DNA of 64,000 nt, from contig NZ_LN650648.1 of assembly GCF_900002575.1 (NCBI RefSeq), positions 2,891,565 through 2,955,564 on the forward strand, read 5' to 3'. This DNA is from Romboutsia hominis. GTDB lineage: Bacteria; Bacillota; Clostridia; Peptostreptococcales; Peptostreptococcaceae. Below the pieces are notes generated by a model that was given only the letters and a program-made list of their open reading frames with translations, made no database searches and was not told the origin of the DNA. A program made the position numbers and the translations under genes. Shown piece after piece: positions 1-64,000 of the stretch. Positions within the stretch are counted from its first letter, which is position 1, and each line of letters starts with the position of its first letter.

Positions 1-302
1 ATTTCCCCAATTTCACCTAAATCTTTAGTTTTTACATTATTCAGCGCTGACTGTGAAAAATCAGAAATTTTCTTTTGAGCACCTACCCCATATTGTAAAA
101 TAGAATTTGAATCATTTATCTCTATTTTATCTACAAATTGATCAACCATCTTTTTTTCTTCTTCTGTAAGTTGTATTTCATCAATTATTTTTTCTTCTAC
201 TTTTTCCTCTTTTACTTTTACATTAAGCACCTCATCTTGGAATGGTTGAAAAGTTAATTCTGGTTTTATATCAATAGACCCTTCTTTGAATTCATCACTC
301 AT
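1..302 (-). CDS. TelA/YaaN-family protein, N-terminal part (runs off the window)
   Basis: The reading frame opens with ATG at 302 behind a good ribosome-binding site (AAGGGAGG, about 8 bases upstream) and stays open to the window edge, giving about 100 residues. The visible part is acidic and soluble, with a stretch rich in Glu, Lys and Val, as in the N-terminus of TelA/KlaA toxic-anion-resistance-like proteins. The stronger argument is context: it lies directly downstream of an XpaC-like gene, and the xpaC-yaaN pair is a conserved two-gene operon in Firmicutes. Its role in tellurite or envelope stress is inferred from the family. The C-terminal TelA domain lies outside the window, so the family assignment is not proven. 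Confidence 0.6.
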   Translation of the reverse strand, partial: MSDEFKEGSIDIKPELTFQPFQDEVLNVKVKEEKVEEKIIDEIQLTEEEKKMVDQFVDKIEINDSNSILQYGVGAQKKISDFSQSALNNVKTKDLGEIGE

Positions 303-329
303 TTTTAATGCCTCCCTTTTATTTAAAAC

Positions 330-1472
330 TTACTTTTTAAAATCGTCTTCTGCTAATCCCTCTTGTTTAAATAATGTTTTAAGAACAGAAATATCTGTAG
401 AAATATCTAAAACAACATCTTCAAATAAATCATCTAATAAATTTTCAAAAGCGCTATTAATAAGATCAATACTCTTTTCAATTTCACTTTTAGCACTTTC
501 TATATTCTCACCTTGAACTAATTGATTGTTTATATCTTTGTACGAACTAATTAATTTTATAGTAATAGGAAGATAATGATTTATAAATTTATTAACTTCT
601 TGTATCTTTTTAGGATTCTTTTCAACTTGAATAAGGATTTGGTTTGAAATGTTTCCTAATTTATCTAACTTTATAGCTATTTCTTCTTTATAAAGATCAT
701 TTCTTATACTTTTTATTTGTTCAATATAATTTCTTCCTATTTTAATTGTAGATTCTATTTCTTCTTTTTCTAAATTTTCTATTTCTTCATTTAATTTTTC
801 ATTATTGCTCTCTTTAACCATTTGTTGCTTTTTTAAATTTAAATAGTCACCATAAACTTCATCACTTAACATAAAGTAAGTTTTTTCTTCATCTATATGT
901 CCTTCTAAAAACATACCTAAGTCAATCATTTTACTTAGATCTTTAACAACAAAACTCTCTTTTTCTTTGGCAAATTTCGCTAAGTCCTTAATTAAGAAAT
1001 AACTATTGTCATCAATAAACCTTACATACTTCTTAAAACGTTTTACTCTTTTTCTTAAATTTATTCCTCTTAATAATAAACCTACACTTACTGCAAGGAA
1101 TAAAAATAGAACTCCAAAAATAATGTTGCTACCTAAAATAATTCCACTGAAGAATGTATTAACTATTAGAAATATCAACACTGAAGAGCCAAAAACTAAA
1201 CTTCCACTCGCTCCGAATAATATATAAAGTATTCCCGATATACTTCCAGCTGGTCTTTTACTAATATATGTTGATATATTATTTTTAGATTTTTTATTTA
1301 AGCCCATATATTTTTCACTATATTCATTAAGCTTTGATTTAAATTGATTTAAGGTATCCTCAGTTTTATCGTTAACATCCTTTTTAAAATTAGCTAAATC
1401 TATTGCTTTAAGTGCATTGCTAACTGTAGACATAATTTGGTCTTCTAAATTAGAAAAATCCTTTTTATCCAT
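330..1472 (-). CDS. XpaC-like membrane protein
   Basis: The 380-residue protein has a charged N-terminal segment (1-75), two hydrophobic segments at about 76-98 and 103-133, and a long Lys/Glu-rich, probably helical C-terminal half. This layout matches the XpaC family (annotated as 5-bromo-4-chloroindolyl phosphate hydrolysis proteins), whose biochemical role is not established. The ATG start follows GGAGG at a normal distance. The TelA/YaaN-like gene starts 27 bases after its stop, so the two are probably one operon. I see no catalytic motif and do not assign an enzymatic activity. Confidence 0.7.
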   Translation of the reverse strand: MDKKDFSNLEDQIMSTVSNALKAIDLANFKKDVNDKTEDTLNQFKSKLNEYSEKYMGLNKKSKNNISTYISKRPAGSISGILYILFGASGSLVFGSSVLIFLIVNTFFSGIILGSNIIFGVLFLFLAVSVGLLLRGINLRKRVKRFKKYVRFIDDNSYFLIKDLAKFAKEKESFVVKDLSKMIDLGMFLEGHIDEEKTYFMLSDEVYGDYLNLKKQQMVKESNNEKLNEEIENLEKEEIESTIKIGRNYIEQIKSIRNDLYKEEIAIKLDKLGNISNQILIQVEKNPKKIQEVNKFINHYLPITIKLISSYKDINNQLVQGENIESAKSEIEKSIDLINSAFENLLDDLFEDVVLDISTDISVLKTLFKQEGLAEDDFKK

Positions 1473-1956
1473 TATCTTGCCTCCAGATTATTTTTCTTAT
1501 AATTAACATAAGTCTAGATATATACTATACCGTTATGTTAATATTTTAAGTTTATTATATCTTATAATTTAGCTAATTGTAACTGCTAACTTAAAAGGAA
1601 TATAATAAATATATTTTATAAATACATTATTACTTATGATACAATACCTTTGCTAATAAATATAGCCTTAAGTAAGTCATATCAACACCTGAGGCTATGT
1701 ATCTTGCTTATTTATGATACGGTTCTCCGTTACACCCCCAAAGGATGTCGCTTTTTATTCTATTATATTAGTATATTTTTTAATTTCTCTATATCTGTAT
1801 ATGGAAAGAAACTCAAGAATAGATGAAATCACAAATATAATATTTTTTATCATAAGTTGTCTAGTAAGAGCAACTTACCTTGTTTTTAATTTAATCATTT
1901 TGGGTATCATAAGATAAGCTACTTTAAAATTTTAAATTGAAAGAGGACATTTTAAT
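1473..1956. other. Gene-poor 484-base stretch with an rlmH-tail remnant
   Basis: This AT-rich gap contains no convincing gene. Its one structured part is at 1662-1732: a copy of the last codons of rlmH on the minus strand (see 1708-1725), followed in that direction by a stem of ATAGCCT/AGGCTAT (1662-1668 with 1692-1698). The stem sits where an rlmH 3' untranslated hairpin would be expected. The rest (1473-1660) shows nothing I can name. Confidence 0.6.
1708..1725 (-). repeat. Copy of the rlmH 3' end (att-like direct repeat, distal copy)
   Basis: Read on the minus strand, GAACCGTATCATAAATAA encodes Glu-Pro-Tyr-His-Lys-stop and is preceded by Asn-Gly, giving the standard RlmH C-terminus NGEPYHK. 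It matches the real rlmH end at 3529-3546 in 16 of 18 bases and in the same orientation. Upstream of the core the two sites share nothing, so this is not a duplicated gene. It looks like the footprint of site-specific recombination at the rlmH 3' end. Confidence 0.6.
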
Positions 1957-3336
1957 ATGATAAGCATAATCGGATTAATTTTATCATTATCTTTGATAAT
2001 ATTCTTAGCCTACAAAGGGTATTCAACTATTATTACAGCTCCCTTAGTTGCCTTACTTACAGTATTTTTAATAGGTGGAGATACTAATACACAGTTAATG
2101 GTTCATTATACTGAAGTATATATGGGTGGGTTTGCAAATTTCGTAAAGAACTACTTCCCTATTTTCTTAACAGGTGCAATCTTTGCTAAATTAATGGAAG
2201 AAGCTCTTTATGCTAAATCCATAGCAAATTTCATTACTAAAAATTTAGGTAAAAATAAAACTATATTAGCAGTAGTACTTGCTGGTGCACTTCTTACATA
2301 TGGAGGGGTTTCTTTATTTACAGTTGCCTTCGTATTATATCCTATTGCCAATGTTTTATTTAAGGAATCTGATATTCCAAAGAGATTAATTCCAGGAACT
2401 ATTGCTCTAGGGTCATTTACCTTTACAATGACAGCTCTTCCAGGTACTCCTGAAATACAAAATGTTATTCCTATGAGGTACTTTGGTACAGATACTTTTG
2501 CTGCACCCCTTATAGGAATTATAGCTAGTGTATTAATGCTATTACTTGGTATGGCTTGGCTTACATATCGCGTTAGAAAAGCACATGAGAATCTAGAAGG
2601 ATATGGAAATCATTATATTGAGGATAGCTCTAATGAAGATAAGAATATTCCAAGTATATTTTTAGCAGTAACACCTATATTAATTATATTTTTAAGTAAT
2701 TTATTCTTTTCAAAAATATTTTACCAATTAATCGATGGCTCTTATTTGAGTAAATATAACTTATCACTAGATAATGTGTCTGGCACATGGAGTGTAATTA
2801 TCTCTATAGTTATATCCACATTATTTATAATAATAACTAACTTTAGGAAAATTTCTAACTTAAATAAAGTTCTTAATGAAGGTATATCAAATTCCTTTTT
2901 ACCACTGCTTAGTTCTAGTGCTATTGTTGGGTATGGAAGTGTTATAAAATCATTGCCTGTATTTATTGCTTTGCAATCAATGATATTAAATGTATCCTCT
3001 AATCCAATAATTTCAGAAGCTTTATCAGTGAACATAATTTGTGGTATTACAGCATCTGCCTCTGGAGGACTTACTATAACACTAGATGCTCTATCATCTA
3101 CCTTTATAGCAATGAGTCAATCCCTTAATATTTCTCCTGAAATAATGCATAGAATAGCTGCTTTAGCTTCTGGTGGACTTGATACCTTACCTCATAATGG
3201 AGCAGTAATAACAACACTTGCTATTTGTAGCCTTACTCATAAGGATTCCTATAAAGATATTTTTATTACCTCTGTTGTTATACCTATATTAGTAACCGCA
3301 TTGGTCGTTATTACTACATCTATATTATATACTTAA
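1957..3336 (+). CDS. GntP-family permease
   Basis: This 459-residue protein is almost wholly hydrophobic, with about a dozen membrane segments, and has the size and Gly-rich loops of the GntP gluconate/organic-acid permease family. Examples are the segment around GALLTYGGVSLFTVAF (about residues 110-125) and the C-terminal AALASGGLDTLPHNGAVITT. Family members import gluconate or related carboxylates with protons. The substrate cannot be read from sequence, and no sugar-acid kinase or regulator lies nearby. The start has an AGAGG site. The gene reads against its neighbours and head-on to replication. It is enclosed by two copies of the rlmH 3' end, so it may be cargo of an integrated or decayed element. 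Confidence 0.85.
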   Translation: MISIIGLILSLSLIIFLAYKGYSTIITAPLVALLTVFLIGGDTNTQLMVHYTEVYMGGFANFVKNYFPIFLTGAIFAKLMEEALYAKSIANFITKNLGKNKTILAVVLAGALLTYGGVSLFTVAFVLYPIANVLFKESDIPKRLIPGTIALGSFTFTMTALPGTPEIQNVIPMRYFGTDTFAAPLIGIIASVLMLLLGMAWLTYRVRKAHENLEGYGNHYIEDSSNEDKNIPSIFLAVTPILIIFLSNLFFSKIFYQLIDGSYLSKYNLSLDNVSGTWSVIISIVISTLFIIITNFRKISNLNKVLNEGISNSFLPLLSSSAIVGYGSVIKSLPVFIALQSMILNVSSNPIISEALSVNIICGITASASGGLTITLDALSSTFIAMSQSLNISPEIMHRIAALASGGLDTLPHNGAVITTLAICSLTHKDSYKDIFITSVVIPILVTALVVITTSILYT

Positions 3337-3351
3337 TAGTAATGGTATAAA

Positions 3352-3402
3352 AATAACCACACTTTAGAATTTTCAATATATTAAATCCTTAGGTGTGGTT
3401 AT
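3352..3402 (+). terminator. Hairpin after the GntP permease
   Basis: ATAACCACAC pairs with GTGTGGTTAT across a loop of about 30 bases. There is no strong T-tract, so it is a weak or structural terminator. Confidence 0.5.
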
Positions 3403-3508
3403 ATATTTAGCATGATCTATGGAAAAATTATCCATTGTGTAAATTCACGCATTCCTTCACGTCTTTTTTCTTATGGATACTAATATTATCACTAGAATCT
3501 TTTCAGTA

Positions 3509-3540
3509 TATCACAAGAGAGTTATACTTTACTTGTGATA
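3509..3540. repeat. Inverted repeat over the rlmH stop codon
   Basis: TATCACAAG (3509-3517) and CTTGTGATA (3532-3540) form a perfect 9-base inverted repeat around 14 bases. The right arm lies inside the last codons of rlmH, within the att-like core. It may be a hairpin in the rlmH transcript or part of a recombinase recognition site. No T-tract follows. Confidence 0.5.
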
Positions 3541-4008
3541 CGGTTCATTATTATTTATTCTAAACGCTCTATAAACTTGCTCTAAAAGTATAAGTTTCAT
3601 TAACTGATGAGGGAAAGTCATCTTAGAAAAAGATAATTTATAATCAGCTCTCTTCAATACTTCTTCACAAAGCCCTAAAGAACCTCCTATAACAAAAGTT
3701 ATATGACTATTACCTCTAACAGCTAACTTGCTCATAGTATCTGCTAATTCTTCAGAAGATAAATTCTTTCCATCAATAGCAAGTGCTATAACATAACTAT
3801 TACTCTTTATTTTTCCTAGAATTTTTTTACCTTCCTTTTCTTTGACTATTAACATGTCCTTTGGACTTAAGTTTTCTGGACATTTTTCATCATCTAATTC
3901 TATTAAATCTAGTTTACAATACTTAGATAATCTTTTTGAAAATTCTTCTATTCCTAATTTTAAATACTTTTCTTTTAATTTACCTACGCTAATAACCGTT
4001 ATATTCAT
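3529..4008 (-). CDS. rlmH: 23S rRNA (pseudouridine1915-N3)-methyltransferase RlmH
   Basis: RlmH methylates pseudouridine 1915 in helix 69 of 23S rRNA, using S-adenosylmethionine, on assembled 70S ribosomes. The 159-residue length is typical. The SPOUT knot is visible: FVIGGSLGL (about residues 104-112) is the SAM-binding loop and the C-terminus ends in NEPYHK. The ATG follows AGGAG. The 3' end of this gene is the known attachment site of staphylococcal SCC elements. Here a second copy of the 3' end lies at 1708-1725, and the C-terminus reads NNNEPYHK instead of the commoner NGEPYHK, as if the last codons had been exchanged. Confidence 0.95.
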
Positions 4009-4054
4009 AAGAATTCTCCTTTATTCTCTTTATTTATGTCTTAGTAAGTAATAT

Positions 4055-4849
4055 TTATTTAACTTTGTATATATCTGAAACTTCTTCTCTTAATAAAACA
4101 TCTAACTTAACATCTTGTCCAACTATTATATCATTTTGAGTAAGTATACTCTTAGATGTCTCATATGCTAGTTCTGGGAAGTTATTTTCTTTACTTAAAT
4201 GAGCTAATAATATTCTTTCCGTACCGTTATTTATAAGCTCAACACAGAATTTAGCTGCATCTTCATTTGATAAATGCCCTTCCTCTGACATCACCCTCTT
4301 TTTTAATGAGTATGGGTAAGACCCCATCATAAGCATATTAGGGTCATAATTTGATTCTAATATTACTAATTTTGATTTATACAAATGTCTTCTTATATTA
4401 TCATCTATATATCCTATATCTGTAGCTATCGACATCTTATCGTTCCCTGTGTAGAAGTTGTATCCTACTGCGTCCGACGCATCGTGTGGTATTGAAAATG
4501 GTCTTATTACCACATCTCCTAAAGAGTAAGTTTTATCATTTTCAAATACCTTCATATTGTTACTTTCTATATTTCCTAATTTGTCTTTCATAGCACACCA
4601 TGTTTTTACATTTGCAAATATAGGTATATTATATTTTCTAGACATTATCCCTGCACCTTTTATATGGTCTGAATGTTCATGAGTTATGAATATTCCTTTT
4701 ATTTTTTCCATGTTTATTCCTATATCATCAAGTCCTGTTGTTATTCTCTTTCCACTAAGACCTGCATCTACTAATATTCCTGTATCTTTATATTCTATAT
4801 AATGGCAATTTCCGCTACTTCCACTTCCTATTGAACAGTATTTTAGCAT
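4055..4849 (-). CDS. WalJ/YycJ-like metallo-beta-lactamase-fold hydrolase
   Basis: The 264-residue protein has the metal-binding motif HEHSDH (about residues 57-62) and a glycine-rich N-terminus (GSGSSGNCHYIEY). These are the marks of the YycJ/WalJ branch of the metallo-beta-lactamase fold. Family members are thought to be nucleases, and in Bacillus the gene sits in the walRK region. Here no walRK genes are adjacent. The ATG follows GAGGTG. It lies 46 bases before rlmH on the same strand, so the two are probably co-transcribed. The exact substrate is unknown. Confidence 0.85.
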   Translation of the reverse strand: MLKYCSIGSGSSGNCHYIEYKDTGILVDAGLSGKRITTGLDDIGINMEKIKGIFITHEHSDHIKGAGIMSRKYNIPIFANVKTWCAMKDKLGNIESNNMKVFENDKTYSLGDVVIRPFSIPHDASDAVGYNFYTGNDKMSIATDIGYIDDNIRRHLYKSKLVILESNYDPNMLMMGSYPYSLKKRVMSEEGHLSNEDAAKFCVELINNGTERILLAHLSKENNFPELAYETSKSILTQNDIIVGQDVKLDVLLREEVSDIYKVK

Positions 4850-4892
4850 TTATTCACCTCGTCTTCTCATTGTCATAGATTATATTATACCA

Positions 4893-4931
4893 AAAAACTC
4901 AAGCATTAAATAATTATTTAATGCTTGAGTT
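4893..4931 (-). terminator. Terminator of the M1 peptidase gene
   Basis: A perfect inverted repeat (stem CTCAAGCATTAAATAA, 4898-4929) is followed on the minus strand by TTTTTTGG. Confidence 0.9.
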
Positions 4932-4936
4932 AAAAT

Positions 4937-6409
4937 TTACTTGTATTCTTTTATAATTTTATCTATATCTACACCTTTATCATTCCATAACTTTACAAAC
5001 TCTGCACTACTTACATTTTTGTGCATATATGTAGAGTAATATTCCTTTAAAGTATCAAAAAATACCTTATCTCCCACTTCTTTTCTTACTTCATGGAAAG
5101 CTAAAGCCCCTTTAGTATACACATTTAAACTATATTCAATTGAGTTTGAATACCCTGTTACTGGTTTAAATATATCTTCACTACGATAGCTTTTGGCCTG
5201 TAACTCCATATTATCTATTAATTTTTTAGCTAGTTTATCTCCATATTTTTTTTCAAAGTATAATATTGTGGAATACTCTGTTAGTGCTTCATCTAGCCAA
5301 GGTTCACTTATTTCATTATTTCCAACCACTGAATACCACCATTGGTGCGCTGTCTCGTGTGCAATTACATATTCTAATAAAAACTTATCTCTCTTATTAT
5401 ACAAGCTTTGATCTATCATTATTAAAGTTGGGTATTCCATCCCTCCTATAAAAAAGTCGCTTGCTATTACAGAGTATGTATCATATGGATATTTCCCAAA
5501 TAATTCACTAAATATCTCCATAGAGCTCTTTGCGATATATGTAGCATCCTTAGATAATTCTTCATTTAAATTATATGTATTAATATTCACTTCATTATAT
5601 TTATCACTATCAACGTGAAACTTATCACTTAAAATAAAAGCGAAATCTCTAACTTGTCTTGCTTCTACTTCATAAAGAGTCTTATCACTATCAGATGTCT
5701 CCTTTACTACCTTCCCTGTGCATCCCATTTTATACTTTTTAGGCAAAAGTATCTTTAAATAGAAGTCGCTTGTATCACTATAAAATGGATCACCTACTGT
5801 TTCATAACTATTTAAATTCCATCCGTTGGCATCATTGACACTAGCTATTGGAAACCAATTGGCTACATTTACTGTGTTTTCTCCATACCCAAATCTACCT
5901 TGTGAATTAGGTATTTTAACATTGTATTTCATATCTATAGATACTTTATTTCCTGGCTTAATTGAATTTTTTAATTCAACCTCTAGTATATCATTCTTAT
6001 CACCACTTACCTTATAGGCCATTTTTTTTCCATTATTTAGTATGTTTTTTAAATCTATATATCCTTCATTAAATCCATTTGGATATGCTTGTTTCATTTC
6101 AGATTTTTCAAAAGGTGCAAATTCACTCTTTGAAAAGGCATTTGGATATATATGAAAATATAATTTGTCTAAAGTGCTTTTTGTATTATTTACATACTCT
6201 ATATTTTGGTTACACATTAAACGTTTACTTTCATCATCGAAGACTACATCTATTGTATATCTATTAATCTCTTTTTCATTTGCTAGGTTAGCTGAAGGTA
6301 TTCCTTTTTTATCATTGTAAAAATATACTCCTCCACTGGCTACTAAAACTAATGCTATTATTCCTACTGATAATAGCTTTCTTACTCTTTTAGTAAAGTT
6401 TATTATCAA
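4937..6409 (-). CDS. Membrane-anchored M1-family zinc metallopeptidase
   Basis: The 490-residue protein begins with a signal anchor (hydrophobic residues about 13-31) and carries the gluzincin motif HETAHQWW, with a downstream Glu in WLDEALTEYS as third zinc ligand. A GGMEY sequence before it matches the M1 exopeptidase GxMEN substrate motif. M1 enzymes are aminopeptidases that act on peptide N-termini. This one should face the outside of the cell. The start is TTG at 6409, chosen because GGGGGGAGAAG lies just upstream. It is a single-gene unit with its own terminator. Confidence 0.85.
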   Translation of the reverse strand: MIINFTKRVRKLLSVGIIALVLVASGGVYFYNDKKGIPSANLANEKEINRYTIDVVFDDESKRLMCNQNIEYVNNTKSTLDKLYFHIYPNAFSKSEFAPFEKSEMKQAYPNGFNEGYIDLKNILNNGKKMAYKVSGDKNDILEVELKNSIKPGNKVSIDMKYNVKIPNSQGRFGYGENTVNVANWFPIASVNDANGWNLNSYETVGDPFYSDTSDFYLKILLPKKYKMGCTGKVVKETSDSDKTLYEVEARQVRDFAFILSDKFHVDSDKYNEVNINTYNLNEELSKDATYIAKSSMEIFSELFGKYPYDTYSVIASDFFIGGMEYPTLIMIDQSLYNKRDKFLLEYVIAHETAHQWWYSVVGNNEISEPWLDEALTEYSTILYFEKKYGDKLAKKLIDNMELQAKSYRSEDIFKPVTGYSNSIEYSLNVYTKGALAFHEVRKEVGDKVFFDTLKEYYSTYMHKNVSSAEFVKLWNDKGVDIDKIIKEYK

Positions 6410-6559
6410 ATCTTCTCCCCCCTGTTTTACATGAATAATTTAAAAGTTTTTTTGCAAGATAAATTTATATAGCTTTTTATGATATAATTCTTCTTGATAA
6501 TTATGTAGGCTACATTTAATATCACATTTTTATGATATAATTTAAAGCGAGGTGATAAA

Positions 6560-7612
6560 ATGTTTTTTAAAGAACCTAATGAGGTTGACTTAGGTGATAC
6601 ATCCATTCCAAATATCTTTATAGATATATTTATGCCTATGGCGGACGGGTTATACGTTAAAGTTTATCTCCTTGGATATAAAAATGCTTGTGACCCAAGT
6701 TCTAATCCTAAGTTTAACAATAATTCTATTGCAAAAGACTTAAATATCCCTCTTTCAGATGTGTTATCAGCATGGAAGTTTTGGGAAAGCAAAAATATAA
6801 TTAAAATGCACAAAAACGAAGGCCTTGATGAATTTGATTATTCTGTTGAGTTTTTAGATTTAAAGAAACAGTATATAGAAAATACCACTGTTAATACTAA
6901 ATCTATTAAATCAAATACAGACTCTATCGTTTCTGTTGCTGAAAACCCAAGCATTAGAAAGATGTTTAACTCTATAAATCAAATTGTAGGCAGACATCTT
7001 GACCCAGGTGAAAAAATTAGTATTTTAGATATAATGAATAAATACAATATGAATCCAGATATGATTGTTTATGCTTATGAGAATGTAAAAGAAAGAACTG
7101 GTTCTTCCAAGCCTGTTAAATATATTGAGAGTATAATTAGAAACTGGTATGATAGCAACTTATATACTCCTGATGATGTTAAGGTTAGTTTTAATGCTAG
7201 AAGTGAAAGATATACGATATACAAAACTATATTTAATGAATTAGGATTCTTTAGACAGCCTTCTAGGTCTGAAAAAGAAACTATGGATATATGGTTAGAT
7301 CAATTTAATATGGATATTGAATTAATTCTTGAAGCTTGTTCTAAGTCCAAAAATATTTCTAATCCTTCTATAACATACATTGATGGTGTTATTAAAAGTT
7401 GGAATAATAAAAGCATAAAAAATCTTCAAGATTTAAAGATACAAGAAGAATCAAGAAAATTAAAAGAAAATGTTGGTAAATTTTCCTCTAATAAGACTTC
7501 CGAAAATTATAAAAAGACTAAGTTCCATAACTTTAATGAGACATTCACTCAGTATAGTCCAGAGGAATTAGATAGAATTATCGAAAAAAGTCAGAAGGAA
7601 AAATTTAGGTAG
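6560..7612 (+). CDS. DnaD-domain replication initiation protein
   Basis: This 350-residue protein has an N-terminal winged-helix-like region (1-110) and two DnaD_b-type helical repeats (about 130-210 and 215-290). Each repeat ends in the Tyr-Ile-x-x-Ile-Ile/Val-x-x-Trp pattern (YIESIIRNW and YIDGVIKSW). DnaD proteins bind DnaA and origin DNA and help bring the helicase loader to the origin. It is followed after 8 bases by the loader-like ATPase gene, a pairing that supports this role. The ATG follows GCGAGGTG. The pair is transcribed toward oriC, head-on to the fork. Confidence 0.9.
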   Translation: MFFKEPNEVDLGDTSIPNIFIDIFMPMADGLYVKVYLLGYKNACDPSSNPKFNNNSIAKDLNIPLSDVLSAWKFWESKNIIKMHKNEGLDEFDYSVEFLDLKKQYIENTTVNTKSIKSNTDSIVSVAENPSIRKMFNSINQIVGRHLDPGEKISILDIMNKYNMNPDMIVYAYENVKERTGSSKPVKYIESIIRNWYDSNLYTPDDVKVSFNARSERYTIYKTIFNELGFFRQPSRSEKETMDIWLDQFNMDIELILEACSKSKNISNPSITYIDGVIKSWNNKSIKNLQDLKIQEESRKLKENVGKFSSNKTSENYKKTKFHNFNETFTQYSPEELDRIIEKSQKEKFR

Positions 7613-7620
7613 GTGATTAG

Positions 7621-8613
7621 ATGAACGAAAGTAAAATAAGAGAGATCCTGCTAAAGTACGAGCAAAAAAGAGATGCAGATGAACTTGACTTAGAAAACAG
7701 AAAAAAAGAACTTTATACTCGAATACCAGAAATTCAGCATATAGAAGATGAGATTAGTAAAATTGGACTTAAACTAGCTAAGGCTGTTTTACTTGATCCT
7801 AATTCAAGAGAAAAAATAGTAAAGGAATCTAAAGAACAAATGGATACTCTAAAAGCTAGAAAATCTCTTCTTCTAAAAACTCATGGTATACCTGAAAATT
7901 ATTTAGAGATGAAGTATGATTGTAATTACTGTAAAGATACTGGTTTTACACCAAATGGTGAAAAATGTAGTTGTTTTAAGCAGGAAATAATCAATGAAGC
8001 TTACAAAATGTCTAATTTAGATAGAGTTTTAAGTAAAGAGAATTTTGCCAATTTCAATTTTGATATATTTTCACCTGTAAGACCTGAAGGTGCTGGTATA
8101 TCACCTAGAGAAAACATGCTTGATATATTCTCTATTTGTGAAAAATTCGTATTAGATTTCGATAAAGATAATGGTGAAAATTTACTTTTCTATGGTTCTA
8201 CTGGATTGGGAAAAACTTATATGTCTAACTGTATTGCCAAAGATTTATTAGATAGAGGATATGTAGTTATATATCAAACATCTTTTAAAATCCTAGAAAT
8301 TATTGAAGACTATAAGTTTAGAAGAGATCCTAATAATAAAATGGCTAATGAAAATTATAAAAATCTATTCGATTGTGATTTATTGATAATAGATGATCTT
8401 GGAACTGAACTAAATAATTCATTTACAAGTGGTGAAATTTTTAATATAGTTAATACTCGATTAGTATCTGGTAAAAAGATAATAATCTCTACAAACTTAT
8501 CACCTAATCAAATAGGAAAAACTTATACTCAAAGAACTTTATCTAGAATATTAGATAAGTTTAGGCTTATAAAGTTTGTTGGTAATGATTTAAGATGGGA
8601 AAGATATAAATAG
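7621..8613 (+). CDS. Helicase-loader-like AAA+ ATPase (DnaI/DnaC type)
   Basis: The 330-residue protein has an N-terminal coiled/helical region, a cysteine cluster CNYCKDTG...CSCF (about 101-119) that probably binds zinc, and an AAA+ core. The core has Walker A GSTGLGKTY (about 191-199) and Walker B LLIIDDLGTE (about 257-266). This is the layout of Bacillus DnaI and of the clostridial loader found near dnaB in C. difficile. It should load the hexameric helicase encoded at 13428-14756. The ATG follows AGGTGATTAG and nearly abuts the DnaD gene. Confidence 0.9.
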   Translation: MNESKIREILLKYEQKRDADELDLENRKKELYTRIPEIQHIEDEISKIGLKLAKAVLLDPNSREKIVKESKEQMDTLKARKSLLLKTHGIPENYLEMKYDCNYCKDTGFTPNGEKCSCFKQEIINEAYKMSNLDRVLSKENFANFNFDIFSPVRPEGAGISPRENMLDIFSICEKFVLDFDKDNGENLLFYGSTGLGKTYMSNCIAKDLLDRGYVVIYQTSFKILEIIEDYKFRRDPNNKMANENYKNLFDCDLLIIDDLGTELNNSFTSGEIFNIVNTRLVSGKKIIISTNLSPNQIGKTYTQRTLSRILDKFRLIKFVGNDLRWERYK

Positions 8614-8641
8614 GAGAAAAATATTATAATATTTTTCTCCT
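8612..8641 (+). terminator. Terminator of the DnaD/loader operon
   Basis: The perfect palindrome of AGGAGAAAAATATT and its complement directly follows the loader stop codon. ATTTTAG follows. Confidence 0.8.
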
Positions 8642-8699
8642 ATTTTAGTATTATTTATAGTTAATTCTGATCATTTTATTATAGAATTTTTTATAATTA

Positions 8700-10379
8700 C
8701 TATTTAGATTTCTTTTTGCTTTTTATAAATAAAGATGCAATTAAACCAAGTAATGATATAACAGCTACACCTATAAATAAGTGAGCATAACCTTGATTCA
8801 TAGTGTATTGATACGCATTTTCTATGGCTGGTTTAGCTTTATCTAAACTTGTTAAGTAATTACTTTTTAATGCTGCAAAATCCATATTAGGATTTACTGA
8901 CATAGTATGTTGTATACCATTGAGCATAGACATCATAAAAGATTTAACTGTTTCAAATATATTAGTAACATCTGCATTTTGTAATTTATTCATCATATCT
9001 GCTGATGCTGTACTACTTCCTAATGCACCTCCTGTTATCCCTTGTATATGTGGCATTACTTTTTCTATTGCACCTGGTACATTTCTGCCTGCATCTGATA
9101 CGAAGTTTATCAGTAAGTTAGGTGATATAGCTACACCTATAGAGCGAAGTAATGAAACTGTTGATTGCCCCATTGATATTTCTTCTGGTTTAACTAAACT
9201 CATCATTAAATAATTTACAGGTGTTCCCATGGTAAATCCCATACCTATGCCCATAAATACTAATCCTATAGTTAAGTTTGTGAAATTGGGATGATTTGCA
9301 GTTATAACTGCCTGATATAATACACCGAATATATTAGCTAAAAATCCTAGTAATAATAATCTCTTAACACCAAATTTATCTATAAACTTACCACCAAGTG
9401 GAGCTGATATACCAGTAAATACAGCAAATAAAGTTACTATATAGCCACCACTACCTCTTTTTAACTTTAATACATTTTCAGCAAATTGTGGTAAAAATAC
9501 AGTACTCATAAGTCCACATCCCACTATAAGACTTATAAATAAAGTTAATGCTATTTGCTTATTAGTAAAGAAACTTAAGTTTAAGACAGGGTCTTCTGCT
9601 CTTTTTTCTATATATATAAATATTGGAACCATTATTATAGATATTAATAAATATGGCCAAACATCTAATGTCTTAATTGAATTTCCAAAATCATAGAATT
9701 TAAGATTTGTTAAAGCATACATTAATGATGCAATTAAAATACTTAATATTAAAGACCCCCAAATGTCCATTTTTTTAATATCTGAGTCTTTTTTATTTTC
9801 TTCTAGTTTTAACGCTGCTCCTATTATAATAATGCTTATAGGTACATTTATTAAAAATAAATATCCCCATTTACCATCTCCAGCCACAGAAAGTATAAAA
9901 CTTCCTAGCGTTGGTCCAAGAACAGTTGCTATTCCATATATTCCTCCAACTAATCCAAGTGCTGACCCTCTTTTTTCTTCAGGGAAAGATGAGCCTATAT
10001 ATGCTGTGGCTATTGGCATTATACCTCCGCCACCTATTGCTTCGATAACTCTTGAAGTTAGTAAAAATCCATAGCTCCCTACTATATCTGATATTCCACA
10101 AAGTAAAGAACCTGTGGCAAATAATGTAACACAAATCATATATACCTTTTTTCTACCATATGTATCTGCTAACTTACCTGTTATTGGCATAGATACAGCA
10201 TATGCTAAAGTATATATGGTTATCATCCACACGCTAGCTGATTCTGATATTCCAAGTCCACTAGCTATTACATTTCTTGCTGGTGATACTATTCCAGAGT
10301 CCATAGCCCCCATAAAAATTCCAAGTAAAAATACTAACATAGCGATGCTTGTACTCTTCTTTTTTAATGCTTCACTCAT
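8700..10379 (-). CDS. MFS multidrug exporter, DHA2 (14-TM) family
   Basis: This protein of about 559 residues has the 14 predicted membrane segments of EmrB/QacA-type drug:proton antiporters. It carries the motif-A sequence GKLADTYGRKKVY between TM2 and TM3 and a motif-C-like GGIYGIATVLGPTLGSFIL in TM5. Substrates could be cationic drugs, bile salts or fatty acids; none can be named. A longer frame opens at 10400, but its early codons overlap the AGGAG site, so the ATG at 10379 is the better start. A large loop near the C-terminus (about residues 425-520, rich in Met, Asn and Ala) is longer than usual. No regulator lies next to it. Confidence 0.9.
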   Translation of the reverse strand: MSEALKKKSTSIAMLVFLLGIFMGAMDSGIVSPARNVIASGLGISESASVWMITIYTLAYAVSMPITGKLADTYGRKKVYMICVTLFATGSLLCGISDIVGSYGFLLTSRVIEAIGGGGIMPIATAYIGSSFPEEKRGSALGLVGGIYGIATVLGPTLGSFILSVAGDGKWGYLFLINVPISIIIIGAALKLEENKKDSDIKKMDIWGSLILSILIASLMYALTNLKFYDFGNSIKTLDVWPYLLISIIMVPIFIYIEKRAEDPVLNLSFFTNKQIALTLFISLIVGCGLMSTVFLPQFAENVLKLKRGSGGYIVTLFAVFTGISAPLGGKFIDKFGVKRLLLLGFLANIFGVLYQAVITANHPNFTNLTIGLVFMGIGMGFTMGTPVNYLMMSLVKPEEISMGQSTVSLLRSIGVAISPNLLINFVSDAGRNVPGAIEKVMPHIQGITGGALGSSTASADMMNKLQNADVTNIFETVKSFMMSMLNGIQHTMSVNPNMDFAALKSNYLTSLDKAKPAIENAYQYTMNQGYAHLFIGVAVISLLGLIASLFIKSKKKSK

Positions 10380-10656
10380 GAAAAACTCACTCCTATTCAT
10401 AATTATAAATGCTTATAATGTAAGAGTTATTGCTTCATATTCTATTTAAAAATTTTAATTATAACTATTTTAAAGTTTAATATTCTATATATAAATATTC
10501 CATATTAAAATAACTACAATTTTATGATATAAGAAATTTTATATTTTCCCTTACATTACCTACTAATATTGGAAAAATTTAATTTTAGCCAATACTATCC
10601 TATATACCCTTATAGAGGATATTTATTCATATATTAATTAAAATTATATTTACACA
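10380..10656. other. AT-rich intergenic stretch
   Basis: I see no gene here. It should hold the promoter of the MFS gene, but no clear -35/-10 pair stands out. Confidence 0.5.
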
Positions 10657-10690
10657 ATAAAAAACTCTTAGATAAAATCTAAGAGTTTGA
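10657..10690 (-). terminator. Terminator of the five-tRNA cluster
   Basis: AACTCTTAGA/TCTAAGAGTT (10663-10687) is followed on the minus strand by a T-run. Confidence 0.95.
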
Positions 10691-10691
10691 T

Positions 10692-10766
10692 TGGAGCTGG
10701 TGATAGGAATCGAACCTACAACCTGCTGATTACAAGTCAGCTGCTCTACCGTTGAGCCACACCAGC
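10692..10766 (-). tRNA. tRNA-Thr(TGT)
   Basis: A 75-base cloverleaf with anticodon TGT and encoded CCA. The acceptor is GCTGGTG/CACCAGC. Last gene of the minus-strand cluster. Confidence 0.97.
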
Positions 10767-10781
10767 ATATGATATTTAAAT

Positions 10782-10858
10782 TGGCGACCTGGAAGGGACT
10801 CGAACCCTCGACCTCCAGCGTGACAGGCTGGCATTCTAACCAGCTGAACTACCAGGCC
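10782..10858 (-). tRNA. tRNA-Asp(GTC)
   Basis: A 77-base cloverleaf with anticodon GTC and encoded CCA. Confidence 0.97.
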
Positions 10859-10868
10859 GCATATAAAT

Positions 10869-10944
10869 TGGTGGGACTAACAGGGCTCGAACCTGTGACC
10901 CCCTGCTTGTAAGGCAGGTGCTCTCCCAGCTGAGCTATAGTCCC
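10869..10944 (-). tRNA. tRNA-Val(TAC)
   Basis: A 76-base cloverleaf with anticodon TAC and encoded CCA. The acceptor is GGGACTA/TAGTCCC. Confidence 0.97.
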
Positions 10945-10948
10945 AAAA

Positions 10949-11023
10949 TGGTGACCCATAGGGGAATCGAACCCCTGTTACCGCCGTGAAAGGGCGGTGT
11001 CTTGACCGCTTGACCAATGGGCC
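10949..11023 (-). tRNA. tRNA-Glu(TTC)
   Basis: A 75-base cloverleaf with anticodon TTC and encoded CCA. Confidence 0.97.
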
Positions 11024-11043
11024 GTGCTGAGTAAAAATTAAAA

Positions 11044-11119
11044 TGGTGACCCATCCGCGACTCGAACGCGGGACACCCTGATTAAAAGTCAGGTGCTCTA
11101 CCGACTGAGCTAATGGGTC
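11044..11119 (-). tRNA. tRNA-Lys(TTT)
   Basis: A 76-base cloverleaf with anticodon TTT and encoded CCA. First gene of the cluster (order Lys-Glu-Val-Asp-Thr). Confidence 0.97.
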
Positions 11120-11171
11120 ATTTCCTTTTTTGCCTTTCGGCTTGTTCGTGTTTCTCTCACTCACAAATATT

Positions 11172-11200
11172 ATTATATTAGGTTCATACACTTTCGTCAA
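11172..11200 (-). promoter_or_regulatory. Promoter of the five-tRNA cluster
   Basis: On the minus strand TTGACG (11195-11200) is followed by a 17-base spacer and a perfect TATAAT (11172-11177), about 50 bases before tRNA-Lys. This is a strong housekeeping-sigma promoter. Confidence 0.9.
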
Positions 11201-11492
11201 CACTTTTTTTACATTTTTTTATATTTTTTTACTTTTTTGTTTATTTTTCTCTCAACCTTAGTAAATAACAGAGGTTCATAAATTAATTTTTTATTAAAAA
11301 ATACTTAATTTTAGATTTTTACCAATTATATAATCTATATTTTTCTTAAATTAGGGTATAAATATTAATTTATAAGTAAGTATTCTAATTGTTTTTTATT
11401 CAGTAAAACTTTTTGTAGAATATATTTTTATAAGTATAAATAAAAATATATTTATCTCTAACTTAATTTTATATATTTTAATTTTTATATAT
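11201..11492. other. AT-rich gap without a gene
   Basis: Only T-rich low-complexity sequence is seen between the tRNA promoter and the purA terminator. Confidence 0.6.
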
Positions 11493-11526
11493 AAAAAAGT
11501 GTAGTGGATATAATCCACTACACTTA
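11493..11526 (-). terminator. purA terminator
   Basis: AGTGTAGTGGAT/ATCCACTACACT forms the stem, followed on the minus strand by TTTTTTA. Confidence 0.95.
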
Positions 11527-11532
11527 TATATA

Positions 11533-12855
<1,323 letters not shown>

Positions 12856-12900
12856 TTACCAATACATTTTATCAAACATTCGATACATTTTCAAACTTTT

Positions 12901-13206
12901 TTATTTACACTTTGAGTTTAATATGTATTTTTTTATATCTTCTAAGCTATTTAAACTCTTTATTATTCCTTCTGATTCTTCTATATTTTTTATAAATGTT
13001 CCTACTTCTTCTATTTTAGATACACCTAAAATTTCTTTATTTTCTCCAGACATTGTATCCATCATCATAATCTTATAATTAGATCCTTTTTTGCAGTAAA
13101 ATACTAATGTCTCCTTTATATTATTATCAATTATTCTAAATAAATTTATTTCTTTGTTTATTTCTATTATTTTTGGATATATATATAATACATTTATATG
13201 CAACAC
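12901..13206 (-). CDS. Hypothetical protein between dnaB and purA
   Basis: The 101-residue frame starts with GTG at 13206 behind GGGGGA. It has no membrane segment and no family I recognise. It has an alternating hydrophobic pattern with a Lys/Glu-rich C-terminus (SIEEV... and LEDIKKYILN-type helices), as in a small alpha/beta protein. It follows the dnaB terminator and the DnaA-box cluster, so it probably has its own promoter in that region and could be influenced by DnaA. Codon use resembles its neighbours. I consider it a real gene of unknown function. Confidence 0.65.
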   Translation of the reverse strand: MLHINVLYIYPKIIEINKEINLFRIIDNNIKETLVFYCKKGSNYKIMMMDTMSGENKEILGVSKIEEVGTFIKNIEESEGIIKSLNSLEDIKKYILNSKCK

Positions 13207-13255
13207 ATTTTTCCCCCATAAAAAATTTGTATTTATAAATATTAAGTTGTAAACA

Positions 13256-13282
13256 ATAAAAGCAAGCTAATAGCTTGCTTTT
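13256..13282 (-). terminator. Terminator of the dnaB operon
   Basis: AAGCAAGCTA/TAGCTTGCTT forms the stem; on the minus strand it is followed by TTTTATTGTTT. Confidence 0.85.
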
Positions 13283-13290
13283 TTTTGTAC

Positions 13291-13422
13291 TTATTCACAT
13301 TTATCAACAGGTTACATGTGGATAATGTGGATAAGTCTTTTTGTATTTTTCAACACTTATGATTTTTTTCCTACATTTATCCACATACTTTAACCAATTT
13401 CCAAAAAAACTTCTGTGGATAT
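13291..13422. promoter_or_regulatory. Cluster of six DnaA boxes behind dnaB
   Basis: Within 132 bases: TTATTCACA (13291), TTATCAACA (13301), two abutting perfect TGTGGATAA boxes (13317 and 13326), perfect TTATCCACA (13377) and TGTGGATAT (13414). Three sites are perfect and the others differ by one base. The cluster lies between the dnaB stop and its terminator. It resembles the origin-proximal DnaA-box clusters that titrate DnaA in B. subtilis. Confidence 0.8.
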
Positions 13423-13427
13423 CTTGG

Positions 13428-14756
13428 TTACATATCCCTAGATTTATCCGCAAATTTTTGAACTTCACCAAGCCAAACTAGCTCTACTGCACCAGTTTCA
13501 CCGTGTCTATTTTTAGCTATTATTACCTCTCCTATGTTCTTTTTTTCTGAATCTGGATGATAATATTCATCTCTATATAAAAACATTACTATATCTGCAT
13601 CCTGCTCTATTGCTCCAGATTCTCTTAAATCTGATAGCATAGGTCTATGATCTGCTCTTTGTTCTGGTGCACGAGATAGCTGAGATAATGCTACTACCGG
13701 ACAATTAAGTTCTTTTGCGATTATTTTTAAAGATCTTGATATTTTTGATATTTCTTGTTGTCTACTTTCATTATTACCTTCACCTTCCATAAGTTGAAGA
13801 TAATCTATAAGTATTAAATCTAATCCCTGCTCTATTTTAAGTTTTCTACATTTTGATCTTAACTCAGATATTTTTATACCTGGAGTATCATCTATATATA
13901 TCTTAGCATTAGATAAAACTGCCATAGAATCTATTATTCTAGGCCAGTCATTTTCTCCTAGCTTTCCTGTTTTTAATTTTTTAAGCTCTACACTAGATTG
14001 TGATGATAACATACGTTGAACTAACTGTTCTTTAGACATCTCTAAACTAAATACAGCTACAGATGCATCACCTTTTAGTGCTGCATTTTGAACAAGATTT
14101 AATGAAAATGCAGTTTTCCCCATAGCTGGACGAGCTGCTATTAGTATTAAATCTGTTCTCTGTAGTCCATTTATCTTTTTGTTTAAGTCTTTAAAACCAG
14201 TTGTTATTCCTGTTATTTCACTCTTTGATGTGTACAGATGTTCAATCATATCATAAGTATCCATTAGTACGCTATTTATAGATTTAAAATCATCACTAGC
14301 TTTTTCTTGAGATATATCAAATATCTGTTTTTCTGCTTTTTCTAAGACATCTTCTATTTTCGAGGAACCTTCATATCCTAAGCTTATAATTTCATTAGAT
14401 GCTTTTATAAGTTGTCTTAAAACTGATTTTTCCTTCACTATATCTGCATAATACTTTACATTAGATGTTGTAGGGACAATCGTTGATAAACTCGTTATAT
14501 AACTTATGCCTCCTACATCATCTAAATGTCCTTCTTTTTTAAGTTCTTCTGTTAGGGTTATTAAGTCTATTGGTTCACCTTTATTACTTAACTTTATCAT
14601 GCACTCATATATGATTTTGTGAGCTTCTTTGTAAAAGTCATTTGGCTTTATAGTTTCACTCACCGTTATCATTGCATCTTTATCAAGTAATATAGACCCT
14701 AATATAGACTGTTCTGATTCCACACTATGTGGAGGAATTCTAGTCATATCCTCCAT
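13428..14756 (-). CDS. dnaB: Replicative DNA helicase
   Basis: This is the hexameric 5'-3' helicase that unwinds DNA at the fork and recruits primase. The N-terminal domain (1-150) contains PHSVESEQSILGSIL. The RecA-like domain has Walker A AARPAMGKTAF (about 210-220), Walker B LILIDYLQLM and SDLRESGAIEQDADIVMFLYRD near the C-terminus. The 442-residue length is typical. The ATG at 14756 follows AGGTGAT. It is the last gene of rplI-containing operon 18521-13428. In Gram-positive nomenclature it is also called dnaC. Confidence 0.97.
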   Translation of the reverse strand: MEDMTRIPPHSVESEQSILGSILLDKDAMITVSETIKPNDFYKEAHKIIYECMIKLSNKGEPIDLITLTEELKKEGHLDDVGGISYITSLSTIVPTTSNVKYYADIVKEKSVLRQLIKASNEIISLGYEGSSKIEDVLEKAEKQIFDISQEKASDDFKSINSVLMDTYDMIEHLYTSKSEITGITTGFKDLNKKINGLQRTDLILIAARPAMGKTAFSLNLVQNAALKGDASVAVFSLEMSKEQLVQRMLSSQSSVELKKLKTGKLGENDWPRIIDSMAVLSNAKIYIDDTPGIKISELRSKCRKLKIEQGLDLILIDYLQLMEGEGNNESRQQEISKISRSLKIIAKELNCPVVALSQLSRAPEQRADHRPMLSDLRESGAIEQDADIVMFLYRDEYYHPDSEKKNIGEVIIAKNRHGETGAVELVWLGEVQKFADKSRDM

Positions 14757-14780
14757 TGTTTATCACCTCAAGTGTCTTTT

Positions 14781-15230
14781 CTATTGTTTCTCTTTTACAT
14801 CTACTCTCATCTTAGTAGTTACTTTTTGATGTATCTTTATCTCAACGAATCTTGAACCTAAAGCTCTTATTGGTTCATCTAAGTGTATTTTTCTCTTATC
14901 TACTTCTATAGAGTGTTGTTTTTTTATTTGTTCTGCTATATCTTTAGATGTTATTGATCCAAATAATCTTCCACCATCACCAGCTTTAGTATATATAACA
15001 ACGTTTAATTCTTCCATTTTCTTTCCTAATTCTACTGCTGCTTCGTACTCTTTTTGAGCTTTTATCTCTTCAGATTTCTTCTTTTCACCTAATTCTTTTA
15101 CTGCTGTATTATCTGCTACAACTGCTAATTTCTTTTTAAGTAAAAAGTTTCTTGCGTATCCATCACTTACTTCTTTTACTTCACCTTTTTTACCAGTTCC
15201 TTTAACGTCTTTTAATAAAATAACTTTCAT
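14781..15230 (-). CDS. rplI: 50S ribosomal protein L9
   Basis: L9 binds 23S domain V near the L1 stalk and limits ribosome slippage. The 149 residues show the canonical N-terminal domain ([18 protein letters not shown]...GYARNFL), a Lys/Glu-rich connecting helix and the C-terminal domain. The ATG directly abuts the gdpP stop codon and uses the GGAGGAG within the gdpP end, so translation is probably coupled. Confidence 0.98.
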
Positions 15231-17225
15231 CTATTTCTCCTCCTTTATGCATTCGTCAATTATATCTTGTACCATTGAATATGCAGTTTTTAATGAAACA
15301 CCTTCTAATTGAGCACCTGCTATATCTTTGTGGCCTCCTCCGCCTAGTTTTTCCATAAGAACATGTACATTGGTTTCTCCTAATGATCTAGCACTTATGA
15401 ATATTTTATCATCTTTTTTACCTAGAACAAATGATGCTTCAACTTCCTTTATATTTAATAATTCATCTGCTGCTTGTGCTATTACTATATTTATGTTATC
15501 TGCTACTCTTTCTGTATAAGCTAAACAGATTTTTCCATAAACTATCTTAGCACTTTGTATGATTTCAGCCTTAGTTATAAAATCACTTATGTCTGAGTTA
15601 AATAGCTTTTTGACTTCTACAGTATCTGCACCTACTTTTTTAAGATACGATGCAGCTTCAAATGTTCTTACCCCTGTTTTGAAGGCGAAGTTTTTAGTAT
15701 CTAGAGTTATACCAGCTAATAAACCTTCTGCAGTTAATTTATTTATCTTTACATTATCTTCCATGTATTGGACTAGCTCAGTTACCATCTCACACGTAGA
15801 TGATACGTATATTTCATGGAATAAAAGTACTGTATCATTTATAAATTCAACGCCTCTTCTGTGGTGGTCTATCACTACAATTTTGTCAGATATACCTAAT
15901 AGTTCATTACATTCTGTAAAATTAGGTCTATGGGTATCAACAACTACCACAAGTGTATTTCTCGTGCAACTTCTTATAGCTTCTTCGCTATCTATAAATA
16001 TTCCATCATAATAATCTGAAGATTCTATTCTATCTACAAATATATCTATTGATTCATTTGTACTATCTAGCACTATATTAGCATTTTTACCGCAAGATTT
16101 ACATATATCATATATTCCAACTGCCGAACCCAGAGCATCCATATCAGGATATTTGTGTCCCATTATATATACATGATCACTTTCTAATATAATTTCTCTT
16201 AGTGCATGACCTATTAATCTTGATTTTACTTTTGTAGTTTTTTCTACTGCTTTAGATTTTCCACCGTAGAATACTGACTTATCTTTAGTTTTTATAACAG
16301 CTTGATCTCCACCTCTACCTAAAGCTAAATCAAGAGCTCCAGACGCCAATTTTAGATTTTCATTTATGGAATCTCCATCTACACCTATCCCCATACTTAT
16401 AGTAACAGGTAATGTATTTCCATAGTCTATTTCTCTTATTTTATCTAGTACAGAAAACTTTTCACTTTCTAATTTTTTAAGTTCTTTTTTGTTCATAACT
16501 AAGAAAAATTTATCTTTTGATGTTCTTTTTAATGCTGACTTAGATGCATTTTCTAAATTAGAAAGAATTCTTTCTATTTCAACGTTTATCATTGGTCTTT
16601 TATCCTCTGATGCACTTTTTAATACGTCATCATATCCATCAACCTGAATCAACATCATAGAATTTTTCTCATCTTCATGCTTTTGTTGTAAATTTAGATA
16701 ATCTGTCTTATCTAACCAATATAACATCATTAGATATTTTGCATTTTTTTCTTGATCATTTTTTACAACATTGTATACTACAGTATAATCTCTGTCTTTA
16801 TACTTTACATCTGTGTACATTTCTTTATTTTCATTTAAAACTTTTCTAAGATCTAGATTCTTTACTATATCATCAATGTTTTCACCTAATAAATCTTGTG
16901 TTTCCGTCATCTGATGGAATTTATTATTGTACCAAGATATTTTTCCATCAAATTCTAATATACAAAGTGGAATAGGTAAATTCATTATTGCTTTTTTTGT
17001 TGTTTCATCTATATCTAAAGATAGATTTTGAATGTAATTATTCCATTCCTTCCTTCTAATATTAGTAGTTTTCCAGTTGTGGAAAACTATATATAAGAAA
17101 ATAAGGAAAAATAAGCAACCTACATAAAAATCATATAAAAGTAGTGCTGTACTTGCTACACCTATAATTAATATGTATATATTATTTTCTGGCATATTAA
17201 TTTTCAAGGCTGGTTTGTTCCTCAT
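15231..17225 (-). CDS. gdpP: Cyclic-di-AMP phosphodiesterase GdpP
   Basis: GdpP hydrolyses c-di-AMP to pApA and so affects potassium balance, wall stress and beta-lactam tolerance. The 664-residue protein has two N-terminal membrane segments (about 12-48), a PAS-like domain (about 80-170), a degenerate GGDEF domain (about 185-310) and a DHH/DHHA1 unit. In the DHH part GHKYPDMDALGSA (about 356-368), VVDTHRP and IDHHRR supply the metal ligands; GGGGHKDIAGAQ near the C-terminus is the DHHA1 substrate loop. All catalytic motifs look intact. It lies in the usual yybS-gdpP-rplI-dnaB order. Confidence 0.95.
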   Translation of the reverse strand: MRNKPALKINMPENNIYILIIGVASTALLLYDFYVGCLFFLIFLYIVFHNWKTTNIRRKEWNNYIQNLSLDIDETTKKAIMNLPIPLCILEFDGKISWYNNKFHQMTETQDLLGENIDDIVKNLDLRKVLNENKEMYTDVKYKDRDYTVVYNVVKNDQEKNAKYLMMLYWLDKTDYLNLQQKHEDEKNSMMLIQVDGYDDVLKSASEDKRPMINVEIERILSNLENASKSALKRTSKDKFFLVMNKKELKKLESEKFSVLDKIREIDYGNTLPVTISMGIGVDGDSINENLKLASGALDLALGRGGDQAVIKTKDKSVFYGGKSKAVEKTTKVKSRLIGHALREIILESDHVYIMGHKYPDMDALGSAVGIYDICKSCGKNANIVLDSTNESIDIFVDRIESSDYYDGIFIDSEEAIRSCTRNTLVVVVDTHRPNFTECNELLGISDKIVVIDHHRRGVEFINDTVLLFHEIYVSSTCEMVTELVQYMEDNVKINKLTAEGLLAGITLDTKNFAFKTGVRTFEAASYLKKVGADTVEVKKLFNSDISDFITKAEIIQSAKIVYGKICLAYTERVADNINIVIAQAADELLNIKEVEASFVLGKKDDKIFISARSLGETNVHVLMEKLGGGGHKDIAGAQLEGVSLKTAYSMVQDIIDECIKEEK

Positions 17226-17236
17226 TACTTCCCTCC

Positions 17237-18193
17237 TTACGCAGATTTATAGCTTCTTACCTTTCTAAAATCTATTACACTATCTAACATCCCTAAGAAA
17301 GATATACCCATAAATCCGAATATATATAGGATTAATCCTGATATAAGTATATTTTTTATTTGACTAGCTTTAAACCAATTTCTTAGGTAATATACAGAAA
17401 CTGCTATTCCCTGAGCCATAAACATAAAATTAAAAACTAGTTGAAGATTCATTATGATTAAATCACCATGAAAATTTAAGCCTAACATATCAATTAAGAA
17501 AACTAGTATGTATAGCATAAGTGACACCATTACTGGATTTCCCGGTAAATAAAAATCTCTAAATTTAGGCATTTCTAAATTTACCATTCTTATTCTTTTT
17601 AATATAAATGCCTCAATGTAGTACGTAACAAACGCTAATATTATCCCCTGTAAAAATAGCATTGTAGGTAAAAGATTTTGTGCAAAGGTGATTACATCTT
17701 CTACTTTTAATCCACTACTTACATCTACACCTGCATCACCTAAAATTTGAAGCTGAACACTTACAGCTTCCTTCATACCATTCATAAAGTTATCTAATAA
17801 ATTAGTTTTAAATACCATATTTGCTATAGTATAGAAAATTATAGTTGAAATTATAACTATAATTGTCCCTGCATATATAGGTTCAAACTTATTTTCTTGA
17901 CCTTTTTTTATGTTTTGTCTTGCAACACTACCTATAACTATCCCAGGAAGTACACTCATAATACTAATACTTACAGCATATGTTATATCTACACCAAATA
18001 TAAGTATTAAAAAAGTAACTATCAAAGATAATATTGAGTACTTATTGTTACCTATAGTTCCTATTATTGCATAAGGTACTGGTATTAAGAAACTCAGCAC
18101 ACTTAATATAGGCACATATGCTGTTACTAGAGCTAATAATATTCCCAGCGTAACTATCATCGATACTTGTGATAGTTTTACTTTATTATTCAA
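17237..18193 (-). CDS. YybS-family (DUF2232) membrane protein
   Basis: The 318-residue polytopic protein has about eight membrane segments and the DUF2232/YybS architecture always found upstream of gdpP in Firmicutes. Some relatives resemble energy-coupling-type S components, but no substrate is known. The start is TTG at 18193 with AAGGAG ten bases upstream. The gene follows the MazG-like gene after 7 bases and precedes gdpP by 11, so it is part of the operon. Confidence 0.85.
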   Translation of the reverse strand: MNNKVKLSQVSMIVTLGILLALVTAYVPILSVLSFLIPVPYAIIGTIGNNKYSILSLIVTFLILIFGVDITYAVSISIMSVLPGIVIGSVARQNIKKGQENKFEPIYAGTIIVIISTIIFYTIANMVFKTNLLDNFMNGMKEAVSVQLQILGDAGVDVSSGLKVEDVITFAQNLLPTMLFLQGIILAFVTYYIEAFILKRIRMVNLEMPKFRDFYLPGNPVMVSLMLYILVFLIDMLGLNFHGDLIIMNLQLVFNFMFMAQGIAVSVYYLRNWFKASQIKNILISGLILYIFGFMGISFLGMLDSVIDFRKVRSYKSA

Positions 18194-18200
18194 ATTAGAT

Positions 18201-18521
18201 TCACTCCTTATTATCTATATGTTTTTTGAGTTCAGATAACTCACCATACCATCTTTCTATACTATGATTCTCATTTATTCCTAGTTTTATCTTTTCTTTT
18301 ATTTTATAATCCATTTCGTTAAAACTAATTCCCAATCTTTTTGCTAAAAGGTATGTTATCATTATAATATTTGCTAAAGTATCTTGTAATGCCTCATCTA
18401 AAGGCTTTACTCCTTTAAACATTAAGTTGAACAAATCCCCTACGCTCATTAACAACTCTGTTTTCATCCATTCCATTATTTTAACGTTTCTTGCTATATC
18501 GGAATTCCTATCTAATCTCAC
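18201..18521 (-). CDS. MazG-like protein
   Basis: This 106-residue all-helical protein resembles the MazG-like family of clostridia. Members are related to nucleotide pyrophosphohydrolases but often lack the full set of ExxE/ExxD metal ligands, and I do not see a complete set here. The start is GTG behind an unusually strong AAGGAGGGGG. It is the first gene of the yybS-gdpP-rplI-dnaB operon, which may suggest a link to nucleotide or second-messenger turnover. Confidence 0.75.
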   Translation of the reverse strand: MRLDRNSDIARNVKIMEWMKTELLMSVGDLFNLMFKGVKPLDEALQDTLANIIMITYLLAKRLGISFNEMDYKIKEKIKLGINENHSIERWYGELSELKKHIDNKE

Positions 18522-18583
18522 AGTTGCCCCCTCCTTAATATATAAATATTATATCATAAATCATAGTAGATTTAACTAGAATA

Positions 18584-18610
18584 ACAAAAAAACGAGCCAT
18601 AAGGCTCGTC
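18584..18610 (-). terminator. Terminator of rpsF-ssb-rpsR
   Basis: ACGAGCC/GGCTCGT around ATAA, then a seven-T run on the minus strand. Confidence 0.97.
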
Positions 18611-18614
18611 CTTC

Positions 18615-18842
18615 TTATTCTACAGTGTATGGTAAAAGTGCTATGTTTCTAGCTCTCTTTATAGCAACTGTTAATTCTCTTTGATGCTTAGCGCATGTTC
18701 CAGATATTCTTCTTGGTAATATTTTACCTCTCTCAGTTACATATTTTTGTAATCTTTGAGTGTTTTTGTAATCTATCTTAACGTCTTTTGAAGCACAGAA
18801 TTGACAAACTCTTCTCTTCTTACGTCTCTTCTTGTTTATCAT
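18615..18842 (-). CDS. rpsR: 30S ribosomal protein S18
   Basis: S18 forms a heterodimer with S6 on the 30S platform. The 75-residue protein is basic with [13 protein letters not shown] at the N-terminus. The CQFC...C cysteine pattern (in CQFCASK and GTCAKHQ) suggests the zinc-binding form. A longer frame exists upstream, but the AGGAGGG site places the start at ATG 18842, 16 bases after the ssb stop. Confidence 0.97.
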
Positions 18843-18858
18843 AACATTTCCCTCCTTT

Positions 18859-19308
18859 TTAGAATGGTATATCGTCGTCATCTATAGCTTGGAAACCTTG
18901 AGGGTCTAATCCTTGTGGTTCGAACGTAGGCTCGAAACTAGGTTCAAATCCTGTTTGACTTCCTTTATTATACGAATTTTCCGATTTATTTCTACTATCT
19001 AAGAACTGTACTCTGTTAGCATTAACTCTAAACGCTCTTCTGTTTTCTCCAGCTTGGTTTTGATATACATCCACTCTTATTGAGCCTTGTACAGCTACTA
19101 AACTTCCTTTACCGATATAGTTAGCGCAATTCTCTGCAGATTTACCCCAAACTTGTATATCTATAAAATCAGTTTCTCTCTTACCATCTTTGCCTGAGAA
19201 TTCTCTATCAATAGCTATTGAGAAATTAGCAACAGGAGTTCCACTTCCTGCGATGTATCTTAACTCTGGGTCTCTTGTTAATCTACCCACTAAAACAACA
19301 TGGTTCAT
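18859..19308 (-). CDS. ssb: Single-stranded DNA-binding protein
   Basis: The protein coats single-stranded DNA and recruits repair and replication partners. The OB fold covers residues 1-105 ([18 protein letters not shown]). A flexible Phe-Glu-Pro repeat linker ([11 protein letters not shown], about 123-133) leads to the acidic tip DDDIPF that binds partner proteins. The 149-residue length is typical. It lies between rpsF and rpsR, as in most Firmicutes. Confidence 0.97.
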
Positions 19309-19342
19309 AATAACACCGCCTTTTACATAATAAAACTAGTCA

Positions 19343-19621
19343 TTAAGCAGCAACTATCATGTGTCTTATTACGTTTTCGTTTATCTTTAAGTTTCTATCT
19401 AATTCTTTTGGTAATTCAACACCAGCACTGAAGTTTACTAATACATAGTGACCTTCGTTGAACTTAGCTATTGGGTAAGCTAATTTTCTAGTTCCCCATA
19501 CATCAACGTTAGCTACTTCACCATCAGTAGATATAACTTCCTTAACTTTGTTAAGTACAGCTTCTCTAGTTTCTTCATCAGCATTTGGTTTTACTACGAA
19601 AACTAATTCATAATTTCTCAT
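19343..19621 (-). CDS. rpsF: 30S ribosomal protein S6
   Basis: The 92-residue protein starts MRNYELVFVVKP and carries the conserved WGTRKLAYPI segment. The start is ATG 19621 behind GGGAGGTG; an open frame extends upstream but lacks a site. It is the first gene of the rpsF-ssb-rpsR operon, preceded by a strong promoter and a structured leader (19622-19693). Confidence 0.97.
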   Translation of the reverse strand: MRNYELVFVVKPNADEETREAVLNKVKEVISTDGEVANVDVWGTRKLAYPIAKFNEGHYVLVNFSAGVELPKELDRNLKINENVIRHMIVAA

Positions 19622-19693
19622 TATCTTTTCACCTCCCTTTGGACTTAACGGCTCTACTTCGTAGAGCAGAGAAATGAGATTCAAATCTCATAC
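19622..19693 (-). promoter_or_regulatory. Structured rpsF leader, possible S6:S18 autoregulatory site
   Basis: The leader RNA contains two hairpins: ATGAGATT/AATCTCAT and GCTCTAC-GAA-GTAGAGC. The second is immediately followed by CCG. A CCG trinucleotide beside a hairpin is the key element of the S6:S18 binding motif that represses rpsF operons in many bacteria. The motif match is by eye and its outer stem is not clear. Confidence 0.5.
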
Positions 19694-19699
19694 TTACAC

Positions 19700-19728
19700 A
19701 TTTTATCATTACTAAAGATAATTGTCAA
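19700..19728 (-). promoter_or_regulatory. rpsF-ssb-rpsR promoter
   Basis: On the minus strand TTGACA (19723-19728), a 17-base spacer and TAAAAT (19700-19705). Confidence 0.9.
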
Positions 19729-19852
19729 TTTATATTTCCTCATATATTATGGTAAATTTTTTTGTTTTTAATACGTATATATTAAATTATGATGGATAAT
19801 ACTATTTATATATAGCCCCCATAACTTAAATATATTTCATCCCAATCTCCCA

Positions 19853-19884
19853 TAAAAAAGAGTGACCGCAGGTCACTCTTTTTT
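19853..19884 (-). terminator. Terminator of the aminotransferase gene
   Basis: AAAGAGTGACC-GCA-GGTCACTCTTT (19857-19881) with A/T runs on both sides, so it may work in both directions. Confidence 0.95.
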
Positions 19885-19892
19885 TATACTAT

Positions 19893-21095
19893 CTATGCGT
19901 TTGCTTTTACTTCCATATGTTTCTTTAAAACTTTACCTAATCTCTTGATTCCCTCAACTATCTTCTCATCTGTAGATGTTGAGTAATTTAATCTAAAACA
20001 ATTTTCTTTTCCACCATTAGGGAAGAATGATCCCCCTGGAACATATGCAACATTATTTGCTATACAATCTTCCATTATAACTCTTGAGTCTAAATGTTTT
20101 GGTAGTTCTACCCATGTGAATAGCCCACCTTCTGGATGAGTATACTCTAAACCTTCTGGGAATTCTTCTTTAATAGTTTTTAACATAAGGTCTCTACGTC
20201 TTTTATAAACCTCTTTTAATTTTTCAACATGTTTATCTAAATCATATAATTCTATGTATTTACTAACTTCTCTTTGAGATATACTAGATGCTTGTAGGTC
20301 TGCTCCTTGTTTGACGAATATAAATTTGCTTAATATTTCATGAGATGCGCATGTCCAGCCTATTCTATATCCTGGACAGAATATTTTTGAAAAGCTTCCT
20401 AAATATATTACCAATCCTTTGTTATCCATTGATTTTAAAGATGGTAATGTATCACCTTCGAATCTTAATTCACCGTATGGGTTATCCTCTATTACTGGTA
20501 TTTCATATTTATTTATAATTTCCATGAACTTTTTACGTCTTTCCATTGGCCAAGTTCTTCCTGTTGGGTTTTGGAAATCTGGTATTACATATATCATTTT
20601 CACTCTATCAGTTGTTTCTAATATTTTTTCTAACTCTTCCATTATCATTCCATCTTTATCTGTTGGAACTTCTATGAATTTTGGTAAATATGCTTTAAAA
20701 GCATTTAATGCTCCTAAGTAAGATGGACTTTCACATAAAACTACGTCACCTTCGTCTAAGAAAACTTTCCCTGCAAAGTCTAATCCTTGTTGTGAACCAT
20801 TAGTTATTAATATATCATCCTTTGTTACATTAGTTTTAGCTTTACTATTCATTCTATCAGCTATATGTTCTCTTAAAGGAGTATAACCTTCAGTTGTAGA
20901 ATATTGAAGAGCTGATCTTCCATCCTCTTCTAAAACCATAGTCGAAATCTTTTTCATTTCCTCTATTGGGAATAATTCTGGAGCAGGTAATCCTCCAGCG
21001 AAAGATATAACTTCTGGTTTTTCCGTCAACTTTAAAAGCTCACGTATTTCTGATCCTTTTAATCCTGCCATTCTCTTTGCAAATTTAACTGCCAT
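19893..21095 (-). CDS. PLP-dependent class I/II aminotransferase
   Basis: The 400-residue protein is a fold-type I aminotransferase with GSQQGLDF (cofactor phosphate loop), a PDFQNPTG motif, and the Schiff-base lysine in SFSKIFCPGYRIGW (about residue 238). The final Arg in FRLNYS binds the substrate carboxylate. It resembles the LysN/2-aminoadipate and aromatic aminotransferase branch, without a GntR DNA-binding domain. The amino-acid substrate is not determined by sequence. The ATG follows AGGGGGTG. It lies after the DUF951 gene on the same strand. Confidence 0.9.
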   Translation of the reverse strand: MAVKFAKRMAGLKGSEIRELLKLTEKPEVISFAGGLPAPELFPIEEMKKISTMVLEEDGRSALQYSTTEGYTPLREHIADRMNSKAKTNVTKDDILITNGSQQGLDFAGKVFLDEGDVVLCESPSYLGALNAFKAYLPKFIEVPTDKDGMIMEELEKILETTDRVKMIYVIPDFQNPTGRTWPMERRKKFMEIINKYEIPVIEDNPYGELRFEGDTLPSLKSMDNKGLVIYLGSFSKIFCPGYRIGWTCASHEILSKFIFVKQGADLQASSISQREVSKYIELYDLDKHVEKLKEVYKRRRDLMLKTIKEEFPEGLEYTHPEGGLFTWVELPKHLDSRVIMEDCIANNVAYVPGGSFFPNGGKENCFRLNYSTSTDEKIVEGIKRLGKVLKKHMEVKANA

Positions 21096-21193
21096 AATTA
21101 AAGCACCCCCTGAAATTGTTTACCCTGTACTTTAATTATAGCAATGCCAAATTTGATTCGATACTCTCTTTGAAATTTTCTGAATTTTCTATT

Positions 21194-21382
21194 TTATTCT
21201 TTAGTAATTATCTTTTTTACTCTTTTTTCAAAAGTTTCTCTGTCTAGCATTATTTCTCTAGAGCATTTAGTGCATTTTATCTTTACATCCATACCAACTC
21301 TAGTTATTTCAAATTCTTTATTTCCACAAGGATGTTGTTTTTTCATTTCAACAACATCTCCTATCTTAATACTTATAGGCAT
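21194..21382 (-). CDS. DUF951 family protein
   Basis: This 62-residue protein matches the DUF951 pattern: IGDVVEMKKQHPCG, then a CTKC pair and a MLDRETFEKRVKK tail. The three cysteines suggest metal binding. Family function is unknown, although it is widely conserved near parB/mnmG in Firmicutes. The ATG follows AAAGGAGTG. It starts 15 bases after the DUF3343 stop. Confidence 0.88.
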   Translation of the reverse strand: MPISIKIGDVVEMKKQHPCGNKEFEITRVGMDVKIKCTKCSREIMLDRETFEKRVKKIITKE

Positions 21383-21397
21383 TTAAAATCACTCCTT

Positions 21398-21661
21398 TTA
21401 AACTATCTCTGTTGCTTCTTTTTTTCCACTTTCTAATTTAGTTATTTTATATATACCCTTATATTCTACATCACTTTCTCTTAAAGTTTCTTTTACTTTT
21501 TCTATATCATTGTATAAGAATCTTATTGAAATCCCACAGCTAGCCGTTATCTCTCTTGGTGTAGGCAGTGTTGTACATACTATTTCCTTTTCCTTTAATA
21601 ACTTCTCTGTTCTTATTGCATGATGTGTTGAGTTAAATGATACTATATACATTTCATTCAT
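21398..21661 (-). CDS. DUF3343 family protein
   Basis: The 87-residue protein has the DUF3343 core (FNSTHHAIRTEKLLKE, LPTPREITASCGISIRF). In anaerobes this family is repeatedly found beside yedF and cysteine desulfurase genes, often in selenium-related clusters, which is the arrangement here. The invariant Cys in ASCG could carry sulfur or selenium, but that is inference. The ATG follows AGAGGAAA. Confidence 0.85.
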   Translation of the reverse strand: MNEMYIVSFNSTHHAIRTEKLLKEKEIVCTTLPTPREITASCGISIRFLYNDIEKVKETLRESDVEYKGIYKITKLESGKKEATEIV

Positions 21662-21708
21662 TGTTTTTCCTCTTTCTAATCTAGTTATTATAGATATTAT
21701 TTTATATA

Positions 21709-21740
21709 AATAAGGCTACATATACAATATGTAACCTTAT
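21709..21740 (-). terminator. Hairpin between yedF and the DUF3343 gene
   Basis: On the minus strand ATAAGGTTACATAT pairs with ATATGTAGCCTTAT through one T-G wobble. The following T-run is interrupted, so it may only attenuate. Confidence 0.65.
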
Positions 21741-21748
21741 TATGTCCA

Positions 21749-22339
21749 TTATATAGATATAGTTTGTAATGAGTTGTTCATCATTTCTACAATATTATAC
21801 ATATTAGTAACTGTACCTACTTGTAATAATTCTTTTAAGTTGTAATAATCTAAACATGTACCACAAGATAGTATTTCAACTCCATTATTTTCTAGTATTT
21901 TTAAGTTTTCTACTGTAGCTTCATTTACTGTTGTAAGTTTTACTCCTGAATTAACAAATACTATGTGCTTTGGATATGGCTTAGTTTCTGTCAAAGTATA
22001 TATATATCCTTTTATAAGAACTTCTCCTAGTTCATCATTTCCTTGTCCCATTTTATCTGAAGATATAAATATACACTTATTATCTAAATCAACCTTTGTA
22101 CCTTCTTCTATTTTTACATTTTCACCTTTTATTATTTCGACTACTATTAAATCTTCTTCTTCTCTTAAAACACTACTTTCGCAATTAGATGACTTTGATA
22201 GTTTTATTATATTTTCTTTTGCCATTGTATTGTCTACTGTGACTCTTATAACTCCATTTTCTAATTTATCTAATTCTTTCTTTGTATTTATTACTGGTTT
22301 TGGACAAGCTAGTCCTCTTGCATCTATTTCTATTAACAT
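21749..22339 (-). CDS. yedF: YedF, selenium/sulfur-metabolism TusA-DsrE fusion
   Basis: The 196-residue protein fuses an N-terminal TusA-like domain (1-75) with the persulfide cysteine in GLACPKP (Cys12) to a DsrE-like C-terminal domain (about 85-190) with the CGTC pair. The family is associated with selenium metabolism in anaerobes. The likely donor is a cysteine desulfurase such as the one at 24128-25270. The ATG follows AAGGAGAGG. It lies upstream of the DUF3343 and DUF951 genes. The direct role in selenium handling is inferred from family context. Confidence 0.88.
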   Translation of the reverse strand: MLIEIDARGLACPKPVINTKKELDKLENGVIRVTVDNTMAKENIIKLSKSSNCESSVLREEEDLIVVEIIKGENVKIEEGTKVDLDNKCIFISSDKMGQGNDELGEVLIKGYIYTLTETKPYPKHIVFVNSGVKLTTVNEATVENLKILENNGVEILSCGTCLDYYNLKELLQVGTVTNMYNIVEMMNNSLQTISI

Positions 22340-22546
22340 AATATCCTCTCCTTACATATTCCTTAAAATAATTCTATCATATATGTAAATTTAAACGTTA
22401 TAGATTATTTCTATACAATTACTTATCAGATTAATTTTAATTATAAGAAATTTATTTCTTTGATTTTATTTAAATAGACGGTAAATTTTCAAATTGATTC
22501 TCTTGTAATCCAACTTCAAGATAAATATATTATAAACCTTTTAAAA

Positions 22547-22583
22547 ATAAAACAGATATAGCGTATGCTATATCTGTTTTATT
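22547..22583 (-). terminator. Terminator of the HTH-TPR regulator gene
   Basis: AATAAAACAGATATAGC/GCTATATCTGTTTTATT around GTAT. Confidence 0.9.
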
Positions 22584-22586
22584 TTT

Positions 22587-23879
22587 CTATATTATTTCTA
22601 AATTTTTATATAAAGCTACCCCTTTGTGGTAGTACTCTAATTCTTTTTCCTTTGATATATTTGAATATAATTCTCCTAATTCAATATATAATTCAGCTAA
22701 AGTTTTAGTATCTCCTAATTCAGATACTATATTTGCACACTTATATAGATATTCTATCGCTGATGTATTTTCATTTTGTGCTTTGTGTATCTTAGAATAC
22801 AACTTTAAAGCTTTATATTCATTACACTTATTTTTTGATTTTATAGCTAATGCTAGTGCTACTTTACAATACTTTTTAGCTTCTTCAAAATCTTTATTTT
22901 CAATATATGCATCTACTATTTTAGATAAACTCTTTATAGTTATCTTGTCTTCACTATTTTTATTTATATCATAGGCTTTTTGAGAATACTCTAAAACCTT
23001 ATCTATATTTCCTAGGTTTTTATATATATCAGATATTCTCAGATAAACATTTGCTATTCCTGATTTATTTTCTTCTTCCTCCAATAACTCTAATGCCCTT
23101 TTAAAACATTCCTTAGAATCATCATACTTTCCAACTTTTAAGAAATTATTGGCCTTTAATAACAACATATCTATTTCATCTTTTATATTGTTTTGCATCT
23201 CTATATCACTAATCTTATTTATATAGTATAAAGACTTTTCAGAGTCATTTAACTTCATGTAAGAGTATGCCAGATTACTATACAAATCTTTATGAATATC
23301 CATATCCCCGATTTGCCCTTCTGTTAGTAAGTCCTCTGCAAATCCTAGATGTGTTATAGCACCTTTGAAAAATGCTTCTTGTATATATACTTTTCCTATA
23401 TTCAAATAACATCTAAATATATTTTCTTTATCATTATCTTTTATGAAATAATACAAAGCTTTTTCTAAATTTCCAACTACAAGATTATAGTCTTCTTTTT
23501 TTATATTTATCGTTCCTAATAAAAAATTGCATTTTGCATAATTATCTATTAAATTATAATTTTTACATATATTTAAAATTTCATTTATTAATTCTTCCGC
23601 TTTTTCAAGTTCTCCTCTTTTTATATGAATTTCACTTTGAAGAATTAAGTTATCTGTTATCCTTCTAGATTGCATTTCTTTAGTTTCTAGTAAATAGTCT
23701 ACACTTACTTCTAACTTTTGTGATAAGTAATCTAATAACTCATGACTTGTATGAGACTTATCTCTCTCTATATGGCTTATTTGAGCTGCTGTTATTCTAT
23801 CTCCAGCTAACTCTTTTAATGTCATATTTTTTTCTTTTCTCAGTTTCTTAATTTTCTCTCCTAAGCTTAGAATGTCCAT
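22587..23879 (-). CDS. rstA: XRE-type HTH regulator with TPR repeats, RstA-like
   Basis: The 430-residue protein has an N-terminal lambda-repressor-type helix-turn-helix (residues about 3-60, LGEKIKKLRKEKNMTLKELAG) followed by some ten TPR-like helical repeats to the end. This is the RRNPP layout of peptide-responsive regulators. Its size, its TPR architecture and its place beside csd-parB-parA match C. difficile RstA, which represses toxin genes and promotes sporulation. Orthology is inferred from order and layout only. The ATG at 23879 behind AAGGGGG is preferred over a frame extension upstream. No adjacent small peptide gene is evident. Confidence 0.75.
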   Translation of the reverse strand: MDILSLGEKIKKLRKEKNMTLKELAGDRITAAQISHIERDKSHTSHELLDYLSQKLEVSVDYLLETKEMQSRRITDNLILQSEIHIKRGELEKAEELINEILNICKNYNLIDNYAKCNFLLGTINIKKEDYNLVVGNLEKALYYFIKDNDKENIFRCYLNIGKVYIQEAFFKGAITHLGFAEDLLTEGQIGDMDIHKDLYSNLAYSYMKLNDSEKSLYYINKISDIEMQNNIKDEIDMLLLKANNFLKVGKYDDSKECFKRALELLEEEENKSGIANVYLRISDIYKNLGNIDKVLEYSQKAYDINKNSEDKITIKSLSKIVDAYIENKDFEEAKKYCKVALALAIKSKNKCNEYKALKLYSKIHKAQNENTSAIEYLYKCANIVSELGDTKTLAELYIELGELYSNISKEKELEYYHKGVALYKNLEII

Positions 23880-23984
23880 ACTAAAATTCCCCCTTGAAAC
23901 CATTTTCTTATAAGATGATTATAACTTAAATTTATATTAAAAACACTATGTATTTTGTAATATTTTACCTATTTATGTAGGTTT

Positions 23985-24028
23985 AATCAAATTTATTTTT
24001 AGTTTTTTGTTAATATAAATCAAATTTA
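23985..24028. promoter_or_regulatory. Direct repeat upstream of the rstA-like gene
   Basis: AATCAAATTTA occurs at 23985-23995 and 24018-24028, exactly 33 bases apart (three helical turns). CCTA-CATAAA-TAGG is a small palindrome beside it. It is a candidate operator for the adjacent HTH regulator. Confidence 0.4.
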
Positions 24029-24074
24029 ACTTTTATTTCAATTTATATATTTTAAAATTTACCTATATACTTCC

Positions 24075-24113
24075 ATAAAAAAAGATGTCTTAAAATAATT
24101 ATTTTAAGACATC
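24075..24113 (-). terminator. Terminator of csd
   Basis: GATGTCTTAAAATAA/TTATTTTAAGACATC (24084-24113) followed by a seven-T run on the minus strand. Confidence 0.95.
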
Positions 24114-24127
24114 CTCATTTTTATCTT

Positions 24128-25270
24128 TTAGTTATTTTTAGAAATTTCTTTTAAAGCCTCTACAGCTTTATCTATTTCTTCTTTAGTATTGAAGTACCCT
24201 AAGCTAAATCTAACTGCACCTTGCTCTAGGGTTCCTAAAGTTTTATGAGCTAATGGAGCGCAGTGTATACCAGATCTAGTGGCTATATCATATTCACTAT
24301 CTAGTATAAAAGTTATTTCTCCAGAATCCATATCTCCAATATTTATCGCTATAACTGCTGCTCTTTTTTTACTATCTTTAGTTCCATATATCTTTATATT
24401 AGGAATTTCTTCTAATTTATCTAACATATACTGACATAATTCTTCTTCATGTAGTCTTATATCATCTATACCTTTTTCTAATATAAACTTTACTCCTTCA
24501 TTTAATCCTGCTATGCCAGGAGTATTGTGTGTTCCAGATTCATATCTATCAGGAACTATTTCGGGTTGGAATAAATCTTCTGATTTACTTCCTGTTCCAC
24601 CTTCTTTTAAAATATCTACACTAAGACCTTCTCTTATATATAAGATACCTGTTCCTTGAGGTCCAAGCAAGCATTTATGGCCTGGAGCTGCTATCATATC
24701 TACATTCATATCTTTTACATCAATAGAATACACTCCCGCTGTTTGTGATGCATCTACTAAGTATAATATATTATTTTCTTTAGCTATCTCCCCTACGGCT
24801 TTTATATCTACTAAAGTTCCTACTACATTTGATGCATGAGTAGTTACTATTAATTTTGTATTTGGTTTTATTGCATTTTTTATATCATTTACGTCTAAGA
24901 AACCTTCTTTATCACAGTTAACTATTGTATTTAAAATTCCTCTTGCTTCTAGGGATTTTATTGGTCTTATTACAGAATTATGCTCCATACTTGTTGTTAT
25001 TATATGGTCGCCTTCTTTTACAACACCTTTTATAGCTAAATTTAATGAATCAGTAGCATTATTTGTAAATATTATATTCATAGGGTTATCTATATTAAAT
25101 AACTTTGCTATATTTTCTCTTGCGTCATAAATCTCTCTTGCTGCCCTCATAGCCATTTTATGTCCAGCTCTTCCTGGATTAGCACAGTAGTTTTTCATAC
25201 AATCCATTATAGAATCATAAACTTGCTCTGGTTTAGGGTATGTAGTTGCAGCATTGTCTAAGTAAATCAT
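24128..25270 (-). CDS. Cysteine desulfurase (class V, CsdB/SufS-like)
   Basis: The 380-residue enzyme takes sulfur (or selenium) from cysteine or selenocysteine with PLP. Visible are the PLP-histidine region (TSMEHNSVIRP), VDASQTAG with the cofactor-binding Asp, the Schiff-base lysine in APGHKCLLGPQGTG, and the catalytic cysteine in RSGIHCAPLAH, the type II short-loop form. It belongs to the compact clostridial group often encoded near yedF and DUF3343, as here. The ATG follows GTGAGGAAA. It is probably the last gene of the noc-parA-parB-csd run. Confidence 0.9.
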   Translation of the reverse strand: MIYLDNAATTYPKPEQVYDSIMDCMKNYCANPGRAGHKMAMRAAREIYDARENIAKLFNIDNPMNIIFTNNATDSLNLAIKGVVKEGDHIITTSMEHNSVIRPIKSLEARGILNTIVNCDKEGFLDVNDIKNAIKPNTKLIVTTHASNVVGTLVDIKAVGEIAKENNILYLVDASQTAGVYSIDVKDMNVDMIAAPGHKCLLGPQGTGILYIREGLSVDILKEGGTGSKSEDLFQPEIVPDRYESGTHNTPGIAGLNEGVKFILEKGIDDIRLHEEELCQYMLDKLEEIPNIKIYGTKDSKKRAAVIAINIGDMDSGEITFILDSEYDIATRSGIHCAPLAHKTLGTLEQGAVRFSLGYFNTKEEIDKAVEALKEISKNN

Positions 25271-25290
25271 ATAAGTTTCCTCACTTTACA

Positions 25291-26166
25291 TTAATTATCT
25301 TCAAGCATCATTGATAAAATATTATTTAATTCTTCATCATTATAATATTCTATCTCTATTTTTCCCTTTTTCTTCCCTTTTGATATATTTACTTTTGTTC
25401 CAAATATATTCATAAGTTTTTCTTCTACATCAACTATAAATATATCCTTCTCTTTTATTTTCTTTGGTACTTCTTTTGTATTATTTTCTGCAATAGTTTT
25501 AACTAAATTTTCAGTTGCTCTAACTGAAAGCTCTTCTTCTATAACTCTCTTTGCTAGTTCTTCTTGTAATTCTTTATCTGATATTCTAAGTAATGCCTTA
25601 CCATGACCAGCTGTCATTTGGCCACTTTCTATCATCTTCATTACTGCTTCACCAAGATTTAATAACCTTAAAGTATTTGTTATATGTGGTCTACTCTTTC
25701 CTACTGCTTCTGATATTTCTTCTTGAGTGACTTTATAGTGATCTATTAATCCTTTATAGGCTAAAGCTTCTTCAATAGAGTTTAAATCTTCTCTTTGTAA
25801 GTTCTCTATCAAAGCTATCTCCATTATATCTTTCATTGGTATATCTTTAATAACAACAGGAACTTCTTTTAATTTTGCCATCTTAGATGCTCTGTATCTT
25901 CTTTCTCCTGCTATTATCATATATTTGCCATTTTCATCTGGCTTTACTACTATTGGTTGTAATACTCCATAGTTTTTTATAGATTCTGATAATACTTGTA
26001 TTTTCTCTTCATCAAACACTTTTCTTGGCTGAGTTTCATTAGGATATATATTCTTTAATTCTATACTTATTATATCTTTGCTATCTATTCCTTCTTTAAT
26101 TTCTGGAATTAAGGCACTAAGACCTCTTCCTAATCTATTTGTTCTTTTAGACGATTTTTTTTCCAT
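25291..26166 (-). CDS. parB: Chromosome partitioning protein ParB (Spo0J)
   Basis: ParB is a CTP-dependent clamp that loads at parS and organises the origin. The 291-residue protein has the N-terminal RLGRGLSALIPE ParA-stimulating tail, the CTP-binding boxes IYPNETQPRK (box I) and GERRYRASKMAKL (box II), then the HTH domain (EISEAVGKSRPHITN) and a C-terminal dimerisation domain. Its start codon lies one base beyond the parA stop, which indicates translational coupling. Confidence 0.97.
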   Translation of the reverse strand: MEKKSSKRTNRLGRGLSALIPEIKEGIDSKDIISIELKNIYPNETQPRKVFDEEKIQVLSESIKNYGVLQPIVVKPDENGKYMIIAGERRYRASKMAKLKEVPVVIKDIPMKDIMEIALIENLQREDLNSIEEALAYKGLIDHYKVTQEEISEAVGKSRPHITNTLRLLNLGEAVMKMIESGQMTAGHGKALLRISDKELQEELAKRVIEEELSVRATENLVKTIAENNTKEVPKKIKEKDIFIVDVEEKLMNIFGTKVNISKGKKKGKIEIEYYNDEELNNILSMMLEDN

Positions 26167-26167
26167 A

Positions 26168-26941
26168 TTATATTATATCCTCCTCTAAATCTATGAACTC
26201 TTCTGCTAAGTCCATGTATGCCTCTGCTCCCCTGCATCTTGCATCATAATATATAACTGGCTTTCCATGACTAGGTGCTTCTGCCAATCTAACATTTCTA
26301 GGAATTAATGTAGTATATACACTTCCTTTGAAATATCTTTTTACCTCTTCAACTACCTGTATTGATAAATTAGCTCTTCCATCAAACATACTAAGGACTA
26401 CTCCTTGTATTTCTATATGTGGATTAAGTCTAGACTTAACTAGCTTTATAGTTTCCATAAGCTGACTTACACCTTCTAGTGCATAATATTCACACTGTAT
26501 TGGTATTAATACACTATCTACTGCTGTAAGACAGTTTATAGTTAACATTCCTAATGAAGGAGGACAATCTATAAATATATAATCATAATCTTTTCTTACA
26601 CATTCTATAGCATTTTTTAATACGTATTCTCTTTTGTCCATATTAGTAAGCTCTATTTCTGCTCCTGATAACTCAGTTGCTGAAGCAATAGTGTCTACAT
26701 TGTCAAACTCTGTAGGTAAAATTGCCTCTCTTATATCTACACCATCTAACATTACTTCATATATAGTGTTTTCTACCTCTTGTTTCTCTATTCCATATCC
26801 ACTAGTTGTATTTCCTTGTGGATCTAAATCTAGTACTAGTACTTTTTTACCCATCTTTCCTATACTTGCACTTAAATTTACATTAGTTGTAGTTTTTCCT
26901 ACTCCACCCTTTTGGTTAAAAACTGCTATAACTTTTCCCAC
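26168..26941 (-). CDS. parA: Chromosome partitioning ATPase ParA (Soj)
   Basis: ParA is a DNA-binding ATPase that moves origins and regulates DnaA. The 257-residue protein shows the deviant Walker A FNQKGGVGKTTTNVNL at residues 6-21, the DLDPQGNTTSG Walker A' region, and DYIFIDCPPSLG Walker B. The start is the GTG at 26941 behind GGGGGG; an upstream GTG in frame would put the ribosome-binding site inside the gene. Confidence 0.97.
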   Translation of the reverse strand: MGKVIAVFNQKGGVGKTTTNVNLSASIGKMGKKVLVLDLDPQGNTTSGYGIEKQEVENTIYEVMLDGVDIREAILPTEFDNVDTIASATELSGAEIELTNMDKREYVLKNAIECVRKDYDYIFIDCPPSLGMLTINCLTAVDSVLIPIQCEYYALEGVSQLMETIKLVKSRLNPHIEIQGVVLSMFDGRANLSIQVVEEVKRYFKGSVYTTLIPRNVRLAEAPSHGKPVIYYDARCRGAEAYMDLAEEFIDLEEDII

Positions 26942-27018
26942 AAGATTTCCCCCCTTGTTTCTTCTAAAATTCACTTTTCTAAAATTTATAGTATAAAATT
27001 TTTAATTCCAATTTTGAT

Positions 27019-27048
27019 AAAAAAAGGCTACTGCCAAGCAGTAACCTT
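27019..27048 (-). terminator. Terminator overlapping the noc stop codon
   Basis: On the minus strand AAGGTTACTGC-TTG-GCAGTAGCCTT then TTTTTTT. The TAA stop of noc forms part of the stem. Confidence 0.85.
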
Positions 27049-27832
27049 ACTTTTTAGGAATTTTTACAACAACCTCCATATAATCGCCCTTATCTACTTC
27101 GTTATATTTAGCCTCAATTCCTGTTCCTATTATAGCATCGAAGGCTTGCTTCATAGTATTTAAGTATATTCTTATAGCCATTGAACTCTTTACATTTTGC
27201 TTTTTCTCTGGCTCTTCAGTTTCTTGTAAATCTTCTAATATATCCTTTATCAACTTTTCTGTTTTCTTTACAGTTAGCTCATTCTTTATTATTTTATCTA
27301 AGACATCCTTCATTAACTCTTCATTTGGTAACTTAAGCAATGCTCTTGCATGTCTTTCTGTTAGGTTATTTTCTACTAATTTTATTTTTATATCACTTGG
27401 CAATCTTAGTATTCTAAGTTTGTTAGCTATAGTAGATTGATTCTTTCCTAACTTTTCTGCTAGTTGCTGCTGTGTAAAATCATGTTCTTTTATTAAATTT
27501 TCATACCCCATAGCCTCTTCTATAAAATTTAAATCTTCTCTTTGTAAATTTTCTAGCAGTGCTAATACAGCAGAATATTCGTCAGACATGTTATTTATAA
27601 TAGCCGGTATTACTGTTAAATTTGCCAATTTAGCCGCTCTAAATCTTCTTTCTCCAGCAATTAATTCATACTTTTCATCTTTAACTCTAACTGTTATTGG
27701 TTGAAGTATTCCATAAACTCTTATAGAGTTGCTTAATTCCTCTAATGCTGACTGTGAAAATACTTTTCTTGGTTGATATGGATTTGGAACTATATTTTCT
27801 ATAGGTATCTCCACAACTCTTTTTTCTTCCAT
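27047..27832 (-). CDS. noc: Noc-like ParB paralogue (nucleoid occlusion)
   Basis: This 261-residue ParB-family protein lacks the LGRGL ParA-interaction tail and has box I VPNPYQPRK and box II GERRFRAAKLANL, then an HTH (QLAEKLGKNQSTIAN). The position between rsmG and parA and the shorter N-terminus fit Noc, which binds DNA and blocks FtsZ assembly over the nucleoid. The membrane-binding N-terminal helix of Bacillus Noc is not obvious (it starts MEEKRVVEIPIENI), so membrane targeting is uncertain. The ATG follows GAGAGGGA. Confidence 0.85.
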   Translation of the reverse strand: MEEKRVVEIPIENIVPNPYQPRKVFSQSALEELSNSIRVYGILQPITVRVKDEKYELIAGERRFRAAKLANLTVIPAIINNMSDEYSAVLALLENLQREDLNFIEEAMGYENLIKEHDFTQQQLAEKLGKNQSTIANKLRILRLPSDIKIKLVENNLTERHARALLKLPNEELMKDVLDKIIKNELTVKKTEKLIKDILEDLQETEEPEKKQNVKSSMAIRIYLNTMKQAFDAIIGTGIEAKYNEVDKGDYMEVVVKIPKK

Positions 27833-27989
27833 AACATCCCTCTCTTATTAGATATAAATATATTTGAATTTCATTATTTACTTACAAATTAATACTGCAT
27901 TAGATACATATGAGTATACTATTTCTGCATGTAATTATATAATCCTTCTATTTTGTTTTATTTTTAATATATTTTTAATATACCTATCT

Positions 27990-28709
27990 CTATTTTATAG
28001 GACTTTTTGCAGGTTTACCCGCTTTTCTAGGGTATTTTTCTGGAGTATTTCTTACTTTTTTGAAAACTAATATATTATGGTCTAAATCAGTTTCTGGAAG
28101 CTCTACATCTATTTTTTCAATAAATTCTAATCCTAAAACATCCATAGCAGCTTTTGACTCTTCTAGCTCTAAGTTTGCATTAGGTCCTTTTAAACACACA
28201 AAATATCCTCCAACTTTAACAAATGGTACACAAAATTCCATAAGTATAGGTAATCCAGCCACAGCTCTTGCTGTTGCTATATCATATTGTTCTCTATATT
28301 GTTCTGACTTACCGAAATCTTCTGCTCTACCGTGTATAAACTCCATATTAGTTAAACCTAAGGTATTACTAACTTCTTTTAAGAAGTTTATTCTTTTGTT
28401 TAATGAATCTAAAAGAGTTACATTAGCATTTTCTAAGCATATCTTTAATGGTAATCCTGGAAAACCTGCACCTGTACCAACATCTATTATAGACATTCCA
28501 TCTTTTATGTATCCATTAACTACAGCTGAAACAGAGTCCAAGAAGTGCTTTATATACACTTCTTTTTCCTCTTCTATTCCAGTAAGGTTCATCTTTTGAT
28601 TCCAGTCGACTAGTATCTCTCTATAAACCTTGAAATCATTTAGCATTTTATCGCTTGGTTCTATTCCAAAATCCTTTAGACCTTGTCTTAGCATTTCCGT
28701 ATTATTCAT
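27990..28709 (-). CDS. rsmG: 16S rRNA (guanine527-N7)-methyltransferase
   Basis: RsmG methylates G527 in the 530 loop; loss gives low-level streptomycin resistance. The 239-residue protein has the SAM motif [15 protein letters not shown] (about 75-89), [13 protein letters not shown] and the ATARAVAGL segment. The ATG overlaps the mnmG stop by eight bases and uses AGAGGGGG inside the mnmG end, so translation is coupled. Confidence 0.97.
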
Positions 28710-30597
28710 CTTTTCCCCCTCTAGTTCTTCTCATTTGCTCTAAGTATATAAGGAGTACTGATATATCAGCTGGTGAAACCCCTGATATACGAGATGCTTG
28801 ACCTATTGAAACTGGCTTTATATCATTAAGTTTTTGTCTTGCTTCTATTCTTAAACCATCTATAGTTGAGTAGTCTATAGTTTCTGGTAACTTTTTATTT
28901 TCAAGCTTCTTAAATTGCTCTATTTGCTTTAATTGCTTGTCTATATATCCTTCATATTTTGTCATTATTACACATTGTTCTTTCACTTCATAGTGAACAT
29001 CTTCTCCAGCACCTTTTCCTATAGCTTCAATTAAGTCATAGTTAACCTCTGGACGCTTTAAAAATTCATATAAAGATAATCCTACTTTTATTTCAGATGC
29101 TCCCATTTCTGCTAAAAGATGATTTACTTCTTTAGGAGTAACTCTTTCTGTTTTTAATCTCTCTAATTCTTTTTCTATTTCAGCTTTCTTATCTAAGAAT
29201 CTATTGTATCTGCTTTCTGTAACTAACCCTAAGTCATATCCTTTTTGAGTAAGTCTCATATCTGCATTATCTTGTCTTAAGTATAATCTATACTCTGATC
29301 TAGATGTCATCATTCTATAAGGTTCGTTTGTTCCTTTAGTAACTAAATCATCTATTAAAACACCTATATAAGCTTCTGATCTATCAAGTACAAATGGCTC
29401 TCTTCCTTGTATTTTACATGCTGCATTTATACCAGCTATAAGACCTTGTGCTGCTGCCTCTTCATATCCTGAAGTACCGTTAAATTGTCCCGCACTAAAT
29501 AAGTTTTCAACACCCTTTATTTCAAGTGTTATTTTTAATTGAGTAGGATCTATGCAATCATATTCTATTGCATAAGCAGGTCTCATTATCTTAGCATTTT
29601 CAAGACCTTGAATACTTTTATACATTTGTAATTGTACTTCATAAGGTAAACTAGTTGATATCCCTTGGATGTACATTTCTTTTGTTTCTCTACCTTCTGG
29701 CTCTATAAATATTTGATGAGATTCCTTATCACTAAATCTAACAACTTTGTCTTCTATAGATGGGCAGTATCTCGCTCCTGTACTTTTTGCCTGTCCACTA
29801 TACATTGCTGTTCTGCTTAAATTACTTGTTATTATTTCATGAGTTTTTGTGTTTGTTCTTGTTAAATAACAAGGCTCTTGATCTATATTTATTTCATCAC
29901 TTAAGAAAGAGAATGGCGTTATTCTTTTGTCACCCTCTTGGATTTCCATCTTAGTGAAATCTATACTATCTCTATGGATTCTTGCAGGAGTTCCTGTTTT
30001 GAATCTTCTCATATTTAATCCTAAATCCACTAGCTTATCAGTTAAATCTTTAGAGTACCCTGATGCATTAGGTCCTTCATTAAGAGTTACTTCTCCTATG
30101 AATATTTTAGAGTTTAGATAAACTCCTGTTGCTAATATTACAGCTTTGGCTTCATATTGGCATCCAAGTTTAGTTACTATTCCATTAACAGTCTGGCCTT
30201 CATGTAATATATCTACTACTTCATCCATTACTATATCCAGATTAGGTTCATTTTCTAAAGTAGCTTTCATTTCTGTGTGGTATCTAAATTTATCCGCTTG
30301 TCCTCTTAGAGAGTGAACAGCTGGTCCTTTTGCAGTATTTAACATTCTACTTTGTATAAGTGTTTTATCTGCATTTACACCCATTTCACCACCTAAAGCA
30401 TCTATTTCTTTTACTAATTGACCTTTACCTGTTCCTCCTACTGATGGGTTACATGGCATTAGTGCAATAGAGTCTAAAGACATAGTTACTATTAGTGTTT
30501 TTTGTCCCATTCTAGCAGCTGCTAAAGCAGCTTCACATCCGGCGTGACCTGCTCCAACTACTATTACATCATATTTTCCTGCTTTGAAGTCTATCAT
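28702..30597 (-). CDS. mnmG: tRNA uridine-5-carboxymethylaminomethyl modification enzyme MnmG (GidA)
   Basis: With MnmE it makes cmnm5U at the wobble base of several tRNAs. The 631-residue flavoprotein starts with the FAD Rossmann motif [19 protein letters not shown], has the [15 protein letters not shown] loop, and keeps a C-terminal MnmE-binding region. The ATG at 30597 behind AAAGGA is chosen; a GTG further upstream lacks a site. It precedes rsmG with an eight-base overlap. Confidence 0.97.
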
Positions 30598-30679
30598 GTC
30601 AGTATCCTTTCTACGTTTATATTTATGTTTCACGAAAAACTTTTTTATAATTGCTTATCTGTATTTTATATTATACACT

Positions 30680-32059
30680 TTATTTTCCGATACAGAAGTT
30701 ACTAAATATAGTATCTAATAGGTCTTCTTTTACTGTGTCTCCATTTATATAACCTAGATAATCCCATATATTCTTGAAATCAACCTCTATAAAATCATAT
30801 GGAAGGAATGAGTCTATTGCATTTATAGCATCATTTATAGATTCATATGATTTTAATAATGCATCTTTGTGTCTAGAATTAGTTATTACTAAGCTAGATG
30901 AATTCTTAACACTGCCTTTATAAACCATAGATTCTATTTTATCATATAATTCTTCAATTCCTTCATGTTTTAATGCTGATGTTCTTATTATATTTTCTTC
31001 TTTTACATACTTAGCTAGTACATCTTCTTCTATTTTAGGTTCTAAATCTGTTTTATTTAATATAACTATAGTCTTCTTATTTTCTAGGTTTTCTAGTATT
31101 TCTATATCTTCATCAGAAAGATTTCTCGATGAATCTAATACCATTATAACTAAGTCTGCACTATTAAATGATTCTCTTGATTTTTCTACACCTATTTTTT
31201 CTACAACATCTTCTGTTTCTCTTATACCTGCTGTATCTACTATTTTTAAAGGTATACCTTTTATATTTACGAATTCTTCTATAACGTCTCTAGTTGTTCC
31301 TGGTATGTCTGTAACTATAGCTCTATTTTCACCTAATATAGAGTTAAGCAATGAAGATTTCCCAACATTTGGTTTACCAACTATTACTGTCTTAAGTCCG
31401 TCTCTAAGTATTTTACCACTTTCAGCCGTATCATATAATTTTTTAATTTCTATTCTTATTTCTTCAGCTTTTTCTTTAAGAGTTTGATATGTTATTTCTT
31501 CTATATCTTCCTCTGAAAAATCTATAGCAACTTCTAAGTGTGCTAATACTTCTGTTACTTTTCCTCTTAATTCTTTTATCTTACTTGATAAAGAACCTTC
31601 TAGCTGATTTTGAGCTACTTGATGAGCCATATCAGTTTTAGCTTTTATTACATCTATTATTGCTTCTGCTTGAGATAAATCTATTCTTCCATTTAAAAAT
31701 GCTCTTTTTGTAAATTCTCCAGGTTCAGCTATTCTTACATCTTTAGATAATATAAGCTCTAATATTTTCTTTACTGAAATAAATCCTCCGTGGCAGTTTA
31801 TTTCTATAACATCCTCTGCAGTATATGAGTTTGGCCCTTTCATATAAGCTAATAAAACTTCATCTATAACATCTTCACCGTCTACTATATTTCCGTATAT
31901 TAAAGTTCTAGTTTTATATTCACTTATTGTTTTTCCTGACATAGATCTAAATATTTCATCTGCTACTTTCAGTGCTTTTTGACCACTAATTCTTACTATA
32001 CCTATACCACCTTCACCTGGTGCTGTTGCAATTGCTGCTATAGTATCATCTATAAACAA
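30680..32059 (-). CDS. mnmE: tRNA modification GTPase MnmE (TrmE)
   Basis: The 459-residue protein has the N-terminal folate-binding domain (FIDDTIAAIATAPGEGGIGIVRISG), the helical domain, the GTPase insert with GKPNVGKSS, DIPGTTRD and DTAGIRETED, NKTD, and the invariant FCIGK C-terminus with the catalytic Cys. The start is taken as TTG at 32059, seven bases after GAGGTG, because family members begin just before F/Y-I/L-DDTIAAIATA. A GTG at 32068 lies within the ribosome-binding site. Confidence 0.96.
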   Translation of the reverse strand: MFIDDTIAAIATAPGEGGIGIVRISGQKALKVADEIFRSMSGKTISEYKTRTLIYGNIVDGEDVIDEVLLAYMKGPNSYTAEDVIEINCHGGFISVKKILELILSKDVRIAEPGEFTKRAFLNGRIDLSQAEAIIDVIKAKTDMAHQVAQNQLEGSLSSKIKELRGKVTEVLAHLEVAIDFSEEDIEEITYQTLKEKAEEIRIEIKKLYDTAESGKILRDGLKTVIVGKPNVGKSSLLNSILGENRAIVTDIPGTTRDVIEEFVNIKGIPLKIVDTAGIRETEDVVEKIGVEKSRESFNSADLVIMVLDSSRNLSDEDIEILENLENKKTIVILNKTDLEPKIEEDVLAKYVKEENIIRTSALKHEGIEELYDKIESMVYKGSVKNSSSLVITNSRHKDALLKSYESINDAINAIDSFLPYDFIEVDFKNIWDYLGYINGDTVKEDLLDTIFSNFCIGK

Positions 32060-32154
32060 ATTAATCACCTCTTATTATTTAGTTAATTTATCTTTAATTT
32101 CGTTATCTTTAATTCTTTCCTTAATCTTAACATTATATAAAATAAATAACAAAA

Positions 32155-32181
32155 ATAAAACCCCCTATTACATAGGAGGTT
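32155..32181 (-). terminator. Terminator after jag
   Basis: On the minus strand AACCTCCTA/TAGGGGGTT, with wobble pairs, then TTTATTTTT. Confidence 0.85.
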
Positions 32182-32186
32182 AAATT

Positions 32187-32813
32187 TTATCTTTTATACT
32201 CTATTACTAATCTTCTATATGGATCTGTTCCCTCGCTATACGTAGTTACATACTTATCGTTTTGAAGAGCTGAGTGAATTATTCTTCTCTCATATGGATT
32301 CATATAGTCTAATTTCTTTATTTTTTTAGTTCTAGCTACTTCTCTAGCTGCTTTGTTAGCATATCTTATTAAAGATTCTTCTCTCTTTGATCTGTAGTTT
32401 TCTATATCTACAAGCACTCTCATATGCGAGTCTTTATTTATTTTATTAAGCGCTAATCCTGTAAGGAATTGAATTGAATCTAATGTTTCCCCTCTTCTTC
32501 CTATTAAACATGCAGCTTCTTTTCCTTCTATGTCTACTTTAATTAAATTATTATCTTGAGTAACATTAACTTTAGCCTCTACATTAGAGTTCTTAAGTAT
32601 ATTTTCAACAAACTCTTTAGCTATATCTGACTCAGTTTTAATAACTTTGAATCTGTATAGACCTTCCTTAGCACCTATAAAACCTAAGAAACCTTTTGTA
32701 GGTTCTTGTACTGTTTCTATTTGTAAATCTTTTTCAGATACTTTTAGCTCTTCAATTGCTTGGCTTATAGCATCTTCCTTACTCTTACTTCTTATTTCTA
32801 TGCTTTCCTTCAT
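32187..32813 (-). CDS. jag: Jag/KhpB RNA-binding protein
   Basis: The 208-residue protein has a Jag_N domain (1-50, KSKEDAISQAIEEL and KGFLGFIGAKEG), a KH domain with the GRRGE signature in place of GxxG (about 105-109) and an R3H domain (NPYERRIIHSAL...SEGTDPYRRLVI). It binds RNA and is linked to cell elongation and division in Gram-positives. Its start lies 29 bases inside the yidC end, so the genes are translationally coupled. Confidence 0.95.
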   Translation of the reverse strand: MKESIEIRSKSKEDAISQAIEELKVSEKDLQIETVQEPTKGFLGFIGAKEGLYRFKVIKTESDIAKEFVENILKNSNVEAKVNVTQDNNLIKVDIEGKEAACLIGRRGETLDSIQFLTGLALNKINKDSHMRVLVDIENYRSKREESLIRYANKAAREVARTKKIKKLDYMNPYERRIIHSALQNDKYVTTYSEGTDPYRRLVIEYKR

Positions 32814-33486
32814 CTATTACTTCCTCCTTAGAATTAGCTAACTTAGCTTTTAAAGGATTCATTACTAAATAATGTTGTGCAATTGAGAATAAGTTACCTA
32901 CTGTCCAATATAATGTAAGACCTGCAGGGAACGTGAATCCCCAAAATAACATCATCCCCGACATGAAGTAAGTCATTATCTTCATTGAACCTTGTTGCTG
33001 ATCCTTTGGCATCATTATCATTTGCATTAAGAATGTAGTTGCCCCTGATAATACAGCTAATATAATATCTGGTTGAGTTAGGTTTTTTATCCAAAGAAAC
33101 CCTTCTGATGCAGTAGCAAGCGTTGCTTTATCTTGGAAAACACCATAAGTAACAGGATCTCTTAATACTGTAAATAATCCTATTAATATAGGCATTTGTA
33201 TTAATAGTGGTAAACATCCTGCTAATGGATTTATCTTAGCTTCTTGATATACCTTCATTAACTCTTGTTGTTGCTTTTCTGGCTTATTTTTATACGTTTC
33301 TTGTATCTCTTTTATTTTAGGCTGTATATCTTGCATAGCCTTTGTAGACTTAGTTTGCTTTATTGTAAGCGGTAATAATAAAACTTTTACAAAAATTGTA
33401 AATACAATTATTGAAAGACCATAATTTCCAATAAAGTCAAAAATTGTCTTTAACACAACACCTAATAAATTACTTATAATACTCAA
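32785..33486 (-). CDS. yidC: YidC/Oxa1 membrane protein insertase
   Basis: YidC inserts and folds membrane proteins. The 233-residue Gram-positive form lacks the large periplasmic domain. It has about five membrane segments, the TIKQTKSTKAMQDIQPKIKE cytoplasmic hairpin and a basic C-tail. A positively charged groove residue is expected in TM1 (FTIFVKVLLLPL contains Lys in place of the usual Arg). No lipoprotein signal or cysteine is evident at the N-terminus. The start is TTG at 33486, eight bases after AGGAGG. Confidence 0.95.
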   Translation of the reverse strand: MSIISNLLGVVLKTIFDFIGNYGLSIIVFTIFVKVLLLPLTIKQTKSTKAMQDIQPKIKEIQETYKNKPEKQQQELMKVYQEAKINPLAGCLPLLIQMPILIGLFTVLRDPVTYGVFQDKATLATASEGFLWIKNLTQPDIILAVLSGATTFLMQMIMMPKDQQQGSMKIMTYFMSGMMLFWGFTFPAGLTLYWTVGNLFSIAQHYLVMNPLKAKLANSKEEVIDEGKHRNKK

Positions 33487-33515
33487 CTGTTATACCTCCT
33501 AGAGTATATTCTGTT

Positions 33516-33767
33516 TTATTTTAAAGGATCGTAACCTCCTGGATGAAAAGGATGGCATTTCGATACTCTTTTTACTGTTAAATATATTCCTTTTAATAGC
33601 CCGTATTTTTTAAAAGCTTCTATAGAATATTGTGAACATGTTGGATAAAATCTACATGTAGGTCCTTTTAATGGAGATATAAATTTTTGATAAAATCTCA
33701 CTAGATAAATACATAATTTCGCTAAGTATATATTTATTTCCTTCAGTATAGTAATTATTTTTTTCAA
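33516..33767 (-). CDS. yidD: Membrane protein insertion efficiency factor YidD
   Basis: The 83-residue protein has the family core [35 protein letters not shown] with three conserved cysteines, and ends HPGGYDPLK. It lies between rnpA and yidC in the usual order. The best start is TTG at 33767 with GGAGG 11 bases upstream, a slightly long spacing. Confidence 0.93.
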
Positions 33768-33798
33768 ATTTTAAAATGCCTCCATATTTAGACTTTTG

Positions 33799-34149
33799 TT
33801 ATTCACTTAATCTTATATTTGCTTTTCTTACCAAATATTTTACAGACTTTTCAATATCTTTATATTCAGCCTGATTACTTGCTATCCTTGCTATAAAAAC
33901 TATATCATACCCACTTTTAACGTTTTCATCTACATTTAATCTATATGATTCTCTTATTCTTCTTCTTATCTTATTTCTAACAATTGCTTTACCTACTTTT
34001 TTAGATACTGATATACCTAATTTAGTATCATCTGATTTGTTATCTAGTACATACATTACCAGATACTTAGTTGCAAAAGATTTGCCGTGTTTATACACTT
34101 TTCTAAAATCAGAGTCTTTTTTTAAGCCCTTTGTTTTCTTGAAGTCCAT
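33799..34149 (-). CDS. rnpA: Ribonuclease P protein component
   Basis: RnpA assists the RNase P RNA in cutting tRNA 5' leaders. The 116-residue basic protein carries the KVGKAIVRNKIRRRIRESYR signature in its central helix and FxxVYxxGKSFATKY near the N-terminus. The ATG follows GGAGGG. A terminator-like hairpin sits between it and rpmH, which would lower its expression relative to L34. Confidence 0.97.
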   Translation of the reverse strand: MDFKKTKGLKKDSDFRKVYKHGKSFATKYLVMYVLDNKSDDTKLGISVSKKVGKAIVRNKIRRRIRESYRLNVDENVKSGYDIVFIARIASNQAEYKDIEKSVKYLVRKANIRLSE

Positions 34150-34192
34150 ATTAAACCCTCCGTAAACACAGCTTGTAAATATAGTTTCTACA

Positions 34193-34218
34193 CAAAAAGG
34201 CCACCTTTACAGCGGCCT
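34193..34218 (-). terminator. Attenuating hairpin between rpmH and rnpA
   Basis: On the minus strand AGGCCGC-TGTAAAG-GTGGCCT then TTTTTG. It lies ten bases after the rpmH stop. It probably makes most transcripts end after rpmH. Confidence 0.85.
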
Positions 34219-34228
34219 CTCTCAATGA

Positions 34229-34363
34229 TTAATGAGTTAATCTCTTTCTTCCTTTAGCTCTTCTTCTCTTTAACACGTTTCTTCCGTTAGAAGTTTTCAT
34301 TCTTTTTCTGAATCCGTGTTCTTTTTTTCTTTGTCTTTTCTTTGGCTGATAAGTTCTTTTCAT
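34229..34363 (-). CDS. rpmH: 50S ribosomal protein L34
   Basis: The 44-residue basic protein starts [20 protein letters not shown] and ends [12 protein letters not shown], the complete L34 pattern. The ATG at 34363 follows AAGGCGGTG. It is the first gene of the rpmH-rnpA-yidD-yidC-jag run and faces away from oriC. Confidence 0.98.
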
Positions 34364-34452
34364 TACATACACCGCCTTTCAAATTTTATTTCCGTTTATT
34401 TTCCGTTTATAAGAATAATAACCTTACCCTCAAAGTAAACATAACACATACA

Positions 34453-34481
34453 ATTATAAATGCTTTTATATTGCTTGTCAA
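34453..34481 (-). promoter_or_regulatory. rpmH promoter
   Basis: On the minus strand a perfect TTGACA (34476-34481), 17-base spacer and perfect TATAAT (34453-34458), about 90 bases before rpmH. Confidence 0.95.
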
Positions 34482-34570
34482 CTTGTTTTTAGATACATGA
34501 AATAACAAAATTGTTTGTTTTATTTTATATGTTTTGGTGACTATTTATTACCTCAAATTTGTCGTCTGAT

Positions 34571-35008
34571 TTATCCACATTCATTTAAAAGTTGATTTAT
34601 TATTATGTAGGAAAATTGCGTAAATTGTAGCTGTGTATTAATTTATCAACAGGTAGTTAATATTGTGGATAAATTAAGCAGAATGCCTTGAAGTTTGGCA
34701 CTTATTCTGATATTATTAATATACTTGTTGATAATGTTTATAAGATTTATTAACTTATTAAGGTTATTCACAAGCTGTGGATATAAATGTGTATAACTTG
34801 TATACTTTTAGATAATACTTTAGTTATAAACTACATTTATTATATCTTTAGACTATTTATAACTTTATATACATATTGTTTATATCTTTTTATTTTTTAA
34901 TACATTTTTACATTATTAATATTTTATCCACATAATTATCCAAATAAATCTAATGAATTTATTTATCATATATATTTTTTTGTTTTTTTGTTAATAACTT
35001 GTGGAAAG
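34571..35008. promoter_or_regulatory. oriC: oriC part 1: DnaA boxes upstream of dnaA
   Basis: DnaA boxes, one or no mismatch unless noted: TTATCCACA 34571, TTATCAACA 34643, TGTGGATAA 34664, TGTTGATAA 34726, TTATTCACA 34764, TGTGGATAT 34776, TGTGTATAA 34788, TTATCCACA 34924, TTATCCAAA 34936, and a weak TGTGGAAAG at 35000 (two mismatches). The stretch 34800-34920 is almost pure A/T. I see no DnaA-trio here, which suggests that opening occurs on the other side of dnaA. The dnaA promoter must lie here but is not clear by eye. Confidence 0.9.
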
Positions 35009-35038
35009 TGTTAATTAATTTGCGCGGAGGTTTATATT

Positions 35039-36358
35039 ATGGATGTAGTTTCTTTATGGGACAAAACACTACAATTAATAAAAGGTGAGCTATCTCCACC
35101 TAGTTTTAATGCTTTTTTTAAGCAAATAGTACCTTTAAAAATACACAATAACGATTTAATTCTTTTAGTCCCTAATGACTTCACTAAAGGTATTTTAGAA
35201 GATAGATACTTAAATTTAATAGAAAGTTCTGTAAATCAGCTATCATTAAAAAAATATAATATTAAATTTGTTTTAAGTGAAAAAGACATAGAAGGTCTTG
35301 GAGAAGAAGCTAAAAGTTCAGCTTCAAAGGCTAATTATCCTAACCTAAATCCAAAATATACATTTGATACATTCGTAATCGGTAATAGTAATAGATTTGC
35401 TCATGCCGCATGTGTTGCTGTTGCTGAATCTCCAGCTAGAGCTTATAATCCTCTTTTCTTATATGGAGGCGTTGGATTAGGTAAAACTCACCTTATGCAT
35501 GCTATAGGACATCATATAATGAGTCAAAAAAAGGATCCTAAAGTAGTCTATGTATCTTCTGAAAAATTTACAAATGAACTTATAAACTCTATCAAAGATG
35601 ACAGAAATGAAGAGTTTAGAAATAAATATAGAAATGTCGATGTTCTTTTAATAGATGACATTCAATTTATAGCTGGAAAAGAAAGAACACAAGAAGAATT
35701 TTTCCATACCTTTAATTCTTTACATGAGGCTAATAAGCAAATAATTATTTCAAGTGATAGACCACCTAAAGAAATTCCAACATTAGAAGATAGACTTAGA
35801 TCTAGATTCGAAATGGGACTTATAACAGATATACAAGCTCCTGATTTTGAAACTAGAATAGCAATACTTAGAAAAAAAGCTCAAATGGAAAATATTGATG
35901 TTCCAAACGAGGTTATGACATATATTGCTAAAAATATAAAGTCTAATATAAGAGAATTAGAAGGTGCCTTAACTAGAGTGGTTGCTTATTCATCTTTAAC
36001 TAATAGAACTATATCTTTTGAATTAGCAGAAGAAGCTTTAAAAGATATAATAACTACTTCAAAAAATGAAGAAATAAATGTAAATAGAATAAAAGAGAAG
36101 GTAGCATCTGTATTTGATATAAAAATGGAAGATTTTAATTCTAAAAAAAGAACAAGATCAATTGCTTATCCTAGACAAATAGCAATGTATCTATCACGTG
36201 AACTTACAGATTTATCACTTCCTAAAATAGGTGAAGAGTTTGGAGGACGTGATCATACAACTGTTATACATGCCCACGATAAGATTATTAAAGATATACA
36301 AACTAATGAAGAAATCAAAATAAAAATAGAAAAAATAATCTCTGAATTAAAAGGGTAA
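35039..36358 (+). CDS. dnaA: Chromosomal replication initiator DnaA
   Basis: The 439-residue protein has domain I (1-75), a short linker, the AAA+ domain III with [16 protein letters not shown] (Walker A), VLLIDDIQF (Walker B) and the arginine-finger region RLRSRFEMG. Domain IV ends with [15 protein letters not shown], which reads DnaA boxes. It melts oriC and brings in helicase with the DnaD and loader proteins at 6560-8613. The ATG follows GGAGG. Several DnaA boxes lie upstream, so autoregulation is likely. Confidence 0.98.
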
Positions 36359-36374
36359 CTTATAAACAATTATA

Positions 36375-36598
36375 TGTGGATTTTGTGTTAATATAATGTT
36401 TATATTTTTTTGTCTAAAATTTATTAACACTTTATACTACTAAAATCAACAAAGATATTAACACTTTATACACATGTTAATATCTTTGCATTTATTAGGC
36501 TTAAAGTATTTATTCACATTATCCACATAGCCTATTACTATTACTACTAATTTTTTATTTATTTTTTATATATGAAGACCACAAGGAGGTTATCCACA
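36375..36598 (+). promoter_or_regulatory. oriC: oriC part 2: DnaA boxes in the dnaA-dnaN gap
   Basis: Boxes: TGTGGATTT 36375 (two mismatches), TTATACACA 36466, then the abutting pair TTATTCACA 36510 and TTATCCACA 36519, and TTATCCACA 36590. The abutting pair, DnaA-trio (36532-36549) and T-rich tract (36550-36573) reproduce the basal unwinding system defined in B. subtilis. The last box lies between the dnaN ribosome-binding site and start codon. Confidence 0.9.
36532..36549 (+). promoter_or_regulatory. DnaA-trio array and unwinding element
   Basis: CTATTACTATTACTACTA is six in-phase triplets (CTA or TTA), four bases after the paired DnaA boxes and just before TAATTTTTTATTTATTTTTT. The complementary strand reads 3'-GAT/AAT repeats, the single-strand DnaA-trio consensus. 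Confidence 0.85.
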
Positions 36599-37705
36599 TT
36601 GAAAATAATTTGTAATCAAAAAATACTTGCTAATAAAATCGGAATATCTCAAAAAGCTATTAATAGTAAAACTACTTTAGACTTATTAAAGGGAATATTA
36701 TTATCAGCAAAAGGAGATCAACTAAAATTAACTGGTTATGATTTAGAAATAGGTATAGAAACTTATACACAAGCTGAAGTTATAGAAGAAGGAGAAATAG
36801 TAGTAAATGCTAGACTTTTTGGTGATATAATTAGAAAGCTACCAGATTCTTTTGTTGAAATAGAAACAGATAGTGAAAATAATGTATACATAAATTGTGT
36901 AAACTCAAGATTTAAGATAAAAGGAGATTCAGCTAAAGAATTTCCAAAGTTACCAGAAGTAAATAAAGAAGACTTATATAATATACCTCAAGATTTACTA
37001 AAAAATATGATAAAGCAAACAGTATTTGCTATATCTCAAGACCAAACAAAGCCTATCTTAATGGGTGAACTTTTAGAAATAGTAAATGGTAATATAAGTT
37101 TAGTAGCTATAGATGGATATAGATTAGCTGTTAGAAGCTGTAATTTAGAGAATATTTCAAATGATGCTAAAGTTATAATTCCAGGAAAGGCATTAATAGA
37201 TGTAAATAGCTTATTATCATCAGAAGAAGATATAAAAATGGGATTTGATGATAAAAATGCAATATTTATAATAAATGACACTAAAATAATAACTAGACTT
37301 TTAGAAGGTGAATTTATAGATTATAAAAGATTACTTCCAAGAGAACACAATACTAGAGTTAAATTAAAAACAAGAGATCTTTTAAATAGTATTGAGAGAG
37401 CATCATTATTATCTCAAGCTGAAAAAAATAATCTAATCAAATTATCTATAAGAGATAATGCAATGGCAATAACTTCTAATACAGATAAAGGAAATGTTTA
37501 TGAAGAAGTTTCACTAGAATTAGAAGGAGATTATTTAGATATCGCATTCAATTCAAGATACTTCTTAGAAGGATTAAAAAACATTGATAGTGAAGAGATA
37601 TTTATAGAATTCACAACAAATGTTAATCCTTGTATAATAAAACCTGCTGACGAAATCGAGTACACATACCTATTACTTCCAGTAAGAATATCATCTAGTA
37701 TATAA
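36599..37705 (+). CDS. dnaN: DNA polymerase III beta subunit (sliding clamp)
   Basis: The clamp tethers polymerase to DNA. The 368-residue protein has the three-domain clamp layout and ends LLPVRISS, the conserved clamp C-terminus. The start is TTG at 36599, nine bases after AAGGAGG. An ATG at 36572 in frame lies upstream of the ribosome-binding site and is rejected. A perfect DnaA box occupies exactly the nine bases between ribosome-binding site and TTG. Confidence 0.96.
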   Translation: MKIICNQKILANKIGISQKAINSKTTLDLLKGILLSAKGDQLKLTGYDLEIGIETYTQAEVIEEGEIVVNARLFGDIIRKLPDSFVEIETDSENNVYINCVNSRFKIKGDSAKEFPKLPEVNKEDLYNIPQDLLKNMIKQTVFAISQDQTKPILMGELLEIVNGNISLVAIDGYRLAVRSCNLENISNDAKVIIPGKALIDVNSLLSSEEDIKMGFDDKNAIFIINDTKIITRLLEGEFIDYKRLLPREHNTRVKLKTRDLLNSIERASLLSQAEKNNLIKLSIRDNAMAITSNTDKGNVYEEVSLELEGDYLDIAFNSRYFLEGLKNIDSEEIFIEFTTNVNPCIIKPADEIEYTYLLLPVRISSSI

Positions 37706-37712
37706 TTCATTA

Positions 37713-37744
37713 AAAAAGCCCAACTAATAAAGTTGGGTTTTTAT
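37713..37744 (+). terminator. dnaN terminator
   Basis: AAAAAGCCCAAC/GTTGGGTTTTT around TAATAAA. Confidence 0.95.
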
Positions 37745-37818
37745 AACTAATTTTATGATATAATATATTTTTGACATGTTAGTGAAAAACTAAATGAAAA
37801 TAAATAGGAGGACGAGCT

Positions 37819-38025
37819 ATGATAGAGATAAATATAGATTCAGAATATATAAAATTAGATCAACTTTTAAAATTAGCAGACTTAGCATCAACAGGTGGAC
37901 ATGCTAAATTTTTAATATTAGAAGGTCTAGTTAAGGTAAATGGAGAAGTTGAAACAAGAAGAGGAAGAAAACTTAAACCTCAAGATATAGTTGAGGTAGA
38001 AGGAAATCAAATAAAAGTAGTGTAA
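37819..38025 (+). CDS. yaaA: S4-domain RNA-binding protein YaaA
   Basis: The 68-residue protein is a lone S4 fold: FIKL-type LDQLLKLADLASTGGHAKFLILEGLVKVNGEVETRRGRKL, the pattern seen between dnaN and recF in most Firmicutes. It probably binds structured RNA; links to ribosome assembly are inferred for the family. The ATG follows AGGAGG. RecF follows after 15 bases. Confidence 0.93.
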   Translation: MIEINIDSEYIKLDQLLKLADLASTGGHAKFLILEGLVKVNGEVETRRGRKLKPQDIVEVEGNQIKVV

Positions 38026-38040
38026 TAAGGAGAGCCTTTT

Positions 38041-39156
38041 ATGCAACTAAATAGTTTGCAGTTAGTCAATTTTAGAAATTACGATAGCTTACATCTGGAA
38101 TTTAATAAAAAAGTAAATCTTCTTGTCGGAAAAAATGGCCAAGGAAAGACTAATATAGTAGAATCTATATATATGCTATCTTTTGGAAAGTCCTTTAGAA
38201 CCAATAAAGACAAGGAAATAATAAAATTTGAAAAAGAGAATCTTTATGTTGGAGGAGCTTTTTCAAAGGAAAATACTAAAGGCTTAATTGAAATAGCTAT
38301 CAGTAAGAATAAGAAGGGTATAAAAGTAAATAAAATACCTATTCAAAAAATATACGAACTGCTTGGAAATATAAATGTTGTAATATTTTCTCCAGAAGAT
38401 CTGAGACTAGTTAAAGAAGGACCTAAAGAAAGAAGATCTTTCATAGATAAAGAGATTAGTCAAATTATACCCAGATATTATAATTATCTTACAAATTATA
38501 ATAAAATATTATTCCAAAGGAATCAGTTACTTAAGAGTAAGAATATAGATAAATCTTTATTAGATGTATATGATGAAAGTTTAGCTAAGTACGGGAGCTA
38601 TATTTACATACTTAGAAGAGATTTTATAAAGAAAATAGCAGGTATATCTAAAAGTTTACATGATAAACTAACTGGAGGAATTGAAGATTTAGTTATAACA
38701 TATAAAAATCAAATTGATATAAATGATGAAGATACTGCCCAGACAGTATATAACAAATTTATTGAAAAACTTTCGTCAAGCCGTGAGCATGATATAGATA
38801 CAAGGACTACTAGATATGGACTACATAGAGATGATCTTAACATATTTGTTAACGGACTAGATGTAAGGTTATATGGTTCACAAGGACAACAAAGAACTGC
38901 GTCAATTTCTTTAAAATTATCAGAAATTGAGTTAATAAATAATGAAGTTGGAGAATATCCAATATTAATTTTAGATGATGTGTTCAGTGAATTAGATGAA
39001 ACAAGGCAAAAACTATTAGTAAATAACTTAAATGTAGTTCAAATGTTTATAACTACAGCAGAGGTTTCACATAAAAGTATATTCAATATAGATAACACTA
39101 CTATATTTAATATTGATAATGGAAGTGTTGTAAACATAGAGAATGGAGGGAACTAG
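38041..39156 (+). CDS. recF: DNA replication and repair protein RecF
   Basis: RecF is an SMC-like ATPase that helps load RecA at gaps with RecO and RecR. The 371-residue protein has Walker A LLVGKNGQGKTNIVESIY (about 28-45), the signature LYGSQGQQRTASISLKL and Walker B PILILDDVFSELDETRQ. The ATG follows AAGGAGAG. A tandem FNIDN/VNIEN repeat at the C-terminus is unusual but short. Its stop directly abuts the gyrB ATG. Confidence 0.96.
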   Translation: MQLNSLQLVNFRNYDSLHLEFNKKVNLLVGKNGQGKTNIVESIYMLSFGKSFRTNKDKEIIKFEKENLYVGGAFSKENTKGLIEIAISKNKKGIKVNKIPIQKIYELLGNINVVIFSPEDLRLVKEGPKERRSFIDKEISQIIPRYYNYLTNYNKILFQRNQLLKSKNIDKSLLDVYDESLAKYGSYIYILRRDFIKKIAGISKSLHDKLTGGIEDLVITYKNQIDINDEDTAQTVYNKFIEKLSSSREHDIDTRTTRYGLHRDDLNIFVNGLDVRLYGSQGQQRTASISLKLSEIELINNEVGEYPILILDDVFSELDETRQKLLVNNLNVVQMFITTAEVSHKSIFNIDNTTIFNIDNGSVVNIENGGN

Positions 39157-41058
<1,902 letters not shown>

Positions 41059-41076
41059 GAAAGGGGATGAGTGTAA

Positions 41077-43503
41077 ATGGAAGAAAACAATAGAATACTT
41101 CCTTTAGAAATAGCTGATGAAATGAAAAAATCGTATATGGATTATGCGATGAGTGTTATAGCTGGACGTGCTCTTCCTGATGTAAGAGACGGTCTTAAGC
41201 CAGTTCATAGAAGAATACTATACTCTATGAATGAATTGAACTTAACACCAGATAAACCTTATAGAAAGTCTGCCCGTATAGTTGGGGACGTTCTAGGGAA
41301 ATATCACCCACATGGTGATAGTGCAGTTTACTTAGCTATGGTTAGAATGGCACAAGATTTCTCTACAAGAGGACTTTTAGTTGATGGACATGGTAACTTT
41401 GGTTCAGTCGATGGAGATTCACCAGCGGCAATGCGTTATACTGAAGCTAGAATGAGTAAACTATCTTTAGAATTATTAAGAGATATAGAAAAAGAGACTG
41501 TTGATTTTATCCCTAACTTTGATGAGTCTTTAAAGGAGCCAGCAGTATTACCATCTAGATTCCCAAACTTATTAGTTAATGGATCTAACGGTATAGCAGT
41601 TGGTATGGCAACAAGTATACCACCTCATAACTTAGCAGAGGTTATAGATGCAACAGTACATTTAATAGATAATGAGGAGTGCACTGTAGAAGATTTAATG
41701 CAGTTTGTACAAGGACCAGATTTTCCTACTTCAGCAATAATAATGGGAAAAGAAAATATAGCTAATGCCTATAGAACAGGTAGAGGAAAAGTAAAAGTTA
41801 GAGCAAGAGCTTATATAGAAGAACTACCTAAGAATAAGCAACAAATAGTAGTAACTGAAATACCATATCAAGTTAATAAAGCTAAGTTAGTTGAAAAAAT
41901 AGCTGATTTAGTTAAAGAGAAGAAGGTTGAAGGAATATCTGACCTAAGAGATGAAAGTAACAGAAATGGTATGAGAATAGTTATAGAGCTTAAGAGAGAC
42001 GTTAATGCAAATATAGTATTAAACAACTTATATAAGCATTCTCAAATGGAAGAAACTATAAGTATAATAATGCTTGCATTAGTTGATGGGCAACCAAGAG
42101 TATTAAATCTTAAGCAAATATTATACTACTATGTAAAACATCAAAAAGATGTAGTTACAAGAAGAACTAAATTTGAATTAAATAAAGCTGAAGCAAGAGC
42201 GCACATATTAGAAGGGTTAAGAATAGCTTTAGATAACATAGATGCAGTAATAAAATTAATAAGAAGCTCTAAAACTACTCAAGAAGCTAAAGCAGGTCTT
42301 ATGGAGAGATTTGGATTATCAGAAATTCAATCACAAGCTATATTAGACATGAGACTTCAAAGACTTACAGGATTAGAAAGAGATAAAATAGAAGCAGAGT
42401 ATGAAGAGTTAATTAAGAAAATAAATAGATTAAAAGAAATATTAGCTAATGAGAGATTACTTCTTAACGTAATAAAAGACGAAATGCTAATAATTAAAAA
42501 GAATTATGCTGACGAAAGAAGAACTGAAATAAGACATGCTGAGGGTGAAATAGACGTTAGAGATCTTATTGAAGAAGAAGAAATAGCTATAACTCTAACT
42601 CACTTTGGATACATAAAGAGAGTGCCAGCAGATACTTATAAGAGTCAAAATAGAGGTGGAAGAGGTATATCAGCTCTTACTACAAGAGAAGAAGACTTTG
42701 TTAAGCACCTTGTAACAACAACGACTCATAGTAAGTTATTATTCTTCACTAACAAAGGTAGAGTATTTAAATTAAATGCTTATGAAATACCTGAAGGGAA
42801 GAGACAGTCTAAAGGTACAGCTATAATAAACTTACTTCAACTAGCTCCAAATGAAAAAATAGCCACACTAATAGCAATAAATGAAAATGATGAGAATCAA
42901 TATTTATTATTAGCTACTAAAAATGGTATAGTTAAAAAGACTAAGCGTGAAGAGTTCAAAAATATTAATAAATCTGGGCTGATAGCTATAGGATTAAGAG
43001 AAGACGATGAGCTTATAGGAGTTAAGTTAACAGATGCTAATAAGGAAGTTTTACTAATAACTAAAGATGGTATGTCTATAAGATTTGATGAAAATGACAT
43101 AAGACCAATGGGTAGAACTGCTATGGGTGTTAAAGGTATAACTTTAGGCGCTGATGATAAAGTAGTATCTATGAGCTTAACAGATGAAGGAACAGAAGTA
43201 TTAGTAGTTAGTGAAAATGGATTTGGAAAAAGAACAGATATAGAAGAGTATAGAACTCAGATAAGAGCTGGTAAAGGTATAAAGACATATAATATAGCTG
43301 CTAAGACAGGAAAGCTTGTTGGAGCTGAAATGGTTACAGAAGAAGACGAAATAATGATAATAAACTCAGATGGAGTGTTAATAAGATTAAGAGTGAATGA
43401 AATATCATTATTTGGAAGAGTAACAAGCGGTGTTAAACTAATGAAGACCAATGATGAAGTTAATGTAGTTTCTATTGCTAAAATAAATATAGAAGAAGAA
43501 TAG
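41077..43503 (+). CDS. gyrA: DNA gyrase subunit A
   Basis: The breakage-reunion subunit. The 808-residue protein has the winged-helix/tower core with the catalytic tyrosine in [11 protein letters not shown] (about residue 121) and a C-terminal beta-pinwheel with the GyrA-box-like QNRGGRGI. The quinolone-binding loop reads [17 protein letters not shown]: Ser82 is the wild-type residue, but position 86 is Leu where E. coli has Asp87. The ATG follows AAAGGGGATGA. A terminator overlaps the stop codon. Confidence 0.98.
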
Positions 43504-43524
43504 GAATATATCCTATTCTTTTTC
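43497..43524 (+). terminator. gyrA terminator
   Basis: AGAATAGGA-ATATA-TCCTATTCT then TTTTCC. The left arm contains the gyrA stop codon. Confidence 0.85.
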
Positions 43525-43558
43525 CATAGCTATCGACTATAGGAGAGGAGAATGTATT

Positions 43559-43843
43559 ATGAGCAATAAGAAAGGGAAATATTTATTACTAGGAGCATTT
43601 CTTGGATTTATAGCCGGTTTATTCTTTGCACCTAAAAAAGGTTCAGAATTAAGAAGAGATGCTAAAGAAAAGCTAGGTGAGGTTAAGGAAAACCCAAAAG
43701 AAGCTTTACAAGGAACAATAGATGGTGTAAAAACTAAAATAAATAATCTAATTGATGATAATGTATTAGAAGATAGTATAGATATATGTGAAGATGAAAT
43801 AGTAATAAGTAGAACTTTTGAAGATGAAGGGGAGAATAATTAA
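43559..43843 (+). CDS. YtxH-domain protein
   Basis: The 94-residue protein has one N-terminal membrane segment (YLLLGAFLGFIAGLFFAP, about 8-25) followed by a Lys/Glu-rich helix, the YtxH layout. In Bacillus such proteins belong to general stress operons. Here the gene heads a group ending in rsbV-rsbW-sigB, so a stress role is reasonable. It overlaps the next gene by one base. Confidence 0.85.
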   Translation: MSNKKGKYLLLGAFLGFIAGLFFAPKKGSELRRDAKEKLGEVKENPKEALQGTIDGVKTKINNLIDDNVLEDSIDICEDEIVISRTFEDEGENN

Positions 43844-44100
43844 TGGATGCAATGGGATGGCAAATAGGTGCTGTTTTATTTGGTGTTTCGGCATTAATTA
43901 TAGCAATATACATAGGAAGATTATTGAATGAGACAACTAAAGTTGTAGGAAAGGTATACAAAATAGTTGACTATAATGAAAGACATATACACGAGACAAT
44001 AGAAAATGTTGCCGCTATATCTAAAAATACAGAAGAAATAACTGATTTAGTTGGCAAAGTGGCAGGTATAGCCAAAATATTTAAATTTATAAAGAGATAA
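43843..44100 (+). CDS. DUF948 family membrane protein
   Basis: The 85-residue protein has an N-terminal membrane segment (about 6-27) and an amphipathic helical remainder rich in Asn, Glu and Thr, as in DUF948 proteins that commonly pair with YtxH. The ATG overlaps the previous stop (TAATGG) and is served by GGGGAG. The function is unknown; context suggests envelope or general stress. Confidence 0.85.
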   Translation: MDAMGWQIGAVLFGVSALIIAIYIGRLLNETTKVVGKVYKIVDYNERHIHETIENVAAISKNTEEITDLVGKVAGIAKIFKFIKR

Positions 44101-44122
44101 TTGCATATAAGGAGGTTTATTG

Positions 44123-44440
44123 ATGTCAATAAATATAAATTCAAAGCTAAATGAACAAGAATGTTTCTGGGATATATCACTAGAAGGAGAACTTGATGTT
44201 TCTACAGCAGATAAGTTAAAAGAACATTTACATAATTTAGCAGATAAAGAATCTTTAGATATGAAAATTAACCTTACAAACTTAGACTATATAGATTCAA
44301 CTGGTTTAGGTGTAATGATAGGAGTACTTAAGAAATTAAAAATAAACGGAAAGGAAATATATATATTAAATCCAAAAATCAATGTAAAAAAAATATTTGC
44401 AATAACAGGACTAGATAAAATATTTAAAGTGGAGGGATAG
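44123..44440 (+). CDS. rsbV: Anti-anti-sigma factor RsbV
   Basis: RsbV, when unphosphorylated, binds RsbW and frees sigma-B. The 105-residue STAS-domain protein has the phosphorylatable serine in LDYIDSTGLGVMIG (about residue 57-58). The ATG at 44123 follows GGAGG; a TTG three bases earlier is less likely. The stop codon lies three bases before the rsbW TTG. No RsbU-type phosphatase gene is in view. Confidence 0.93.
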   Translation: MSININSKLNEQECFWDISLEGELDVSTADKLKEHLHNLADKESLDMKINLTNLDYIDSTGLGVMIGVLKKLKINGKEIYILNPKINVKKIFAITGLDKIFKVEG

Positions 44441-44443
44441 ACG

Positions 44444-44851
44444 TTGGCTTTTGAAACAATAAAGATGGAAATAAGCTCAAACCCTGAGTATGTTGGAATT
44501 ATAAGATTAACCACATCAGGTATAGCTAATAAAATCGGATTTTCGATAGGTGATATAGAAGACATAAAAGTTGCTGTATCAGAAGCTTGTACAAATGCTA
44601 TAAAGCATAGTAATGATAATAAATTTTTTATAACTTTTGATATATTAGAAAATGGATTAGCTATAGAAATTGAAGATAAAGGCAAGGGGTACGATGTAGA
44701 ATCTTTACATCAACCAGATTTAAATAATCCAAAAGAAAGTGGGTTAGGATTATTTATAATACAATCATTAATGGATGAAGTTAATATAGAATCTAAAGAA
44801 AATAAAGGGACTATAATAAAAATGACTAAGTATTTAGGAGTTGGTATTTAA
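44444..44851 (+). CDS. rsbW: Anti-sigma factor kinase RsbW
   Basis: RsbW binds and silences sigma-B and phosphorylates RsbV. The 135-residue HATPase_c protein shows the N-box SEACTNAIKHS, the G1 motif IEDKGKGYDV and the ATP-lid ESGLGLFII. The start is TTG behind GGAGGG. The stop overlaps the sigB ATG by one base, a sign of coupled translation of sigma and anti-sigma factors. Confidence 0.94.
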   Translation: MAFETIKMEISSNPEYVGIIRLTTSGIANKIGFSIGDIEDIKVAVSEACTNAIKHSNDNKFFITFDILENGLAIEIEDKGKGYDVESLHQPDLNNPKESGLGLFIIQSLMDEVNIESKENKGTIIKMTKYLGVGI

Positions 44852-45627
44852 TGAAAAACGTAGCTAATGCTACTAATTACCTAGACATAGATAATAAGGA
44901 GCTATTCAAGATATATAGCAAGGATAAAGATAACAAAGAAGTTAGAAATATTCTTATTGAAAAACATCTATATTTAGTAAATTTGTTAGCTAAAAAATAT
45001 GCAAATAAAGGTGTAGAATTTGAAGATATATATCAAGTAGCTTCATTAGCATTAATATACGCTATAGATAGGTATGATATAGAAAAAGGGTATGAGTTTT
45101 CAAGTTTTGCAACTCCTACGATAATAGGTGAAATAAAAAAGTACTTTAGAGATAAAGTATGGACACTTAGAGTACCGAGGCGTGTTCAAGAGTTAAGCAA
45201 AAAGATAAGTGAAGCCAAAGTTATATTAGAACAAGAATATAAAAAACAACCTAGAGTAGAAGAGATTGCAAAATATATAGGGTGTACAGAAGAAGATGTT
45301 TTAGAAGCCATGGAAGCATCTTATGGATATCAACCTATATCATTAGATTCATCAAGTAATGATGATTCAGAAGATAAAGATATAACATTGATAGACAAAA
45401 TTGGACAAGAAGAAAGTAGTTTTGGAAATATAGAACAGCGAGACTTTATAAATAAATTCATGGAAAATTTAAATGAATTAGAAGTTAAAATATTTAAAGA
45501 TAGATTTTTCTTAGATAAAACTCAATCTATGATTGCAAAAGAACTAGAAATCTCTCAAATGACTGTTTCTAGGCTAGAAAGAAAGATAGTTGAAAAGCTT
45601 AGAAAAGAATATGAAAAAAATTTATAA
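44851..45627 (+). CDS. sigB: RNA polymerase sigma factor SigB
   Basis: The 258-residue sigma-70 family group 3 factor shows region 2 (EFEDIYQVASLALIYAIDRYD...EFSSFATPTIIGEIKKYFRD), region 3 and region 4 (LDKTQSMIAKELEISQMTVSRLERK). Its size and rsbV-rsbW partners identify it as sigma-B of the general stress response rather than SigF or SigG. No terminator hairpin follows; the rrnA promoter begins 20 bases after the stop. Confidence 0.94.
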   Translation: MKNVANATNYLDIDNKELFKIYSKDKDNKEVRNILIEKHLYLVNLLAKKYANKGVEFEDIYQVASLALIYAIDRYDIEKGYEFSSFATPTIIGEIKKYFRDKVWTLRVPRRVQELSKKISEAKVILEQEYKKQPRVEEIAKYIGCTEEDVLEAMEASYGYQPISLDSSSNDDSEDKDITLIDKIGQEESSFGNIEQRDFINKFMENLNELEVKIFKDRFFLDKTQSMIAKELEISQMTVSRLERKIVEKLRKEYEKNL

Positions 45628-45646
45628 AAAAGTTTTTGAAAAAGTA

Positions 45647-45675
45647 TTGACCTACTGTTTATTCTATAGTATATT
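45647..45675 (+). promoter_or_regulatory. rrnA promoter
   Basis: TTGACC (45647), 17-base spacer, TATATT (45670-45675). An A/T-rich UP-like tract (45611-45646) overlaps the sigB 3' end. The sequence TTACTTGTCCTTAAG after the -10 is the same at rrnC. Confidence 0.9.
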
Positions 45676-45818
45676 ATTACTTGTCCTTAAGAAAAGGGCA
45701 AATAAGAAATGAACTTTGAAAATTAAACAGTAGGTTAATTTATATAACTGATTCTTAAAAGAATCGAATACAACCAAGCCAGATATTCAGATAATGATAG
45801 TCTGAGCAGGTAACAACT

Positions 45819-47332
<1,514 letters not shown>

Positions 47333-47553
47333 TTACCTACTGTTTAATTTTGAGAGTTCATTGAATAAATGAAAATCTCAAAAAATGCGCGTAGCGCAAA
47401 CTCATTAATTTGAGCAACGTAGCATGACCGAATGGGAGTGACCGTTGGCGATATGCGAAGCATTTTAGTACTTTGAAAACTGTATAACATTTAGTGATAT
47501 GACATCATTTTTTATAAATAGACAAGAAAAGTCTTTAAAATAACTTTAATAAC

Positions 47554-50456
<2,903 letters not shown>

Positions 50457-50518
50457 AAATCATTAACTAAATGATATACAGTTTTCAGAGTATTAATTAA
50501 AAAACTTTGAAAAAAATG

Positions 50519-50547
50519 TTGACAAAATATCATAAAAATGATATTAT
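50519..50547 (+). promoter_or_regulatory. Internal promoter between 23S and 5S (rrnA)
   Basis: Perfect TTGACA (50519-50524), 17-base spacer, TATTAT (50542-50547), then the ACTTGTCCTAGAGAGGAC box like that at the main rrn promoters. Confidence 0.85.
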
Positions 50548-50580
50548 AATACTTGTCCTAGAGAGGACAACAACATATTA

Positions 50581-50697
50581 TGTGGTTATTATAGCAAAGA
50601 GGATACACCTGTTCCCATACCGAACACAGAAGTTAAGCTCTTTAGCGCTGATGGTACTTGGAGGGCGACCTCCTGGGAGAGTAAGACGTAGCCACGT
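50581..50697 (+). rRNA. 5S rRNA, rrnA copy
   Basis: GTGGTTA/TAGCCAC terminal helix, CCCATACCGAACACAGAAG core. Ends are good to a few bases. Confidence 0.97.
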
Positions 50698-50702
50698 GGT
50701 AT

Positions 50703-50791
50703 GCCGAAGTGGCGGAACTGGCAGACGCACAGGACTTAAAATCCTGCGGGACTTACCTCTCGTACCGGTTCGATTCCGGTCTTCGGCACCA
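50703..50791 (+). tRNA. tRNA-Leu(TAA)
   Basis: An 89-base class II cloverleaf, anticodon TAA, encoded CCA; first gene after the rrnA 5S. Confidence 0.98.
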
Positions 50792-50800
50792 AAATATTGT

Positions 50801-50877
50801 GGGCCATTAGCTCAGTTGGTTAGAGCGCCCGGCTCATAACCGGTAGGTCTGGGGTTCGAGTCCCTGATGGCCCACCA
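50801..50877 (+). tRNA. tRNA-Ile2(CAT), lysidine type
   Basis: A 77-base cloverleaf with anticodon CAT. It resembles the TilS-modified Ile2 tRNA (GGCTCATAACC loop) rather than the initiator or elongator Met genes also present. Flanks AAATATTGTGG and CCACAATATTT are perfectly complementary. Confidence 0.85.
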
Positions 50878-51000
50878 CAATATTTAAATAAGAACTTTGA
50901 AAATTAAACAGTAGGTTAATTTATATAACTGATTCTTAAAAGAATCGAAAACAAACCAAGCCAGATATTCAGATAATGATAGTCTGAGCAGGTAACAACT

Positions 51001-52514
<1,514 letters not shown>

Positions 52515-52555
52515 TTACCTACTGTTTAATTTTGAGAGTTTTTATAAAAAATCTC

Positions 52556-52584
52556 TTGACAAAATTCGACAAATATAATAAAAT
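52556..52584 (+). promoter_or_regulatory. Internal promoter in the rrnB 16S-23S spacer
   Basis: Perfect TTGACA (52556-52561), 17-base spacer, TAAAAT (52579-52584), 24 bases before tRNA-Ala. Confidence 0.8.
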
Positions 52585-52607
52585 AATTCATGTTGAAAAA
52601 ATAATAT

Positions 52608-52683
52608 GGGGGTGTAGCTCAGCTGGGAGAGCACTTGCCTTGCACGCAAGGGGTCAGGAGTTCGATCCTCCTCATCTCCACCA
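52608..52683 (+). tRNA. tRNA-Ala(TGC)
   Basis: A 76-base cloverleaf, anticodon TGC, encoded CCA, in the rrnB spacer. Confidence 0.98.
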
Positions 52684-52772
52684 TTAGTACTTTGAAAACT
52701 GTATAACATTTAGTGATATGACATCATTTTTTATAAATAGACAAGAAAAGTCTTTAAAATAACTTTAATAAC

Positions 52773-55675
<2,903 letters not shown>

Positions 55676-55737
55676 AAATCATTAACTAAATGATATACAG
55701 TTTTCAGAGTATTAATTAAAAAACTTTGAAAAAAATG

Positions 55738-55766
55738 TTGACAAAATATCATAAAAATGATATTAT
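55738..55766 (+). promoter_or_regulatory. Internal promoter between 23S and 5S (rrnB)
   Basis: TTGACA (55738-55743), 17-base spacer, TATTAT (55761-55766), identical to the rrnA copy. It could drive 5S and the 44-tRNA array. Confidence 0.85.
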
Positions 55767-55799
55767 AATACTTGTCCTAGAGAGGACAACAACATATTA

Positions 55800-55916
55800 T
55801 GTGGTTATTATAGCAAAGAGGATACACCTGTTCCCATACCGAACACAGAAGTTAAGCTCTTTAGCGCTGATGGTACTTGGAGGGCGACCTCCTGGGAGAG
55901 TAAGACGTAGCCACGT
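55800..55916 (+). rRNA. 5S rRNA, rrnB copy
   Basis: Identical to the rrnA 5S as far as read. Confidence 0.97.
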
Positions 55917-55921
55917 GGTAT

Positions 55922-56010
55922 GCCGAAGTGGCGGAACTGGCAGACGCACAGGACTTAAAATCCTGCGGGACTTACCTCTCGTACCGGTTCGATTCCGGTC
56001 TTCGGCACCA
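55922..56010 (+). tRNA. tRNA-Leu(TAA)
   Basis: Block 1, gene 1. 89 bases, encoded CCA. Confidence 0.98.
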
Positions 56011-56020
56011 ACTTTAATAT

Positions 56021-56096
56021 CGCGGGGTGGAGCAGTTGGCAGCTCGTCGGGCTCATAACCCGAAGGTCGCAGGTTCGAGTCCTGCCTCCGCAACCA
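56021..56096 (+). tRNA. tRNA-fMet(CAT), initiator
   Basis: Block 1, gene 2. It has the unpaired C1-A72 and three G-C pairs (GGG/CCC) in the anticodon stem typical of initiators. 76 bases. Confidence 0.97.
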
Positions 56097-56105
56097 AATA
56101 AATAT

Positions 56106-56180
56106 GGCCCATTGGTCAAGCGGTCAAGACACCGCCCTTTCACGGCGGTAACAGGGGTTCGATTCCCCTATGGGTCACCA
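56106..56180 (+). tRNA. tRNA-Glu(TTC)
   Basis: Block 1, gene 3. Same sequence as the gene at 10949-11023. Confidence 0.98.
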
Positions 56181-56189
56181 ACTTAATAT

Positions 56190-56263
56190 GCGGGTGTAGC
56201 TCAATGGTAGAGTTCCGGCCTTCCAAGCCGGCTGTGAGGGTTCGATCCCCTTCACCCGCTCCA
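56190..56263 (+). tRNA. tRNA-Gly(TCC)
   Basis: Block 1, gene 4. 74 bases, anticodon TCC. Confidence 0.98.
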
Positions 56264-56272
56264 AAAACTTAT

Positions 56273-56348
56273 GGGACTATAGCTCAGCTGGGAGAGCACC
56301 TGCCTTACAAGCAGGGGGTCACAGGTTCGAGCCCTGTTAGTCCCACCA
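56273..56348 (+). tRNA. tRNA-Val(TAC)
   Basis: Block 1, gene 5. Acceptor GGGACTA/TAGTCCC. Confidence 0.98.
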
Positions 56349-56353
56349 TTCGC

Positions 56354-56430
56354 GGCCTGGTAGTTCAGCTGGTTAGAATGCCAGCCTGTCACGCTGGAGG
56401 TCGAGGGTTCGAGTCCCTTCCAGGTCGCCA
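56354..56430 (+). tRNA. tRNA-Asp(GTC)
   Basis: Block 1, gene 6. 77 bases. Confidence 0.98.
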
Positions 56431-56458
56431 AGTTAAATTTAATAAATACTTTTTATGT

Positions 56459-56534
56459 GGGAATATGGCTCAGTTGGTAGAGCAAATGACTGTTAATCAT
56501 TGGGTCACAGGTTCGAGTCCTGTTATTCCCGCCA
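56459..56534 (+). tRNA. tRNA-Asn(GTT)
   Basis: Block 1, gene 7. 76 bases. Confidence 0.98.
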
Positions 56535-56538
56535 ATAC

Positions 56539-56613
56539 GCTGGTGTGGCTCAACGGTAGAGCAGCTGACTTGTAATCAGCAGGTTGTAGGTTCGATTCCT
56601 ATCACCAGCTCCA
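56539..56613 (+). tRNA. tRNA-Thr(TGT)
   Basis: Block 1, gene 8. Same sequence as 10692-10766. Confidence 0.98.
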
Positions 56614-56620
56614 TAAATAC

Positions 56621-56705
56621 GGAGGATTTCCCGAGCGGCCAAAGGGGGCAGACTGTAAATCTGTTAGCATTGCTTTCGGTGGTTCGAATCCACCATCCTC
56701 CACCA
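56621..56705 (+). tRNA. tRNA-Tyr(GTA)
   Basis: Block 1, gene 9. Class II, 85 bases. Confidence 0.98.
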
Positions 56706-56715
56706 TAAAAAGTAT

Positions 56716-56799
56716 GCGGATGTGGCGGAATTGGCAGACGCACCAGACTTAGGATCTGGCGCCTACGGCGTGGGGGTTCGACTCCCTTCATCCGCACCA
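56716..56799 (+). tRNA. tRNA-Leu(TAG)
   Basis: Block 1, gene 10. Class II, 84 bases. Confidence 0.98.
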
Positions 56800-56819
56800 C
56801 TTTTAATAAACTATAATGT

Positions 56820-56896
<77 letters not shown>

Positions 56897-56903
56897 CATT
56901 CAT

Positions 56904-56979
56904 AGGGGATTCGCCAAGTCGGTAAGGCATAGCACTTTGACTGCTACATGCGTAGGTTCGAGTCCTGCATCCCCTGCCA
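56904..56979 (+). tRNA. tRNA-Gln(TTG)
   Basis: Block 1, gene 12. Acceptor AGGGGAT/ATCCCCT, starting with A1. Confidence 0.97.
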
Positions 56980-56989
56980 AATTAAATAT

Positions 56990-57065
56990 GACCCATTAGC
57001 TCAGTCGGTAGAGCACCTGACTTTTAATCAGGGTGTCCCGCGTTCGAGTCGCGGATGGGTCACCA
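56990..57065 (+). tRNA. tRNA-Lys(TTT)
   Basis: Block 1, gene 13. Same sequence as 11044-11119. Confidence 0.98.
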
Positions 57066-57069
57066 ATAC

Positions 57070-57158
<89 letters not shown>

Positions 57159-57161
57159 AAT

Positions 57162-57237
57162 GCCCAGATAGCTCAGTCGGTAGAGCAGGGGACTGAAAAT
57201 CCCCGTGTCGGTGGTTCGATTCCGCCTCTGGGCACCA
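57162..57237 (+). tRNA. tRNA-Phe(GAA)
   Basis: Block 1, gene 15. Confidence 0.98.
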
Positions 57238-57246
57238 TTAATTCGT

Positions 57247-57323
57247 GGCGGTATAGCTTAGTTGGCTAGAGCGTTCGGTTCATACCCGAAAGGTCACAGG
57301 TTCGACTCCTGTTACCGCTACCA
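57247..57323 (+). tRNA. tRNA-Met(CAT), elongator
   Basis: Block 1, gene 16. GGTTCATACCC loop region typical of elongator Met. Flanks CATTAATT and AATTAATG are complementary. Confidence 0.93.
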
Positions 57324-57335
57324 CTTAATTAATGT

Positions 57336-57412
57336 GGGCCATTAGCTCAGTTGGTTAGAGCGCCCGGCTCATAACCGGTAGGTCTGGGGTTCGAGTCCCT
57401 GATGGCCCACCA
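57336..57412 (+). tRNA. tRNA-Ile2(CAT), lysidine type
   Basis: Block 1, gene 17. Same body as 50801-50877, but with flanks TAATTAATGTGG/CCACATTAATTA in place of AAATATTGTGG/CCACAATATTT. Confidence 0.85.
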
Positions 57413-57432
57413 CATTAATTACTCAGTAATAC

Positions 57433-57509
57433 CGAGGTGTAGCGCAGTTTGGTAGCGCACATGGTTTGGGACCATGGGGCCGGGGGTTCGAGTCCCTTCA
57501 CCTCGACCA
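57433..57509 (+). tRNA. tRNA-Pro(TGG)
   Basis: Block 1, gene 18. Confidence 0.98.
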
Positions 57510-57519
57510 ATATAGATAT

Positions 57520-57597
<78 letters not shown>

Positions 57598-57605
57598 TTT
57601 AATAA

Positions 57606-57679
57606 GGCGACATAGCCAAGTGGTAAGGCAGTGGACTGCAACTCCTTGATCCCCAGTTCGAATCTGGGTGTCGCCTCCA
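57606..57679 (+). tRNA. tRNA-Cys(GCA)
   Basis: Block 1, gene 20 (last of the first block). Confidence 0.98.
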
Positions 57680-57695
57680 CTCAAAAAAATTGAAT

Positions 57696-57784
57696 GCCGA
57701 AGTGGCGGAACTGGCAGACGCACAGGACTTAAAATCCTGCGGGACTTACCTCTCGTACCGGTTCGATTCCGGTCTTCGGCACCA
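57696..57784 (+). tRNA. tRNA-Leu(TAA)
   Basis: Block 2, gene 1. Confidence 0.98.
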
Positions 57785-57794
57785 ACTTTAATAT

Positions 57795-57870
57795 CGCGGG
57801 GTGGAGCAGTTGGCAGCTCGTCGGGCTCATAACCCGAAGGTCGCAGGTTCGAGTCCTGCCTCCGCAACCA
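57795..57870 (+). tRNA. tRNA-fMet(CAT), initiator
   Basis: Block 2, gene 2; same as 56021-56096. Confidence 0.97.
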
Positions 57871-57879
57871 AATAAATAT

Positions 57880-57954
57880 GGCCCATTGGTCAAGCGGTCA
57901 AGACACCGCCCTTTCACGGCGGTAACAGGGGTTCGATTCCCCTATGGGTCACCA
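57880..57954 (+). tRNA. tRNA-Glu(TTC)
   Basis: Block 2, gene 3. Confidence 0.98.
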
Positions 57955-57963
57955 ACTTAATAT

Positions 57964-58037
57964 GCGGGTGTAGCTCAATGGTAGAGTTCCGGCCTTCCAA
58001 GCCGGCTGTGAGGGTTCGATCCCCTTCACCCGCTCCA
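57964..58037 (+). tRNA. tRNA-Gly(TCC)
   Basis: Block 2, gene 4. Confidence 0.98.
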
Positions 58038-58046
58038 AAAACTTAT

Positions 58047-58122
58047 GGGACTATAGCTCAGCTGGGAGAGCACCTGCCTTACAAGCAGGGGGTCACAGGT
58101 TCGAGCCCTGTTAGTCCCACCA
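58047..58122 (+). tRNA. tRNA-Val(TAC)
   Basis: Block 2, gene 5. Confidence 0.98.
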
Positions 58123-58127
58123 TTCGC

Positions 58128-58204
58128 GGCCTGGTAGTTCAGCTGGTTAGAATGCCAGCCTGTCACGCTGGAGGTCGAGGGTTCGAGTCCCTTCCAGGTC
58201 GCCA
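58128..58204 (+). tRNA. tRNA-Asp(GTC)
   Basis: Block 2, gene 6. Confidence 0.98.
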
Positions 58205-58232
58205 AGTTAAATTTAATAAATACTTTTTATGT

Positions 58233-58308
58233 GGGAATATGGCTCAGTTGGTAGAGCAAATGACTGTTAATCATTGGGTCACAGGTTCGAGTCCTGTTAT
58301 TCCCGCCA
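58233..58308 (+). tRNA. tRNA-Asn(GTT)
   Basis: Block 2, gene 7. Confidence 0.98.
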
Positions 58309-58312
58309 ATAC

Positions 58313-58387
58313 GCTGGTGTGGCTCAACGGTAGAGCAGCTGACTTGTAATCAGCAGGTTGTAGGTTCGATTCCTATCACCAGCTCCA
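58313..58387 (+). tRNA. tRNA-Thr(TGT)
   Basis: Block 2, gene 8. Confidence 0.98.
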
Positions 58388-58394
58388 TAAATAC

Positions 58395-58479
58395 GGAGGA
58401 TTTCCCGAGCGGCCAAAGGGGGCAGACTGTAAATCTGTTAGCATTGCTTTCGGTGGTTCGAATCCACCATCCTCCACCA
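58395..58479 (+). tRNA. tRNA-Tyr(GTA)
   Basis: Block 2, gene 9. Confidence 0.98.
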
Positions 58480-58489
58480 TAAAAAGTAT

Positions 58490-58573
58490 GCGGATGTGGC
58501 GGAATTGGCAGACGCACCAGACTTAGGATCTGGCGCCTACGGCGTGGGGGTTCGACTCCCTTCATCCGCACCA
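58490..58573 (+). tRNA. tRNA-Leu(TAG)
   Basis: Block 2, gene 10. Confidence 0.98.
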
Positions 58574-58593
58574 CTTTTAATAAACTAAACTAT

Positions 58594-58668
58594 GCGGGAA
58601 TAGTTCAGTGGTAGAGCGCAACCTTGCCAAGGTTGAAGTCGCGAGTTCGAATCTCGTTTCCCGCTCCA
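58594..58668 (+). tRNA. tRNA-Gly(GCC)
   Basis: Present only in block 2, between Leu(TAG) and Arg. 75 bases, anticodon GCC. Confidence 0.98.
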
Positions 58669-58680
58669 AATAAATAATGT

Positions 58681-58757
<77 letters not shown>

Positions 58758-58764
58758 CATTCAT

Positions 58765-58840
58765 AGGGGATTCGCCAAGTCGGTAAGGCATAGCACTTTG
58801 ACTGCTACATGCGTAGGTTCGAGTCCTGCATCCCCTGCCA
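58765..58840 (+). tRNA. tRNA-Gln(TTG)
   Basis: Block 2; same as 56904-56979. Confidence 0.97.
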
Positions 58841-58850
58841 AATTAAATAT

Positions 58851-58926
58851 GACCCATTAGCTCAGTCGGTAGAGCACCTGACTTTTAATCAGGGTGTCCC
58901 GCGTTCGAGTCGCGGATGGGTCACCA
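58851..58926 (+). tRNA. tRNA-Lys(TTT)
   Basis: Block 2; same as 56990-57065. Confidence 0.98.
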
Positions 58927-58930
58927 ATAC

Positions 58931-59019
<89 letters not shown>

Positions 59020-59022
59020 AAT

Positions 59023-59098
59023 GCCCAGATAGCTCAGTCGGTAGAGCAGGGGACTGAAAATCCCCGTGTCGGTGGTTCGATTCCGCCTCTGGGCACCA
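59023..59098 (+). tRNA. tRNA-Phe(GAA)
   Basis: Block 2; same as 57162-57237. Confidence 0.98.
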
Positions 59099-59107
59099 TT
59101 AATTCGT

Positions 59108-59184
59108 GGCGGTATAGCTTAGTTGGCTAGAGCGTTCGGTTCATACCCGAAAGGTCACAGGTTCGACTCCTGTTACCGCTACCA
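59108..59184 (+). tRNA. tRNA-Met(CAT), elongator
   Basis: Block 2; same as 57247-57323. Confidence 0.93.
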
Positions 59185-59196
59185 CTTAATTAATGT

Positions 59197-59273
59197 GGGC
59201 CATTAGCTCAGTTGGTTAGAGCGCCCGGCTCATAACCGGTAGGTCTGGGGTTCGAGTCCCTGATGGCCCACCA
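59197..59273 (+). tRNA. tRNA-Ile2(CAT), lysidine type
   Basis: Block 2; same body and flanks as 57336-57412. Confidence 0.85.
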
Positions 59274-59293
59274 CATTAATTACTCAGTAATAC

Positions 59294-59370
59294 CGAGGTG
59301 TAGCGCAGTTTGGTAGCGCACATGGTTTGGGACCATGGGGCCGGGGGTTCGAGTCCCTTCACCTCGACCA
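59294..59370 (+). tRNA. tRNA-Pro(TGG)
   Basis: Block 2; same as 57433-57509. Confidence 0.98.
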
Positions 59371-59380
59371 ATATAGATAT

Positions 59381-59458
<78 letters not shown>

Positions 59459-59466
59459 TTTAAAAT

Positions 59467-59542
59467 GACCCATTAGCTCAGTCGGTAGAGCACCTGACTT
59501 TTAATCAGGGTGTCCCGCGTTCGAGTCGCGGATGGGTCACCA
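59467..59542 (+). tRNA. tRNA-Lys(TTT)
   Basis: Extra Lys gene present only in block 2, between His and Cys. Confidence 0.98.
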
Positions 59543-59552
59543 TTTATATTAC

Positions 59553-59626
59553 GGCGACATAGCCAAGTGGTAAGGCAGTGGACTGCAACTCCTTGATCCC
59601 CAGTTCGAATCTGGGTGTCGCCTCCA
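59553..59626 (+). tRNA. tRNA-Cys(GCA)
   Basis: Block 2, last gene shared with block 1. Confidence 0.98.
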
Positions 59627-59631
59627 AAATT

Positions 59632-59708
59632 GCGCCTATAGCTCAACTGGATAGAGTGTCTGACTACGAATCAGAAGGTTAGGGGTTCGAGTCCCTTTGG
59701 GCGCACCA
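59632..59708 (+). tRNA. tRNA-Arg(ACG)
   Basis: Anticodon ACG, which is converted to ICG by TadA. 77 bases. Only after block 2. Confidence 0.98.
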
Positions 59709-59713
59709 TATCC

Positions 59714-59789
59714 GGGATTATAGCTCAGCTGGGAGAGCACCTGCCTTACAAGCAGGGGGTCACAGGTTCGAGCCCTGTTAATCCCACCA
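59714..59789 (+). tRNA. tRNA-Val(TAC), variant
   Basis: Last gene of the array. The acceptor is GGGATTA/TAATCCC, a paired change from GGGACTA/TAGTCCC in the other Val(TAC) copies. The rest matches. Confidence 0.98.
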
Positions 59790-59793
59790 GTGT

Positions 59794-59824
59794 AACCTCT
59801 AGTGAAAATCACTAGAGGTTTTTA
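59794..59824 (+). terminator. Terminator of the rrnA-rrnB-tRNA unit
   Basis: AACCTCTAGTG-AAAAT-CACTAGAGGTT followed by TTTTA. It is the first strong terminator after the rrnA promoter. Confidence 0.97.
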
Positions 59825-59948
59825 TATGCAAAAAATAAAACTAAGAATATATATTATCTTGATAAAGGAATTAAATTTACATATAATGGTATATAGATTT
59901 TAGAATATGTCAAAATTCTTAATAAAATATAATTTAGGGAGGATGACT

Positions 59949-60200
59949 ATGTCTAAAATAAAAAACATTAATAAAAATAAAGAAAAGCAAAAACTAATAA
60001 AGGAGATAAAAAGAGCTCAGTTGGATGTTGAAACAGCAGAACATTTTTTTCAACTAGTTACGGATCCAGAGTTAGTGGATGTTGCTATATATGAATTAGA
60101 GGCAAAAAAATCAAGATATAGATATTTAATAAAGATTGCTAAGGAAAGAGGAATAAAGAAGACATTACAAGAGTCTTTAGTAGAATCAATAGCAAAATAA
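59949..60200 (+). CDS. DUF2508 (YaaL-like) family protein
   Basis: The 83-residue protein is basic and helical (KEIKRAQLDVETAEHFFQLVTDPELVDVAIYELEAKKSRY), matching the small DUF2508/YaaL proteins coded near recR and rRNA genes in Firmicutes. The function is unknown. An open frame begins at 59907, but AGGGAGG at 59937-59942 places the start at ATG 59949. The next gene follows after 21 bases, so the two are likely co-transcribed. Confidence 0.75.
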   Translation: MSKIKNINKNKEKQKLIKEIKRAQLDVETAEHFFQLVTDPELVDVAIYELEAKKSRYRYLIKIAKERGIKKTLQESLVESIAK

Positions 60201-60221
60201 TTCTAAGGAGATGATTAAATC

Positions 60222-60635
60222 ATGTACGTAGTTTTTGGGGATGAAATAGTAGATAGCGAAGAATTAAAAGAGACTATACAAGAAAATAGTGACTTTATAG
60301 TAGAAAAAGATTTAACTAAAGGAACAAAAAGAGAAGATACATTAGCTTACCAAATAAGTATAGATATAGACAATTTAAATGAAATAATAAAAGAAGACTA
60401 TGATTTAGAAGAAATAGATAGTGAAGATTTATTTGATGAATATATAACATTAGCAGATGAATTAGCTATGGAACTAGAAGAAATAATGCCAGAAGATGCT
60501 GTTATGAATGCTAGGGCTTATAAATGGGATAATACAGATGATGCCATAAAAGTAGTTATAGCGATAGGACATGCAGAACTAGGTGAATTAAAAGTATCTG
60601 ATGTTGCGAGAAGATTATTATCACAAGTTGATTAA
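60222..60635 (+). CDS. Hypothetical acidic protein
   Basis: The 137-residue protein is strongly acidic (many Glu and Asp, for example DLEEIDSEDLFDEY), soluble, with no signal peptide or membrane segment. The C-terminal part (VIAIGHAELGELKVSDVARRLLSQVD) looks like a small alpha/beta unit. I do not recognise a family. The ATG follows AAGGAGATG. It lies with the DUF2508 gene between two blocks of stable RNA genes and has its own terminator, so it is a real gene. Confidence 0.75.
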   Translation: MYVVFGDEIVDSEELKETIQENSDFIVEKDLTKGTKREDTLAYQISIDIDNLNEIIKEDYDLEEIDSEDLFDEYITLADELAMELEEIMPEDAVMNARAYKWDNTDDAIKVVIAIGHAELGELKVSDVARRLLSQVD

Positions 60636-60644
60636 TAAAAGAGG

Positions 60645-60681
60645 AAGGGTATTAATATTACTTAATATCCTTTCTTTTTTA
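60645..60681 (+). terminator. Terminator of the DUF2508/acidic protein operon
   Basis: AAGGGTATTAA-TATTAC-TTAATATCCTT with one wobble pair, then TCTTTTTT. Confidence 0.9.
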
Positions 60682-60998
60682 TAATAAGTAATTTAATTAT
60701 ACTTAATAAACTTATATTAAGTATAATATAGAAGATAAAAGATTTTTGTGAATAGGTTAATTATAAGCAGATGATTATATGCCTTTGGATATAATTTTCA
60801 TTCATCTTAATAATAATATTTAAATATATATAGTTTATCAAATTTATAAGCATATAGTTGTATTAATTTAAATAAAATTGCATAGCTAATTTTTTTTAAG
60901 TTAATAATAAAATAATGAATAAATATACTCTATCTTACACATAATATAATTGTTGAAAAGCACATTATAAATAAAAAATAATTTTTTTTAAAAAAGTA
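60682..60998. other. AT-rich gap before rrnC
   Basis: No gene is seen. The last 30 bases (A- and T-runs) are a likely UP element for the rrnC promoter. Confidence 0.6.
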
Positions 60999-61027
60999 TT
61001 GACGATTTAAAAATAAGATGATATAGT
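60999..61027 (+). promoter_or_regulatory. rrnC promoter
   Basis: TTGACG (60999-61004), 17-base spacer, TATAGT (61022-61027), followed by ATTACTTGTCCTTAAG as at rrnA. Confidence 0.9.
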
Positions 61028-61171
61028 ATTACTTGTCCTTAAGAAAAGGGCAAAATGAAAATGAACTTTGAAAATTAAACAGTAGGTTAATTTATATAAC
61101 TGATTCTTAAAAGAATCGAAAACAAACCAAGCCAGATATTCAGATAATGATAGTCTGAGCAGGTAACAACT

Positions 61172-62685
<1,514 letters not shown>

Positions 62686-62737
62686 TTACCTACTGTTTAA
62701 TTTTGAGAGTTCATTAGAACCTCAAAATTAGTACTTT

Positions 62738-62926
62738 AAGCAACAGAATAAATTGAGTGAATACGAAATTTGTTTGTTGGCGACGTACTTTAGTACTTTG
62801 AAAACTGTATAACATTTAGTGATATGACATCATTTTTTATAAATAGACAAGAAAAGTCTTTAAAATAACTTTAAGCAATGGAATAAACTGAGTGAATACG
62901 AAGTTTGTTCATTCGCGATAACTTTT
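62738..62926 (+). repeat. Two hairpin modules in the rrnC spacer
   Basis: Two related sequences of about 45 bases (near 62738-62782 and 62875-62920) each form an imperfect hairpin around GAGTGAATACGAA. They are bracketed by short direct repeats: GTACTTT for the first and TAACTTT for the second. rrnA and rrnB lack the second module. Confidence 0.75.
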
Positions 62927-62933
62927 TAATAAC

Positions 62934-64000
<1,067 letters not shown>

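Follow-up and report, generated by a model that had tools for sequence, protein, structure and literature searches.

Directly behind dnaB, the gene of the replicative helicase, Romboutsia hominis carries a compact cluster of six DnaA boxes, and a 44-bp core within it, in which a tandem pair of boxes faces an inverted pair at fixed spacing, is strongly conserved in the family. Judging from its sequence, and with a confidence just above even, we read it as a conserved, dedicated origin-proximal module that would act in trans on the supply of DnaA. The window referred to here is the whole stretch of DNA that was analysed, 64,000 nucleotides long. The genes and elements of the interval, which follow one another in the order dnaB, module, hairpin, 101-aa ORF and purA, are listed below together with the origin region used for comparison:

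11533 to 12831, minus strand: purA, the conserved gene at the other side of the interval, whose position was also checked in the relatives.
12901 to 13206, minus strand: a 101-aa ORF with no match in Pfam, an inconstant companion of the module.
13258 to 13282, minus strand: a terminator-like hairpin directly after the module, on paper bidirectional, retained in most relatives.
13291 to 13422, no strand assigned: the whole cluster of six DnaA boxes in the 3' untranslated stretch of dnaB, from the box scan and the chance tests.
13291 to 13334, minus strand: the conserved core module of 44 bp, A(->)B(->) 7 bp C(<-) 1 bp D(<-) in the direction of dnaB.
13291 to 13299, plus strand: box D, TTATTCACA, 1 bp off C.
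13301 to 13309, plus strand: box C, TTATCAACA, facing B over 7 bp.
13317 to 13325, minus strand: box B, TTATCCACA, perfect, abutting A; its first base varies freely in relatives.
13326 to 13334, minus strand: box A, TTATCCACA, perfect.
13377 to 13385, plus strand: the upstream box, TTATCCACA, perfect, its position kept across the family.
13414 to 13422, minus strand: the first box past the dnaB stop codon, ATATCCACA, kept across the family.
13428 to 14756, minus strand: dnaB, replicative helicase (Pfam DnaB_C and DnaB N).
36510 to 36549, plus strand: the tandem box pair of oriC2, then DnaA-trios, for comparison (box scan and trio check).

The box scan, which accepted TTATCCACA-like 9-mers with up to one mismatch, bore out the description given in the sequence-only reading: six boxes in 132 bp, three of them perfect and two abutting on the same strand, located between the stop codon of dnaB and its terminator, with the start of dnaA 21.7 kb off. 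Two of its statements have to be adjusted. The density, said to equal that of oriC, is indeed high, but it exceeds that of oriC1 (9 boxes in 374 bp) instead of equalling it; and the cluster, placed in the 3' region of the helicase gene, does lie just behind dnaB, but entirely in the 3' untranslated stretch, the stop codon being at 13428-13430 (minus strand) and the first box beginning 5 bp past it. Counted from the stop in the direction of dnaB (minus strand), the boxes stand at 5+ (ATATCCACA), 42- (TTATCCACA), 93+ (TTATCCACA, box A), 102+ (TTATCCACA, box B), 118- (TTATCAACA, box C) and 128- (TTATTCACA, box D); a weaker seventh box, TTATCCGCA, lies at 13444+, within the coding end of dnaB.

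The six boxes in 132 bp form a dense cluster outside oriC far above chance, as in the DnaA-box clusters (DBCs) of B. subtilis. Among 300 first-order Markov copies of the window, none had a 132-bp segment with more than three boxes, and about 1e-6 clusters this dense are expected per genome from the genome-wide box density (1,189 boxes with up to one mismatch in 3.04 Mb). Perfect boxes number only 54 in the whole genome, against 101 in the reversed control; three of them are in the dnaB cluster and five around dnaA. Clusters elsewhere in the genome were judged exclusively from perfect boxes and profile matches. The one-mismatch form of TTATCCACA is also rarer in this genome (G000) than in the reversed control (1,189 versus 1,721), as if stray strong boxes were avoided.

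The sequence-only reading had called for a search in related species and had named the absence of the boxes despite a kept gene order as the refuting outcome; the boxes turned out to be strongly conserved. Relatives whose dnaB is 79-95% identical mostly have the same boxes at the same spacing behind the gene, with the core consensus TTATCCACA-NTATCCACA-N7-TGTTGATAA-N-TGTGAATAA. The spacer is 6 instead of 7 bp in three relatives (L095, L101 and L104), and box D is lost in L001, L086 and L087. In an alignment of 24 loci, the mean pairwise identity is 0.93 for the box columns versus 0.58 for the columns between them (P = 6e-16), which points to selection on the boxes and not just to recent common ancestry.

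A profile constructed solely from the sequences of 21 cores matched 57 of the 71 genomes of the family (Clostridioides difficile group) at E <= 1e-6, a count that is partly circular because those 21 cores trained the profile; its independent part consists of the untrained genomes and of the whole-genome best matches that fall at the dnaB locus. Every profile match with flanking DNA examined adjoins dnaB, behind the gene; the match in G019 is on a different contig from its dnaB. The standard module is missing at dnaB in two genomes of genus g20 and in G015, and genus g6 has another box cluster there. Two further features of the sequence are recorded here. The 7-bp spacer (13310-13316), in the window and in relatives, often reads GAACACC or similar, which gives ACAG-N5-CTGT between B and C, possibly an extended box or the site of a second binding protein. 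Furthermore, the DNA separating box A from the upstream box contains a TTGAAA-bearing stretch (13343-13357) that most members of the family retain and that is not a DnaA box.

The genes around the module are far less constant. Of 27 related loci, 21 have a homolog of the 101-aa ORF in the interval from dnaB to purA, and the module is present with no small gene found in L089, L090, L100, L101 and L104. In relatives, the place between the module and purA, or between dnaB and the module, is occupied by the 101-aa ORF, by a ferritin-like, a GNAT-type (acetyltransferase-like) or an HD-GYP-type gene (the last three named by eye from the sequence and not by a family search), or by no gene. The AlphaFold model of the 101-aa ORF (mean pLDDT 88.8) has five strands followed by three helices; its comparison with PDB structures gave nothing significant, the best match being a weak likeness to PsiB (E 0.25). 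With no Pfam match and no significant PDB match, the reading of the ORF as an already known checkpoint or DnaA protein was rejected.

Three roles had been proposed for the cluster, namely a DnaA reservoir, a regulator of the small gene and a roadblock to the transcripts of dnaB. The first is the best supported of the three. The second is disfavoured and was rejected as the function of the module, which is kept where the small gene is missing or replaced by the genes named above. The fact that the neighbours change while the module stays near the origin suggests a function in trans on DnaA and not on the adjoining genes. The distance between module and dnaA is 18.4-23.1 kb in 12 genomes of the family, which conserved gene order alone could keep. 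The sequence-only reading had noted neither the facing arrangement at fixed spacing nor how deep the conservation goes, nor a resemblance to the core of DARS.

The DnaA encoded in the window matches PDB entry 8btg, which we take to be B. subtilis DnaA, over 436 residues including the DNA-binding domain; it is an ordinary Firmicute DnaA. The DnaA of C. difficile, in turn, is predicted to recognise the standard box (PMC7561715). According to the mechanism that we propose, DnaA would bind the tandem boxes A and B and the inverted boxes C and D cooperatively, and the facing protomers might form a closed complex. The tandem pair of oriC2 is followed by DnaA-trios, where the DnaA filament opens the duplex; since the pair of the module runs into opposing boxes, its complex should not melt the DNA, and the module would gather DnaA without opening the duplex. 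Lying about 20 kb from oriC, the module should be copied shortly after every initiation. With each firing, the strong sites that compete with oriC for DnaA would double in number and so delay the next round.

Among known systems, the closest in this respect are the B. subtilis DBCs (sda, ywlC, ywcI, yydA, trmE and gcp-ydiF), which are likewise intergenic and outside oriC, several of them near the origin. Removing six B. subtilis clusters leads to early initiation, which supports a titration model (PMC5295017, PMC13220808); singly, the clusters have little effect (PMC5295017). None of the strong DnaA sites listed for B. subtilis is at the helicase gene (PMC4447404). The dnaB module, for its part, has a fixed four-box geometry across a family. 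Two aspects speak against pure titration: spacing fixed to the base pair is neither needed for it nor explained by it, and a set of six sites is small, unless their binding is much tighter than that of scattered boxes.

The fixed spacing suits a specific complex better than simple titration, and this brings in the first alternative, according to which the module would be DARS-like or datA-like, with facing protomers on B, C and D altering DnaA's nucleotide state through ADP release or ATP hydrolysis and thereby acting as an active on/off switch for DnaA. By analogy with E. coli, we regard this as a tentative possibility of rather low probability. In the K-12 sequence, the core of DARS1 reads box I -> 5 bp <- II 3 bp <- III, with two further instances of this spacing in the ygdT-mutH region; we assume here that DARS1 corresponds to the bioD-uvrB interval and DARS2 to the ygdT-mutH interval. 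The dnaB module reads B -> 7 bp <- C 1 bp <- D, with an outer offset of 26 bp, the same as in DARS. Boxes B, C and D thus share the topology of DARS1 and DARS2, that is, head-to-head boxes a few bp apart and a close third box beside the second and oriented like it; the head-to-head arrangement of boxes I and II is the hallmark of DARS and essential to it (PMC10380432). The exact spacing is not shared: the first spacer is 7 bp long (6 bp in three relatives) and the second 1 bp, in place of 5 and 3 bp, each inner spacing being 2 bp off. Moreover, the module differs from the E. coli elements in having an extra box A abutting B, in belonging to another phylum and in lying near oriC, and a common topology with DARS does not amount to homology. 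The likeness to datA concerns the proposed role, that of DnaA boxes outside oriC limiting initiation; datA is IHF-dependent and promotes ATP hydrolysis (PMC5295017). B. subtilis has neither datA nor DARS, and a 2026 review treats the existence of regulators of the DnaA nucleotide state in that species as an open question (PMC13220808). Because the topology is common to DARS and the spacers are not, we keep the nucleotide-state alternative at this low level and the plain reservoir slightly above even. The broader idea of a Gram-positive element acting on the DnaA nucleotide state, with its tandem pair facing an inverted pair and kept beside the helicase gene across an order of Clostridia, appears doubtful to us.

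A local control of transcription, in which bound DnaA would either aid the termination of dnaB transcripts or block or modulate dnaB read-through that reaches the small gene and purA, is unlikely. The cluster does lie in the dnaB 3' untranslated stretch right before the terminator, upstream of purA on the same strand, and several B. subtilis clusters are sites of transcriptional regulation by DnaA (PMC4447404). Nevertheless, the downstream gene is swapped or missing while the module remains, no promoter-like match overlaps the boxes, and in several relatives a whole gene lies between the module and dnaB; as regards a roadblock to dnaB transcripts, the terminator directly after the cluster argues against it. 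Equally concerned with position is an architectural role, quite improbable in our opinion, in which DnaA would bridge the module to oriC and so shape or tether the origin domain. The roughly constant distance of about 20 kb to dnaA and the unusual fixed geometry would suit bridging, but the distance may simply mirror conserved gene order, and it reaches 40-98 kb for the candidate modules of other families (G472, G447 and G511).

Two further alternatives are very improbable. The four boxes nest into an imperfect 18-bp stem, so that an RNA hairpin at the 3' end of dnaB could be imagined, with A pairing with D and B with C in the transcript. Pair counting found compensatory changes only at the shuffled level (3 pairs changed on both sides versus a shuffled mean of 2.6), paired cells amount to 83.6% versus 83.1% in shuffles, and stem mismatches are frequent (columns 5/40, 10/34 and 15/29), which largely refutes the hairpin. 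The conserved unit is the DnaA box and not the base pair, and the pairing is a by-product of the box sequence. A remnant or spare replication origin would fit a box density at least that of oriC and the adjoining helicase gene, but DnaA-trios are absent on both strands of the module, its G+C content is 0.29 as compared with 0.21 at oriC1 and oriC2, and its tandem pair faces inverted boxes and not an unwinding region. The module does share with C. difficile-type oriC1/oriC2 the box consensus, and with oriC2 the abutting tandem pair; in the oriC2 of the window this pair is followed by six DnaA-trios. Since an unwinding region and DnaA-trios belong to oriC2 (PMC7561715) while the module has neither a trio nor a matching layout, a second origin was rejected.

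Outside the family, a strict four-box pattern gave three matches among 391 genomes of the class, all of them in the family and behind dnaB (reversed control, 0); given this small number, weaker versions were sought at the order level with the profile. A position-weight scan behind dnaB recognised the core in L107-L110, L118 and L121-L123 and, more weakly, in L125 and L130, and whole-genome profile matches between dnaB and purA were found in other families of the order (L184, L185, L189 and L190). With a looser criterion (at least three boxes per 150 bp, at most 1.3 kb from dnaB), clusters were present in families f3, f5, f6, f7, f9 and f12, and further out and looser in f11; near dnaB they were absent from families f2, f4, f8 and f10 of the order and from all 74 more distant Clostridia loci, a contrast that is indicative, since this set includes genomes of other base composition. 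The gap between the facing pairs is about 9-11 bp longer in f3, f6 and f9, near one helical turn, which is suggestive only. In G055 (f9), dnaB has no cluster, and a similar facing candidate module lies between tadA-like and prfB-like genes, on the opposite side of dnaA and yet 20.8 kb away from it; family f2 has a version of three boxes close to an rsmA-like gene, at distances of 51 and 98 kb from dnaA (these three gene names were assigned by eye). A different, helically phased architecture was observed in two Clostridium loci (L053 6403-6544 and L047 6132-6241), where, about 2 kb behind dnaB, five boxes of the same direction succeed one another every 25-27 bp.

DnaA-box clusters outside oriC are already known. 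For a widely conserved module of fixed geometry at the helicase gene, no report was found in the literature searched, which covered few subscription papers. From such a module in the C. difficile group it is evident that the geometry of DnaA sites outside oriC can be subject to selection, and its 44 bp offer a defined target for studying the balance of free and bound, ATP- and ADP-DnaA in Gram-positive bacteria.

A second conserved cluster of the genome lies 146 kb from dnaA (L111 1501-1604; G000:C1:2780000-2780104), between the raiA RNA (RF03072) and the ribosome hibernation gene hpf. In its layout, one inverted box is separated by 61-62 bp from an abutting tandem pair, and this pair by 25-26 bp from TAATCCACA; the layout is the same upstream of hpf in L210, L211, L213, L214 and L215, and partial in L212 and L216. 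If DnaA controls hpf, this would link replication with ribosome hibernation. A third cluster (L113 1516-1853; G000:C1:45515-45852), on the opposite side of dnaA at a distance of 159 kb, is located between spoIIE and the gene for oligopeptidase F, and L217 has a five-box cluster behind spoIIE. A small conserved set of sites, at the dnaB, hpf and spoIIE loci, is thus indicated. Lastly, in the window at 47756-63868, the same set of ORFs repeats at a 5.2-kb step (47756 and 52975) and again near 63136; this long repeat probably represents ribosomal RNA operons.
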